Shown piece by piece: positions 1-41,082 of a DNA stretch of 41,082 nucleotides. Location: positions 1 through 41,082 of the IMG/VR virus record IMGVR_UViG_3300032333_000199; one strand, given 5' to 3'. Source of the stretch: a virus. Under the pieces are notes generated by a model. It did not search any database. It was given only the letters and a program-made list of their open reading frames with translations, and was not told the DNA's origin. The translations under genes and the position numbers were made by a program. Position 1 is the stretch's first letter; each line of letters opens with the position of its first letter.

Positions 1-123
1 ACGTCGAATGCGCGAACAAGAAAGAATCGTAAAACTTCAGCAAGAAAAAACACAGAACAGTTTTTTACAGTCTATGGTCGATAAAAATTTAACGGCCAAA
101 GACATTTTAAATTCAAACTTAGA
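1..123. repeat. Direct terminal repeat, left copy (123 bp)
   Basis: Bases 1-123 are identical to 40960-41082. The repeat lies inside one reading frame, and joining the ends keeps that frame open (520 codons). The sequence is therefore circular or circularly permuted, with a unit length of about 40,959 bp. A repeat of this size inside a coding gene is more typical of an assembler overlap than of a true phage terminal repeat. Confidence 0.95.
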
Positions 124-796
124 AGCCTTTGGGTCGGGATCAAAAGAACAATTTTTAAATATGTTAAAAGTTGCAAACTCCCCGGATGAAAAATTAAAAG
201 ACGATCCGGCAACGACGATCGCGCTTTTTAATCGCATTCATTTACCTGACGGCGATCCGAATAAAATTACAAACGACGCAGATCTTAATTCTTATTTTGG
301 TAACGGCGTATCGATGACGACGCTTCAAAAACTTCGCGACGAAGTGCAAGGCCAAAACACCGAACAAGGTCACATCGATGCCGAAATGAAGAGACAAGTT
401 TTTGAAATCGCAAAAGGAAAACTCACGCGATCAAATCCGTTAACCGGATTTAAAGATCCGATCGGTGACGAACAAATGGCAAAATTTCAAGCGTGGTTTT
501 TAGAAACTTACCGCACCGAACGTGCAAACGGAAAAACGGCGGCAAGTCTTTTGAATCCGACTTCGCCGGAGTATTTAGGAAAACAAATCGGGTCGTACAC
601 TAGAACGCCCCAGCAAATGCTTCGTGATATGGTACCGAAGAAACCGACCGGAGACGGCGGACTTGCGGTTACGCCGAGCGTGCCTTCAGCGGGCGCCGCA
701 AATAGCACGTTCATCGCGCCGCCTAAACCGAAGAAGCCGCCACGAAAACCCGGCGAATCCGCAGCCGATTATATAAGTAGAACTAAAGGAATGTAA
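1..796 (+). CDS. Internal virion (core/ejection) protein, 3' part of the split gene
   Basis: This is the C-terminal part (about 262-264 residues) of a 520-aa protein that starts at 40193 and crosses the contig junction. It is rich in Q, K and E, predicted helical, and ends in a Pro/Lys-rich tail (PPKPKKPPRKPGE). No enzymatic motif is visible. Its place directly before the giant 1302-aa protein and after a gp14-like protein matches the T7 order gp14-gp15-gp16, in which these proteins form the internal core and are ejected into the cell envelope. The role is inferred from gene order and composition, not from a motif. Its stop shares bases with the next start (TAATG). Confidence 0.7.
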   Translation, partial: RRMREQERIVKLQQEKTQNSFLQSMVDKNLTAKDILNSNLEAFGSGSKEQFLNMLKVANSPDEKLKDDPATTIALFNRIHLPDGDPNKITNDADLNSYFGNGVSMTTLQKLRDEVQGQNTEQGHIDAEMKRQVFEIAKGKLTRSNPLTGFKDPIGDEQMAKFQAWFLETYRTERANGKTAASLLNPTSPEYLGKQIGSYTRTPQQMLRDMVPKKPTGDGGLAVTPSVPSAGAANSTFIAPPKPKKPPRKPGESAADYISRTKGM

Positions 797-3700
797 TGGT
801 AGACACAGCACCGGGCGTTCAAGAAATGGCTTCCCTACAAGAAGCCGGTTTTCAGCCCCAAGAAATCGAACAGTGGAAAGCAGACACAACGGCCCAGCTT
901 CAGGAAGCGGGCTTTGCAACGACTGAAGTCGACGAGTATTTCGGAATTAAAAATCCTGATATGGCAAACGCAAAAGCCGTAATCGATTCAAACACTCAAA
1001 AAAATATGGCGATCGTAAAGCCCGCGGCAGAAACGACAACAGCCGCAGCGCCGGAATTAATTCAACCTGAAAAACCTGAACTAAAACAAGCCGACAGTTT
1101 TATGGAAGCTCTAGAAGCGGGCTTTGATATGTCTGTTGTAGGACTTATCAAGGGAAAACCTGACGTCATTTTACCCGAACACGCGCCGATGTTTTATCGG
1201 ATCGCTTCGCAAGTCGGAATGATGGCGGGCGATATTCCTGCGATGATCGCAGGTGGTATCGGTGGGGCCGTTGTCGGCGGCGCGATCGGAACCGGGATCG
1301 GTGGGGCCGTGGGCTCTGTCGCACCGGGGATCGGGACTTTAGGCGGCGGGATCGGCGGCGGTGTTATCGGACGCGAGATCGGCATGGGCGCGGGCGCAAT
1401 GGCTTTGCCTGAAGCCATCAGAACTGTTTTAATGGAGCATTATGAAAAAGGTGATGTTCAAAGTTTTTCTGATTTCTGGGAGCGCGCTAGTGCTGTGTTT
1501 ATCAATTCCACTAAAGCCGCAATCATCGGGGGCGCTACTATGGGAGTCGGCGGAGCGGTCGGGCAAAGCCTTGCAAAATCGACGCTCCCGGCGGTCGCCA
1601 AAACGACTGCGCAACTAACCGCAGAAATCACCACGATGACAATGGTAGGATCAGCCCTTGAAGGAAAGATCCCAGAACCTACAGAATTTTTAGATGCTGC
1701 GGTTTTGATGTTTGGCCTTAAAGGTGCCGGTATGGCATCGACCAAAATTAGAAGCATGTATTCAAAAGGAAACTTGTCGCCTGTGCAGGTCGTGGAACAC
1801 GCGGCCAAAGATCCGAAGTTTATGCAAGAAATGGCTGCGGTCAATGTTGAAACTCCGCGGGCTCCGGACCTAGGATTAAATCCGGTTAAGCCTACGCCGC
1901 CGGAAAATATTTCAACGGTTAAACCTTTGAAAGAACTAAACCCAAATCTATCGCCGGAAGTGAACACAATTCTTGGCAAAGTTACTGATCAGCCCGAAGC
2001 GAAAAAATCAAAGTTACCTTCGACTGATCAAATTTATACGGCCCTAGTCGATAAGCTCGACCCGATTAATCAAGCGACAAAAATTTTATCGGAAGCAAAA
2101 GAACTTCCCGCAGCTGATAACCCTTACGTTTTAGCGCGAACGGCAGTCGATGCCCCAGCCAAAGCCAAACACATTTTCGAAAACGGCACGCTTGATTATC
2201 GCACGTTAGAAAAAAACGGCGAATCACTTAAGAGTATTTTAAAAGATGTTGAATCCGTCGAGACTTTAGAAGCGTATATGATTTCAAAGCGCGTACTTGA
2301 AAAATCAAAGCAAGGTTTAACGACCGGCTTTGACGTCGCGGCCGCTGAAAAAGTTGTCGCCGAGCACGGTAAAAAATACGAAGCCGCAGCAAAACGCGCC
2401 ACTGATTTTCAAAATCGTAATCTAGATTACGTGGCTGATTCGGGAGTCTTATCTAAAGAACAAGTCGCCCGAATGAAAGAAGCAAACAAAGATTACGTCC
2501 CATTTAAAAGAATTATGGACGTCGAAGATCCAAGCCTTGGATCAAAAATTAAACGACAAGGAAAAGCTGGATCGTTAAAAGAATTCAAAGGCAGTGAACG
2601 CGACATCCAAAGCCCGATTTTATCGATCGTTGAAAACACGACCGAACTTGTAAAAATGGCGGAACGAAATAGACCAAAGCAAGCTTTAATAAAATTAGCC
2701 GAAGCCACTGAAGGTCAAGATTTGATCAAAGAAGTTCCGGCACGAATGAAGCCGATCGAAGTTTCTGCAAGTGAAATCGTTTCGGCGCTAGAAGCCGAAG
2801 GCGCTAACACGATTAAAGCCTTAAAGAAAAACCTACAAGAAAAGGGGATCAAGGTTGACGACGAAACACTCCTTAAGGCTTTTGAAAAAGAACACCCCGA
2901 CAACGTCTTACGAACGTCGCAGATCAAAGACATCACGATTTTTAGAAAACAGCAAACCGACCTCGCTCCAAATCAATTCAACGTCTACATCGATGGAAAG
3001 CGTAAAGTCTTCGAAACGACGCCGGACCTTGCCGAAGCCTTAAAAAGAATTGATGGCGATACGACGAGCACAAACCTTTTATTTAAATTTATGAACGGGA
3101 TCACAACCGTTAAAAAAATCGGGATCACTTTTACACCTGATTTTATTATTCGAAACTTCTTCCGCGATACACTGACTGCATCAACCTTTTCAAAATCACG
3201 CGGAATGAATCCCCTTGAAATCGTGCAGTCAATGGGCGACATCATCAAAAAGAACGACTCTTATTATAATTGGCTGAAATCCGGCGGAGCGAACGGGGCC
3301 TTTTTAGATATGGGGAACCGCTACGTCACGACCGACATTTATCAATTACAAAAGCAAACTGGCTTTATGGGTTCTGCTAGAAACGTTATTGAAAAACCTT
3401 TCGAAGTGATGCGAGTAGCGGCCGAGCTTGCCGAACAGTCGGTGCGATTAACTGAATTTAAAAACGTTAGAAAAGCCGGCGGAAGTTTGGTCGAAGGTGG
3501 TATCGCTTCGCGCGAAATCACGGTCGACTTCCAGCGCGTTGGCGCCAAAGTATCGGCTTTAAATTCGATCACAGCTTTTATGAATGTGTCGATCCAAGGT
3601 TTAGACCGAACCGCGCGTGCATTTAAGGAAGACCCTTCAGCGGTCGCCACAAAAGCTGTGGCCTATATCACCGTCCCGAGCGTTCTTTTGTGGTGGGCTA

Positions 3701-4704
3701 ATCACGATGATCCGCGCTATCAAGAAATCCCACGATGGGAAAAAGATTTATTTTGGATCATCCCCACAGATAATTGGCAGCCGGCAACGGCGGAAGAAGC
3801 TGACGGGCTTCCAAGTTATATGGTTCGCGCTAACGGGGATAAATTTGAAGTGAATAAGGGCGTCATCTATCGTTTGCCAAAACCGCAAGAACTTGGCGTG
3901 ATCTTTGGATCACTTCCGGAGCGAACACTAGAAGCTTTCTTTTCAGAACAGCCGGGCGCGTTTAAAGATTTCAATGAAACTATGGTAGGTCTTGTCACTC
4001 CGGCTTTTGTTCCGGATGCAGTTAGCCCCGCAATTGAACAGTATTTTAATAAGTCTTTATTCACCGGTCGGGATATTATTCCGAACCATTTAAAAGGGGT
4101 ACTCCCAGAATATCAGTTCGTCGAATACACTTCAGAAACCGCGAAGGCTTTGGGGAAAATGGTAGGGACCGTAAACCGCCAAACAGATTTTGCATCCCCT
4201 ATGGTTTTGCAAAATTATATTCAAAGCTGGGGCGGGTCTTTAGGGAAGTACGCAGTCCAGGTCGCGGATAAAGCGTTAACGGCTGCGGGCGTTGCGGAAA
4301 CAAAAAACCCAGCGTCGGGAACTTTGGCCGACATTCCTTTTATAAAATCTTTTGTAGTTCGTTACCCGATGGCGGGGACGAATTCAGTCCAGATGTTCCA
4401 AGATAGTTTTAAAGAAAATAAACAAGTCCTTGATACTATTAGACATCTTGCGCGCGAAGGTGACTTTAAAAATATGGAAAAGGAACTCGTCTTAAATTCA
4501 AACCAAGATAACCTGGTTAAGCTTGATGGAATCCAAGAAGCCCTTTCAAATCAATCGAATTTAATTAGGTTAGTTAATAAAAATCCCGATATGTCGCCAG
4601 ATGAAAAACGTCAGATCATCGATAGCACTTATTTGATGATGACGGAAGTCGCCAAACAGGGGAATAATTTAATGCAAGAACTTAAGAAACAACTGGGGGA
4701 ATAG
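796..4704 (+). CDS. Very large internal virion / ejection protein, T7 gp16-like position, LPD38-type
   Basis: At 1302 aa this is the largest protein of the phage, close to the length of T7 gp16 (about 1318 aa). Residues ~140-200 are a Gly/Ala stretch of GGxxG/GxxxG repeats, suited to membrane insertion. Residues ~770-900 contain TPDFIIRNFFRDTLTA, which I recognise as typical of the LPD38 domain found in phage virion proteins. Charged helical segments surround these. No lytic transglycosylase motif is apparent at the N-terminus, unlike T7 gp16. The probable role is to form part of the ejected channel across the host envelope. It overlaps the gene before it by one base (TAATG) and is followed immediately by the fibre gene. 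Confidence 0.75.
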   Translation: MVDTAPGVQEMASLQEAGFQPQEIEQWKADTTAQLQEAGFATTEVDEYFGIKNPDMANAKAVIDSNTQKNMAIVKPAAETTTAAAPELIQPEKPELKQADSFMEALEAGFDMSVVGLIKGKPDVILPEHAPMFYRIASQVGMMAGDIPAMIAGGIGGAVVGGAIGTGIGGAVGSVAPGIGTLGGGIGGGVIGREIGMGAGAMALPEAIRTVLMEHYEKGDVQSFSDFWERASAVFINSTKAAIIGGATMGVGGAVGQSLAKSTLPAVAKTTAQLTAEITTMTMVGSALEGKIPEPTEFLDAAVLMFGLKGAGMASTKIRSMYSKGNLSPVQVVEHAAKDPKFMQEMAAVNVETPRAPDLGLNPVKPTPPENISTVKPLKELNPNLSPEVNTILGKVTDQPEAKKSKLPSTDQIYTALVDKLDPINQATKILSEAKELPAADNPYVLARTAVDAPAKAKHIFENGTLDYRTLEKNGESLKSILKDVESVETLEAYMISKRVLEKSKQGLTTGFDVAAAEKVVAEHGKKYEAAAKRATDFQNRNLDYVADSGVLSKEQVARMKEANKDYVPFKRIMDVEDPSLGSKIKRQGKAGSLKEFKGSERDIQSPILSIVENTTELVKMAERNRPKQALIKLAEATEGQDLIKEVPARMKPIEVSASEIVSALEAEGANTIKALKKNLQEKGIKVDDETLLKAFEKEHPDNVLRTSQIKDITIFRKQQTDLAPNQFNVYIDGKRKVFETTPDLAEALKRIDGDTTSTNLLFKFMNGITTVKKIGITFTPDFIIRNFFRDTLTASTFSKSRGMNPLEIVQSMGDIIKKNDSYYNWLKSGGANGAFLDMGNRYVTTDIYQLQKQTGFMGSARNVIEKPFEVMRVAAELAEQSVRLTEFKNVRKAGGSLVEGGIASREITVDFQRVGAKVSALNSITAFMNVSIQGLDRTARAFKEDPSAVATKAVAYITVPSVLLWWANHDDPRYQEIPRWEKDLFWIIPTDNWQPATAEEADGLPSYMVRANGDKFEVNKGVIYRLPKPQELGVIFGSLPERTLEAFFSEQPGAFKDFNETMVGLVTPAFVPDAVSPAIEQYFNKSLFTGRDIIPNHLKGVLPEYQFVEYTSETAKALGKMVGTVNRQTDFASPMVLQNYIQSWGGSLGKYAVQVADKALTAAGVAETKNPASGTLADIPFIKSFVVRYPMAGTNSVQMFQDSFKENKQVLDTIRHLAREGDFKNMEKELVLNSNQDNLVKLDGIQEALSNQSNLIRLVNKNPDMSPDEKRQIIDSTYLMMTEVAKQGNNLMQELKKQLGE

Positions 4705-6558
4705 ATGTCTTTAGAAACAACAACAAACCGAAGCGAGTACTCAGGCAACGGCGTCACGACCGTGTTTTCGTTCCCCTATTATTTTTTGGCAAATGCTGAC
4801 CTTATTGTTATTTTACGAAATAACACGACGGGCGTCGGCGTGGTTCAAACGATCACCACAAATTACACGGTGACAGGTGCAGGTCTTGAAGCCGGCGGAT
4901 CTGTTACGATGATCGTCGCTCCGCCATCAGGTTACACTTTAATTATTTACCGAAGCCCATCAATCAAACAAGAAAAAGACTTTCGCGAAAATGATTCGAT
5001 GCCGGCTGAACAAATCGAAGAAGCTTATGATCTATTGACGATGCTCGTTCAACGGGTATCGGAACAAATCACCCGTGGACTTCGTGCCGCGGAAGAAGCG
5101 GTCCTTGGTAGTTTTAGTTTATTTTTACCGACCGATTTAAATGCGTCGGGATCTGAAGGAAAAACCTTGATCGTCAAAAGCGATCTTACAGGTTTTGAAA
5201 TGGGACCAACTGCGGATGAAATTGCAAACGCCCAACAGTACGCGCAGGACGCGTCAGACAGTGCGGATGATGCCGCCGATCAAGTGACATTAGCTGCGGC
5301 GCAGGTGGCCTTAGCAACGACTCAAGCGGGTAACTCTGCGACCTCGGCAACCGCTGCGGCGGCAAGTGCCGTCAATGCGGCAGCTTCGGCAGCGGCAGCT
5401 GCCGCAAGTTCCATCGCTTCACAGTGGAATGATGTTGTTTATTTAACTTTTGCAAATTCCCCGTACACGATCACCAACGGACAAGCCGGAACGATGTTCG
5501 AAGTAGACTGTACCGGCGGCGCGGTTACGATCAATCTTCCATCGATCGCCGCTTTAACATTGTCCGGCGCTTGGTCGATCGGGATTAAGAAAACTGATGC
5601 CAGCGCAAACGCGATCACAGTTGCCAGAAATGGAACTGACACGATCGACGGGAATACTTCTAAAACTATTTCACGACAGTCTTCGGGTTCTGCGTTTATC
5701 CCTGATACTGATGCGTCACCTGATAAATGGACGACAGTTACTTGGGGCGAAGTTTCAATCACCGGCGCCATCGTTGGAACAACTGACACGCAAGATTTAT
5801 CAAATAAAAAATTCACTGATGCTGTGTCGTTAACTGATATTTCAACGCCGTCGACTCCGGCATCCGGGGTTAAAAAAGTTTACGCTAAAACTGACGGCGT
5901 TTATTTTTTAAATAGTTCGGGCGCGGAAAGACGTTTAAATAATAAGGTTCCGACAATTCAAAAATTTACTAGTGGTTCCGGAACATACACGACGCCGTCG
6001 GGCGTTTCATATATTAGAGTTAGAGCACAGGGCGGCGGCGGCGGCGGCGGATCCGGCGGCGGCACATCGACAAACGGATCGACTGGCGCTGACACTACAT
6101 TCGGGCCGATCACAGCAAGTGCCGGCGGCGGCGGCGCAGGTTCTACAACTGCCGGAGTCGGCGGAGCGGCTGCGCTTGGTAGCGGTCCGGTAGGTCACGC
6201 GATGTCAGGTAACGCGGGATCGCCCGGAGCCTGTAACGTTGGGACGGCATCATTCACCCCATCCGGCGGCACAGGCGGCGCGGGCTTTTTTGGCGGCGCA
6301 GGTCCCGGCGGTGTTAGCGGTGGGCCGGGCAGTGCAGCGGCAGCGAATTCCGGTGCAGGCGGCGGCGGCGGTTCAGGAAACGCGGCAGCGGGGCCAGCGG
6401 CAGGCGGCGGCGGATCTGGCGGCTTCGTAGATGGAATAATCGACGCGCCATCGGCTACATACCTTTACAGTGTTGGTGCCGGCGGAGCGGGTGCGGCAGG
6501 TAGTGCCGCGGGCGGGAACGGTGGTTCTGGGGTCATCGTTGTCGAAGAGTATTATTAA
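4705..6558 (+). CDS. Tail fibre protein with T7 gp17-type N-terminus and glycine-rich tip
   Basis: This is a 617-aa receptor-binding tail fibre. Residues ~1-130 match the T7-type fibre attachment domain (YSGNGVTTVFSFPYYF near the start, then SPSIKQEKDFRENDSMPAEQ). Residues ~170-237 are an Ala-rich, heptad-like rod. The middle (~240-420) looks like beta-rich shaft or head modules. From about residue 420 it enters the glycine-rich domain (FTSGSGTYTTPSGVSYIRVR, then long GGGGG runs to ~610), a type found in phage adhesins and predicted to fold as polyglycine helices. The N-terminus docks to the tail and the C-terminus should contact the host. The start follows directly on the TAG of the previous gene. 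No separate chaperone gene is seen. Confidence 0.9.
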   Translation: MSLETTTNRSEYSGNGVTTVFSFPYYFLANADLIVILRNNTTGVGVVQTITTNYTVTGAGLEAGGSVTMIVAPPSGYTLIIYRSPSIKQEKDFRENDSMPAEQIEEAYDLLTMLVQRVSEQITRGLRAAEEAVLGSFSLFLPTDLNASGSEGKTLIVKSDLTGFEMGPTADEIANAQQYAQDASDSADDAADQVTLAAAQVALATTQAGNSATSATAAAASAVNAAASAAAAAASSIASQWNDVVYLTFANSPYTITNGQAGTMFEVDCTGGAVTINLPSIAALTLSGAWSIGIKKTDASANAITVARNGTDTIDGNTSKTISRQSSGSAFIPDTDASPDKWTTVTWGEVSITGAIVGTTDTQDLSNKKFTDAVSLTDISTPSTPASGVKKVYAKTDGVYFLNSSGAERRLNNKVPTIQKFTSGSGTYTTPSGVSYIRVRAQGGGGGGGSGGGTSTNGSTGADTTFGPITASAGGGGAGSTTAGVGGAAALGSGPVGHAMSGNAGSPGACNVGTASFTPSGGTGGAGFFGGAGPGGVSGGPGSAAAANSGAGGGGGSGNAAAGPAAGGGGSGGFVDGIIDAPSATYLYSVGAGGAGAAGSAAGGNGGSGVIVVEEYY

Positions 6559-6777
6559 ATGTCTAACGAACAGCTCGGCGCTTTCATTTTAGCAAATGCA
6601 GTCACGATCGCGCTGTTCACGCGGTGGGTGGTTAATCGCGCAATCGATTACACCCACTTACAGCGCGACGTGCGCGAGCTGCAAGGTTTTGAAAAAGCGC
6701 AAGAACTAAAGAACGAACAGACCTTAAAAGATTTAAAGGGCTTGAGTATAAAGATCGATAAAAAGTCCAGCCAATAA
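6559..6777 (+). CDS. Small membrane protein with N-terminal TM and coiled coil, lysis cassette
   Basis: This is a 72-aa protein with a hydrophobic segment at residues ~5-24 (LGAFILANAVTIALFTRWVV), followed by a charged helical tail rich in E, K and L. The topology fits a pinholin/holin accessory or an inner-membrane spanin-like protein. It begins on the base after the fibre stop codon and precedes the endolysin, so a lysis role is likely. I do not recognise a family, and the specific role is inference from topology and place. Confidence 0.6.
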   Translation: MSNEQLGAFILANAVTIALFTRWVVNRAIDYTHLQRDVRELQGFEKAQELKNEQTLKDLKGLSIKIDKKSSQ

Positions 6778-6802
6778 GAATTAGACTTTAGTTTAAAAAC
6801 GC

Positions 6803-7261
6803 TTGGCCGATAATAAAAACGTGGACCAAGCTAAACACCTAATCAAAAAATTTGAAGGTCTTATGCTGCGGGCTTATCTCTGCCCGGCGGGAGTTTGGTC
6901 AATCGGCTACGGGGCCACAAAGTTTCGTGGGCGAGATGTTATCCCTTCAGACACTTGCACCGAAGAAGAAGCCGAGGCCCTTTTGAATCTTGAAATTTTA
7001 AACGTCACTCGTGCCATCAAAAAAGTAATCCAAGTTCCCGTCAAAGATCACGAACTGGCGGCTATGATTTCACTTACTTATAATATCGGGTCCGGGGCCT
7101 TTGCGGCGTCCACTCTTCTTCGCTTGTTAAATGCGGGGGCTCCGGCCGCTTTAGTTGCTGAACAGTTTACGCGCTGGAATAAATCCGGGTCGAAAGTTTT
7201 GCCGGGCCTTGTCACGCGCCGGGCGGAAGAAAAGGAACTGTTTTTAAATGCGAAAGTTTAA
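6803..7261 (+). CDS. Endolysin, GH24 (T4/lambdoid-type) lysozyme
   Basis: This 152-aa muramidase should cleave the MurNAc-GlcNAc bond of peptidoglycan. The GH24 core lies at residues ~12-40: FEGLMLRAYLCPAGVWSIGYGAT. The catalytic Glu is E18. The position nine residues later (Asp in T4 lysozyme) is C27, as in many lambdoid endolysins, and the usual Thr six further on is S33. There is no signal peptide or SAR segment, so export should depend on a holin. The start is TTG at 6803 with no strong Shine-Dalgarno site; GTG at 6821 is an alternative that would remove six residues. The length fits the family. Confidence 0.92.
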   Translation: MADNKNVDQAKHLIKKFEGLMLRAYLCPAGVWSIGYGATKFRGRDVIPSDTCTEEEAEALLNLEILNVTRAIKKVIQVPVKDHELAAMISLTYNIGSGAFAASTLLRLLNAGAPAALVAEQFTRWNKSGSKVLPGLVTRRAEEKELFLNAKV

Positions 7262-7469
7262 TTCTAGAAAACTTTTAATGACGGTCTTTGCAATCTGTAT
7301 GTGTTTGTATTCGCTCGATCTAGTTAAAAAACTTGGATATAACTACTTGGAAACTGTGGTCATTATCCCTACAATAATCGGAGCGATCGCGGTTATGTGT
7401 GCCGCCTACGTGACGGGACAAGCCAAGGTCGACATCAATCAAAATATGGGGCCTAAAAAAGATGAATGA
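7248..7469 (+). CDS. Two-TM membrane protein, candidate holin
   Basis: This is a 73-aa protein with hydrophobic segments at ~residues 7-25 (LLMTVFAICMCLYSLDLV) and ~36-56 (TVVIIPTIIGAIAVMCAAYV), then a polar tail ending KKDE. Two TM helices plus a charged C-terminus are typical of class II holins. It overlaps the endolysin end by 14 bp and the next gene by 8 bp, so it lies within a compact lysis cassette. The holin assignment rests on size, topology and location. The 72-aa protein before the endolysin is the alternative. Confidence 0.65.
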   Translation: MRKFNSRKLLMTVFAICMCLYSLDLVKKLGYNYLETVVIIPTIIGAIAVMCAAYVTGQAKVDINQNMGPKKDE

Positions 7470-7668
7470 TTTAATTGGAATGATAATTTTACTTTTGGCT
7501 GGCGGCGGGATGAGTTTTGCGTATCTTAAAGCAAAGGGTCGGGAACAGGTTGCCAAAGACCAAAAGAAACTTGATGATAAAAAAATCGAGGTGATGAGTG
7601 AAACAAGTGTTATGTCTGATGATGAGCTTGATGCTAACATTGAACGCAAGCTCGGCGGTAAACGATAA
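7462..7668 (+). CDS. Rz-like inner-membrane spanin candidate
   Basis: This is a 68-aa protein with one N-terminal TM segment (residues ~3-22, LIGMIILLLAGGGMSFAYLK) and a charged, helical remainder (KDQKKLDDKKIEV). This is the plan of short i-spanins. A second gene starts inside it in the +1 frame at 7598, which matches the nested Rz/Rz1 arrangement. It is shorter than lambda Rz (153 aa). The spanin call is an inference from topology and overlap. Confidence 0.6.
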   Translation: MNDLIGMIILLLAGGGMSFAYLKAKGREQVAKDQKKLDDKKIEVMSETSVMSDDELDANIERKLGGKR

Positions 7669-7891
7669 GACCCCGGCGCATAAATTCTGTTACACCCGCG
7701 AACAAGCTGAAAAAATAAATACCTGCCTAGAGATGCAAGCCGTCTACGAAGAAATTCAATTAACCCGCTTTAATAATCCGGTTTTAAATCCGCCGCCACA
7801 GTTAGATTTTTGGTCGACGCAGGTCGGACAAAGTCTTATCTTCCTTGGTGGTTTTGCTTTGGGCGTCGGTGTCACGGTTAGTTTTAAATAG
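7598..7891 (+). CDS. Secreted/anchored lysis protein in the Rz1 position, signal peptide and C-terminal TM
   Basis: This is a 97-aa protein that starts inside the Rz-like gene in the +1 frame. The start is GTG, preceded by GAGGTGATGA. Residues 1-20 form a signal peptide (MKQVLCLMMSLMLTLNASSA). The mature part has two cysteines, and residues ~75-96 are a hydrophobic C-terminal segment (SLIFLGGFALGVGVTVSF). Classical Rz1 proteins are Pro-rich outer-membrane lipoproteins. This one has no lipobox at the signal cleavage site, so it is either an unusual spanin partner or a different envelope protein. Its end overlaps the converging leftward gene by 8 bp. Confidence 0.6.
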   Translation: MKQVLCLMMSLMLTLNASSAVNDKTPAHKFCYTREQAEKINTCLEMQAVYEEIQLTRFNNPVLNPPPQLDFWSTQVGQSLIFLGGFALGVGVTVSFK

Positions 7892-8177
7892 CGACGTCTT
7901 CAGAATAAATTTTATTACTGGGAAGATAATTTATAATCGCATCCGGCGGAAGAAAAGTTACGATCGCCCGCAAATTTTTATTATAAACGACGATATACTT
8001 ATCCTCTAAAAGCCAGTGGCTTCGAGTGTTTGATTCTTTTTTAAGGTGAAGACCTTGGCGGTTTTGAAGTTTTAATTCAAGCGCCTTGATTTCATCAAAG
8101 GATAAAAATTCGCCGTACCTTTCAACGACCCGCCGCTTGGCATGGCGGCGGCAGTCGTCCGCAGTCTTTACGGCCAT
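7884..8177 (-). CDS. Hypothetical phage protein, last gene of the leftward arm
   Basis: This 97-aa protein is of unknown function. The N-terminus is basic and helical (DDCRRHAKRRVVERYG); the C-terminal half is beta-like with WLLEDKYIVVYNKNLRAIVTFLPP. The pattern of a strand carrying W-V-Y followed by IVTFLP is common in small phage proteins of no assigned role. It distantly recalls small RNase-toxin folds, but I would not assign that. The gene starts 10 bp inside the end of the primase-helicase gene and is translationally coupled to it. Confidence 0.7.
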   Translation of the reverse strand: MAVKTADDCRRHAKRRVVERYGEFLSFDEIKALELKLQNRQGLHLKKESNTRSHWLLEDKYIVVYNKNLRAIVTFLPPDAIINYLPSNKIYSEDVAI

Positions 8178-10393
8178 CGGTGTTCAAATCCCATGCGTGC
8201 GTCCCACTCCTTACGACAAACTTCGAGCGGCGGAAGTTTATAAGCGTGGACCGTTTGCTCTTCATCGCGGCGCTTATGGTAAAAGTTAGTTTTTGGTGAA
8301 AGTTTTTTAAACTCCCGGCCGATCGCAACGTCACTCGGCGCCCACAGTTTCATATTTCGTTCCTTGGCGTAGGCCAGAAATGCCGATCTAAAAACAGACT
8401 TGTCGATAGTTTCTTCCCAGGTTTTTGAAAAGGCTGCGTGAAGTATTCGGCCTTCAGTTAAACACTCAAACCAAAAGTGCTCGAGCGGCGAAAGTGATTC
8501 AAGCTTCTGACTTGCCAAGCCTTCAGTATGAATCGCGCGATTGACGTCCACGGTTTTTAAATCAAAGTTCTTTAAGTAGTGCATTAAAACTTCGGCTCCG
8601 CCTTTTTCGTCCATTAGCGTGTGCATCTGTTTGAAGTATTCCCCGTTTTGTTTTTTACCTTCACCAACATCAAAGACAACGTATCGACGTTCATCGGCAG
8701 ATGCAGGGACTAACCAATCTTCGTTCCCGATCACGATCATCCGGACAAGGTTATCGACCATATATGGCTCTTTACCTTTACGCTCGATCATAATTTCGGG
8801 CGCCGTAGTTAAACCTTTTAATTTTGATTCGGCAGATTTATCGCCCGACCAAAACGCTTCGTCTAAAACTAACATCAAACAGCTATCTAAATGCCCGTTA
8901 AAATTCGAAGTTAAATAGCGGGAGTCGTGCGCAACTAAAAAGTGCGCTGAAATTAACTTCCCGATTCGTTCGACCAAAGAATTTTTGCCGACGCCTTTGC
9001 GTCCACGAAATACAAGTGTAGTTAATGGCCGCTCATATGGCTTTTGGATTAGGTGCGCGAAGTATCCCATCAGCCAAGTGAAAAGTTTTTCGTCGCCCTG
9101 ACAAACATTTGTTTTGGCGTGATCGATGAACATATCAAAGCCCAGGCGCGCGCTTGCGCCGGCGTTTGCATAGGGCGTTTGTTTGTAGGCAAAGCCCCGC
9201 CACAAATTATAGTAATTATTTTTCGGTTCAAGTTCTGGACGGAAGCAAACCCCGGCGTACTGACGGCGGCTTGGCCAATCAAGCCAAATGTCGGCGTAAG
9301 TTTTCGCAGCTCCCCGACCCTGTTGAACAACGTAAGGTGAAAATTTTCTTTTGAAAGCTGACTCTTTCATAAACTCGCGCTTTGGTCTTCCCTTTTCGTC
9401 AACCGTTTCAAATAGCACCGAGCATTCGCCTTCGTTAAAAAGTACCGCGTACTCTTTATTTAAATCTTCGAGATAGCTTTGTTCTTTGATCGTTTCAATT
9501 TTTGTAAATACAGCTTCGGGGGATTTTGATCCGACCGGTTCTTGCGAATAATTATAAGCGTTTTCAATTTTAGTTTTTAACTCTTCAGTACTCCACGGCG
9601 GGACGCAACGTTCGTTCCAGTGATCTTGCAAAACCAGAAGCGCATCAAGCTTTGAAAGCCCGAAGTCTTTAAGTCGTGCCGCCACTTTAAAAGTGACGTG
9701 GTCGCCGCCTTCGCCCGCGATCGCAAGCGCCGAATGATTTTCTAAATAATCGACCGCACGTTTGACCGCGGCCATTCGATCAATTTTTGAAGCGTCGACT
9801 TCGATTGATTCTTTTTCAATGGCCCGACCGCACGCTTGTACGATCCACTCGGGACACTCTTCGACTTGAAGGTGACCTAATTTAAATTCGTAGGCTTTGC
9901 CGTCGATCGTAGAACCTTCAGCGACGATGTAGCCGCCCTTTGATCTGATGTCGAGCCCGTCACCTAGAACCTGCACGCCCTGTTTAACGGGTTCTTTAGT
10001 TCGATAAATTAAATGCAAGCCCCCGGTCGGCGTGATCTGGGTCGCAGTTTCGATAAAATCTTTTCCTTCAAGCTCTAATTTTAAAAGCTGTTCAGAACCT
10101 TTTTTCTTCCCTTTATTATCAACGTCGACCACGACTAGGGCTTGGGACCCGTTATACTTCGTCGTACTAATTCCGATGTTATAGGGCTGTTCAAGTTCTA
10201 AAACCGGATCCGTCCACCACTTTTTAATTTGGTCCGGGTCACGACTGGCTTGATTTGGAAAATCGTCAATGACCGGTGTCTTTGAGTTTGGCCATAAAGG
10301 GAAAACGTAAAACCCTTTACTTGCCAAATCGAGCGCCTTATTTAAATAACTCGGGCTTTGTTCCGTTTGCATATTATTTTCTATATCTTTCAT
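8168..10393 (-). CDS. Primase-helicase (Prim-Pol N-terminus plus DUF5906-type SF3-like ATPase)
   Basis: This 741-aa replication protein has an N-terminal region (~20-200) like bifunctional primase-polymerase (Prim-Pol) domains: GFYVFPLWPNSKTP near residue 30, and VVVDVDNKG near 110 with acidic residues suited to metal binding. The C-terminal half is an ATPase of the DUF5906/D5-like class, with Walker A GRKGVGKNS at ~460 and Walker B MLVLDEAFW at ~510. A sensor-like VIGNEDW follows at ~550. It should lay primers and unwind DNA at the fork, next to the polymerase gene it overlaps. The start at 10393 is chosen over the internal ATG (residue 8) because AAGGA lies seven bases upstream. Confidence 0.9.
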   Translation of the reverse strand: MKDIENNMQTEQSPSYLNKALDLASKGFYVFPLWPNSKTPVIDDFPNQASRDPDQIKKWWTDPVLELEQPYNIGISTTKYNGSQALVVVDVDNKGKKKGSEQLLKLELEGKDFIETATQITPTGGLHLIYRTKEPVKQGVQVLGDGLDIRSKGGYIVAEGSTIDGKAYEFKLGHLQVEECPEWIVQACGRAIEKESIEVDASKIDRMAAVKRAVDYLENHSALAIAGEGGDHVTFKVAARLKDFGLSKLDALLVLQDHWNERCVPPWSTEELKTKIENAYNYSQEPVGSKSPEAVFTKIETIKEQSYLEDLNKEYAVLFNEGECSVLFETVDEKGRPKREFMKESAFKRKFSPYVVQQGRGAAKTYADIWLDWPSRRQYAGVCFRPELEPKNNYYNLWRGFAYKQTPYANAGASARLGFDMFIDHAKTNVCQGDEKLFTWLMGYFAHLIQKPYERPLTTLVFRGRKGVGKNSLVERIGKLISAHFLVAHDSRYLTSNFNGHLDSCLMLVLDEAFWSGDKSAESKLKGLTTAPEIMIERKGKEPYMVDNLVRMIVIGNEDWLVPASADERRYVVFDVGEGKKQNGEYFKQMHTLMDEKGGAEVLMHYLKNFDLKTVDVNRAIHTEGLASQKLESLSPLEHFWFECLTEGRILHAAFSKTWEETIDKSVFRSAFLAYAKERNMKLWAPSDVAIGREFKKLSPKTNFYHKRRDEEQTVHAYKLPPLEVCRKEWDARMGFEHRWP

Positions 10394-12479
10394 TACGCCA
10401 TCCTTCGGCTCTAATAGGTAAGCCTGCGGCCCAGCTTGGGACGCGAGTTATTATCTTAACAACTTCTTCTAAAGATCCAAAGTTTTTTGGAACTTCGCAA
10501 ATCACTTCATCGTGAACGTGCGCTATAACGTAATAGCGCGCGGCTTCAAGTCTAAACATCGCATCCACTAACAAGTCACGACTAACGGCTTGCGTGATAT
10601 TTTCCGCAAGAAGTCCGCCGTAGGCCTTGCCGCGTTCCCACTTCTTAGTGTATGAGTCGACGCCCATATAAGTTAGCGTCGGTTTTTTAGTTGAATCTTC
10701 AAAGGCTGCGAGTGATTCGACTTGCGGGTAGGGATAACAAAGCACGCGGCCGCTTGGAAGTTTACACCAAAGCCAAGACCCGTTCTTTTTAAAAACAACT
10801 TGGCGACCTTGCGCGCCCGCGGTGTACTGGCGCCCAGTATTTTCGACGGCAAGAATCGCCGCGGTGTTTAGATCTTCCCAGTACTGAACAATACTAGAAT
10901 TCGACTCGCGCCAAAACTGCTTAATTAAATCAGATGCGTAAAACTCTTCGATCGAAATGTCGTGCTTTTTACCGTTCATATTATAAATAAATTCGGTCAT
11001 TCTTAAATTTTCTTCGGTGGCACGTTTTAAAACTGTCGGATATACGGGCGCAAGTTTTACGCCGTAGCCGCGAGACATCGTTTGAAATGCACCGACGCCG
11101 CCCTGATAACCAAGCGCAAGGACCGCAACTTTTCCAACCTGCCGGCGCGGATCGTCCTTAGTGATTTCGGAAACCTTTACGCCAAAAATTCCGGCGGCAG
11201 TTAATTCGTAAATTTTTCCATCGCCGCGGAAAACTTCTAAGACATTTTCTTGGCCCGCAAGCCAAGCCAAAACCCGGGCCTCAATGGCCGCAAAATCACA
11301 CGCTATCAAATCGTTTCCGGGTGCCGATCTTAAAAATCCCCGCACGCATTCACTCATTGCAGACATCGGCATAAGACCCATTTCGCGGATCTTGTCGCCA
11401 GACTTTGCGCCGTACTTATTTAAGTACTCAAAAATTTGATCGATCTGTTCTTGCTTTAAACTTTGGCGGGGAAGATTTTGTAATTGCACGCGGCGCCCGG
11501 CCCAGCGTCCGGTCGATGCCCCGTGATACTGGAAAAGCCCGCGCATCCGGCCGCCGATCGATGCCCCGTTAATCATAGCTTGAAGTTTGGCGGTCGAAGT
11601 TTTGGCCGCTTCCTGGCGCAGCAAAAGGGCCGTCCTTGCGTCATCAGGTAGCGGGCCTGATAACATCTCGGTCACGTCAGCCTTTGCCATTGACGGCGGT
11701 TTTAGGCCTTTAAATCGAAGCCAGTCGGCGATCTGCCCGGATGCTGTGCAAGTTGAGACGGCAGTCTTAGTCACTTCGTGCATTCTTTGATTTAATCTTT
11801 TCTTTTCAACTTCGACCAAATCAAAAGCGTGAAGTGCGGAAGTGCGGTCAACGTAAACGCCCCGGCGATTAATTTTGTAATCAAGTTCCCAGACTTTTTG
11901 TTCTGGCGGACTTAATCTTAAAAGCCTTTTTGCGAGCGCGCGTTCGACTTCGACGTCCATTTTGCAATAAGAATAAAGCTTTTCAAATTTTTCCGGTGCT
12001 TCTTTGTACTGCCAAAAAATCGGGGTGCCGTCCGCGGTGATGGCTTTTGGCTGTGAAAGCTGAAGCATAACCCGATGCCCGGCCATATCTTTTTGATAAG
12101 CGATCCCGGCTGCGCGACTTGCGTCGTCTAATGATCCGGGTAAGCCCATCGCATAAGCCATCGACATAGTACATTCACACTGATCGATTTTAAGTTCTGG
12201 CCATCCGTAATTTAAAGTCATCACGTAATTCCAAATCAACATTTCAAACCCACCGATGTTGTGTCCGTAAACTTTTCCGCCGCTTGCGATGTGCTTTAAC
12301 AAGCGAATTGGCGGGAGCGGCATCGTCGGCACCCATAGTAAAATGGGCTCGTCGTTGAATGCGTAAGCCAAACAAAGCGCGTCGGTCGTCCCGTCCTGCG
12401 CGTAAACATCCGCGCCGCATTTCAAAAGATCGGCGGCGGATTTGGTTTCAAAATCGATGTGAACAAAATCTTTGGTCAT
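10374..12479 (-). CDS. DNA polymerase, family A, with 3'-5' exonuclease
   Basis: This 701-aa replicative polymerase carries an exonuclease motif, HIDFET, at residues 7-12. The polymerase motifs are in order: motif A ACDFAAIEARVLAWLAG at ~390, motif B (O-helix) RRQVGKVAVLALGYQGG at ~445 with the expected R, K and Y, and motif C HVHDEV at ~650. The aspartates of A and C bind the two metals. The length is near that of T7 gp5 (704 aa), and there is no 5'-3' nuclease domain. Its start overlaps the end of the methyltransferase gene (ATGA) and its end overlaps the primase-helicase start, forming a replication operon. Confidence 0.95.
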   Translation of the reverse strand: MTKDFVHIDFETKSAADLLKCGADVYAQDGTTDALCLAYAFNDEPILLWVPTMPLPPIRLLKHIASGGKVYGHNIGGFEMLIWNYVMTLNYGWPELKIDQCECTMSMAYAMGLPGSLDDASRAAGIAYQKDMAGHRVMLQLSQPKAITADGTPIFWQYKEAPEKFEKLYSYCKMDVEVERALAKRLLRLSPPEQKVWELDYKINRRGVYVDRTSALHAFDLVEVEKKRLNQRMHEVTKTAVSTCTASGQIADWLRFKGLKPPSMAKADVTEMLSGPLPDDARTALLLRQEAAKTSTAKLQAMINGASIGGRMRGLFQYHGASTGRWAGRRVQLQNLPRQSLKQEQIDQIFEYLNKYGAKSGDKIREMGLMPMSAMSECVRGFLRSAPGNDLIACDFAAIEARVLAWLAGQENVLEVFRGDGKIYELTAAGIFGVKVSEITKDDPRRQVGKVAVLALGYQGGVGAFQTMSRGYGVKLAPVYPTVLKRATEENLRMTEFIYNMNGKKHDISIEEFYASDLIKQFWRESNSSIVQYWEDLNTAAILAVENTGRQYTAGAQGRQVVFKKNGSWLWCKLPSGRVLCYPYPQVESLAAFEDSTKKPTLTYMGVDSYTKKWERGKAYGGLLAENITQAVSRDLLVDAMFRLEAARYYVIAHVHDEVICEVPKNFGSLEEVVKIITRVPSWAAGLPIRAEGWRNERYRK

Positions 12480-13390
12480 TGCAAACCCATTAAAATTTCA
12501 AAAGCTGTTTTTACTTGCAAAGGGACGACCCCATTTCCAAGGGCTTTAATTCGGTCCACCCTAAAGGCAGACCCATCAACCACTCGACCCACGTTGGGTT
12601 CAGTTTTCCACCAAGTTTTTCGCATAAAGTTGTCTTGCTCCCGCGATCCACTACTTTCGCGGGCTCCCGGCCCGCTTCGCTCGCCCTGGGCGTCGGGAAT
12701 AATAGAACTGCATCGTTCAAATTGCGGCTCCACCCTTGAGAATTTTTCCGTTGGGCCCGCAGTGAATCCGGGTGATCCCCCGATCTGAAATCCCGCGCTT
12801 GCGGAGTCGGCCAAAGACCGGTAGCCGCCATCGAGTTTAGACTCTTTTTTGAAATCTGTTTTCCCTTGCGAATCCCGTTGCCGTTCGACCCGTAGGAGCT
12901 CGCCGTCGGCGTGGGCAAGTAAGAACCAACGCTCGCGTTTGTGGGGAGCGCCAACGCTTGCGGCAGATAAACAAATCCACCGACAGTCATACCGTATTTC
13001 GGAAAATGCTTTGATAACTTGGTCAAGTCCCCTAGTTCTAATGGCTGGCACATTTTCAAGGAAGACAAAAGCCGGTCGAATTTCTTTTGTAAGTCGGATA
13101 ATTTCAAAGAATAATCCGCTTCGCTCGCCGCCCAAACCTTTTCCAATTCCTGCGACGCTAATGTCTTGGCACGGGAATCCGCCGTAAATAATTTCACAAA
13201 CCCCAAATTCACCTCTGACGTTTCGGACGTCGCTAAGAATAGGAGCTCGGCGGAGAGATCCGTCGGCCATTCGACTTGCGATAATTTTTTGGGCGTATTT
13301 TTCGATTTCGACATATGCTATAGGTTCCACGTAATTTTTTAGAGCTAAACTGATTCCGCCGTATCCGGTGAATAGATCGAGCCCCGTCAT
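12476..13390 (-). CDS. C5-cytosine DNA methyltransferase (Dcm-type)
   Basis: This 304-aa enzyme transfers methyl from SAM to cytosine C5 in DNA. Motif I is DLFTGYGGIS (5-14), motif IV is GGFPCQD with catalytic Cys74, motif VI is ENV at 112-114, motif VIII is KRERW at 151-155, and motif X is GNGVVP at 285-290. The target-recognition region between VIII and IX is short and contains ADA/ADS/PDA-type repeats. No restriction partner is encoded nearby, so the likely role is protection against host restriction or marking phage DNA. AAGGA precedes the ATG. A second long ORF lies inside it in the +1 frame (12511-13314). Confidence 0.93.
   Translation of the reverse strand: MTGLDLFTGYGGISLALKNYVEPIAYVEIEKYAQKIIASRMADGSLRRAPILSDVRNVRGEFGVCEIIYGGFPCQDISVAGIGKGLGGERSGLFFEIIRLTKEIRPAFVFLENVPAIRTRGLDQVIKAFSEIRYDCRWICLSAASVGAPHKRERWFLLAHADGELLRVERQRDSQGKTDFKKESKLDGGYRSLADSASAGFQIGGSPGFTAGPTEKFSRVEPQFERCSSIIPDAQGERSGPGARESSGSREQDNFMRKTWWKTEPNVGRVVDGSAFRVDRIKALGNGVVPLQVKTAFEILMGLQ
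12511..13314 (-). CDS. Nested overlapping ORF inside the methyltransferase gene, PTP-repeat family
   Basis: This 267-codon frame is open entirely within the C5-methyltransferase gene, same strand, +1 frame, starting at methyltransferase codon 26. The product has three PTP repeats (LPTPTASS, LWPTPQARDF, LFPTPRASE) and the C-terminal GGKLNPTWVEWLMGLPLGWTEL. I recognise these as hallmarks of a family often annotated in phages as methylase-like or hypothetical. Nothing in it is a known catalytic motif. It is much longer than any other shadow frame here (next is 173 codons). The start has only weak GGAA about 13 bases upstream. It may be a real overlapping gene or a recurrent shadow of this methyltransferase family. 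Confidence 0.45.
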   Translation of the reverse strand: MSKSKNTPKKLSQVEWPTDLSAELLFLATSETSEVNLGFVKLFTADSRAKTLASQELEKVWAASEADYSLKLSDLQKKFDRLLSSLKMCQPLELGDLTKLSKHFPKYGMTVGGFVYLPQALALPTNASVGSYLPTPTASSYGSNGNGIRKGKQISKKSLNSMAATGLWPTPQARDFRSGDHPDSLRAQRKNSQGWSRNLNDAVLLFPTPRASEAGREPAKVVDRGSKTTLCEKLGGKLNPTWVEWLMGLPLGWTELKPLEMGSSLCK

Positions 13391-13990
13391 TTAAGTCCTT
13401 AAAATTGAAATGCCGCGCGGGCTTGGAAGTTCAACGATCGGAAGGCTAACGTGATCGGCAAGTTTCATCGGGCCGAACGGGTGCTTTTCTGATGTGTCGT
13501 GAATCATAACGACTGAACCTTTAGGGAATTTTTCGATAATTAAATTCACTTCTTGCGGGCGCACGGGGATGTCGGTGTCAGAAAATAATAAGTACTGCAA
13601 TTTTTCTGAAGGTTCCGCGAGTTTTAAATACTCGATCGAGTGCATATCGTTAACAAACGTTAACGGAAGATCGTGTTTTGATGCGATAAAGCGCGACATC
13701 GGGGGATCTTTGGCAAGATCAACCGTAATGACGTGGCCTTTTCCAAGGTCCTTGCACGCAGCCGCCATCACTAAAGCTGAACAGCCTTGGGATGTACCTA
13801 GTTCAATGATGACATCGGGGCGCGTTCCCCAAATTGTCCCAGCTAAAAACATCGCTTCTTCAATTGATACCGCTCCGCCGCCAGGTTTTACCATTCTATA
13901 TTCTTTACCGCGCGGAAGCGTTGGATGACAGTCCTTATCGTCGACACCTAGGTCCGTCAAAACTGCATCTAAATTTTTTAAATAATTCAT
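13391..13990 (-). CDS. Class I SAM-dependent methyltransferase (Methyltransf_24 / CmcI-like)
   Basis: This 199-aa protein has a Rossmann-type SAM site: motif I IIELGTSQGCSALVMAAA at ~80-97, then the acidic second strand end HVITVDLAKD. A later acidic motif, LLFSDTDIP, and VVMIHDTSEKHPFG resemble O-methyltransferase / cephalosporin-hydroxylase-like proteins. The substrate is unknown; these proteins often act on sugars or small molecules rather than DNA. It sits between a 97-aa protein (ATGA overlap) and the C5-methyltransferase, whose ATG follows its stop directly. It could add to nucleotide or glycan modification, but nothing in the sequence fixes the substrate. Confidence 0.8.
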   Translation of the reverse strand: MNYLKNLDAVLTDLGVDDKDCHPTLPRGKEYRMVKPGGGAVSIEEAMFLAGTIWGTRPDVIIELGTSQGCSALVMAAACKDLGKGHVITVDLAKDPPMSRFIASKHDLPLTFVNDMHSIEYLKLAEPSEKLQYLLFSDTDIPVRPQEVNLIIEKFPKGSVVMIHDTSEKHPFGPMKLADHVSLPIVELPSPRGISILRT

Positions 13991-14280
13991 TTAATAGGCT
14001 CCAAGTTATATTTTTTACAAACAAATTTAGCGAATTTATCCCAAGCTGGGGCGCCTAGTGCCGCCTCAATATCTTCGCCGTCATACCAACCGAGTTTCAT
14101 CATCAACTGTTTATTTTGATCTACTGTTGGGGCCGCTTTACTTTCCGGGGGAAGATGGCCCAGCAAAACGCAAATGAAATTCCCTTTGGCTTTTAACGTA
14201 GACCAACCGGGAACTTTCTTGCCGACTTGCGCAGGATTTTTGATACTTTTTGCTAATATAACGCTACCTTCTTCTATCAT
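13987..14280 (-). CDS. Hypothetical protein, replication operon
   Basis: This 97-aa protein has no motif I recognise. The N-terminal half is beta-like and polar (EEGSVILAKSIKNPAQVG, then FICVLLGHLPP); the C-terminal half is helical and acidic with aromatic residues (YDGEDIEAALGAPAWDKFAKFV). AAAGGTAG lies upstream of the ATG. It overlaps the methyltransferase start by four bases and should be co-translated with it. It lies between the ssDNA-binding protein and the methyltransferases, so an accessory role in DNA metabolism is possible. Confidence 0.75.
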   Translation of the reverse strand: MIEEGSVILAKSIKNPAQVGKKVPGWSTLKAKGNFICVLLGHLPPESKAAPTVDQNKQLMMKLGWYDGEDIEAALGAPAWDKFAKFVCKKYNLEPIK

Positions 14281-14363
14281 ATCTATCTACCTTTCTTGGC
14301 GAAAAGAACCGCGGCAAGCGCCCACTCAGGGATGAGATAAAAGCGCCGCCGGGCCCAAATTAA

Positions 14364-14948
14364 TTACGAAAATATATCTGTCGCTGATCCGGTCGCGGCG
14401 TTTTCTTCGCCCGCTGGCACTGAAATCGGTGCGAAATCGGCTTCAGGACGTGCGCGGTTTCCTAATGGCTCGCCGTCTTTTACTTTTTGCAGATTGCCTA
14501 AACCGAAACTCACGCCGTTATTGCCGAGCTGCGAATAAGCGTAAGCGTTTACAGATGCGATCGCGTAACAGCCCGAATAAAATTCCGACTCATTGATGAT
14601 CGCTTGAACCTGTTGATCGACTACGCCCGGACGTTGGCTTGATTTTAAATTTAAAAAGATTGCGCCTTCTTCGTGACCGGCTGGCAAAATTCTTTTTCCG
14701 TCAACATCTTTCGCGCGTTCCGCTTGATCACGAAATGGGGAGCGCAAATTTTTAGGCCATTTCGTTTTATCTGTGCCCCACTTTTTTTCGATCGCGGCTT
14801 GGGCGGCTTGCTTTAATTTAGTTAGGTCTTCGCCTTTTTTAAAAAGCGCAACGACGGAAAACTCTTCCTTGTTGTTAAGCTTATTAAAAGCCGGTTTGAA
14901 AACGTTAGGGTAAGAAACTCTGAAAATCGGTGTGTTGACGTTTGCCAT
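14364..14948 (-). CDS. DUF2815 ssDNA-binding protein
   Basis: This 194-aa protein has the DUF2815 pattern: an N-terminal RVSYPNVFKP, a VALFKKGEDL strand, an AAIEKKWG helix, and then the YSGCYAIASVNAYAYSQLGNNGVSFGLGNLQKVKDGEPLG core at 126-164, read here in separated parts (YSGCYAIASVNAYAY; GVSFGLGNLQKVKDGEPL). The C-terminal tail is acidic with Pro and Ser, as in phage SSB proteins of the T7 gp2.5 type. It should coat single-stranded phage DNA and help polymerase and recombination. A strong site, AAAAAGGA, precedes the ATG. Many phages pair DUF2815 with DUF2800, and both are present here. Confidence 0.88.
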   Translation of the reverse strand: MANVNTPIFRVSYPNVFKPAFNKLNNKEEFSVVALFKKGEDLTKLKQAAQAAIEKKWGTDKTKWPKNLRSPFRDQAERAKDVDGKRILPAGHEEGAIFLNLKSSQRPGVVDQQVQAIINESEFYSGCYAIASVNAYAYSQLGNNGVSFGLGNLQKVKDGEPLGNRARPEADFAPISVPAGEENAATGSATDIFS

Positions 14949-15003
14949 TTTGTTTTTTCCTTTTTAGTGGTTTTGTCGTTTTAAGTTTTTAGTGTTTTTT
15001 ATT

Positions 15004-15246
15004 TTATAATTCCGGCTCTAAACCGATGTCTTTGCGCGATTGATTATCGGTGCCTGGCTGTTCAAAATCAGTTTTGACTTTGTTCGTCCCAGTTAAAACG
15101 GGTTTAGCTAGTCCGCTGTCCTGCGCTTCTTGTTTTGGCGTGGGTGCGGGCTCGATCGCTTTGGTTTTTTCTAACTCTTCTTCAAGATCGTGATCTAATT
15201 TTTTAATCACTTCTTGGTCTTCTGTTTGGGCTTTTCTTTTTGCCAT
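15004..15246 (-). CDS. Small charged hypothetical protein
   Basis: This 80-aa, highly charged protein is predicted to be largely disordered. Residues ~8-35 form a possible acidic helix (EVIKKLDHDLEEELEKTKA), followed by a Pro/Gln/Thr-rich tail. A strong Shine-Dalgarno site (AAAAAGGAGCAGACAG-ATG) supports translation. It sits between the kinase-like gene and the ssDNA-binding protein gene. No function can be assigned. Confidence 0.7.
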   Translation of the reverse strand: MAKRKAQTEDQEVIKKLDHDLEEELEKTKAIEPAPTPKQEAQDSGLAKPVLTGTNKVKTDFEQPGTDNQSRKDIGLEPEL

Positions 15247-15260
15247 CTGTCTGCTCCTTT

Positions 15261-15884
15261 TTAGTTGCTGTTGTGTAAAGTAGGTTCCCGGCTTTCAATC
15301 CAAGAACCGCGGTTTAATTCTGAAAATATAAGTGATACGCAGTGCTCGACATCACGCCCAGCGCCCGCAGTATTTAAAACTAAATCAAATTTTCCGGCCG
15401 CCGCATAAACATCAAGCCCCGTTTCGCTCGGGTGTTCGGTGTTATCGCGCCAAGCGTCCGCGCGGGCTTTCCGTTCCGCTTCGCTGCAAGTAAGACGAAC
15501 ACGCAGAGCTTCAGGAAACGCGTCAAATTCGTTTTCAAAGCGGCAGTCATCAATGATAATTAACCGTTTTAAGCTGGCCGATTCGTCTTCAAAAAATTTA
15601 ACTTTATTTTTTAAGATGTTAACCCAAACATTTGGGCCGTATTTGGTTCGACCCCACTCGGTGCCAAGCCACTGTAAAAGCGGGCCGTCTTTTTTGATTC
15701 GCGGTTTTTCGGTGTAAGTTGCCATCTTATTTAAAAGATAATCATGCAATTCGTAGAGCACATCGGCAAATTTCATCGAGCCCACAAAATCAAATTTAAA
15801 TTGTTTGGCGCGAGCTTTTAGCGCGTTTGAAATCGTCGTTTTCCCGCTGCCTTGTTTTCCACTGATTAAAATTACTTTGATCAT
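15261..15884 (-). CDS. P-loop deoxynucleoside monophosphate kinase-like protein
   Basis: This 207-aa protein has Walker A GKQGSGKT at residues 9-16 directly after an N-terminal hydrophobic strand (VILISG). A later strand with acidic residues, LIIIDDCRFENEFDAF, is followed by the VRLTCSEAERKARADAWRDN arginine-rich lid-like segment and a histidine/glutamate HPSETGLD. This layout matches phage deoxynucleotide monophosphate kinases (T4 gp1-like, DUF-type AAA_33 kinases), which raise dNTP supply. The start overlaps the previous gene by ATGA, and AAGGA lies upstream. Confidence 0.8.
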   Translation of the reverse strand: MIKVILISGKQGSGKTTISNALKARAKQFKFDFVGSMKFADVLYELHDYLLNKMATYTEKPRIKKDGPLLQWLGTEWGRTKYGPNVWVNILKNKVKFFEDESASLKRLIIIDDCRFENEFDAFPEALRVRLTCSEAERKARADAWRDNTEHPSETGLDVYAAAGKFDLVLNTAGAGRDVEHCVSLIFSELNRGSWIESREPTLHNSN

Positions 15885-16426
15885 CGGCTTAATTCCTTCG
15901 CCTGCTTATCAAGTTTTAAGTCTTTAACTCGGTTTTTGATCACGGCTTTGAAATCTTTTTGCGGGACCTGCATAGGCATGCCGGGCGGAAGTTGTACGGT
16001 GATATTTATCGGTTCGTGTTTATGCACGGGGCGTTTGCTGGAAAGCTTTTCAGATAATTCGTGCTGTTGTTGGCGGATGCGATCGCAATATTCGTGAACG
16101 TTATCCACTTCAGCGCACGCTTTTTCTATACTTTTTAAAACAAAAACCGAATCGTTTTTCACCTGATCGGCCAAAAGATTTTGTTTATCTAGAAGTTTTT
16201 TGCACGCTTCGTTTGTACTTAAAACGGTTTTACAGTATTCGTTAACAGATTCTTTTAAGCTTTTAACTTCCTGGCGTAGCAATTCAATTTCAGATTTTTG
16301 GTTTACTAATTTTTCTTCGAACTTTGATCGGTTTCCGAAAAACTGTTTGTCATACATTTTAAAAATTAAAAAGCACGTTAAAACCAGGGTCGCAAAAATC
16401 CCGACCCATAATAGAATGTCTGTCAT
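15881..16426 (-). CDS. Membrane-anchored coiled-coil protein
   Basis: This 181-aa protein has one N-terminal TM helix (residues ~4-24, ILLWVGIFATLVLTCFLIF) followed by a long coiled coil (~30-125) and a Pro-rich linker (LPPGMPMQVP). A basic helix ends it. The start at 16426 is preferred over an upstream in-frame ATG because AGAGGGGAAGTT precedes it. With most of the protein likely in the cytoplasm, it could tether phage DNA or replication proteins to the membrane; this is speculative. It overlaps the kinase-like gene by four bases. Confidence 0.75.
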   Translation of the reverse strand: MTDILLWVGIFATLVLTCFLIFKMYDKQFFGNRSKFEEKLVNQKSEIELLRQEVKSLKESVNEYCKTVLSTNEACKKLLDKQNLLADQVKNDSVFVLKSIEKACAEVDNVHEYCDRIRQQQHELSEKLSSKRPVHKHEPINITVQLPPGMPMQVPQKDFKAVIKNRVKDLKLDKQAKELSR

Positions 16427-16449
16427 AACTTCCCCTCTGTTATTCAAAA

Positions 16450-16563
16450 CTAACTCCACTTAATATATAAAACTAACGCGACGACCATAATGATCAGCGC
16501 CGCATTTGATATAATCAAATACGCAAAAAGCCGATCACACTCGCGAAACTGGGGAGCTTTCAT
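16450..16563 (-). CDS. 37-aa single-TM membrane protein
   Basis: This small ORF begins MKAPQFRECDRLFAYL and continues with the hydrophobic stretch IISNAALIIMVVALVLYI before ending KWS. It is one clear TM helix with a short charged N-terminus. The start is backed by a near-perfect site, AAAGGAGTTTCCAG-ATG. It overlaps the end of the 69-aa coiled-coil gene by 29 bp and lies 24 bp before the membrane coiled-coil gene. Such short membrane proteins in early operons often alter host envelope or superinfection functions, but none can be named here. Confidence 0.65.
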   Translation of the reverse strand: MKAPQFRECDRLFAYLIISNAALIIMVVALVLYIKWS

Positions 16564-16744
16564 CTGGAAACTCCTTTATAAATTCCGCCCACTGCGTGAC
16601 TGCGATAGAGCTAACTTGCTGATCAGAAACCGCGGGATCAACTAACAAAACTAGAGCTTTAAGTTTTGAAATTTTTCTGTTAGTTAATTCAAGTTCGTCC
16701 CGAAGTTTAGTTATTAAATGCTGCTGTCGTTCTAGTTCACTCAT
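16535..16744 (-). CDS. Small coiled-coil hypothetical protein
   Basis: This 69-aa protein has an N-terminal coiled coil (residues ~2-33, ELERQQHLITKLRDELEL...) and then a shorter polar tail (VTQWAEFIKEFPDESS). It overlaps the end of the DUF2800 gene by 8 bp and the start of the 37-aa membrane gene by 29 bp. Nothing identifies a family. It could be a regulator or partner of the neighbouring nuclease-like protein. Confidence 0.65.
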   Translation of the reverse strand: MSELERQQHLITKLRDELELTNRKISKLKALVLLVDPAVSDQQVSSIAVTQWAEFIKEFPDESSPVSRV

Positions 16745-17924
16745 TTTCGCCCACTTCTATTTTTGTAAAGTCCGCGCTCGGGTCAAGCTTGACCGCTGGA
16801 CGGTTATCAGATTCCGGGACCAAACTATAACCCGAAGACACTGACGACATCATCTCGCGTAGACCTTGGCCTATCTGTTTGCTGCAAAGTTTTTCCATCT
16901 GGGCCGGCGTTTTTAATTTTGGCTCGGCGTAGAATTCGGACTTTTCTTTTTTCGTAGCGTCCGCCATGTACTTCACGATTTCTTCTTCAGGTTTATTCCA
17001 GACTCTAGTCGCGCGCTTTGATACCATTTTAAAACCGGGCGGCGTGCGCCCGTGGACGGCTTCAGCATAGGCAAATTCACGAACTTTTTTCGCCCAAGCT
17101 TCGATCGTGTCTAAAAAAGCCAAAGCTTGGCCGAGTTTTTCCGGATCGTATCCGCCCTTTTCAATTGGCTGAAATTCCATTTTCGCAAGCGTTAAGGCTT
17201 TTTGTTTTATGGCTGGACACTTCGTTGCGGCCGCGGGACAAAAGCGGCAGTGCTTACCCGGCACTAACGGGGCATCTGCTTTTTCAGTTGCGGCCGCATC
17301 GAAAGCCAAATCTGCTGCAAAATCTAAAATTTCATAAGACTGAAAGCTCCAATGCTTTGGCGCCCCGTCCCCGCATCTCGGTTGAACAATAATCAATTCG
17401 ACTTCACTGCACGGGAAGTTCGTAGAAATTAAAGCCCCTAGGCCATAATATTGCAGTTGTAAATTTGATTCGACCTCAACGTCGATCCCTGCGCCATGTT
17501 TGTAATCTATTACATAAAGTTTTTTATGGTTTGCATCGTAGATAACCGCATCCGCCGTGCCGTAAAGACCGCGGTAAACGGAACTTAAATCAAAACGGTG
17601 CTCAATTAAAACGTGTTCTTTTTTCGCTTTGGATTTTTTTGCCAAAGCTTTCACGTAATCGACGTAGAAATCGACGGCCCCCATCATGTCGTCAGCCGTT
17701 GGCTCTGTGAATTTTCCCGAAGCTGGCTTACGCCCAAAAAAATAGTGATCTAGTTTTTCAGAAGCGATCGCGTGCGCAAGTGTACCTTCAGCGGCGTAGG
17801 CGCTTTCAGTATTCGGGCAGCCTTCGGACATTTTCACAGATCCCGGGCAGCCCCCGTGCGTCGTCGACCAACGCGAGTAAGACGACGCGCCTATTTTAGA
17901 GTGAACGCTTAAAGTTAAGTTCAT
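16737..17924 (-). CDS. DUF2800 protein, Cas4/RecB-like PD-(D/E)XK nuclease
   Basis: This 395-aa protein matches the DUF2800 pattern: SRWSTTHGGCPGSVKM near the N-terminus, EGTLAHAIASEKL with the conserved His, GLYGTADAVIYD, and VIDYKHGAG (nuclease D and DYK motif). It then carries QLQYYGLGAL and the cysteine cluster CRFCPAAATKCP. With the N-terminal Cys this could hold an Fe-S cluster, as in AddB/Cas4 nucleases. It should process DNA ends during recombination or replication with the DUF2815 ssDNA-binding protein. No clear Shine-Dalgarno site precedes the ATG, and it follows the next gene upstream by six bases. Confidence 0.88.
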   Translation of the reverse strand: MNLTLSVHSKIGASSYSRWSTTHGGCPGSVKMSEGCPNTESAYAAEGTLAHAIASEKLDHYFFGRKPASGKFTEPTADDMMGAVDFYVDYVKALAKKSKAKKEHVLIEHRFDLSSVYRGLYGTADAVIYDANHKKLYVIDYKHGAGIDVEVESNLQLQYYGLGALISTNFPCSEVELIIVQPRCGDGAPKHWSFQSYEILDFAADLAFDAAATEKADAPLVPGKHCRFCPAAATKCPAIKQKALTLAKMEFQPIEKGGYDPEKLGQALAFLDTIEAWAKKVREFAYAEAVHGRTPPGFKMVSKRATRVWNKPEEEIVKYMADATKKEKSEFYAEPKLKTPAQMEKLCSKQIGQGLREMMSSVSSGYSLVPESDNRPAVKLDPSADFTKIEVGENE

Positions 17925-17930
17925 AAAAAT

Positions 17931-18470
17931 TTATTGGAACATTGATTCCGAAGACTGGGCGCTGCACGCAGCGTTACACATATCGACGAATTCTTTGTAA
18001 GATTCCGGTTTAATTTCAGAAATTCTTTGAATTTTAAAATGAGATAAAATTTCGCGGGCTTTGTTAAGGCCTACCGCGACGTTTACTTGCTGTAAAGCTT
18101 GGTGCACGGCTTCTTTAGATGCGACGACAACGGCCGGAGCTTCTGGCTTTGGCGATCGAAGTACATCACCTGGCTGTTTTTGTCCTGATAAATCAGAATC
18201 GGCACTAACTTCACTGGCCTGCTCCTTGGTTTTGCGGGTTCTAGTTTTTTTCGGCTCCTTAGCTGGCGCCAAAGTTTCCGCCGCTTTAAGCGTAAACTCT
18301 TCAGAATTTTCGTCGATTTCCTGGCTTCCTGCGTCCGTTAAAACTTTGTCGATCGCATCGGGCGGAAGAGCTTTAGAATTTAAAAGCGCGCCCGTCATAA
18401 AAGATTTCATTTGATCGAAGATTTCAAAGACAGTTTCGCCCGTTAACGTTACCGTTATTTTATTTTGCAT
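17931..18470 (-). CDS. Hypothetical protein with disordered middle, early operon
   Basis: This 179-aa protein has an N-terminal domain (residues ~1-65; TVTLTGETVFEIFDQMKSF), a Lys/Pro/Ala-rich linker (KEPKKTRTRKTKEQ), and a C-terminal helical domain with VHQALQQVNVAVGLNKAREIL. The C-terminal part resembles a helical DNA- or protein-binding segment seen in phage proteins annotated beside DUF2800. The start at 18470 has AGGGGAAAAT just upstream; the in-frame ATG at 18494 lacks such support. Function unknown; it may work with the DUF2800 nuclease. Confidence 0.75.
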   Translation of the reverse strand: MQNKITVTLTGETVFEIFDQMKSFMTGALLNSKALPPDAIDKVLTDAGSQEIDENSEEFTLKAAETLAPAKEPKKTRTRKTKEQASEVSADSDLSGQKQPGDVLRSPKPEAPAVVVASKEAVHQALQQVNVAVGLNKAREILSHFKIQRISEIKPESYKEFVDMCNAACSAQSSESMFQ

Positions 18471-18554
18471 ATTTTCCCCTGAGTTATAATTCACTTTTGT
18501 GAAGTTTTGTTCTTAATCAAAAACTAGTACGAAGTTCAGGGGCCTTGCAAGAAA

Positions 18555-19919
18555 TTAATCAAAGATTTGAGTTAGCTGTTCAGTTTTTCTTTTTAAAATG
18601 TAGCCTATTTTTGTGTCAATAGTTCCATCAAGTAAGACAAATCGCACACTTACAGGTTGTTCTTGGCCGATCCGATGCACACGCATGATCGCTTGCGCGT
18701 TGTTTCCTGGGACCCAGTCTTGTTCTACAAACACAACGTGATGAGCTTTTGTCAAAGTGATGGCCGTGCCGGCTGCGTGAATGTTACCGATAAACACGCG
18801 GCACTTTGGATTATTTTGAAATCGATCAATATTTTTCTGACGTTTTTCCGGATCCGTTCCGCCATAAATAACAACGGCGCCAAAATCCCGAAGCCCTAGT
18901 CGCATGTTTTCGATCACGTCTCTGTGGATCGCAAAGATCACGATTTTATCGTAGGCCTTTGATTCAAGTTCGCCGCGGATAAGTTCCACTGCGGGATCAA
19001 CTTTTTGAAGTCCAACGTAACGGCGAAGCGTTGACACTGACTGCGCGATTGATTCGATCGCGTTGATTTTGTTGTCGTTACCTTGACTCATGTTTGTGAA
19101 CACGTCTTCAAGTAATTTTTGCTGCCGATTTATTTCGGCGGTCAATTCTTTGCGCCGGTCTGTTGGCATAAAAAACTGTGTGAATGACGGCAAAATTTCA
19201 AAATCTACAAGCCCGGGCTCGACGTTAACGTGATGAAAACTAATCGGCGGAAGTTCTTTCATAACATCCTTTTTTAAACGGCGGAGCATAATTTTAGCGA
19301 GCATCGATCGAAGTTCTGGGAATTTTTCCGGACGATTTGCCACGATTTTTAGCCCGTAGGTCGTTGGCCGCAGGATGCAGAACTCCCTTATAAAAGCATC
19401 ATAAGTCATTTTGGTCACGCCAAAAACGTAAAGCATGATCCAAAGTTCACCGGCGTGATTCGGGGCGGGCGTTCCCGTTAAAAGCCAACATTTTTTAGTT
19501 GACCTGACAAGGCCCGAAGATCCCAAGACTGCCTTTGATCTTAAAGCGTCGTGGGATTTTAAAAAATGCGCTTCGTCCACGATTAAAACGTCCCAAGTAA
19601 TTTGGTTTAGTTCGCGAAAGTTTCGAGTGGAATAATCGAACGAACAGATCACGACCCCCGGGCTTTGTGGTTTATCAGTAAGGCTCGTCATAATTTCAAT
19701 GTGATTTTTTTGTTCAGACCACAATTCTATTTCGCGCAGCCAATTAATTCTTGCTACACTGGGACAGATAATCAAAACTTTTTTAGCAAGGACGCTGCCT
19801 AGGCCAAGGATGGCCTGTCTTGTTTTCCCAAGCCCCATTTCATCAGCTAACAATTTTCCAAAACCGGGGCCGGCTAAAAATTTCGCGCCGGCGGTTTGAT
19901 ATTCGAAGGGCTTATCCAC
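18555..19919 (-). CDS. SNF2-type DEAH helicase/ATPase
   Basis: This 454-aa SF2 motor of the SNF2 class has motif I ADEMGLGKTRQA (G29-T33), motif II VDEAHFLKS (115-118) and motif III LTGTPAPN (147-154). The C-terminal lobe has VVIYGGTDPEKR, FIGNIHAAGTAITL and QAIMRVHRIGQ, the arginine-finger motif VI. It should translocate on double-stranded DNA and remodel bound proteins or forks. Phages of this type encode it within the replication module. The GTG start overlaps the stop of the previous gene. The length is typical of phage SNF2 proteins. Confidence 0.93.
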   Translation of the reverse strand: MDKPFEYQTAGAKFLAGPGFGKLLADEMGLGKTRQAILGLGSVLAKKVLIICPSVARINWLREIELWSEQKNHIEIMTSLTDKPQSPGVVICSFDYSTRNFRELNQITWDVLIVDEAHFLKSHDALRSKAVLGSSGLVRSTKKCWLLTGTPAPNHAGELWIMLYVFGVTKMTYDAFIREFCILRPTTYGLKIVANRPEKFPELRSMLAKIMLRRLKKDVMKELPPISFHHVNVEPGLVDFEILPSFTQFFMPTDRRKELTAEINRQQKLLEDVFTNMSQGNDNKINAIESIAQSVSTLRRYVGLQKVDPAVELIRGELESKAYDKIVIFAIHRDVIENMRLGLRDFGAVVIYGGTDPEKRQKNIDRFQNNPKCRVFIGNIHAAGTAITLTKAHHVVFVEQDWVPGNNAQAIMRVHRIGQEQPVSVRFVLLDGTIDTKIGYILKRKTEQLTQIFD

Positions 19920-20215
19920 TATCGATCGCAGTTTTCAAAATAAAGCAGATGTTTGCCGTCGTGAAAAAATTTTTTACGAACAACAGTAATTTCGTGCATT
20001 CCCGCGCACCCGGCGTTTAATTTTTTATAACAGTATTTGACGGCGTCATCTTTAGACTTAAATTTTCGGGCCCTGTAAAGCCCGGGCGATAGGTGCCGCG
20101 AATTTTTAAACGAAACCCGTTCCGCCGAATACCAATTGGTAGGATTTTCGCCAAAAAGAAACGGCTTTTTTTCTTTACGTTTTATAACCCATGCGTAAAA
20201 ATGGCCGGCTTTCAT
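19919..20215 (-). CDS. Hypothetical basic protein
   Basis: This 98-aa protein is rich in K, R and aromatic residues (YAWVIKRKEKKPFLFG, RARKFKSKDDAVKYCYKKL). The pattern of two beta-like segments around a Lys-rich helix could bind nucleic acid. It overlaps its upstream neighbour by four bases (ATGA) and its stop overlaps the SNF2 start, so it is translated together with them. I do not recognise a family. Confidence 0.7.
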   Translation of the reverse strand: MKAGHFYAWVIKRKEKKPFLFGENPTNWYSAERVSFKNSRHLSPGLYRARKFKSKDDAVKYCYKKLNAGCAGMHEITVVRKKFFHDGKHLLYFENCDR

Positions 20216-20859
20216 TTCAACTTCCCGTGTATAAATTTAATCATCGCTTCACTGATTTCTTTTTGATCCCGCCAAGGTTTGCCGGCCCAGTAACGTATTA
20301 AGTTGCCGTACAAATTAGGGTGCCAGTCGCGGAGTCGTTTCAACCACTCATCCCCATAAATCGAACAAAGGCAGACATTTTGATTCTGTTCATCGTCCGG
20401 ATTTATTTTTGTGGCCCAGATTAAATGCGCGGTCATCATAGGCTTAGCAAGAAGCCTGATCCAAAGGGGCGCCGGATAGCGCGCGGCTTTGTAAAGCGCA
20501 AACCTAACGTGCGGAAGCAAAACGTCTTTGTTTATCGTCCACGACTCGGCGTAAGCTATTAAAGTTTGTATCGCAAAAAGATAAAATCCCCGACTCCCGC
20601 CGCCGGCCGCCCAGCAAATCAATTGATCTCGACTCGTCTCTTTTGGGTCGTTCCATTTTTTCTGTTCAGGATGACGAACTAGGTAGGGCCATTTTTTAAC
20701 GTCGGTTTCTACTAAAAACTTTGATAATAAATCCCAGTCTTGAATCGACCCGCACATCGCCATTATTCCGGTTCTAGATGCCGAATCCCCGCCGTCCATC
20801 TGTTCAGGGTGGTCAAGGTTATGCTGCACTATGATCCCGAATTCGTCGCGTTTAATCAC
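20212..20859 (-). CDS. Hypothetical protein, early operon
   Basis: This 215-aa protein has many Trp and aromatic residues and is predicted helical. It opens MIKRDEFGIIVQHNLDHPEQ, with a GGDSASRTG motif at residues ~23-31 that recurs in phage proteins but has no role I can name. Later segments include DQLICWAAGGGSRG and LLPHVRFALYKAARYP. The GTG start is the one overlapping the previous stop (GTGA). It lies in the early cluster upstream of the SNF2 gene. Confidence 0.75.
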   Translation of the reverse strand: MIKRDEFGIIVQHNLDHPEQMDGGDSASRTGIMAMCGSIQDWDLLSKFLVETDVKKWPYLVRHPEQKKWNDPKETSRDQLICWAAGGGSRGFYLFAIQTLIAYAESWTINKDVLLPHVRFALYKAARYPAPLWIRLLAKPMMTAHLIWATKINPDDEQNQNVCLCSIYGDEWLKRLRDWHPNLYGNLIRYWAGKPWRDQKEISEAMIKFIHGKLK

Positions 20860-21209
20860 GTAGTCACGTCCGCGATCGCAGTCAGTTCGCCAAAGTTTTC
20901 TTTTATTTTGTCTTCACAAAATTTAAGATTTCGGCGGGCTCGCATCAGTTTGATTTCGGCGTCGGTTACTTCTGTTTTTTGGCTTTTAACGACGATCGTA
21001 AAGTAATGCCGGACAGTTTCTTTGTCTATAGGCTTAAAACTGTAATCGTCGACGTCAAGGTCTTCGATGTCGATGTCATCGACATCCCCGCGCAAGTTAA
21101 CGCAAAGAAGGGATACTTCTTCGGGCGTTCGCTGCAATTCAATCCCGACGTATCGATTCGGATACTTTTTTGTTTTTTCCACTGCTTCGATATATTTTGC
21201 TTTTTTCAT
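20856..21209 (-). CDS. Hypothetical protein, first gene of the replication cluster
   Basis: This 117-aa protein has an N-terminal basic helix (KYIEAVEKTKKYPN), an acidic middle (DVDDIDIEDLDVDDYSF) and a helical C-terminal part with LMRARRNLKFCEDKIKEN. AAAGGCTAAA precedes the ATG. It is the first gene after a 279-bp non-coding stretch that holds a palindrome and a candidate promoter, so it may open a separately regulated operon. Function unknown. Confidence 0.7.
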   Translation of the reverse strand: MKKAKYIEAVEKTKKYPNRYVGIELQRTPEEVSLLCVNLRGDVDDIDIEDLDVDDYSFKPIDKETVRHYFTIVVKSQKTEVTDAEIKLMRARRNLKFCEDKIKENFGELTAIADVTT

Positions 21210-21442
21210 TTTAGCCTTTCATAAAAAAGATATATTCGGCCCGGCATTGCGTGGGATGTCCCTAGCAGACAGTAAGCCCTTAAGCGGGGCCCACCACGTT
21301 TTTTATGATCACGTCGTCGGGATTTACCCCTAAACACAACAGAACTCTAATACGTCGTTTGATGCCCGGGCCGATATATCAAATCAATTTGTAAACTAGA
21401 AAACGGATTGACGGAAGTCACTTTGAAAATTTTATATCGCAG

Positions 21443-21468
21443 TCGATATAACTTTAAAGTTATATCGA
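21443..21468. promoter_or_regulatory. 26-bp perfect palindrome, candidate operator
   Basis: The sequence is a perfect inverted repeat of 13 bp arms with no spacer; each arm reads TCGATATAACTTT. It is AT-rich, as for a dimeric DNA-binding protein site. An extra ATATCG lies next to it at 21434-21439. It overlaps the putative -10 of the leftward promoter, so a repressor bound here could block transcription of the genes from 21209 down. The HTH protein at 23980-24399 is a possible binder; that link is inference. Confidence 0.55.
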
Positions 21469-21488
21469 TAAACGTATAATTTCGACAA
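21459..21488 (-). promoter_or_regulatory. Candidate sigma70-type promoter
   Basis: On the minus strand it reads TTGTCG, an 18-bp spacer, then TATAAC, giving fair -35 and -10 elements. It lies just after the stop of the 59-aa gene and its -10 is inside the palindrome. The call rests on the two hexamers and location only. Confidence 0.35.
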
Positions 21489-21668
21489 TTATAGAGTGAT
21501 TTTAGGGGCTTGCACTTCGATCGCATAGCCTAACTTTTTTATGACCTTGATGTCGCGCGCAGTTAAGGTCACTTGCTTTAATAGCTCGGCGAAAATTTTG
21601 GCCTGATCGCAGATCGGGTAAATTGTTTCATTGCCATAAACTGATTTTATTTCGACTGTGATTTTCAT
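21489..21668 (-). CDS. 59-aa conserved phage protein, paralog A
   Basis: This small protein begins MKITVEIKSVYGNETIYPIC and continues with DQAKIFAELL, then LTARDIKVIKKLGYAIEV. Its ATG overlaps the stop of the upstream gene (TAATG), which supports translation. A second copy of the family is at 24898-25077, with shared KSVYG, P-x-CDQ-x-K, T-x2-D and IK-x-LG. This type of 50-60 aa protein (KSVYG...P..D.AK..A.L....T....I..IK.LG) is familiar in phage early regions and has no assigned role. Confidence 0.8.
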   Translation of the reverse strand: MKITVEIKSVYGNETIYPICDQAKIFAELLKQVTLTARDIKVIKKLGYAIEVQAPKITL

Positions 21669-21865
21669 TAGATAGTCCCTTCAAAACGATAGCGGTTCTT
21701 TTTTAAGATAACTTGAAAGCCTTCGATTTTTTTGTCGTTGTTATAAACGGCCCAGTGACCGGGCACGATTTCACTTAATCTTACATTTTTAGAAAACCAA
21801 TATTTTTGGATCATTGAAACGATGCCGGCTTGATCGCCGGCAGATGCTAATAGTTTGGTTTTCAT
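21668..21865 (-). CDS. Hypothetical protein, early operon
   Basis: This 65-aa protein contains GHWAVYNNDKKIEGFQVILKK near residue 40, a beta-hairpin-like pattern. A similar layout (helix, then strands ending KKGRYRFE-like) is found in many small phage proteins. Both ends share bases with neighbouring genes (TAATG at the 3' end, and ATGA at the start), so it is in a tight translational chain. Function unknown. Confidence 0.7.
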   Translation of the reverse strand: MKTKLLASAGDQAGIVSMIQKYWFSKNVRLSEIVPGHWAVYNNDKKIEGFQVILKKNRYRFEGTI

Positions 21866-22128
21866 TTGATCTGACTCGCTAAAAGCTCAAGGTCTGAAAT
21901 TTCAAAACCTGAAAGCATTTGTTTCAACTGCATCGCTGCGCGCGGGCCCTGGTCTTTACCTTCCCCGTTTTTAAAGTCATTAACTAATTTTTCGATCAGG
22001 TCCGCTTTTTTCTGTACATCTTGAGTCATCATTTTAATTTTTTCCTTTGCTTCGTTAAGTTGATTTTCTGTTGGTTCGATCACGTAGCCAGCTTCTAAAA
22101 GTTCATCCCATGTTTTCGGTTGTTTCAT
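21862..22128 (-). CDS. Hypothetical protein, early operon
   Basis: This 88-aa protein begins MKQPKTWDELLEAGYVIE and is predicted helical with a coiled-coil tendency (LNEAKEKIKMMTQDVQKKADLIEKL, in parts). The start at 22128 is favoured over a longer in-frame start at 22203 because AAAGGGC lies upstream and the longer form would run into the gene before it. It resembles small phage proteins beginning xxxTWDxLxxxGY, none of known role. Confidence 0.7.
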   Translation of the reverse strand: MKQPKTWDELLEAGYVIEPTENQLNEAKEKIKMMTQDVQKKADLIEKLVNDFKNGEGKDQGPRAAMQLKQMLSGFEISDLELLASQIK

Positions 22129-22129
22129 T

Positions 22130-22369
22130 TTATTGCCCTTTGCATTCGTCAGTTTGAATAATTGCGTCGTATCCCATTGCAATTGTTGTTTCGGGTACGT
22201 CATAGTTAGCTACTTTTTGGCCTAAAAACTCGTGAGTCGAAACGTATCTGATTTGAATCAACTCATTTTTAGAATTATAAGTTTTCAAGATGTCGATCAC
22301 TGTACAGATGCGCGGGCTTGCTCCCCGCGTTTTGTACATCGTGCCGATTTTAAATCGTGGTGTTTTCAT
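22130..22369 (-). CDS. Hypothetical protein, early operon
   Basis: This 79-aa beta-rich protein starts MKTPRFKIGTMYKTRG, followed by CTVIDILKTYNSKNEL and IRYVSTHEFLGQKV. The pattern of several short strands with FKIGTxY and a VxDIxKTYN-like strand is common in small phage proteins that modify or bind ligands, but no function is known. The start shares bases with the stop of the gene before it (TAATG), and GGGCGGAA lies upstream. Confidence 0.7.
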   Translation of the reverse strand: MKTPRFKIGTMYKTRGASPRICTVIDILKTYNSKNELIQIRYVSTHEFLGQKVANYDVPETTIAMGYDAIIQTDECKGQ

Positions 22370-22584
22370 TATTCCGCCCATCCGTTAGCTTTTTTCCAAG
22401 CGTCAACTGAAGTAGCACCGCTCATATTGTCTGATTTATCACTGAATCTAGTTAAATCACCGTCTTCGTAGATATATAAATTTTCGTTTCCGATTTTTAA
22501 CCATTTAACAGTTTTACCTAATGAATTAATAAATTCGCCTTGTGATTGTGTTTTAGTTTTAGTTTCTTGCTTAGTTACTTTCAT
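22369..22584 (-). CDS. Small polar hypothetical protein
   Basis: This 71-aa protein has a disordered Lys/Thr/Gln-rich N-terminus (KVTKQETKTKTQSQG) and a beta-like middle (TVKWLKIGNENLYIYEDG). It has AAGGCAGGCAAA before the ATG. It is the first gene of the block after the 277-bp non-coding stretch that follows the RuvC-like gene. No family is recognised. Confidence 0.65.
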   Translation of the reverse strand: MKVTKQETKTKTQSQGEFINSLGKTVKWLKIGNENLYIYEDGDLTRFSDKSDNMSGATSVDAWKKANGWAE

Positions 22585-22861
22585 TTTGCCTGCCTTGTTA
22601 CTTTACTTATATTGCTATTAGCGTGCCTACTGGGCCCGCGGCTGTTTTCAAGTACTTAGCAAAATCGCCATTGTAAAACTTTTAACTAGTGCACGACTGA
22701 AATTAGGATTTTTGGCGGATTAAAGTTGTGAATTCAAGGGCTTGTAAAAGATCGTCGAACTTTTGTACGAGTTACATTCCACGTTGAGACAAAATTGCGG
22801 GTTCGAAATACAAACGAACCCGCGTCCGTATTGTTTCCAAGCTTAGCAGAGTGGATACGGG
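22585..22861. other. Non-coding interval with two hairpins (277 bp)
   Basis: No gene is supported here. It holds a strong hairpin (22797-22823) just after the RuvC-like gene, and a second pairing of 22824-22831 with 22855-22862. The rest is the upstream region of the leftward block starting at 22584; I see no convincing promoter hexamers in it. Confidence 0.5.
22797..22823 (-). terminator. Stem-loop terminator candidate after the RuvC-like gene
   Basis: The arms are GCGGGTTCG and CGAACCCGC, a perfect 9-bp stem with a 9-nt loop. On the minus strand the stem is followed by AATTTTGT, a short U-rich tract, as expected for an intrinsic terminator of the leftward transcript ending the gene at 22862. 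It is not a tRNA T-arm, because the arms pair with each other over the full length. Confidence 0.5.
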
Positions 22862-23566
22862 CTACTTTCTACTTAAATTTATCATTTGGGACAAGTACTT
22901 TTTGCCGTAAACACACATCAAAGCGGCTTCTGCTCTGTCATTGTGTTTCATTAAGCGCCAAAGATCGGAAAAATTCGGGTATTCAATAGAGGCTCTCGTT
23001 AACGATTCCTTTTTAACGTGCGTTAAGTTCATCGCCGTTTTCCAGACCGCGGGTTTCACTGGCACGACTGGGATATAGTGCCCTGCTAAAACCCCGTGGA
23101 TCATTCCGCAAACGTGCCCAAACCTGAAAGTAGAGCTCAAGCCCTGTTCTGGCATGGCCCCGGGCTCTTCGAGCACTGCGAGACTGATTAAGGGGGCGTA
23201 CATATCTATTAGAGAACTTAATTTATGGACGTCGACCATTTCGAAGTATCCCTGGACGCGAGCTTGGGTCGGTTTTTGATAAGTCGGGATGTCGATCATA
23301 TCTATTATATTCATTGAATCAAGATCGACCAAACAAAGTGCGCCGGATAAGCCCGGATCCACGCCCAAAATAAGCGGACGCGGCTTTTTACTAGGCTCCG
23401 GCGTGAAATTTCTTTTAACGAGCTTTTCAACAGGATCCACAGTTTTATCCACAGCTTTTATCAATTTATACACCTTTTTTCGCGGTTTCTTTGGCCCAAA
23501 CTGCGATAAATCTAATTTTTCGCGATCGATAAATTTTGCCAAGGGATTGATATATCGAAAATTCAC
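22862..23566 (-). CDS. RuvC-like Holliday junction resolvase
   Basis: This 234-aa protein has the RuvC-type RNase H fold motifs: LILGVDPGLSGA with D70, VLEEPGAMPE with E133/E134, and HNDRAEAAL with D210 and E213 at the C-terminal helix. These are the expected metal-binding acids. The mid-region motif FGHVCGMIHGVL is typical of this family. It should resolve branched or Holliday DNA before packaging. The N-terminal ~55 residues are a basic extension not seen in bacterial RuvC. It follows the leftward control region. Confidence 0.85.
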   Translation of the reverse strand: MNFRYINPLAKFIDREKLDLSQFGPKKPRKKVYKLIKAVDKTVDPVEKLVKRNFTPEPSKKPRPLILGVDPGLSGALCLVDLDSMNIIDMIDIPTYQKPTQARVQGYFEMVDVHKLSSLIDMYAPLISLAVLEEPGAMPEQGLSSTFRFGHVCGMIHGVLAGHYIPVVPVKPAVWKTAMNLTHVKKESLTRASIEYPNFSDLWRLMKHNDRAEAALMCVYGKKYLSQMINLSRK

Positions 23567-23583
23567 GGTTTTTTCACTACATC

Positions 23584-23865
23584 CTACTGTGGTGGTTTAT
23601 GTAACCAAACTTCGTTCCCTTTTAAATCGTCCGCATAGATCAATTCAGGATTGCACCAACACGTATGAACATATTGACTCATAGCTGCGATTTCATCGTC
23701 GGTCGGGGTCTTCGTTAAGTTATTGTCCATAAGCGAACAGTGATCAAGCTTAAACGGTGTATCGATTTCGGGAACTATATCAATAAACTGATGCCGGCGG
23801 TCGCCAAAATGTGTTAAATAATTTTCGGTCAAACTCTTTTTATGCACTCTTAAAGAATAAATCAC
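23584..23865 (-). CDS. Hypothetical protein
   Basis: This 93-aa protein has acidic and aromatic residues and two cysteines in CWCNPE. The C-terminal part has VHTCWCNPELIYADD and VWLHKPPQ. No fold is recognised. The annotated start is GTG with no clear Shine-Dalgarno site; a second GTG six codons later is an alternative. The stretch upstream carries two hairpins. It lies just upstream of the RuvC-like gene. Confidence 0.6.
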   Translation of the reverse strand: MIYSLRVHKKSLTENYLTHFGDRRHQFIDIVPEIDTPFKLDHCSLMDNNLTKTPTDDEIAAMSQYVHTCWCNPELIYADDLKGNEVWLHKPPQ

Positions 23866-23903
23866 CTGATAAAACAGTCAACTTGTACAGTAAAACACGT
23901 GAA

Positions 23904-23945
23904 AAACTCTACTTTTTGGGGAGTTTTCTGCACTTTTAGTGCAGT
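23904..23945. promoter_or_regulatory. Two adjacent inverted repeats upstream of the 93-aa gene
   Basis: AAAACTC (23904-23910) pairs with GAGTTTT (23922-23928). Directly beside it, CTGCACT (23929-23935) pairs with AGTGCAG (23939-23945) over a 3-nt loop. They sit in the 114-bp gap between the regulator gene and the next leftward gene, so operator or terminator roles are both possible. No T-tract follows directly on the minus strand. Confidence 0.4.
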
Positions 23946-23979
23946 TCACAATTCATAAACCGTAAATTTATGCGCATAA

Positions 23980-24399
23980 TTATGCAGACCCATCGCCTTG
24001 ATCCGCGGAAGTATCCTCAATAGGTGGGAACGATACCAGATGCGGATAGATGTCTTCACTTGAAAGCATAACACCTGCCAGGCGGGCGCATTTTAAAATT
24101 GATTTTAGCGCAGCCGTTGGCACTTCCCCGCCAGTCCCGCCCTTATCCCGCGGATACATCCACCTATAAATTGTTGTTCTATTATAATGATCCTTCGGGT
24201 CGTCCGAACACTCTTTTAGTGTGCGCGCCAAAGCCCCAGGGCCGCCAAACTTTGAAATTATAGACTGGGCTTGCGGAAGTATGGTTATCCGCCGGATGTC
24301 GGCATCTGATAACCTTCCGCTAATCCCTTGGCCTACAAGGCCAAGCCTATTAGTTGCGGGTTTATAGATCGGCGTGGGTTTAGTGTATTTACTTTTCAT
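23980..24399 (-). CDS. HTH DNA-binding regulator (YdaS/Cro-like)
   Basis: This 139-aa protein has a helix-turn-helix-like segment at ~48-85: IISKFGGPGALARTLKE followed by a turn and NRTTIYRWMYPRDKGGTGG. The pattern FGGPGALAxxL...TIYRW.YP...GGTGG, then VPTAALKSILKCARLAGV, is familiar among phage Cro-like/YdaS-type regulators. It should bind operators in the early control region beside it. There is no clear Shine-Dalgarno site. It lies immediately downstream of the AT-rich repeat region. Confidence 0.75.
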   Translation of the reverse strand: MKSKYTKPTPIYKPATNRLGLVGQGISGRLSDADIRRITILPQAQSIISKFGGPGALARTLKECSDDPKDHYNRTTIYRWMYPRDKGGTGGEVPTAALKSILKCARLAGVMLSSEDIYPHLVSFPPIEDTSADQGDGSA

Positions 24400-24897
24400 T
24401 AGCTAACAAAATGTTATGTGCAAACCGCAGTTTTAGCAAACAGCTAGCTACTTATGCGGATTTTTTAAGCTGTCATTCCGTGATTCCGAGATGTATCCCG
24501 GAATAATTCCGCCTATGTTCCAAGCACAAAATTGAAATAAGCTAATAATATCAACGATGTTCCGAAATTCCGGTATAAATCACATAAAAAATCATTATAT
24601 ATCTATACATATCTTTTGGGGTCTTTTGGGCCATTGAGTACCTTAATCCGGGATGCTTTATCTATACTTATATATTTATAATTTAATATATAAATAGGAA
24701 CACTAGGAACAACAAGAACAAACAAGTAAAATCAAGGGTTTAGAAAGTTCCGGAATTTGAGTGTGTTCCGGATAGATCTAAGAACAAGTGAAATAAGTAG
24801 GCATATTGACCAAAGTTGCTGGCACTTAATTGAAAAGGGCGGCCCTTAAGCTTGAAGGCTAAGGGATTTTAACTTTTTTCTGATTTTCGGGAGTCAA
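24400..24897. promoter_or_regulatory. AT-rich control region with repeated TTCCG motifs, possible origin
   Basis: This 498-bp stretch has no large gene. It contains many copies of TTCCG/CGGAA, often paired: at 24476, 24484, 24499 (CGGAA), 24507, 24560, 24568, 24748 (TTCCGGAA) and 24766, plus GTTCC and GGAAC variants near 24696-24710. An almost pure A/T segment lies at about 24656-24695. Repeats next to an AT-rich unwinding-type stretch are typical of replication origins or clustered operators. It sits at the head of the leftward regulator and resolvase genes. Confidence 0.5.
24551..24634 (-). CDS. Possible 27-aa small protein in the control region
   Basis: The ORF starts MAQKTPKDMYRYIM and ends GISEHR. 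AAGG lies six bases before the ATG, which is the main support. It lies in the AT-rich region, where chance ORFs are easy to find. It could be a leader peptide for the regulator or no gene at all. Confidence 0.2.
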   Translation of the reverse strand: MAQKTPKDMYRYIMIFYVIYTGISEHR

Positions 24898-25077
24898 TTA
24901 CATAGAAATAGGGACCCAAACGATTTTAAAACCGAGTTCTTTGATCAAGACAAGGTCTGCGGAAGTAAAGGTTTTGCGGGCCATAAGCTGGACTAGTTTT
25001 TTAGATTGATCACACATCGGGAACACGCGTTCGACGCCGTAAACTGATTTAACCTGTAGTTTTAAGGTTGATTCCAT
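24898..25077 (-). CDS. 59-aa conserved phage protein, paralog B
   Basis: It begins MESTLKLQVKSVYGVERVF, then PMCDQSKKLVQLM, then FTSADLVLIKELGFKIVW. It aligns end to end with the 59-aa protein at 21489-21668 (both KSVYG, P-x-CDQ-x-K, and IK-x-LG), and has the same length. It starts three bases after the stop of the next gene upstream. The duplicate at the other side of the control region suggests a useful early function. The role is unknown. Confidence 0.75.
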   Translation of the reverse strand: MESTLKLQVKSVYGVERVFPMCDQSKKLVQLMARKTFTSADLVLIKELGFKIVWVPISM

Positions 25078-25079
25078 AG

Positions 25080-25505
25080 TTATCTCGCTTTCTTAAAAGT
25101 AAGGTGATGCAGGACATCGCCTTGATACCGGGCCGCAAAGTATTCATTAAAATCTTCACACGCCAAATAGTCACCTGATTCTAACTGATAAGCGTAATTA
25201 TTCGGACAATAGATTGAATTTTGGCCCTTGCTTTCAACGGCAGGGGGATTTAACAATAGAAAACAGAACAAAAACACTATCAAAAGGACCATTTTATGCA
25301 ATCTTGGAACAAGGCTAAATCGATTGATTCCCAAACCAAAAATGCAGACACCAAGACACAGCCAAAGGACGACGGCGCTGAAAAATCCGCGCTTAAAGCT
25401 GCCCAGTTTTTGAAGACAGGCGGAATGCCAGAAGATAAATCGAATTCCGATGATTCGAAACAAGATCCAAACAGCAAAAATAAATCCAATAAGAAGTAAG
25501 CTCAT
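25080..25505 (-). CDS. Secreted or membrane protein, early operon
   Basis: This 141-aa frame has several hydrophobic segments (residues ~1-25, ~40-60 and ~72-86) and a C-terminal domain of ~50 residues with two cysteines (IYCPNNYAYQLESGDYLACEDF). AGG lies five bases before the first ATG, and the start follows the lipoprotein stop closely. A shorter start at the Met near residue 72 would give a 70-aa secreted protein with signal peptide VLLIVFLFCFLLLNPPAVES. The N-terminal half lies opposite a credible plus-strand ORF (25296-25499), so the true start is uncertain. Confidence 0.55.
   Translation of the reverse strand: MSLLLIGFIFAVWILFRIIGIRFIFWHSACLQKLGSFKRGFFSAVVLWLCLGVCIFGLGINRFSLVPRLHKMVLLIVFLFCFLLLNPPAVESKGQNSIYCPNNYAYQLESGDYLACEDFNEYFAARYQGDVLHHLTFKKAR
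25296..25499 (+). CDS. Candidate antisense small protein, hydrophilic
   Basis: This 67-aa frame is on the strand opposite its neighbours. It is hydrophilic and disordered (K, S, D, N, Q rich; ends SKNKSNKK). AAAGGACC lies eight bases before the ATG, the best Shine-Dalgarno site in this stretch. It overlaps the N-terminal half of the 25080-25505 gene on the other strand. Either that gene starts downstream of this one, or one of the two is not real. Confidence 0.4.
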   Translation: MQSWNKAKSIDSQTKNADTKTQPKDDGAEKSALKAAQFLKTGGMPEDKSNSDDSKQDPNSKNKSNKK

Positions 25506-25511
25506 TTTAAC

Positions 25512-25985
25512 CTACGGTCTTTTATTAAAAACGGCTGTTTGTGTGTCATCATCGCAGGTGATTCCTAGTTGAATCCCTTTTAATTCAATCCTACAACTGT
25601 GAACTGAAGTTCCCATACAAAGCCCGCCGTGACTCATATCTATTGTTAACGATGTAGAGCCATCAGCTATTTTCGGCTGCGTAAAGCTGCCAACGTATCC
25701 GCAACTTGTTTCCGTTAAATTACAGTAGTTTGTTAACGTTAAAACCGATCCACTGACATAAGCATTATCGTAAGTTCCCGCGAGCTCCGCGCAGCTTATT
25801 ACCGGATTCTTTGGCGTACTTGGCGCCGGATCTGACGAACCTTTCGCGCATCCCATAACGTTTATGATGACTATAATAGTCAATAAATGCCGAATAAGAT
25901 CGAAATATTGAAAAATGTTTATGTGCCCCTGTCTATAGGCCCAAACTGCATTTTTGATTCGTAACTCTCTATTTAATTTGTCCAC
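25512..25985 (-). CDS. Phage-encoded lipoprotein
   Basis: This 157-aa protein has a hydrophobic signal segment (residues ~30-45, LLTIIVIINVMG) with the lipobox-like VMGC and Cys at ~46, then a Ser/Pro linker (AKGSSDPAPSTPKNP). The mature domain of ~90 residues has six cysteines (SCAELAGTYDNAY, YCNLTETSCGY, GGLCMG, CRIELK, TCDD) and is probably disulphide-bonded in the periplasm. The GTG start at 25985 has AAGGAG six bases upstream and is favoured over the ATG 21 codons before it. It is the first leftward gene, so it is likely expressed early. A superinfection-exclusion role is possible. Confidence 0.75.
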   Translation of the reverse strand: MDKLNRELRIKNAVWAYRQGHINIFQYFDLIRHLLTIIVIINVMGCAKGSSDPAPSTPKNPVISCAELAGTYDNAYVSGSVLTLTNYCNLTETSCGYVGSFTQPKIADGSTSLTIDMSHGGLCMGTSVHSCRIELKGIQLGITCDDDTQTAVFNKRP

Positions 25986-26116
25986 TGTTAACTCCTTCTT
26001 TGTTAGCTTATCGGTCGGTTTACTTATAGCTTGAGAGTTAACTTGCACTTCAAGCTTAAGGCCTAATTTGATTCAAACCTATTGATTAATAGCTCTAAAA
26101 CGTGTCAAATCGATAA
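25986..26116. promoter_or_regulatory. Divergent control region between the two gene arms
   Basis: The lipoprotein gene leads left and the terminase gene leads right from here, so both arms need promoters nearby. It contains an inverted repeat, AGCTTGA (26028-26034) with TCAAGCT (26050-26056), 15 bp apart. On the minus strand TATAAG overlaps the left arm and TTGAAG lies 19 bp upstream, a weak promoter match. I found no good rightward -35/-10 pair. Confidence 0.45.
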
Positions 26117-26635
26117 ATGTCAGACAATTATAAGCTGCCAAAAGCCCCGAAATATACGGACGAACAGTTGCAAAAAGCCATTGAATTGGCCTCAAAAGGC
26201 GAGCCATTTAAGGTTATAATCGACGAAGCGATGTTAGATAGCGAATATTCGTTCTGGGTCTACCGTCAACAGTACCTAGACTTCAGCAACGCATTCGAAC
26301 AGGCGCGTCAAGAAGGGCTTGAACACCTTGCTGATGGCCTAATCGACGCACATAAGACTGAACAGGATGTGCAGCGCGCACGCTTAAAATCAGATAACGC
26401 AAAATGGTTATTGTCGAAAAGAAAACCGACGGTTTATGGGGACAAAGTTGACATCCACGTTTCGCAAACGATCGACATCGGACATGCGTTGACCGAAGCC
26501 CGAAAACGTGCACTTCCGCAGTTAAGTGGAATTGATCCGGTCGAAGTTGAATTCAAAGATTTAGATGTATCGAAAAATGGGGATGCGGAAGAAATTAAGC
26601 TTCCGAAGGTTAGGGGATCGGATCCGCGGGAGTAA
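26117..26635 (+). CDS. Terminase small subunit
   Basis: This 172-aa protein recognises the packaging start on phage DNA and hands it to the large subunit. Its N-terminal helical segment (YTDEQLQKAIELASKGEPF...) and later QARQEGLEHLADGLI, then RLKSDNAKWLLSKRKPTVYGDKVDI, are the hallmarks of phage terminase small subunits of the Terminase_5/gp1-like group. The C-terminus is acidic and flexible. It is the first gene of the rightward arm. The large subunit follows about 2 kb later, separated by three genes. Confidence 0.85.
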   Translation: MSDNYKLPKAPKYTDEQLQKAIELASKGEPFKVIIDEAMLDSEYSFWVYRQQYLDFSNAFEQARQEGLEHLADGLIDAHKTEQDVQRARLKSDNAKWLLSKRKPTVYGDKVDIHVSQTIDIGHALTEARKRALPQLSGIDPVEVEFKDLDVSKNGDAEEIKLPKVRGSDPRE

Positions 26636-27004
26636 AAAAGACCGGGGTGGGTGCCGGAGTACCCCCAAAATTCCGGTTCGTTCCATTTTTAGCGGTATGT
26701 AGCGGAGCCCGACGAGTAAAATTTTAAAAAATTTTTTGAAAACTTCCGTAAACCAGACCGATATTGTTACCTTAAAACGATTATAAACGATTTGACATAT
26801 GCAAAAATTAAATATGTTGCAACGACCGAAACAATTTTTTAAGGTTTTAATTAGTCGAAGTATAGCTAGACAGGCATTGCGGAGTGCCTTAAAGCGACTG
26901 TAAGGGGCGAAAGCCCCTGAAAGTTTTTCCAGATAACGATAAAAAGAACTTATAAATTCATAAGACCGATTGATGATTACAACTTAACAAGGGAAAATTC
27001 CTAA
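26636..27004 (+). other. Non-coding leader-like interval (369 bp) with structured elements
   Basis: No gene is convincing here; a 34-codon basic ORF (26799-26903) lacks a ribosome site. There is a TTGACA at 26793-26798 with weak -10 partners. A hairpin lies at 26903-26918. GGGGT...ACCCC pairs near 26642-26665. The stretch may hold the rightward promoter for the packaging genes or a packaging site next to the small terminase gene. Confidence 0.35.
26903..26918 (+). terminator. GNRA-loop hairpin, possible terminator or RNA element
   Basis: AGGGGC pairs with GCCCCT across a GAAA tetraloop; a run of five T follows after GAAAG. The stem is only six bp, and the T-run is offset, so termination would be partial at best. 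It lies 87 bp before the zinc-ribbon gene. Confidence 0.3.
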
Positions 27005-27331
27005 ATGTCAAAAAATCAAAAAGCCGAAAAGACGAAATGTCAACGCTGCGACTCGACCGAAATCGCGGTCGCCGTTGATCACTCTAATAAACATTATTGT
27101 CAGAAGTGCCAGCACGTTTGGGTCCCTGGCCTTGAAGGTATGAAACGCGAAGATGTCTTGATCACCCACTTAAAAACCGAAAACATGGGGATCAAACTTG
27201 AAATCGATAAGTTGCGAAAAGAAAACCTTGGCCTTGTAAGCCAAGTTAAAAAGCTGGAAAAAGAAGTCGCTACGTTAAAAGGTGAAGAAATCACAGATGA
27301 CGCCGCGGCTGAACTCGAGATGTTTACCTAG
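27005..27331 (+). CDS. Zinc-ribbon coiled-coil protein
   Basis: This 108-aa protein has a CxxC...CxxC zinc ribbon (C12, C15, C32, C35; KCQRCDST and YCQKCQHVW), followed by a coiled coil (~55-95, TENMGIKLEIDKLRKENLGL...) and an acidic tail. Zinc ribbons of this type bind nucleic acid or polymerase. Its position between the terminase genes is not a standard one. The start follows the leader interval. Role unknown; a late-transcription or packaging function is possible. Confidence 0.7.
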   Translation: MSKNQKAEKTKCQRCDSTEIAVAVDHSNKHYCQKCQHVWVPGLEGMKREDVLITHLKTENMGIKLEIDKLRKENLGLVSQVKKLEKEVATLKGEEITDDAAAELEMFT

Positions 27332-27438
27332 ACCTGTCAAGGGGCCGCGGTTGAATGCCGACTCGGTGTGAACTCCATTTTTCACAAAGGGATTAAGGGG
27401 AATGACTTTTAACTGCGGTCCTGCGACTTAAGGACATT

Positions 27439-28443
27439 ATGCTAATTACGAATCCAAACTTCAGACCCGGAACACAAACAGAAGCTCGCGACGTTATTTT
27501 TTCTATGATGATGGAACACGAATCAAGCGCGGCCCTGGGCGATATGATCGCGTGGATGTCATCGATTATTTACACGGCTAAAAATTATGATTATGTGAAC
27601 GGGCATTTAATAGTGCCGCTTTATTTTTTACCCGTGGCGCAGAAATTAATGAAACCCTTTTCTAACTGGAATGTTTACACCGAAATCCCAGATCGTTTCG
27701 CGAATGGAACGCAGATCAAACGACCGATGCCCCACCCTATCAATGCGACAGGCATGCACCTTGTCGATCTGGGATTTCTATATTTTCTAGGAATCGTCCC
27801 GCCGCCGGAAGGTTCTGACGTCTATCCGGTTTTAGATCTATCCGACGTTAAATCCCCGATCGAGCGATTAGAAGCGATTGATGATTATGTCGTGATGACT
27901 CCCGGAGCTACGACCGTCACGCGCCAAATGCCGCCAAGTGTGTTTAATAAAATCTGTCACGAACTTAAATCGCGCGGGGTGACGCCAGTCTTTTTAGGTG
28001 ATGCCAAGATGAAAGGGCGCACGATTATTTTTGATGAACGTTACGATCTATCACTGGGAATAAATCTTATTGGAAAAACGACCCTACTAAAAGCCGCCAA
28101 AGTGATGTCAGCCGCAAAGGCTGTGATCGGAATTGATAACGGGCTTTTGCATTTGGCCGCGTTAACTGATGTTCCGATCATCTACGGCTTTACGATGACA
28201 GGCCCTACACAAAGACGAATCAATCGCGTCGCTGGAATTACGGTTGAACTTCACGCTAATAAAAAAGATTTGCCGTGCTTATTCTGCCAGGAAAACATTA
28301 GATTTTTTATTGATCATCATTTTACAAATTGCATCTACAAAGAAAACGAACCGAAATGCGTGAAGGCCCTTAACGCCGAATCGTGGTTAATAAATTTAGA
28401 ACCCATCTTGAAAGGTAAGTATGACCGAAGATCGCTTAATTAA
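27439..28443 (+). CDS. GT9-like glycosyltransferase (heptosyltransferase superfamily)
   Basis: This 334-aa protein has the C-terminal donor-binding part of GT9 enzymes: an ADP-heptose/UDP-sugar type segment VIGIDNGLLHLAALTDVPIIYGFT at ~229-252, read in parts as VIGIDNGLLHLAAL and VPIIYGFTMTGP. A Gly/Pro-rich TPGATTVTRQMP segment near 153 precedes it. A late C-terminal cluster PCLFCQEN...NCIYKENEPKCVKAL has four cysteines. It could glycosylate a phage structural protein or DNA, or alter host lipopolysaccharide. It lies between the small and large terminase genes. Confidence 0.7.
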   Translation: MLITNPNFRPGTQTEARDVIFSMMMEHESSAALGDMIAWMSSIIYTAKNYDYVNGHLIVPLYFLPVAQKLMKPFSNWNVYTEIPDRFANGTQIKRPMPHPINATGMHLVDLGFLYFLGIVPPPEGSDVYPVLDLSDVKSPIERLEAIDDYVVMTPGATTVTRQMPPSVFNKICHELKSRGVTPVFLGDAKMKGRTIIFDERYDLSLGINLIGKTTLLKAAKVMSAAKAVIGIDNGLLHLAALTDVPIIYGFTMTGPTQRRINRVAGITVELHANKKDLPCLFCQENIRFFIDHHFTNCIYKENEPKCVKALNAESWLINLEPILKGKYDRRSLN

Positions 28444-28699
28444 AACTGGGGAAGAAGTTGTTTTAGTTTTTTCAATTATCAAACGTGAAGACTATGATAA
28501 ATTAAAAATCCCAAACGGCAGCTATTCAAAGGCCATCGAACTCGGCCCCGTCGAAGAGTTAACGAATATGGAAAACTGCAAAGGCTGGGGCGCCTGGGTC
28601 GGCATTTCACTTGGAAAGCTGGGCCGGAAACTTTGCCCAGAAATTTTTAAGATCAATAATCCGAACGGGCCGAAGCTTGCCACGCCGCCGGGGATGTAA
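28421..28699 (+). CDS. Hypothetical protein beside the large terminase
   Basis: This 92-aa protein overlaps the glycosyltransferase end by 23 bp and the large terminase start by one base (TAATG). It has a beta-like start (EEVVLVFSIIKREDYDKL) and a Trp-rich CKGWGAWVGISLGKLG. No family is recognised. Translation is probably coupled to both neighbours. Confidence 0.7.
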   Translation: MTEDRLIKTGEEVVLVFSIIKREDYDKLKIPNGSYSKAIELGPVEELTNMENCKGWGAWVGISLGKLGRKLCPEIFKINNPNGPKLATPPGM

Positions 28700-30240
28700 T
28701 GCAAAATAGCCCCTACAGCGTAAAAGACGATCAAAGGTTGATGACTGAAATCTGGGATCCGGCTATCGCCGAAGACCCTTACGCCTTTGTTATGTTTGCG
28801 TTCCCTTGGGGTAAAGAAGGCACGCCACTTGAAAAATTCAAAGGCCCGCGGTCTTGGCAGATCAAAGAATTAAAAGCGATTGCAAAGCACATCAAGGCGA
28901 ACAAGGCCCGCATGGCCCGCGGCGAAACGCCGATCGTTTATCAGTCAGCAACCGCAAGCGGCCGGGGGATCGGAAAGTCTGCCCTTGTCGCTTGGCTTAA
29001 TCTTTGGTTTATGTCGTGCGTCCTTGGCGGCACTTCGATCGTAACAGCCAATTCAGAATCACAGTTAAAATCTAGAACGTGGGCCGAAGTCGGAAAGTGG
29101 CACACACTTTTAATTAATTCCCACTGGTTTGAAAAAACGGCCCTGTCAATTCGTCCCGCCGGGTGGTTTGAAGAAGCTTTAAAAAAACAATTAAAAATTG
29201 ATACCGGATACTTTTACGCCCAGGCCCAGGTCTGGACCGAAGAAAATCCCGACGCGTTTGCTGGCGCCCACAATATGAATGGGTTAGTTTTATTTATGGA
29301 CGAAGCTTCGGGAATCCCAAAGCCGATCTGGACCGTATCGGAAGGATTTTTTACTGAACCTTCACTACACCGATACTGGTTCGTGTTTTCAAATCCCCGC
29401 CGTAATACGGGGGAGTTTTACGAATGCTTCCATAAGTCGCGCGAATTTTGGAATCGAAGAAATGTTGATTCCAGAACGGTCGAAGGGACGGATCAAGATG
29501 TCTATAAAAGAATTATTGCAAAGCATGGGGAAGATTCTGACGAAGCTCGTATCGAGGTCAAAGGCGAATTCCCCCGACAAGGGGATCATCAGTTCATCTC
29601 ACGGGAAGTTGTCGAAGCGGCCGCGCACCGTGAAGTTGAACCAGATCACTACGCGGGGCTTATTATGGGCGTCGATATTGCAAGATTCGGAGACGATACC
29701 ACGGTCATACGATTTCGCCGAGGTCGCGACGCTCGATCTATCGCCCCTATCAAGCTCAAAGGCAAAGACAATATGCAAGTCGCGAACGAATGCGCGTACT
29801 TAATTGAATTACATAAACCTGATGCGGTCTGCATCGATGCCGGAAACGGAACGGGCGTCATCGACCGACTTCGTGAAATGGGATTTAAAGTTATCGAAGT
29901 TTGGTTTGGTTCAAAGGCCAAAGAAGAAGAGTGGTCGGATTATCGCACAGAACTTTGGGCTTTAGTTCGCGAGTGGCTGCCAGGCGGTTGCATCGATGAT
30001 GACACCGATTTAAAAGACGATCTTGTCGGGCCTGAATATGAATTTGATAAGTTCGAGCGCGTGAAGCTTGAATCAAAAGAAAAAATGAAATCCCGCGGGC
30101 TTGCTTCGCCAGATAATGGTGATGCGCTGGCGGTAACGTTTGCGACTAAAGTGGCGCGTGCGGATTCGAAGTTATCTCGCTTTAGAAAACAAGGCCAAAA
30201 CCAAGCGGCCGGAACGGATTACGATGTTTTTGGAAACTGA
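28699..30240 (+). CDS. Terminase large subunit
   Basis: This 513-aa packaging motor has an N-terminal ATPase: Walker A SGRGIGKS at ~88-95 and Walker B VLFMDEAS at ~197-204, with the catalytic Glu. The C-terminal nuclease of RNase H fold has IMGVDIARFGDD at ~322-333 and CIDAGNG at ~377, then a late GDALAV at ~473 that supplies further acids. It translocates DNA into the prohead and cuts it at the ends. The length and order fit phage large terminases. The GNAT gene starts before its stop codon. Confidence 0.95.
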   Translation: MQNSPYSVKDDQRLMTEIWDPAIAEDPYAFVMFAFPWGKEGTPLEKFKGPRSWQIKELKAIAKHIKANKARMARGETPIVYQSATASGRGIGKSALVAWLNLWFMSCVLGGTSIVTANSESQLKSRTWAEVGKWHTLLINSHWFEKTALSIRPAGWFEEALKKQLKIDTGYFYAQAQVWTEENPDAFAGAHNMNGLVLFMDEASGIPKPIWTVSEGFFTEPSLHRYWFVFSNPRRNTGEFYECFHKSREFWNRRNVDSRTVEGTDQDVYKRIIAKHGEDSDEARIEVKGEFPRQGDHQFISREVVEAAAHREVEPDHYAGLIMGVDIARFGDDTTVIRFRRGRDARSIAPIKLKGKDNMQVANECAYLIELHKPDAVCIDAGNGTGVIDRLREMGFKVIEVWFGSKAKEEEWSDYRTELWALVREWLPGGCIDDDTDLKDDLVGPEYEFDKFERVKLESKEKMKSRGLASPDNGDALAVTFATKVARADSKLSRFRKQGQNQAAGTDYDVFGN

Positions 30241-30685
30241 AAATCTTAGTTTTATGCAAGCTAAACTCCCGATTCACCTTGATGAAATGGAAGAGCTTAT
30301 CGCCAAAAATCACGAAGAGACGGGCGTTTATGATCTGCCTTTTAACCCAGACCGCGAAAGATATTTAGGGTTATGGAATAGCGGGGATCTAGCCTTTTTT
30401 ACGGTTCACCATACCAAAACTTTAAAACTTGTAGGCTTTGCCCTGTTCTTTCTTGATAATGAAATTCAACAGAAAGATGTAAAATCCGCGACCCAGTCCT
30501 TGAATTTTATTGAAAAAGAATATCGCGGCGCGGGATACACATTCATGAAGTTCTGTGATGACATACTTAAAAAACAAGGGGTTAATAGTATATGGCGTCA
30601 AACGTCAGCCAAGTTCGACATCGGAAAGATTTACGAACGAATGGGCTATGAACTCGTAGAAAAATCTTATCTAAGGAGACTATAG
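30224..30685 (+). CDS. GNAT-type acetyltransferase, between terminase and portal
   Basis: This 153-aa protein has the GNAT core: strand FTVHHTKTLKLVGFALFFLD, then IEKEYRGAGYTFMKFCDDIL as the acetyl-CoA loop (R-G-x-G-Y) and the C-terminal YERMGYELVEKSYLRRL strand. The start at 30224 overlaps the terminase gene by 17 bp; a longer in-frame start at 30140 would overlap more and is less likely. Such GNATs are seen near the packaging genes of podoviruses. A second GNAT lies at 39276, with a similar end (RRGFKMAERAYLKE). The substrate is unknown. Confidence 0.75.
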   Translation: MFLETENLSFMQAKLPIHLDEMEELIAKNHEETGVYDLPFNPDRERYLGLWNSGDLAFFTVHHTKTLKLVGFALFFLDNEIQQKDVKSATQSLNFIEKEYRGAGYTFMKFCDDILKKQGVNSIWRQTSAKFDIGKIYERMGYELVEKSYLRRL

Positions 30686-31110
30686 TGGGCGGCAAAAATC
30701 CGGTTAAACAGCTTGCGCAAATTGCGGTTGAATCTTTTGTCCCAGGTGCGAGTCAAGTCCGCACCGTAGAAGCTGGGGCCAACGCCGTCGGCGCGCAAGG
30801 GGTAGCCGATGCCGCAAACGATTTTACTAAAACGACCGGCCAAGTCGGCGACGGAATTATCGATCAAGCGTCAGGCGATGCGAAAAAGAAAGCCGAAGAA
30901 GCTACTAGAAATGAAGCTGCGGCCGGAGCTGCGGCGGATGCTGCGGCAGCCGAAGAAAAAAAGCGCCTAATGGGTGCCGAAGCTGCGAGCCGTGAAAGTG
31001 CTCGGATGGCTGCGGGCTCTAAATCAAGAACACTTTTGACCGGCCCTGCGGGCCTTGAAGATGAAAACGGTAAAAAATCAGTTAGCCGCCGAACTCTAGC
31101 GGCACGATAG
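30685..31110 (+). CDS. Ala-rich hypothetical protein before the portal
   Basis: This 141-aa protein is Ala/Gly/Lys-rich and helical in its middle (KKAEEATRNEAAAGAAADAAA). The C-terminus contains RTLLTGPAGL and SRRTL, a tail motif I recall in similar podovirus virion proteins. It starts at GTG with AAGGAGACTATA upstream and shares one base with the GNAT stop. Role unknown; it may be a minor virion component. Confidence 0.65.
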   Translation: MGGKNPVKQLAQIAVESFVPGASQVRTVEAGANAVGAQGVADAANDFTKTTGQVGDGIIDQASGDAKKKAEEATRNEAAAGAAADAAAAEEKKRLMGAEAASRESARMAAGSKSRTLLTGPAGLEDENGKKSVSRRTLAAR

Positions 31111-31116
31111 GATTCT

Positions 31117-32733
31117 ATGCGAGGTCCACAAAAAGAAGTTGTCGATGAAATCATGCGCCTTTTCCAACAGGAAAAAGGTCGTCGCGGTAACTGGGAATCC
31201 CACTGGCAAGAAATCAAAGAAAGAATCTGGCCGTCAACTGCCGATTTTACTTCTTCGTACACGACCCAAGGAAACAAACGTAACGAACAACGCTATGATT
31301 CAACCGCGGCAACGGCTCTTAATCGTTTCGCTGCGATCTTAGATTCTTACTTAACACCACGAAATCAAACTTGGCACCGACTGCAAGCGCAGGATGATGA
31401 GTTAAATAAAAATCGTGAAGTCCGACTTTATTATGAAAATGTAAACCGCATTCTTTTTAAATACAGATATGCAAACGTCGCAAACTTTGCGTCGCAAAAC
31501 ATTATGTACAACAAGTCACTAGGCGCTTTTGGATCAGCACTTTCTTTCGTTGATCAATCGGTTACTGAACCGGGCATCCGTTACAAGACTTGTCACTTAG
31601 GTGAAATGTACATTATGGAAAATCACCAAGGGATTATTGATCAAGTGATTCGTCACTTTTCAATGACGGCCCGCCAGGTGATCCAAAAATGGAAAGATAA
31701 AACGCCAGACTTTATTAAAGAAGCTTATCAAAAAGATCAAGGGCGCGAATTCTGGTTTATTCATTACGTCGGCCCGCGCGACGATTACGAAATCGATCGT
31801 TTAGATTTCAAAGGAATGCCTTGGCGCTCGCATTACATTTCGGTTCAAGGTGCGGTCCATATGGAAGAAGGCGGTTATAACACTTGGCCTTATCCGTCAT
31901 CACGTTATGAACAGTCACCGAATGAAGTTTTTGGAAGATCGCCAGCGATGGAAGTACTTCCAGAAATTAAAACTCTAAATGAACAAAAGAAAACTTATCT
32001 TAAACAAGGTCACCGGGCCGTTGATCCGGTTATCTTAACCCACGACGACGGAATCTTAGACACGTTTTCACTTAAGCCAGGCGCGATTAACGCCGGCGGC
32101 GTGAACCGTGACGGGCGTCCTTTAGTTCACACTTTGCCGATCGGGAACATCCAAGCCGGTAAAGAAATGATGGACGACGAAAAAGCCGCAATTAAAGATG
32201 TATTCCTTGTCACTTTATTTCAGATTTTAATGGAAACGCCGCAGATGACGGCGACCGAAGTAATGGAACGAACGCGCGAAAAAGGAATTTTACTTGCGCC
32301 GATGTTAGGTCGTCAACAGTCTGAACGTTTAGGCCCGCAGGTAGAACGTGAACTCGATGTGTTAGCCCGTCAGGGACTTTTACCGCCGCTTCCTGGAATT
32401 TTACGCGAAGCCGGAGCCGCCTTTAAAGTAGAATATGATTCCCCGTTTTCGCGTGCACAGCGCGCCGAAGAAGCTTCGGGCCTTATGCGAACGATCGAAT
32501 CACTATTACAAATTGCAAATGCAACCGGGAATCCTGCGCCCCTTGACCACTTCGACTGGGATACGATCACGCCTGAACTTTCTGACATCAACGCCGTTCC
32601 TGTTAAATGGCGTTTAAGTATGGAACAGGTTGCATCGATCCGAGAAGGTCGCGCGCAGCAAGCCCAACAACAGCAAATGATTCAGGCAGCCCCCGCAGCC
32701 GCCGCAATGATGAAAGCGACTAAACCAAAATAA
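31117..32733 (+). CDS. Portal (head-to-tail connector) protein, T7 gp8-type
   Basis: This 538-aa protein forms the dodecameric portal through which DNA enters and leaves the capsid. N-terminal WESHWQEIKERIWPS and TAATALNRFAAILDSYLTPRNQTWH are family hallmarks, as are IMYNKSLGAFGSALSFVDQ and the late TATEVMERTREKGILLAPMLG segment at ~385-405. The C-terminus is Gln/Ala-rich (EGRAQQAQQQQM). The length matches T7 gp8 (536 aa). The order small terminase, large terminase, portal, scaffold, capsid follows the usual late operon. Confidence 0.95.
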   Translation: MRGPQKEVVDEIMRLFQQEKGRRGNWESHWQEIKERIWPSTADFTSSYTTQGNKRNEQRYDSTAATALNRFAAILDSYLTPRNQTWHRLQAQDDELNKNREVRLYYENVNRILFKYRYANVANFASQNIMYNKSLGAFGSALSFVDQSVTEPGIRYKTCHLGEMYIMENHQGIIDQVIRHFSMTARQVIQKWKDKTPDFIKEAYQKDQGREFWFIHYVGPRDDYEIDRLDFKGMPWRSHYISVQGAVHMEEGGYNTWPYPSSRYEQSPNEVFGRSPAMEVLPEIKTLNEQKKTYLKQGHRAVDPVILTHDDGILDTFSLKPGAINAGGVNRDGRPLVHTLPIGNIQAGKEMMDDEKAAIKDVFLVTLFQILMETPQMTATEVMERTREKGILLAPMLGRQQSERLGPQVERELDVLARQGLLPPLPGILREAGAAFKVEYDSPFSRAQRAEEASGLMRTIESLLQIANATGNPAPLDHFDWDTITPELSDINAVPVKWRLSMEQVASIREGRAQQAQQQQMIQAAPAAAAMMKATKPK

Positions 32734-32743
32734 GCGGGGATCG

Positions 32744-33001
32744 ATGGACATTTTTGACGAAGCAAAAGCAATTTTGCATCAAAGGCAAAGAGCCTTTCAA
32801 ATTACATTCAACATAGAAGACAAAGCGGATCAGCAAGTTTTAACTGATCTTGCCGAATTCTGCCGAGCACACACGACCACGTTTCACCCGGATCCAAGGG
32901 TCCACGCCGTTTTAGAAGGGCGTCGTGAAGTTTGGTTGCGAATCCAAAAATATTTAAATTTAAACCCAGACCAATTATGGGAACTAACCCGAAAGGAATA
33001 A
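32744..33001 (+). CDS. Bbp19-like small protein
   Basis: This 85-aa protein has LTDLAEFCRAHTTTFHPDPRVHAVLEGRREVWLRIQ, read in parts (LAEFCRAHTTTFHPDP and VHAVLEGRREVWLRIQ), the pattern of BPP-1 Bbp19-type proteins found between portal and scaffold. It is helical with a basic surface. It may aid head assembly, but no biochemical role is known to me. GGGGATCG precedes the ATG. Confidence 0.75.
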   Translation: MDIFDEAKAILHQRQRAFQITFNIEDKADQQVLTDLAEFCRAHTTTFHPDPRVHAVLEGRREVWLRIQKYLNLNPDQLWELTRKE

Positions 33002-33004
33002 TCT

Positions 33005-33922
33005 ATGGAAGCACCCGCACAGACGACAAGTGCTGCCGCCCCCGCAGCCGCAGCCCCCGCACAATCAAACCCGGCCCCAGCCGGAAACCCTGAAATCCCC
33101 GTTAACGGAAACGGCACGGTAGGAACTTCGAGCGTAACCGCAGCCGCGACCGCAGTCGAAGGATGGACCAAAGGGCTCGATGCCGATATGCAAGACTTTG
33201 TTAAGCAGAAAGGTTTTGTCGACACAAAAGCGGTTTTAGAATCCTATCGTAATCTAGAAAAATTACGGGGCGTTCCGCAAGAACGACTTTTAAAACTTCC
33301 AGACCCTAACGCTGGCGCAGATGCTCCGGAGTGGGGCGACGTTTTTAATAAACTTGGAAAGCCCGCAACGCCTGAAGGATACGGATTAAAACCGACTGAT
33401 CCGAAAGATCCGCAGTTTACTGACTGGGCGAAAAATGCTTTTCACAAAATGAATTTGACTACGGCCCAGGGCCAAGAACTAGTAAAACAGTTCAACGAAT
33501 TTAATTCGAGTATTCAAACAAAGATGAATGAAGAGCACGCCGCGAAGATCACTCAACAGATCGACGGACTTAAAAAAGAATGGGGAGCTGCGCACGACCA
33601 AAATATCGCGCGAGCACGCAACGCATATAAACAATTTGGCATCCCTGACACCGCGATTGATTCCTTAGAAAAATCAATAGGTTTCGACGGTGTTATGAAG
33701 ATGTTCTATAAGTTAGGAACTCAAGTCGGTGAACACGAATACTTAACCGGCGGAGCGGGATCAAACCACTTCGGCGAAGGAACTATCCTTACACCGGATC
33801 AGGCGCAAGCCCGAATCAGAGCCCTAAAACAAGACCGCGAATGGGGAACAAGATATACTAAAGGCGGGGTAAGTGAAAGAGCCGAGATGGAACGCCTAAT
33901 GAAAATGGCCTTCCCGACCTAA
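33005..33922 (+). CDS. Scaffolding / capsid assembly protein
   Basis: This 305-aa protein has an Ala/Pro-rich, disordered N-terminus (~1-45; SAAAPAAAAPAQ) and then a helical region with VKQKGFVDTKAVLESYRNLEKL and GYGLKPTDPKDP. The C-terminal helical part (about 180-300) should contact the capsid protein. The composition and the place just before the major capsid gene match podovirus scaffolding proteins. It should be released or degraded when the head matures. Spacing of 3 bp from the Bbp19-like gene suggests tight coupling. Confidence 0.88.
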   Translation: MEAPAQTTSAAAPAAAAPAQSNPAPAGNPEIPVNGNGTVGTSSVTAAATAVEGWTKGLDADMQDFVKQKGFVDTKAVLESYRNLEKLRGVPQERLLKLPDPNAGADAPEWGDVFNKLGKPATPEGYGLKPTDPKDPQFTDWAKNAFHKMNLTTAQGQELVKQFNEFNSSIQTKMNEEHAAKITQQIDGLKKEWGAAHDQNIARARNAYKQFGIPDTAIDSLEKSIGFDGVMKMFYKLGTQVGEHEYLTGGAGSNHFGEGTILTPDQAQARIRALKQDREWGTRYTKGGVSERAEMERLMKMAFPT

Positions 33923-34150
33923 ACTTTTTTGTGGACCTGACCGATTGACACCGTAATGATTCAAGGTAAGACTTGAATCATTACAAGTCGATAACCAAGA
34001 ACTAAAAAGCTTGGCCGAATTGACAGCCGGAAAAAGACGGCAGCACAACGTAGAGCTTTTCTGCGTATGAAGCTGGCCCCGCCTTGTGCGGATAAGCCCT
34101 TCGAGTAAATCAAAGGCTTTAAACAATAAACTTTTTTCGGAGATAAAAAC
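33923..34150 (+). other. Structured non-coding leader of the capsid gene (228 bp)
   Basis: No gene is seen in this interval. It has a perfect 13-bp hairpin (33953-33984), further short pairings (GCCG with CGGC near 34027-34042; AAGCC with GGCTT near 34095-34118), and two TTGACA hexamers (33945 and 34019). The strong site CGGAGATAAAAAC lies before the capsid ATG. It could hold a promoter, an RNase processing site, or an mRNA-stabilising leader that raises capsid synthesis. Confidence 0.45.
33953..33984 (+). promoter_or_regulatory. Perfect 13-bp stem-loop between scaffold and capsid genes
   Basis: GTAATGATTCAAG pairs perfectly with CTTGAATCATTAC across a 6-nt loop. There is no T-run after it, so an intrinsic terminator is less likely than an RNase III-type processing site or an mRNA 5' stabiliser, as is known for T7 late mRNAs. 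The start of this stem overlaps the region after TTGACA (33945). Confidence 0.55.
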
Positions 34151-35035
34151 ATGTCTGTTAATATTCCAAATCATTATGCGCAACAGTACGCAACAAACGT
34201 TCAGTTGCTTTTACAACAAGAAGGTTCACGTTTACGTGGATTAGTAACCGAAGGTCAATATATCGGGGAACAAGCTTCACCGGTTGATCAGGTTGATTCT
34301 ATCGAGATGCAAGCGGTCACTGGCCGTTTTGAACCGATGGGCCGCGTAGATGCGGACACGACACGTCGCTGGGTTACACCAAACGACTTCGATCTTCCAC
34401 AGATGATCGACAGCTTCGACAAGCTTCGCTTGTTGACTGATCCAAATTCTGCGTTTGTTAAAAATGCAGTGAATGCGGCAAACCGCAAAATCGATGACGT
34501 GATCATCGCCGCGTTTTTTGCTTCTGCAAAAACCGGGAAAACTGGTTCGGGATCAACTGCGTTTCCGTCAAGCCAACAGGTTGCGGTAACTCAAGGTGCA
34601 TCTGCGGCAACCGGTCTTACAGTCGCAAAACTCCGCGAAGGTCGTAGAATTTTACGAGCGAATGAAGTTGATTTGGATATGGATCCGATCACTTGCGTCG
34701 TTACTTCGAAACAAGAAGATAATCTTTTAGCTGAAGCGCAAGTTATCAGTTTAGATTTTAACGATCGCCCGGTATTAGTTGACGGACGTATCAAAAAATT
34801 CTTAGGCATCAACTTCGTTCCTTCTGAACGAGTGGCGAACGACACCACGCCTTATCGTCGTGTTCCACTTTTTGCAAAATCGGGAATGCACTTAGGTATT
34901 TGGAATGACATTACGACTGACATCTCTCAGCGTAAAGACATTCGCGGTCTTCCGTTCCAAGCCTACGTTTATTTAACGATTGGTGCGACGCGATTAGAAG
35001 AGAAAAAAATCGTCGAAATCAAGTGCGCGGAATAA
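34151..35035 (+). CDS. Major capsid protein
   Basis: This 294-aa protein has the pattern of podovirus capsid proteins of the BPP-1/Bbp17 group: YATNVQLLLQQEGSRLRGLV at the N-terminus, DQVDSIEMQAVTGRFEPMG, then TTRRWVTPNDFDLPQMIDSFD with DKLRLLTDPN and ANRKIDDVIIAAFF. The HK97 fold is likely but cannot be shown from motif alone. The gene has a strong ribosome site and a structured leader, as expected for the most abundant virion protein. Confidence 0.9.
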   Translation: MSVNIPNHYAQQYATNVQLLLQQEGSRLRGLVTEGQYIGEQASPVDQVDSIEMQAVTGRFEPMGRVDADTTRRWVTPNDFDLPQMIDSFDKLRLLTDPNSAFVKNAVNAANRKIDDVIIAAFFASAKTGKTGSGSTAFPSSQQVAVTQGASAATGLTVAKLREGRRILRANEVDLDMDPITCVVTSKQEDNLLAEAQVISLDFNDRPVLVDGRIKKFLGINFVPSERVANDTTPYRRVPLFAKSGMHLGIWNDITTDISQRKDIRGLPFQAYVYLTIGATRLEEKKIVEIKCAE

Positions 35036-35070
35036 TCGGTTAACTAAACTTTTTAAAGGAGCATTAAACT

Positions 35071-35580
35071 ATGGCTACAGTATCAATTTCATCTACCCTG
35101 ATCACAAATCGCGACGCAAGTCCGCGAGTGATCAGCAATTCAAGAATTTCAAAAGGCATGCTTTGCTGTGCTGCCGGCACGTTGGAAACAACAGCCGCGG
35201 ACGACATCGGATCTAAGTACAAATTAGTTTCGATTCCGTCAAATGCACGCGTGCAATCTGTCATCCTAGCTTGCGACAGCATGGGGACAGCGGGCGCGGC
35301 GGACATCGGTATCTATCAAACCACTGACAACGGTGGCGCGGTAGTTGACGCCGATTTCTTCGCAAGTGCTCAATCGCTTACGACTTTGTTACCAAACACT
35401 GACGTGACTTTTGAAGCGAATGCGGCCGGCGGATACGATAAAGCAAAAATCGAAATGCCTTTATGGCAAGCCCTGGGCTTAACCGCTGATTCAAAGCGTG
35501 ACTACGACGTAGTAGCGACTTTGACGACTGCGATTATTTCGGCGGGAACTCTGTCCCTGCAAGTGACTTACGTTATCTAA
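35071..35580 (+). CDS. Probable virion decoration protein
   Basis: This 169-aa protein is beta-rich with Ala, Gly and Asp turns: KYKLVSIPSNARVQSVILACD, ADIGIYQTTDNGGAVVDADFF and WQALGLTADSKRDYDVVATL. This layout recurs in podovirus capsid operons directly after the capsid gene. It is likely a capsid-surface or cement-type protein; that is inferred from position. AAAGGAGCATTAAACT precedes the ATG. A strong terminator lies 7 bp after its stop. Confidence 0.65.
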   Translation: MATVSISSTLITNRDASPRVISNSRISKGMLCCAAGTLETTAADDIGSKYKLVSIPSNARVQSVILACDSMGTAGAADIGIYQTTDNGGAVVDADFFASAQSLTTLLPNTDVTFEANAAGGYDKAKIEMPLWQALGLTADSKRDYDVVATLTTAIISAGTLSLQVTYVI

Positions 35581-35586
35581 ACCGAC

Positions 35587-35612
35587 AAAGCCCGGAGTAA
35601 AATCCGGGCTTT
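35587..35612 (+). terminator. Rho-independent terminator after the capsid/decoration genes
   Basis: AAAGCCCGGA pairs perfectly with TCCGGGCTTT (10-bp stem, 6-nt loop), followed by AAATTTT. It lies 7 bp after the stop of the decoration gene. The place after the capsid block mirrors the T-phi terminator after gene 10 of T7, which limits expression of downstream tail genes. Confidence 0.7.
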
Positions 35613-35633
35613 AAATTTTAAGGAGCTAATCGA

Positions 35634-35852
35634 ATGGCTACACGAAGATATAAAGCAAAGCCGGGAACTGAATTAGTGGTCGAAGAAGTCGGCGCCGCAG
35701 TAAATTCCCACGTTGTTGAAATCACGATCGACCTTGCGACGACTACGGTCAACGAAGGCGGATCTACTCGAGCGATCAAGAAAGAAGAAGTCTTGGCGCA
35801 AATCGAAAAAATCAGACAAAAAATTATTACAGGAAACTGGCTTCCGGCTTAA
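35634..35852 (+). CDS. Small virion-associated hypothetical protein
   Basis: This 72-aa protein starts MATRRYKAKPGTELVVEEVG and ends with a helical segment KKEEVLAQIEKIRQKI. A beta-then-helix layout is visible. The ribosome site AAGGAG is 8 bases before the ATG. It is the first gene after the capsid terminator. The role is unknown; proteins of this place in podoviruses are often minor head-tail parts. Confidence 0.65.
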   Translation: MATRRYKAKPGTELVVEEVGAAVNSHVVEITIDLATTTVNEGGSTRAIKKEEVLAQIEKIRQKIITGNWLPA

Positions 35853-35860
35853 GGAGACTT

Positions 35861-36157
35861 ATGAATGTAGGCGCAGCGACTTTATTGACCAACGCAGGTG
35901 CCGGGAACGGTGCCGATGTCATTTGGCCTGGCGGGAAAACCGCACTAGTGGCGACCGCAACTTTCGGGGGCGGTAACATCAAGCTTCAAGTTAAAATCGA
36001 CATCGGACAAGCGGCGGCGGTCTACGCTGACGTAGCTAGTTCGACGTTGTCTGCGGCTGGGATGTTGAATTTAGACTTACCGCCGGGAACTTACCGCGCC
36101 GTAGTCACGACATCGACGGCAGCTTATGCGAAACTTGTTAGCGTTCCTTTAACTTAA
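35861..36157 (+). CDS. Small beta-rich hypothetical structural protein
   Basis: This 98-aa protein has Ala, Gly and Val-rich beta strands (ALVATATFGGGNIKLQVKID; LNLDLPPGTYRAVVTTST). The fold looks like a compact beta sandwich, as in capsid decoration or fibre-attachment modules. AAGGAGACTT precedes the ATG. No family is recognised. It lies between the small 72-aa protein and tail tube protein A. Confidence 0.65.
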   Translation: MNVGAATLLTNAGAGNGADVIWPGGKTALVATATFGGGNIKLQVKIDIGQAAAVYADVASSTLSAAGMLNLDLPPGTYRAVVTTSTAAYAKLVSVPLT

Positions 36158-36168
36158 ACGGGTGATCA

Positions 36169-36741
36169 ATGGCGAGTACTGTAGAAATTGCAAATCGAGC
36201 TTTACAAATCTTAGGTGCGAAACGAATCGTTTCTTTAACTGAAGATTCTAGAAACGCTCGCGCAATTGCGGCAGCATTCGAACCTGTTAAAAAAGGCGAA
36301 CTTCGAAAACACGTTTGGAATTTTGCAGTAAAAAGAATTCAACTGGCAGCCGATGCAACCGCACCGGCTTTCACTAAATCATCAAGCTTCACCCTTCCAA
36401 GTGATTTTATTCGCCTTCTATCCCCTGATCCCGAGGTCAATTTAAGTGACCTTGATTGGATCATCGAAGGTCGCGCGATCATCACGAATGACAGCGCACC
36501 GCTTGACGTCCGTTACATCCGCAACGTCGATGACCCTAATACTTTCGACTCATTATTCTGCGAAGCCTTAGCTGCAAAACTTGCAGAACAGCTTTGCGAA
36601 GAGATAACACAATCGAATACCAAAGTCGCAACCGCCCAAGCGTTTTATAAAGACGTTGTCGCTGAAGCGAAAAAAACCAACGCAGTCGAAAAGGTAGCCG
36701 AACAGCCGCCCGAAGATTCGTGGGTTACTTGTAGAAATTAG
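36169..36741 (+). CDS. Tail tube protein A, T7 gp11-type adaptor
   Basis: This 190-aa protein has VEIANRALQILGAKRIVSLTEDS at the N-terminus, then VKKGELRKHVWNFAVKRIQL, the classical pattern of T7-type tail tubular protein A. These form the adaptor ring between portal and nozzle. SSSFTLPSDFIRLLSP and the late ALAAKLAEQLCEEIT segment are also typical. The length is near T7 gp11 (196 aa). Followed closely by the nozzle gene. Confidence 0.92.
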   Translation: MASTVEIANRALQILGAKRIVSLTEDSRNARAIAAAFEPVKKGELRKHVWNFAVKRIQLAADATAPAFTKSSSFTLPSDFIRLLSPDPEVNLSDLDWIIEGRAIITNDSAPLDVRYIRNVDDPNTFDSLFCEALAAKLAEQLCEEITQSNTKVATAQAFYKDVVAEAKKTNAVEKVAEQPPEDSWVTCRN

Positions 36742-36750
36742 GAGTTTCGC

Positions 36751-39279
36751 GTGCCAAAAGTTTCACCTATGCAAACCAGTTTTGGTGGGGGCGAGTTTAG
36801 TCCTTTACTGAACGGCCAAGTAGATTTAGATCGTTATAAACAGGCCCTAGAAATTTGTGAAAATTATATTCCGTCTTTACAAGGCGGGCTTGTTCGTAGG
36901 TCCGGCACAAAATTCGTGGCAGAAGCCAAGAACGCGGGCACTGCGGCCCGCCTTGTGCCTTTTGAATTTTCAACGACTCAAGCTTATATTTTAGAATTTG
37001 GCGATCAGTACATTCGATTTTTCCGTGACAACGGGCAAATCGTGTCAGGCATGGCCGCTTATGAAATCGCGTCGCCTTACTTGGCGGCCGATCTTTTTGA
37101 ATTACGTTTTACACAGTCGGCGGATGTTCTTTACATCGTGCACCCAGGCTATGCGCCGCGGACCCTTTCACGCTACGCACACACGAACTGGGTTTTAGCT
37201 GAACCGTTTTTACAAGACGGTCCTTATCTTCCTATAAATGCGACGGCGTACTCTTTGACCCCAAGTGCTGCGACCGGAAACGGCGTTACACTTATCGCAA
37301 GCGGAACGATTTCAATTTCTGGCGCCGCAAATAACGGCTCCGGCGGAATTCGAATTACGACCGCAGCCCCGCACGGCTTCGCCGATCAGCAAAAAATTTC
37401 GATAACGGGAGTGACCGGAACGACAGAAGCTAACGGCGAATGGCGGATGACTTACATCGGCGCTTCTACTTTTGATCTACAGAATTCAACCTTTGTTCAC
37501 GCCTACACTGCCGGCGGAACAATTTTTCCAGCGATATTTAATTTAAATGATGTTGGCCGTCTTGTCAGACTTCGCGAGGGGTCTAACTGGGGATGGTTTA
37601 AAATTACGGCAGTCGGTCACGGGGGCTTTGTCACCGGCGACGTGGTCGTCTCTTTAACAAACACAAACCCTAAAACCTTTTGGCGCCTGGGCGTTTGGTC
37701 GCCCGCTGAAGGTTATCCCGCTTGCGTGACGTTTCACGAAGATCGATTATTTTTTGGGGGCGCAACGAATGCGCCACAAAGAATCGACGCAAGCGCCCCA
37801 GGGGATTACAACGACTTTGCGCCGAGTGATTTGGCGGGCGTCGTAACGGCATCAGATGCCCTTAGCTTTGTCTTTAACGCAAACGACGTGAATGCAGTTC
37901 GTTGGATCATTTCAGATGAAAAAGGTTTACTTGTTGGAACGGCTGGCGGCGAATGGCTAGTGCGCCCGTCATCGCAAGGTGAAGCTTTAACGCCGACAAA
38001 CATCACCGCAAAACGTTCAACGAAATACGGATCCGCAAACGTGCAAGCGGTACAGTTCGGAAAATCTGTTTTATTCTTACAAAAAGCCGGACGTAAAGTT
38101 CGGGAACTTGCTTACTATTTTGATGCTGACGGTTTTCGCGCGGCGGATCTTACACTACTTGCGGAACACATCACCAAAGGCGGCATCGTTGAGATGTCGA
38201 CCCAGAACGAACCGCAGCCAATTCTTTGGAGTGTTCGCGCTGACGGAACTTTGGCCGCCCTTACTTACGAGCGGGATTCGGATTCTTTTAAAGTCGGCTG
38301 GCACCGGCATGTTGTCGGCGGGCGTTCAGATGCAGCCGGCACCCAGGCCCAAGTCGAAAGCGTCGCAGTCATTCCGTCATCAGATGGAACAAGCGCCGAA
38401 CTTTGGTTACTTATTAAACGCTACATCGACGGCGCAGTCGTTAGACATGTCGAGTATATGATGCCGATGTTTGACGATGAAACTGAACAAAAGGACGCGT
38501 TCTTTGTGGATGCGGGTTTAACTTACGACGACCCGGTCACGATTTCTGCGATCACGCGCGCAAACCCTGCCGTCGTAACCGCGAATTCACACGGGTACAG
38601 TAACGGCGACAAAGTTTTATTTTCTGAAATCTTAGGTTTGATCAATGATTCAGACAACGATGAAACTTCAGATCTAAATGATATGAGTTTTTTAATAAAA
38701 AATAAAACCGCAAACACTTTTGAAATTACTGATCTTGATGGGACTAATATTGATACATCAGGTTATGACACGGCTTACGTGTCGGGCGGAAAAGTTAGAA
38801 AATACATCCAGACCATTTCGGGCCTTGATCACTTAGAAGGTGAAACGGTCGACATCTTGGCTGACGGCGCGGTACAACCGAGCCGAACAGTTTCAAGTGG
38901 ATCGATCACGCTTGCGGTAAAAGCAACGACCGTGCAAATCGGTTACGGCTTTGCTTCGCGTGGAAAAATGTTAAGACTGAATGCGGGCGCGGCTGATGGA
39001 ACTGCAATCGGGAAAACGCAGCGAACGCACCGAATGGGAATTATGCTTCATAGATCCCTTGGTCTTAAAATCGGAACGTCGTTTGAATCTTTAACGGAAC
39101 TTACATTTAGAACCGCTTCTGACAAAATGGGTCGGGCGACGGCGCTTTTTACCGGGATTAAATCCGAAGAGCTAGAAGGCGACTACGATTTTGAAAATCA
39201 ATTTTGCTTCGAACAAAGTCAACCTTTGCCAAGCATGGTCTTGGCACTTATGCCACAGATGCACACGCAGGACAGATGA
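36751..39279 (+). CDS. Tail tube protein B, T7 gp12-type nozzle
   Basis: This 842-aa protein begins QTSFGGGEFSPLLNGQVDLDRYKQAL, then NYIPSLQGGLVRRSGTKFV, a signature of podovirus nozzle proteins. Later it has FHEDRLFFGGATNAPQRIDAS and SSQGEALTPTNITAKRSTKYG, also seen in gp12-like proteins. It forms the hexameric tail nozzle to which the fibres attach. The GTG start has TAGGAG seven bases upstream. Its length is near T7 gp12 (794 aa). Its stop overlaps the next gene (ATGA). Confidence 0.94.
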   Translation: MPKVSPMQTSFGGGEFSPLLNGQVDLDRYKQALEICENYIPSLQGGLVRRSGTKFVAEAKNAGTAARLVPFEFSTTQAYILEFGDQYIRFFRDNGQIVSGMAAYEIASPYLAADLFELRFTQSADVLYIVHPGYAPRTLSRYAHTNWVLAEPFLQDGPYLPINATAYSLTPSAATGNGVTLIASGTISISGAANNGSGGIRITTAAPHGFADQQKISITGVTGTTEANGEWRMTYIGASTFDLQNSTFVHAYTAGGTIFPAIFNLNDVGRLVRLREGSNWGWFKITAVGHGGFVTGDVVVSLTNTNPKTFWRLGVWSPAEGYPACVTFHEDRLFFGGATNAPQRIDASAPGDYNDFAPSDLAGVVTASDALSFVFNANDVNAVRWIISDEKGLLVGTAGGEWLVRPSSQGEALTPTNITAKRSTKYGSANVQAVQFGKSVLFLQKAGRKVRELAYYFDADGFRAADLTLLAEHITKGGIVEMSTQNEPQPILWSVRADGTLAALTYERDSDSFKVGWHRHVVGGRSDAAGTQAQVESVAVIPSSDGTSAELWLLIKRYIDGAVVRHVEYMMPMFDDETEQKDAFFVDAGLTYDDPVTISAITRANPAVVTANSHGYSNGDKVLFSEILGLINDSDNDETSDLNDMSFLIKNKTANTFEITDLDGTNIDTSGYDTAYVSGGKVRKYIQTISGLDHLEGETVDILADGAVQPSRTVSSGSITLAVKATTVQIGYGFASRGKMLRLNAGAADGTAIGKTQRTHRMGIMLHRSLGLKIGTSFESLTELTFRTASDKMGRATALFTGIKSEELEGDYDFENQFCFEQSQPLPSMVLALMPQMHTQDR

Positions 39280-39719
39280 TTACAGTAAGAGATGCTTTTT
39301 ATTCAGATATTGATTGGATCTTTGAACAGTGCGAAGCTTTTGCCAAATTCTACGGATCAAAAATCAGCTTGGCGGCAAATCCGGAATACGGAAAAAAATT
39401 TTTAGAAAGTCTTGTCGATAATCATTTTATAAAAATCGGCGAAGTTGACGGCAGACCCGCGGGCTTTATTGCGGGGCTTGTATCACCCCATCACTTTAAC
39501 CCAGACATCATTCAACTGACCGAGCTTCTTTGGTGGGTGCCTGAACTAGACCGTGGAACAGGGGTCGGCGCGGAACTTTTTGAAGAGTTTCTAACTTTCG
39601 GCGAAACTAAATGTAATTGGATCACGTTCACCTTAGAACATAATTCCCCGGTCAGAGATTCATTTCTTTTACGCCGCGGGTTTAAAATGGCCGAACGTGC
39701 TTACTTGAAGGAGTGTTAA
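39276..39719 (+). CDS. GNAT-type acetyltransferase, virion operon
   Basis: This 147-aa protein is GNAT-like: MITVRDAFYSDIDWIFEQCE, then IKIGEVDGRPAGFIAGLVS, with the acetyl-CoA loop area VPELDRGTGVGAELFEEFLT (R-G-T-G-V-G) at ~88-107. The C-terminal SFLLRRGFKMAERAYLKEC matches GNAT ends. The start at 39276 overlaps the nozzle stop; a longer start at 39204 would lie inside the nozzle gene. Proteins like this occur in the internal core region of some podoviruses. Whether it acts as an enzyme in the virion or the cell is unknown. Confidence 0.78.
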   Translation: MITVRDAFYSDIDWIFEQCEAFAKFYGSKISLAANPEYGKKFLESLVDNHFIKIGEVDGRPAGFIAGLVSPHHFNPDIIQLTELLWWVPELDRGTGVGAELFEEFLTFGETKCNWITFTLEHNSPVRDSFLLRRGFKMAERAYLKEC

Positions 39720-39722
39720 ACT

Positions 39723-40193
39723 ATGGCAGCAATTACAGCGGCCGCGGTCGTTGGGGCGGGAACGCTTCTAAGCATTTACGGGCAGCAAGAAAAGAAAAAA
39801 GCCGCCCTACTCGCTGGCGATCTGAATGCCGCCGAAGCGGAAAAAAATGCGCAGTTAACTGAAGCCCAAGCGGCAGAAGATGAACGTCAATTCCGTTTAA
39901 GTTTTCGTAGAGACGAAGCTAGAAACGTGGCCGCGATCGGCGCAAGCGGGATTAAAATGGAAGGTTCACCCCTTGAAGTTTTACAAGATAACGCCGCAAA
40001 CGCAGAACGTGACGCTCAAAATATTAAAGCTGCGGGTGCGCAAAAAGCGGATGCCTATCGACGACAAGGAAAAATGTTTAAACTCGAAGCGCAGTCGAGC
40101 GCAAAAGCCGCCGACATCGGAAGCGCGGTTGCACTTTTACAGGGCGCGGGTAACACTTACAGCGCCGGACAAAAATCGGGAGCGTGGTCATAA
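39723..40193 (+). CDS. Internal virion protein, T7 gp14-like position
   Basis: This 156-aa protein begins with an Ala/Gly-rich hydrophobic stretch (AAITAAAVVGAGTLLSIYG) and then has long Ala/Gln/Glu helices with AAIGASGIKMEGSPLEVLQDNAAN at ~75-98, read in parts (AAIGASGIKMEGSP; LEVLQDNAAN). The GASGI-x-x-x-GSP pattern is common in gp14-like internal core proteins of podoviruses. It should be ejected first and form a pore in the outer membrane. Its stop shares bases with the next gene (TAATG). Confidence 0.82.
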   Translation: MAAITAAAVVGAGTLLSIYGQQEKKKAALLAGDLNAAEAEKNAQLTEAQAAEDERQFRLSFRRDEARNVAAIGASGIKMEGSPLEVLQDNAANAERDAQNIKAAGAQKADAYRRQGKMFKLEAQSSAKAADIGSAVALLQGAGNTYSAGQKSGAWS

Positions 40194-41082
40194 TGCCTGT
40201 CATAAGAGAATATAACCAACAAACTAGGGGCTTGGGTCCGGTCGACGGGCCAAAGTATTCGGCTGAAATGCTGGGCGGAGCTGCCGGCGATGCAATGACT
40301 AAACTTGGCGGAGCGGTTCAGGATGCGGGCGAACTCGTCGCAAAAAGAATTGATCAGCAAAATACGTCAGACATCACAGCCAAAATCACAAAAGCAAACG
40401 CCGACCTTGCGATCAAATTGCAAAACACGATTAGAACCGCAAAGCCTGGCGACACGAAACCTTTTGAAGACTATCAAAAAGAAGCCGAAGAAACTCTAGG
40501 TAAAATCGGCGAAGAAGCTAGAACAAGCGGCGCGCGAGCTTTTTATCAAGAAGCATCGGGACGAATTAAAGCAAACCTTGCGCAGACTTCGGCGAACGGC
40601 ATGGCAGAACTTGCCGGGATTAAAGCGATCACCGATTATCGTGAGACACAAAATAATTTAACTTCTGCCGCAATGGCCGATCCAAGTTCGGTGCAATTAC
40701 AGCGCGATATGAATAAAGCGACGATCGAAAACTTAGTTCAGTCGGGATCGTTACCGCGTGAAAAAGCGATCGAACTTGAAGCCCAGGGCGAAGCGCAGCT
40801 ATCAAAAGCGGCCCTTCGTGGATGGACGCAGTTAAATCCGGATTATGCTAAAAAGAAATTAGCATCCGGTGAATTTGATTCTACGCTTGGCGCTGACGGC
40901 AAAGCCCAGATGCTCGGCGAAATTGATCAAGCGGTCCGGGCAAAAGAAATCGAAGCCGAACGTCGAATGCGCGAACAAGAAAGAATCGTAAAACTTCAGC
41001 AAGAAAAAACACAGAACAGTTTTTTACAGTCTATGGTCGATAAAAATTTAACGGCCAAAGACATTTTAAATTCAAACTTAGA
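40193..41082 (+). CDS. Internal virion (core/ejection) protein, 5' part of the split gene
   Basis: This is the first ~296 codons of the 520-aa protein that continues at 1-796 across the junction. It starts MPVIREYNQQTRGLGPV and is followed by Ala/Lys/Gln helical repeats (AGDAMTKLGGAVQDAGELVAK, in parts). T7 gp15 (747 aa) is longer, but the place in the operon and the helical composition match that role: an internal core protein ejected into the periplasm. The start shares bases with the previous stop (TAATG). Confidence 0.72.
   Translation, partial: MPVIREYNQQTRGLGPVDGPKYSAEMLGGAAGDAMTKLGGAVQDAGELVAKRIDQQNTSDITAKITKANADLAIKLQNTIRTAKPGDTKPFEDYQKEAEETLGKIGEEARTSGARAFYQEASGRIKANLAQTSANGMAELAGIKAITDYRETQNNLTSAAMADPSSVQLQRDMNKATIENLVQSGSLPREKAIELEAQGEAQLSKAALRGWTQLNPDYAKKKLASGEFDSTLGADGKAQMLGEIDQAVRAKEIEAERRMREQERIVKLQQEKTQNSFLQSMVDKNLTAKDILNSNL
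40960..41082. repeat. Direct terminal repeat, right copy (123 bp)
   Basis: This is the second copy of the repeat at 1-123, with no mismatch. The reading frame running into it from 40193 continues into the frame open at position 8, because 40967 corresponds to 8 and is 258 codons from 40193. Confidence 0.95.

Follow-up and report, generated by a model that had tools for sequence, protein, structure and literature searches.

The window, that is, the whole stretch of viral DNA that was analysed (41,082 nucleotides, IMG/VR record IMGVR_UViG_3300032333_000199), is podovirus-like. It encodes a head-tail connector (PF12236), a capsid protein (PF19821; 34151-35035), a nozzle (PF25675) and a tail fibre (4705-6558), and no tRNA was found in it. 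A GT9 glycosyltransferase gene lies among the terminase genes:

26117-26635, + strand: small terminase (TerS), Sf6 type (PF20901, 1.1e-15; phrog_1482, 2e-22)
27005-27331, + strand: gene for a zinc-ribbon/coiled-coil protein (PF06827, 2e-4)
27439-28443, + strand: GT9 glycosyltransferase gene, intact from ATG to stop, 334 aa
28276-28359, + strand: four-cysteine finger of the GT9 protein, C280, C283, C298 and C307 (C-x2-C-x14-C-x8-C)
28421-28699, + strand: gene for a 92-aa protein without a known family; it overlaps both neighbours, at the GT9 stop and at the TerL start
28699-30240, + strand: large terminase subunit (TerL; phrog_2, 3.9e-38)
30140-30685, + strand: GNAT-type acetyltransferase gene following TerL (phrog_1249, 6.5e-8)

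An earlier note on this DNA had placed the GT9 gene between the two terminase genes. It does lie between TerS and TerL, but not directly, as the zinc-ribbon/coiled-coil gene and the 92-aa gene intervene. In the neighbourhood table the zinc-ribbon/coiled-coil gene is found upstream of TerL in relatives both with and without GT9, and in one relative without it (L017) it immediately precedes TerL. The 92-aa gene is limited to GT9 loci and one further locus (L170), which has a DUF6445 gene and is missing its upstream part. An AAGGA sequence (27430-27434) lies just 5' of the GT9 ATG, and sequences resembling promoters or terminators are, in the surroundings of the gene, not above about chance expectation. 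Late expression of the GT9 gene is suggested by its position alone. A second small GNAT-like gene, recognised by eye and with no Pfam match, follows the nozzle gene (39276-39719, + strand).

The product scores 53.9 bits against Pfam PF01075 (Glyco_transf_9; cut-off 22, E 2.1e-14), a cut-off that five further divergent homologues tested also exceed. It falls below the NCBIfam equivalog cut-offs for heptosyltransferase II (WaaF; 41.1 bits vs 134.6) and heptosyltransferase I (WaaC; 38 bits vs 185.3), and it does not reach that of the autotransporter heptosyltransferases (TIGR04414; 17 bits vs 200). An AlphaFold2 model built from 17 sequences has a pLDDT of 88.8 and a pTM of 0.90. In a Foldseek search of the PDB its best matches are all GT9 enzymes with a GT-B fold (3tov, 4rap/4rb4, 1psw and 2h1h). 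By TM-score the nearest solved fold is TibC, a protein O-heptosyltransferase (0.67-0.71, rmsd 4.3-6.4), with WaaF (0.60), 3tov (0.59) and WaaC (0.52-0.57), the E. coli WaaF and WaaC structures among them, farther away. By E-value, 3tov, a Veillonella GT9 of untested function, is slightly ahead of TibC. Both the heptosyltransferase-like character given to this protein in the earlier note and the GT-B fold for which it had proposed a structure search are thus borne out. The gene is real and correctly located rather than a chance reading frame, because 17 homologues share 17 invariant residues, the model is good and the best-matching folds are those of GT9 enzymes.

The protein represents a new branch of this known enzyme family. 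Its IMG/VR homologues are 29-53% identical to it, and the genome collection gave a single match, on a 5-kb contig from a Planctomycetota MAG where there is a helicase-like gene as well; the scans of both collections rely on short sequence patterns, so that distant members may escape. A phage-protein profile gives branch members at least 118 bits and the sampled bacterial GT9s at most 43. None of the PHROGs families fits the branch. Searching 50,697 annotated phage records by tblastn with the window protein gave one weak partial match and nothing else. This match, MT837749, was rejected as a branch member: the scaffold (6.3 kb, unannotated) encodes a GT9 of the bacterial type, with short cysteine spacing. 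Two GT9s of uncultured Caudovirales in BFVD (A0A6J7WHE7 and A0A6J5SVC1) are also phage proteins, but they are only 14-18% identical to that of the window. As judged by sequence, then, the 17 homologues form a little-known, almost entirely phage-borne GT9 branch, far from the sampled bacterial GT9s.

The likely active site can be described by comparison with TibC, with residue equivalences taken from a profile alignment and counted along the printed alignment. In TibC, Asp-110 is the catalytic base and Lys-230 binds phosphate (PMC4358343). D35 of the window protein (27541-27543, + strand), in the GD of the N-lobe, aligns with Asp-110 and is the candidate catalytic Asp. T158 aligns with Thr-226 and is predicted to bind phosphate, and R162 (27922-27924, + strand), invariant in 17 of 17 sequences, takes the place of Lys-230. 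Farther along is D-N-G-L-L-H (D233-H238; 28135-28152, + strand), which fits the D-x-G-x-x-H donor-site motif of the WaaC/WaaF type. The catalytic Asp, the phosphate-binding residues and those of the D-x-G-x-x-H motif are kept across the homologues.

TibC belongs to the bacterial autotransporter heptosyltransferases (the TibC/AAH or BAHT group of GT9). The window protein resembles them in its GT-B fold (best TM-score about 0.70) and in the positions just described, but it is not one of them. Arg-286 and Trp-305, conserved in the BAHTs, are replaced by A219 and H238, and Pro-300 corresponds to D233. The BAHT N-terminal beta-barrel of about 97 residues is also missing: with D35 equivalent to Asp-110, just about 20-25 residues would precede the N-lobe, which leaves no room for it. 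Together with the low TIGR04414 score, these differences rule out BAHT membership. Since Arg-286 and Trp-305 are replaced, the donor site is predicted to be that of an LPS heptosyltransferase, of WaaC/WaaF type, while the modelled fold as a whole is nearer TibC.

TibC, too, has four cysteines, in an iron finger (Cys339/342/358/370) that is required for its dodecamer and activity. The spacings are similar (C-x2-C-x14-C-x8-C in the window, C-x2-C-x15-C-x11-C in TibC). All four cysteines are kept in 16 of the 17 homologues. The remaining one (L101, 5956-6900) has lost the whole set, although its active-site motifs are retained; such a joint loss fits a single metal site, and the window finger would presumably bind a metal. 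The cluster had been thought unusual, but most sampled bacterial GT9s carry four cysteines there. At least 19 of the 29 that were parsed, all from one phylum, have C-x2-C-x4..5-C-x4..6-C in the C-terminal part, a lower bound because a few rows took the wrong ORF, and the cluster sits after the D-x-G-x-x-H motif in rows where both could be parsed. A four-cysteine cluster therefore appears ordinary for GT9, and only its long, TibC-like spacing is notable.

What, then, is the acceptor? One candidate is the LPS core, or another surface glycan of the host, altered for example against superinfection or the re-adsorption of virions. The classical acceptor of the GT9 family is LPS; the N-lobe GD and the D-x-G-x-x-H motif are common to WaaC, WaaF and the window protein, and HMMER matches it to both. 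For a huge phage, an annotated heptosyltransferase I has been interpreted along these lines (PMC10747093). However, the protein is far under the WaaC and WaaF cut-offs and lies in another gene setting, and its nearest fold is TibC rather than either of them. The late, terminase-linked position would also leave new LPS little time before reaching the surface. A further argument comes from a membrane-like and lipoprotein-like gene pair (25080-26048, - strand), present in all four of the GT9-bearing clade relatives tested and in no GT9-lacking one. The pair and some small genes are the only GT9-limited items in the gene-content table, but they are confounded with phylogeny and kinship explains the pattern equally well. 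An LPS acceptor is the main rival to a protein acceptor, though itself rather doubtful. The lipoprotein-like product has a VMGC lipobox, seen by eye, and the two genes might be a superinfection-exclusion pair or mere clade markers.

The gene order in relatives bears on all of the readings. In a table built from contigs found through TerL, the window, L003, L004, L007/L008 and L010 have GT9 between TerS and TerL, and the homologue locus L093 shows this arrangement as well. It adjoins TerL in L006 and L020, and in L001 it follows TerS on a contig that ends before TerL. Nevertheless, GT9 is absent from 15 of 18 related records, L017 among them. That such a gene is not usual in a packaging operon, as had been noted before, therefore stands for the wider group, but in this clade it is a recurring occupant of the slot. 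Because it recurs upstream of TerL in relatives and is missing from other close relatives, GT9 is a clade-typical accessory gene. On a TerL tree its presence label needs five changes, but several of the rows without it are contigs cut before the slot and the gain and loss counts are therefore unreliable. Depending on the relative, the slot also holds a tyrosine-integrase-like, CHAP, DUF5675, methyltransferase or DUF6445 gene, and a papain-family cysteine protease gene lies within the TerS-TerL interval of the GT9-bearing L093 (4169-5443).

Not all homologues are found there. In L095 and L096 the gene lies in the replication module, between the genes for the ssDNA-binding protein and the DNA polymerase; L097 ends just past its homologue, and that of L098 is near JAB and ThiF genes. 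In L098 the JAB-like peptidase gene (below the Pfam cut-off) and the ThiF/E1-like gene are adjacent (3728-5394), shortly upstream of GT9.

With contents this variable and GT9 missing from many relatives, perhaps the gene is merely cargo, a moron with no functional tie to virion or packaging that might, for instance, glycosylate a protein of the host or some small molecule. An active site intact over 29-53% identity, which indicates long conservation, and the repeated recurrence in the TerS-TerL slot argue against this, and we consider it possible but unlikely.

The neighbours suggest a more specific role. A Methyltransf_11 gene is next to or near GT9 in L007, L100 and L101, and beside it in the latter two. 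For P. aeruginosa prophages, too, GT9 is listed with a methyltransferase in the same genome (PMC10449497). Four loci have DUF6445 genes, all in the TerS-TerL slot or directly 5' of the 92-aa gene and TerL:

L001, 9408-9980: DUF6445 gene
L003, 6685-7278: DUF6445 gene
L004, 9346-9927: DUF6445 gene
L170, 1-378: DUF6445 gene

The products in L001, L003 and L004 share an invariant HxD...H...R set. Such a set is typical of 2OG-Fe(II) oxygenases, and by this motif DUF6445 is a putative member of that class; the structure model is poor (pLDDT 44) and the sequence has no convincing match among solved structures. Methyltransferase or putative 2OG-oxygenase neighbours point to a tailoring cassette.

Could the acceptor be DNA? 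A GT9 enzyme might glycosylate hydroxymethylated bases of the phage genome, as the alpha- and beta-glucosyltransferases (AGT and BGT) of T4 do. Those phage enzymes also have a GT-B fold, the window has genes for a C5-cytosine methyltransferase and a dNMP kinase, and the L095 and L096 homologues are in the replication module. However, no DNA glucosyltransferase is among the PDB fold matches listed. 5-methylcytosine has no hydroxyl to glycosylate, so that a C5-methyltransferase alone gives no acceptor. Moreover, neither PF00303 (thymidylate synthase/dCMP hydroxymethylase) nor PF12851 (Tet_JBP) was found in the 13 GT9-bearing phage records, several of them fragments. Because these 13 lack a hydroxymethylase or TET/JBP gene, DNA modification was rejected and is highly improbable. 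Of the three targets first proposed for the enzyme, virion protein, DNA and LPS, DNA is therefore disfavoured, whereas protein and LPS remain. The C5-cytosine methyltransferase gene of the window adjoins a Methyltransf_24/CmcI-like methyltransferase gene. The two (12476-13990, - strand) lie between the genes for the ssDNA-binding protein and the DNA polymerase, which is where GT9 is found in L095 and L096.

The best reading, a tentative one that falls a little short of an even chance, is that the enzyme glycosylates a phage protein, and such an acceptor is somewhat favoured over LPS. The closest fold by TM-score is that of a protein heptosyltransferase, the finger has the long spacing of TibC and is lost as a unit in L101, and potential tailoring genes lie adjacent or near (Methyltransf_11 in L007, L100 and L101; DUF6445 in L001, L003 and L004). 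The gene is also among the head genes, overlapping the 92-aa gene that itself overlaps TerL. Glycosylation of phage virions is known in the cluster F1 mycobacteriophages Che8 and Rita, where, as far as the account cited in PMC11256854 goes, phage-encoded transferases are linked to a capsid-protein glycan; these are other phages with another gene position. Some observations do not fit. The L095 and L096 homologues are not among virion genes, the predicted donor site is of LPS-heptosyltransferase type (A219, H238) and 3tov is above TibC by E-value. In addition, no structural gene in the gene-content table co-varies with GT9 independently of phylogeny.

On the best reading, the product would be a working, inverting GT9 enzyme of the GT-B type, very probably using an ADP-heptose-type donor from a Gram-negative host. 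The sugar would be moved onto a hydroxyl group with D35 as the base, while R162 and T158 would hold the phosphate. As in TibC, the C-terminal four-cysteine metal finger may shape how the enzyme dimerises or binds its acceptor. That acceptor would most likely be a phage protein, probably a virion component, and GT9 would belong to a small set of exchangeable tailoring genes that occupies the TerS-TerL slot in this podovirus clade. One could go further and imagine that this phage branch, with its TibC-like finger and LPS-type donor site, heptosylates a podovirus virion protein that the products of neighbouring genes hydroxylate or methylate beforehand or at the same time, which would make the terminase locus the site of a virion-glycan tailoring cassette. 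This is speculative, and improbable in its full form.

Whichever the acceptor, the TerS-TerL interval of these podoviruses is marked as a slot for tailoring genes. If the acceptor were the LPS core, the enzyme would provide a late block to superinfection. If it is a virion protein, heptosylation of the phage particle by a TibC-like enzyme would add a new and testable example to phage virion glycosylation, this time in Gram-negative surroundings and remote from the mycobacteriophage cases.
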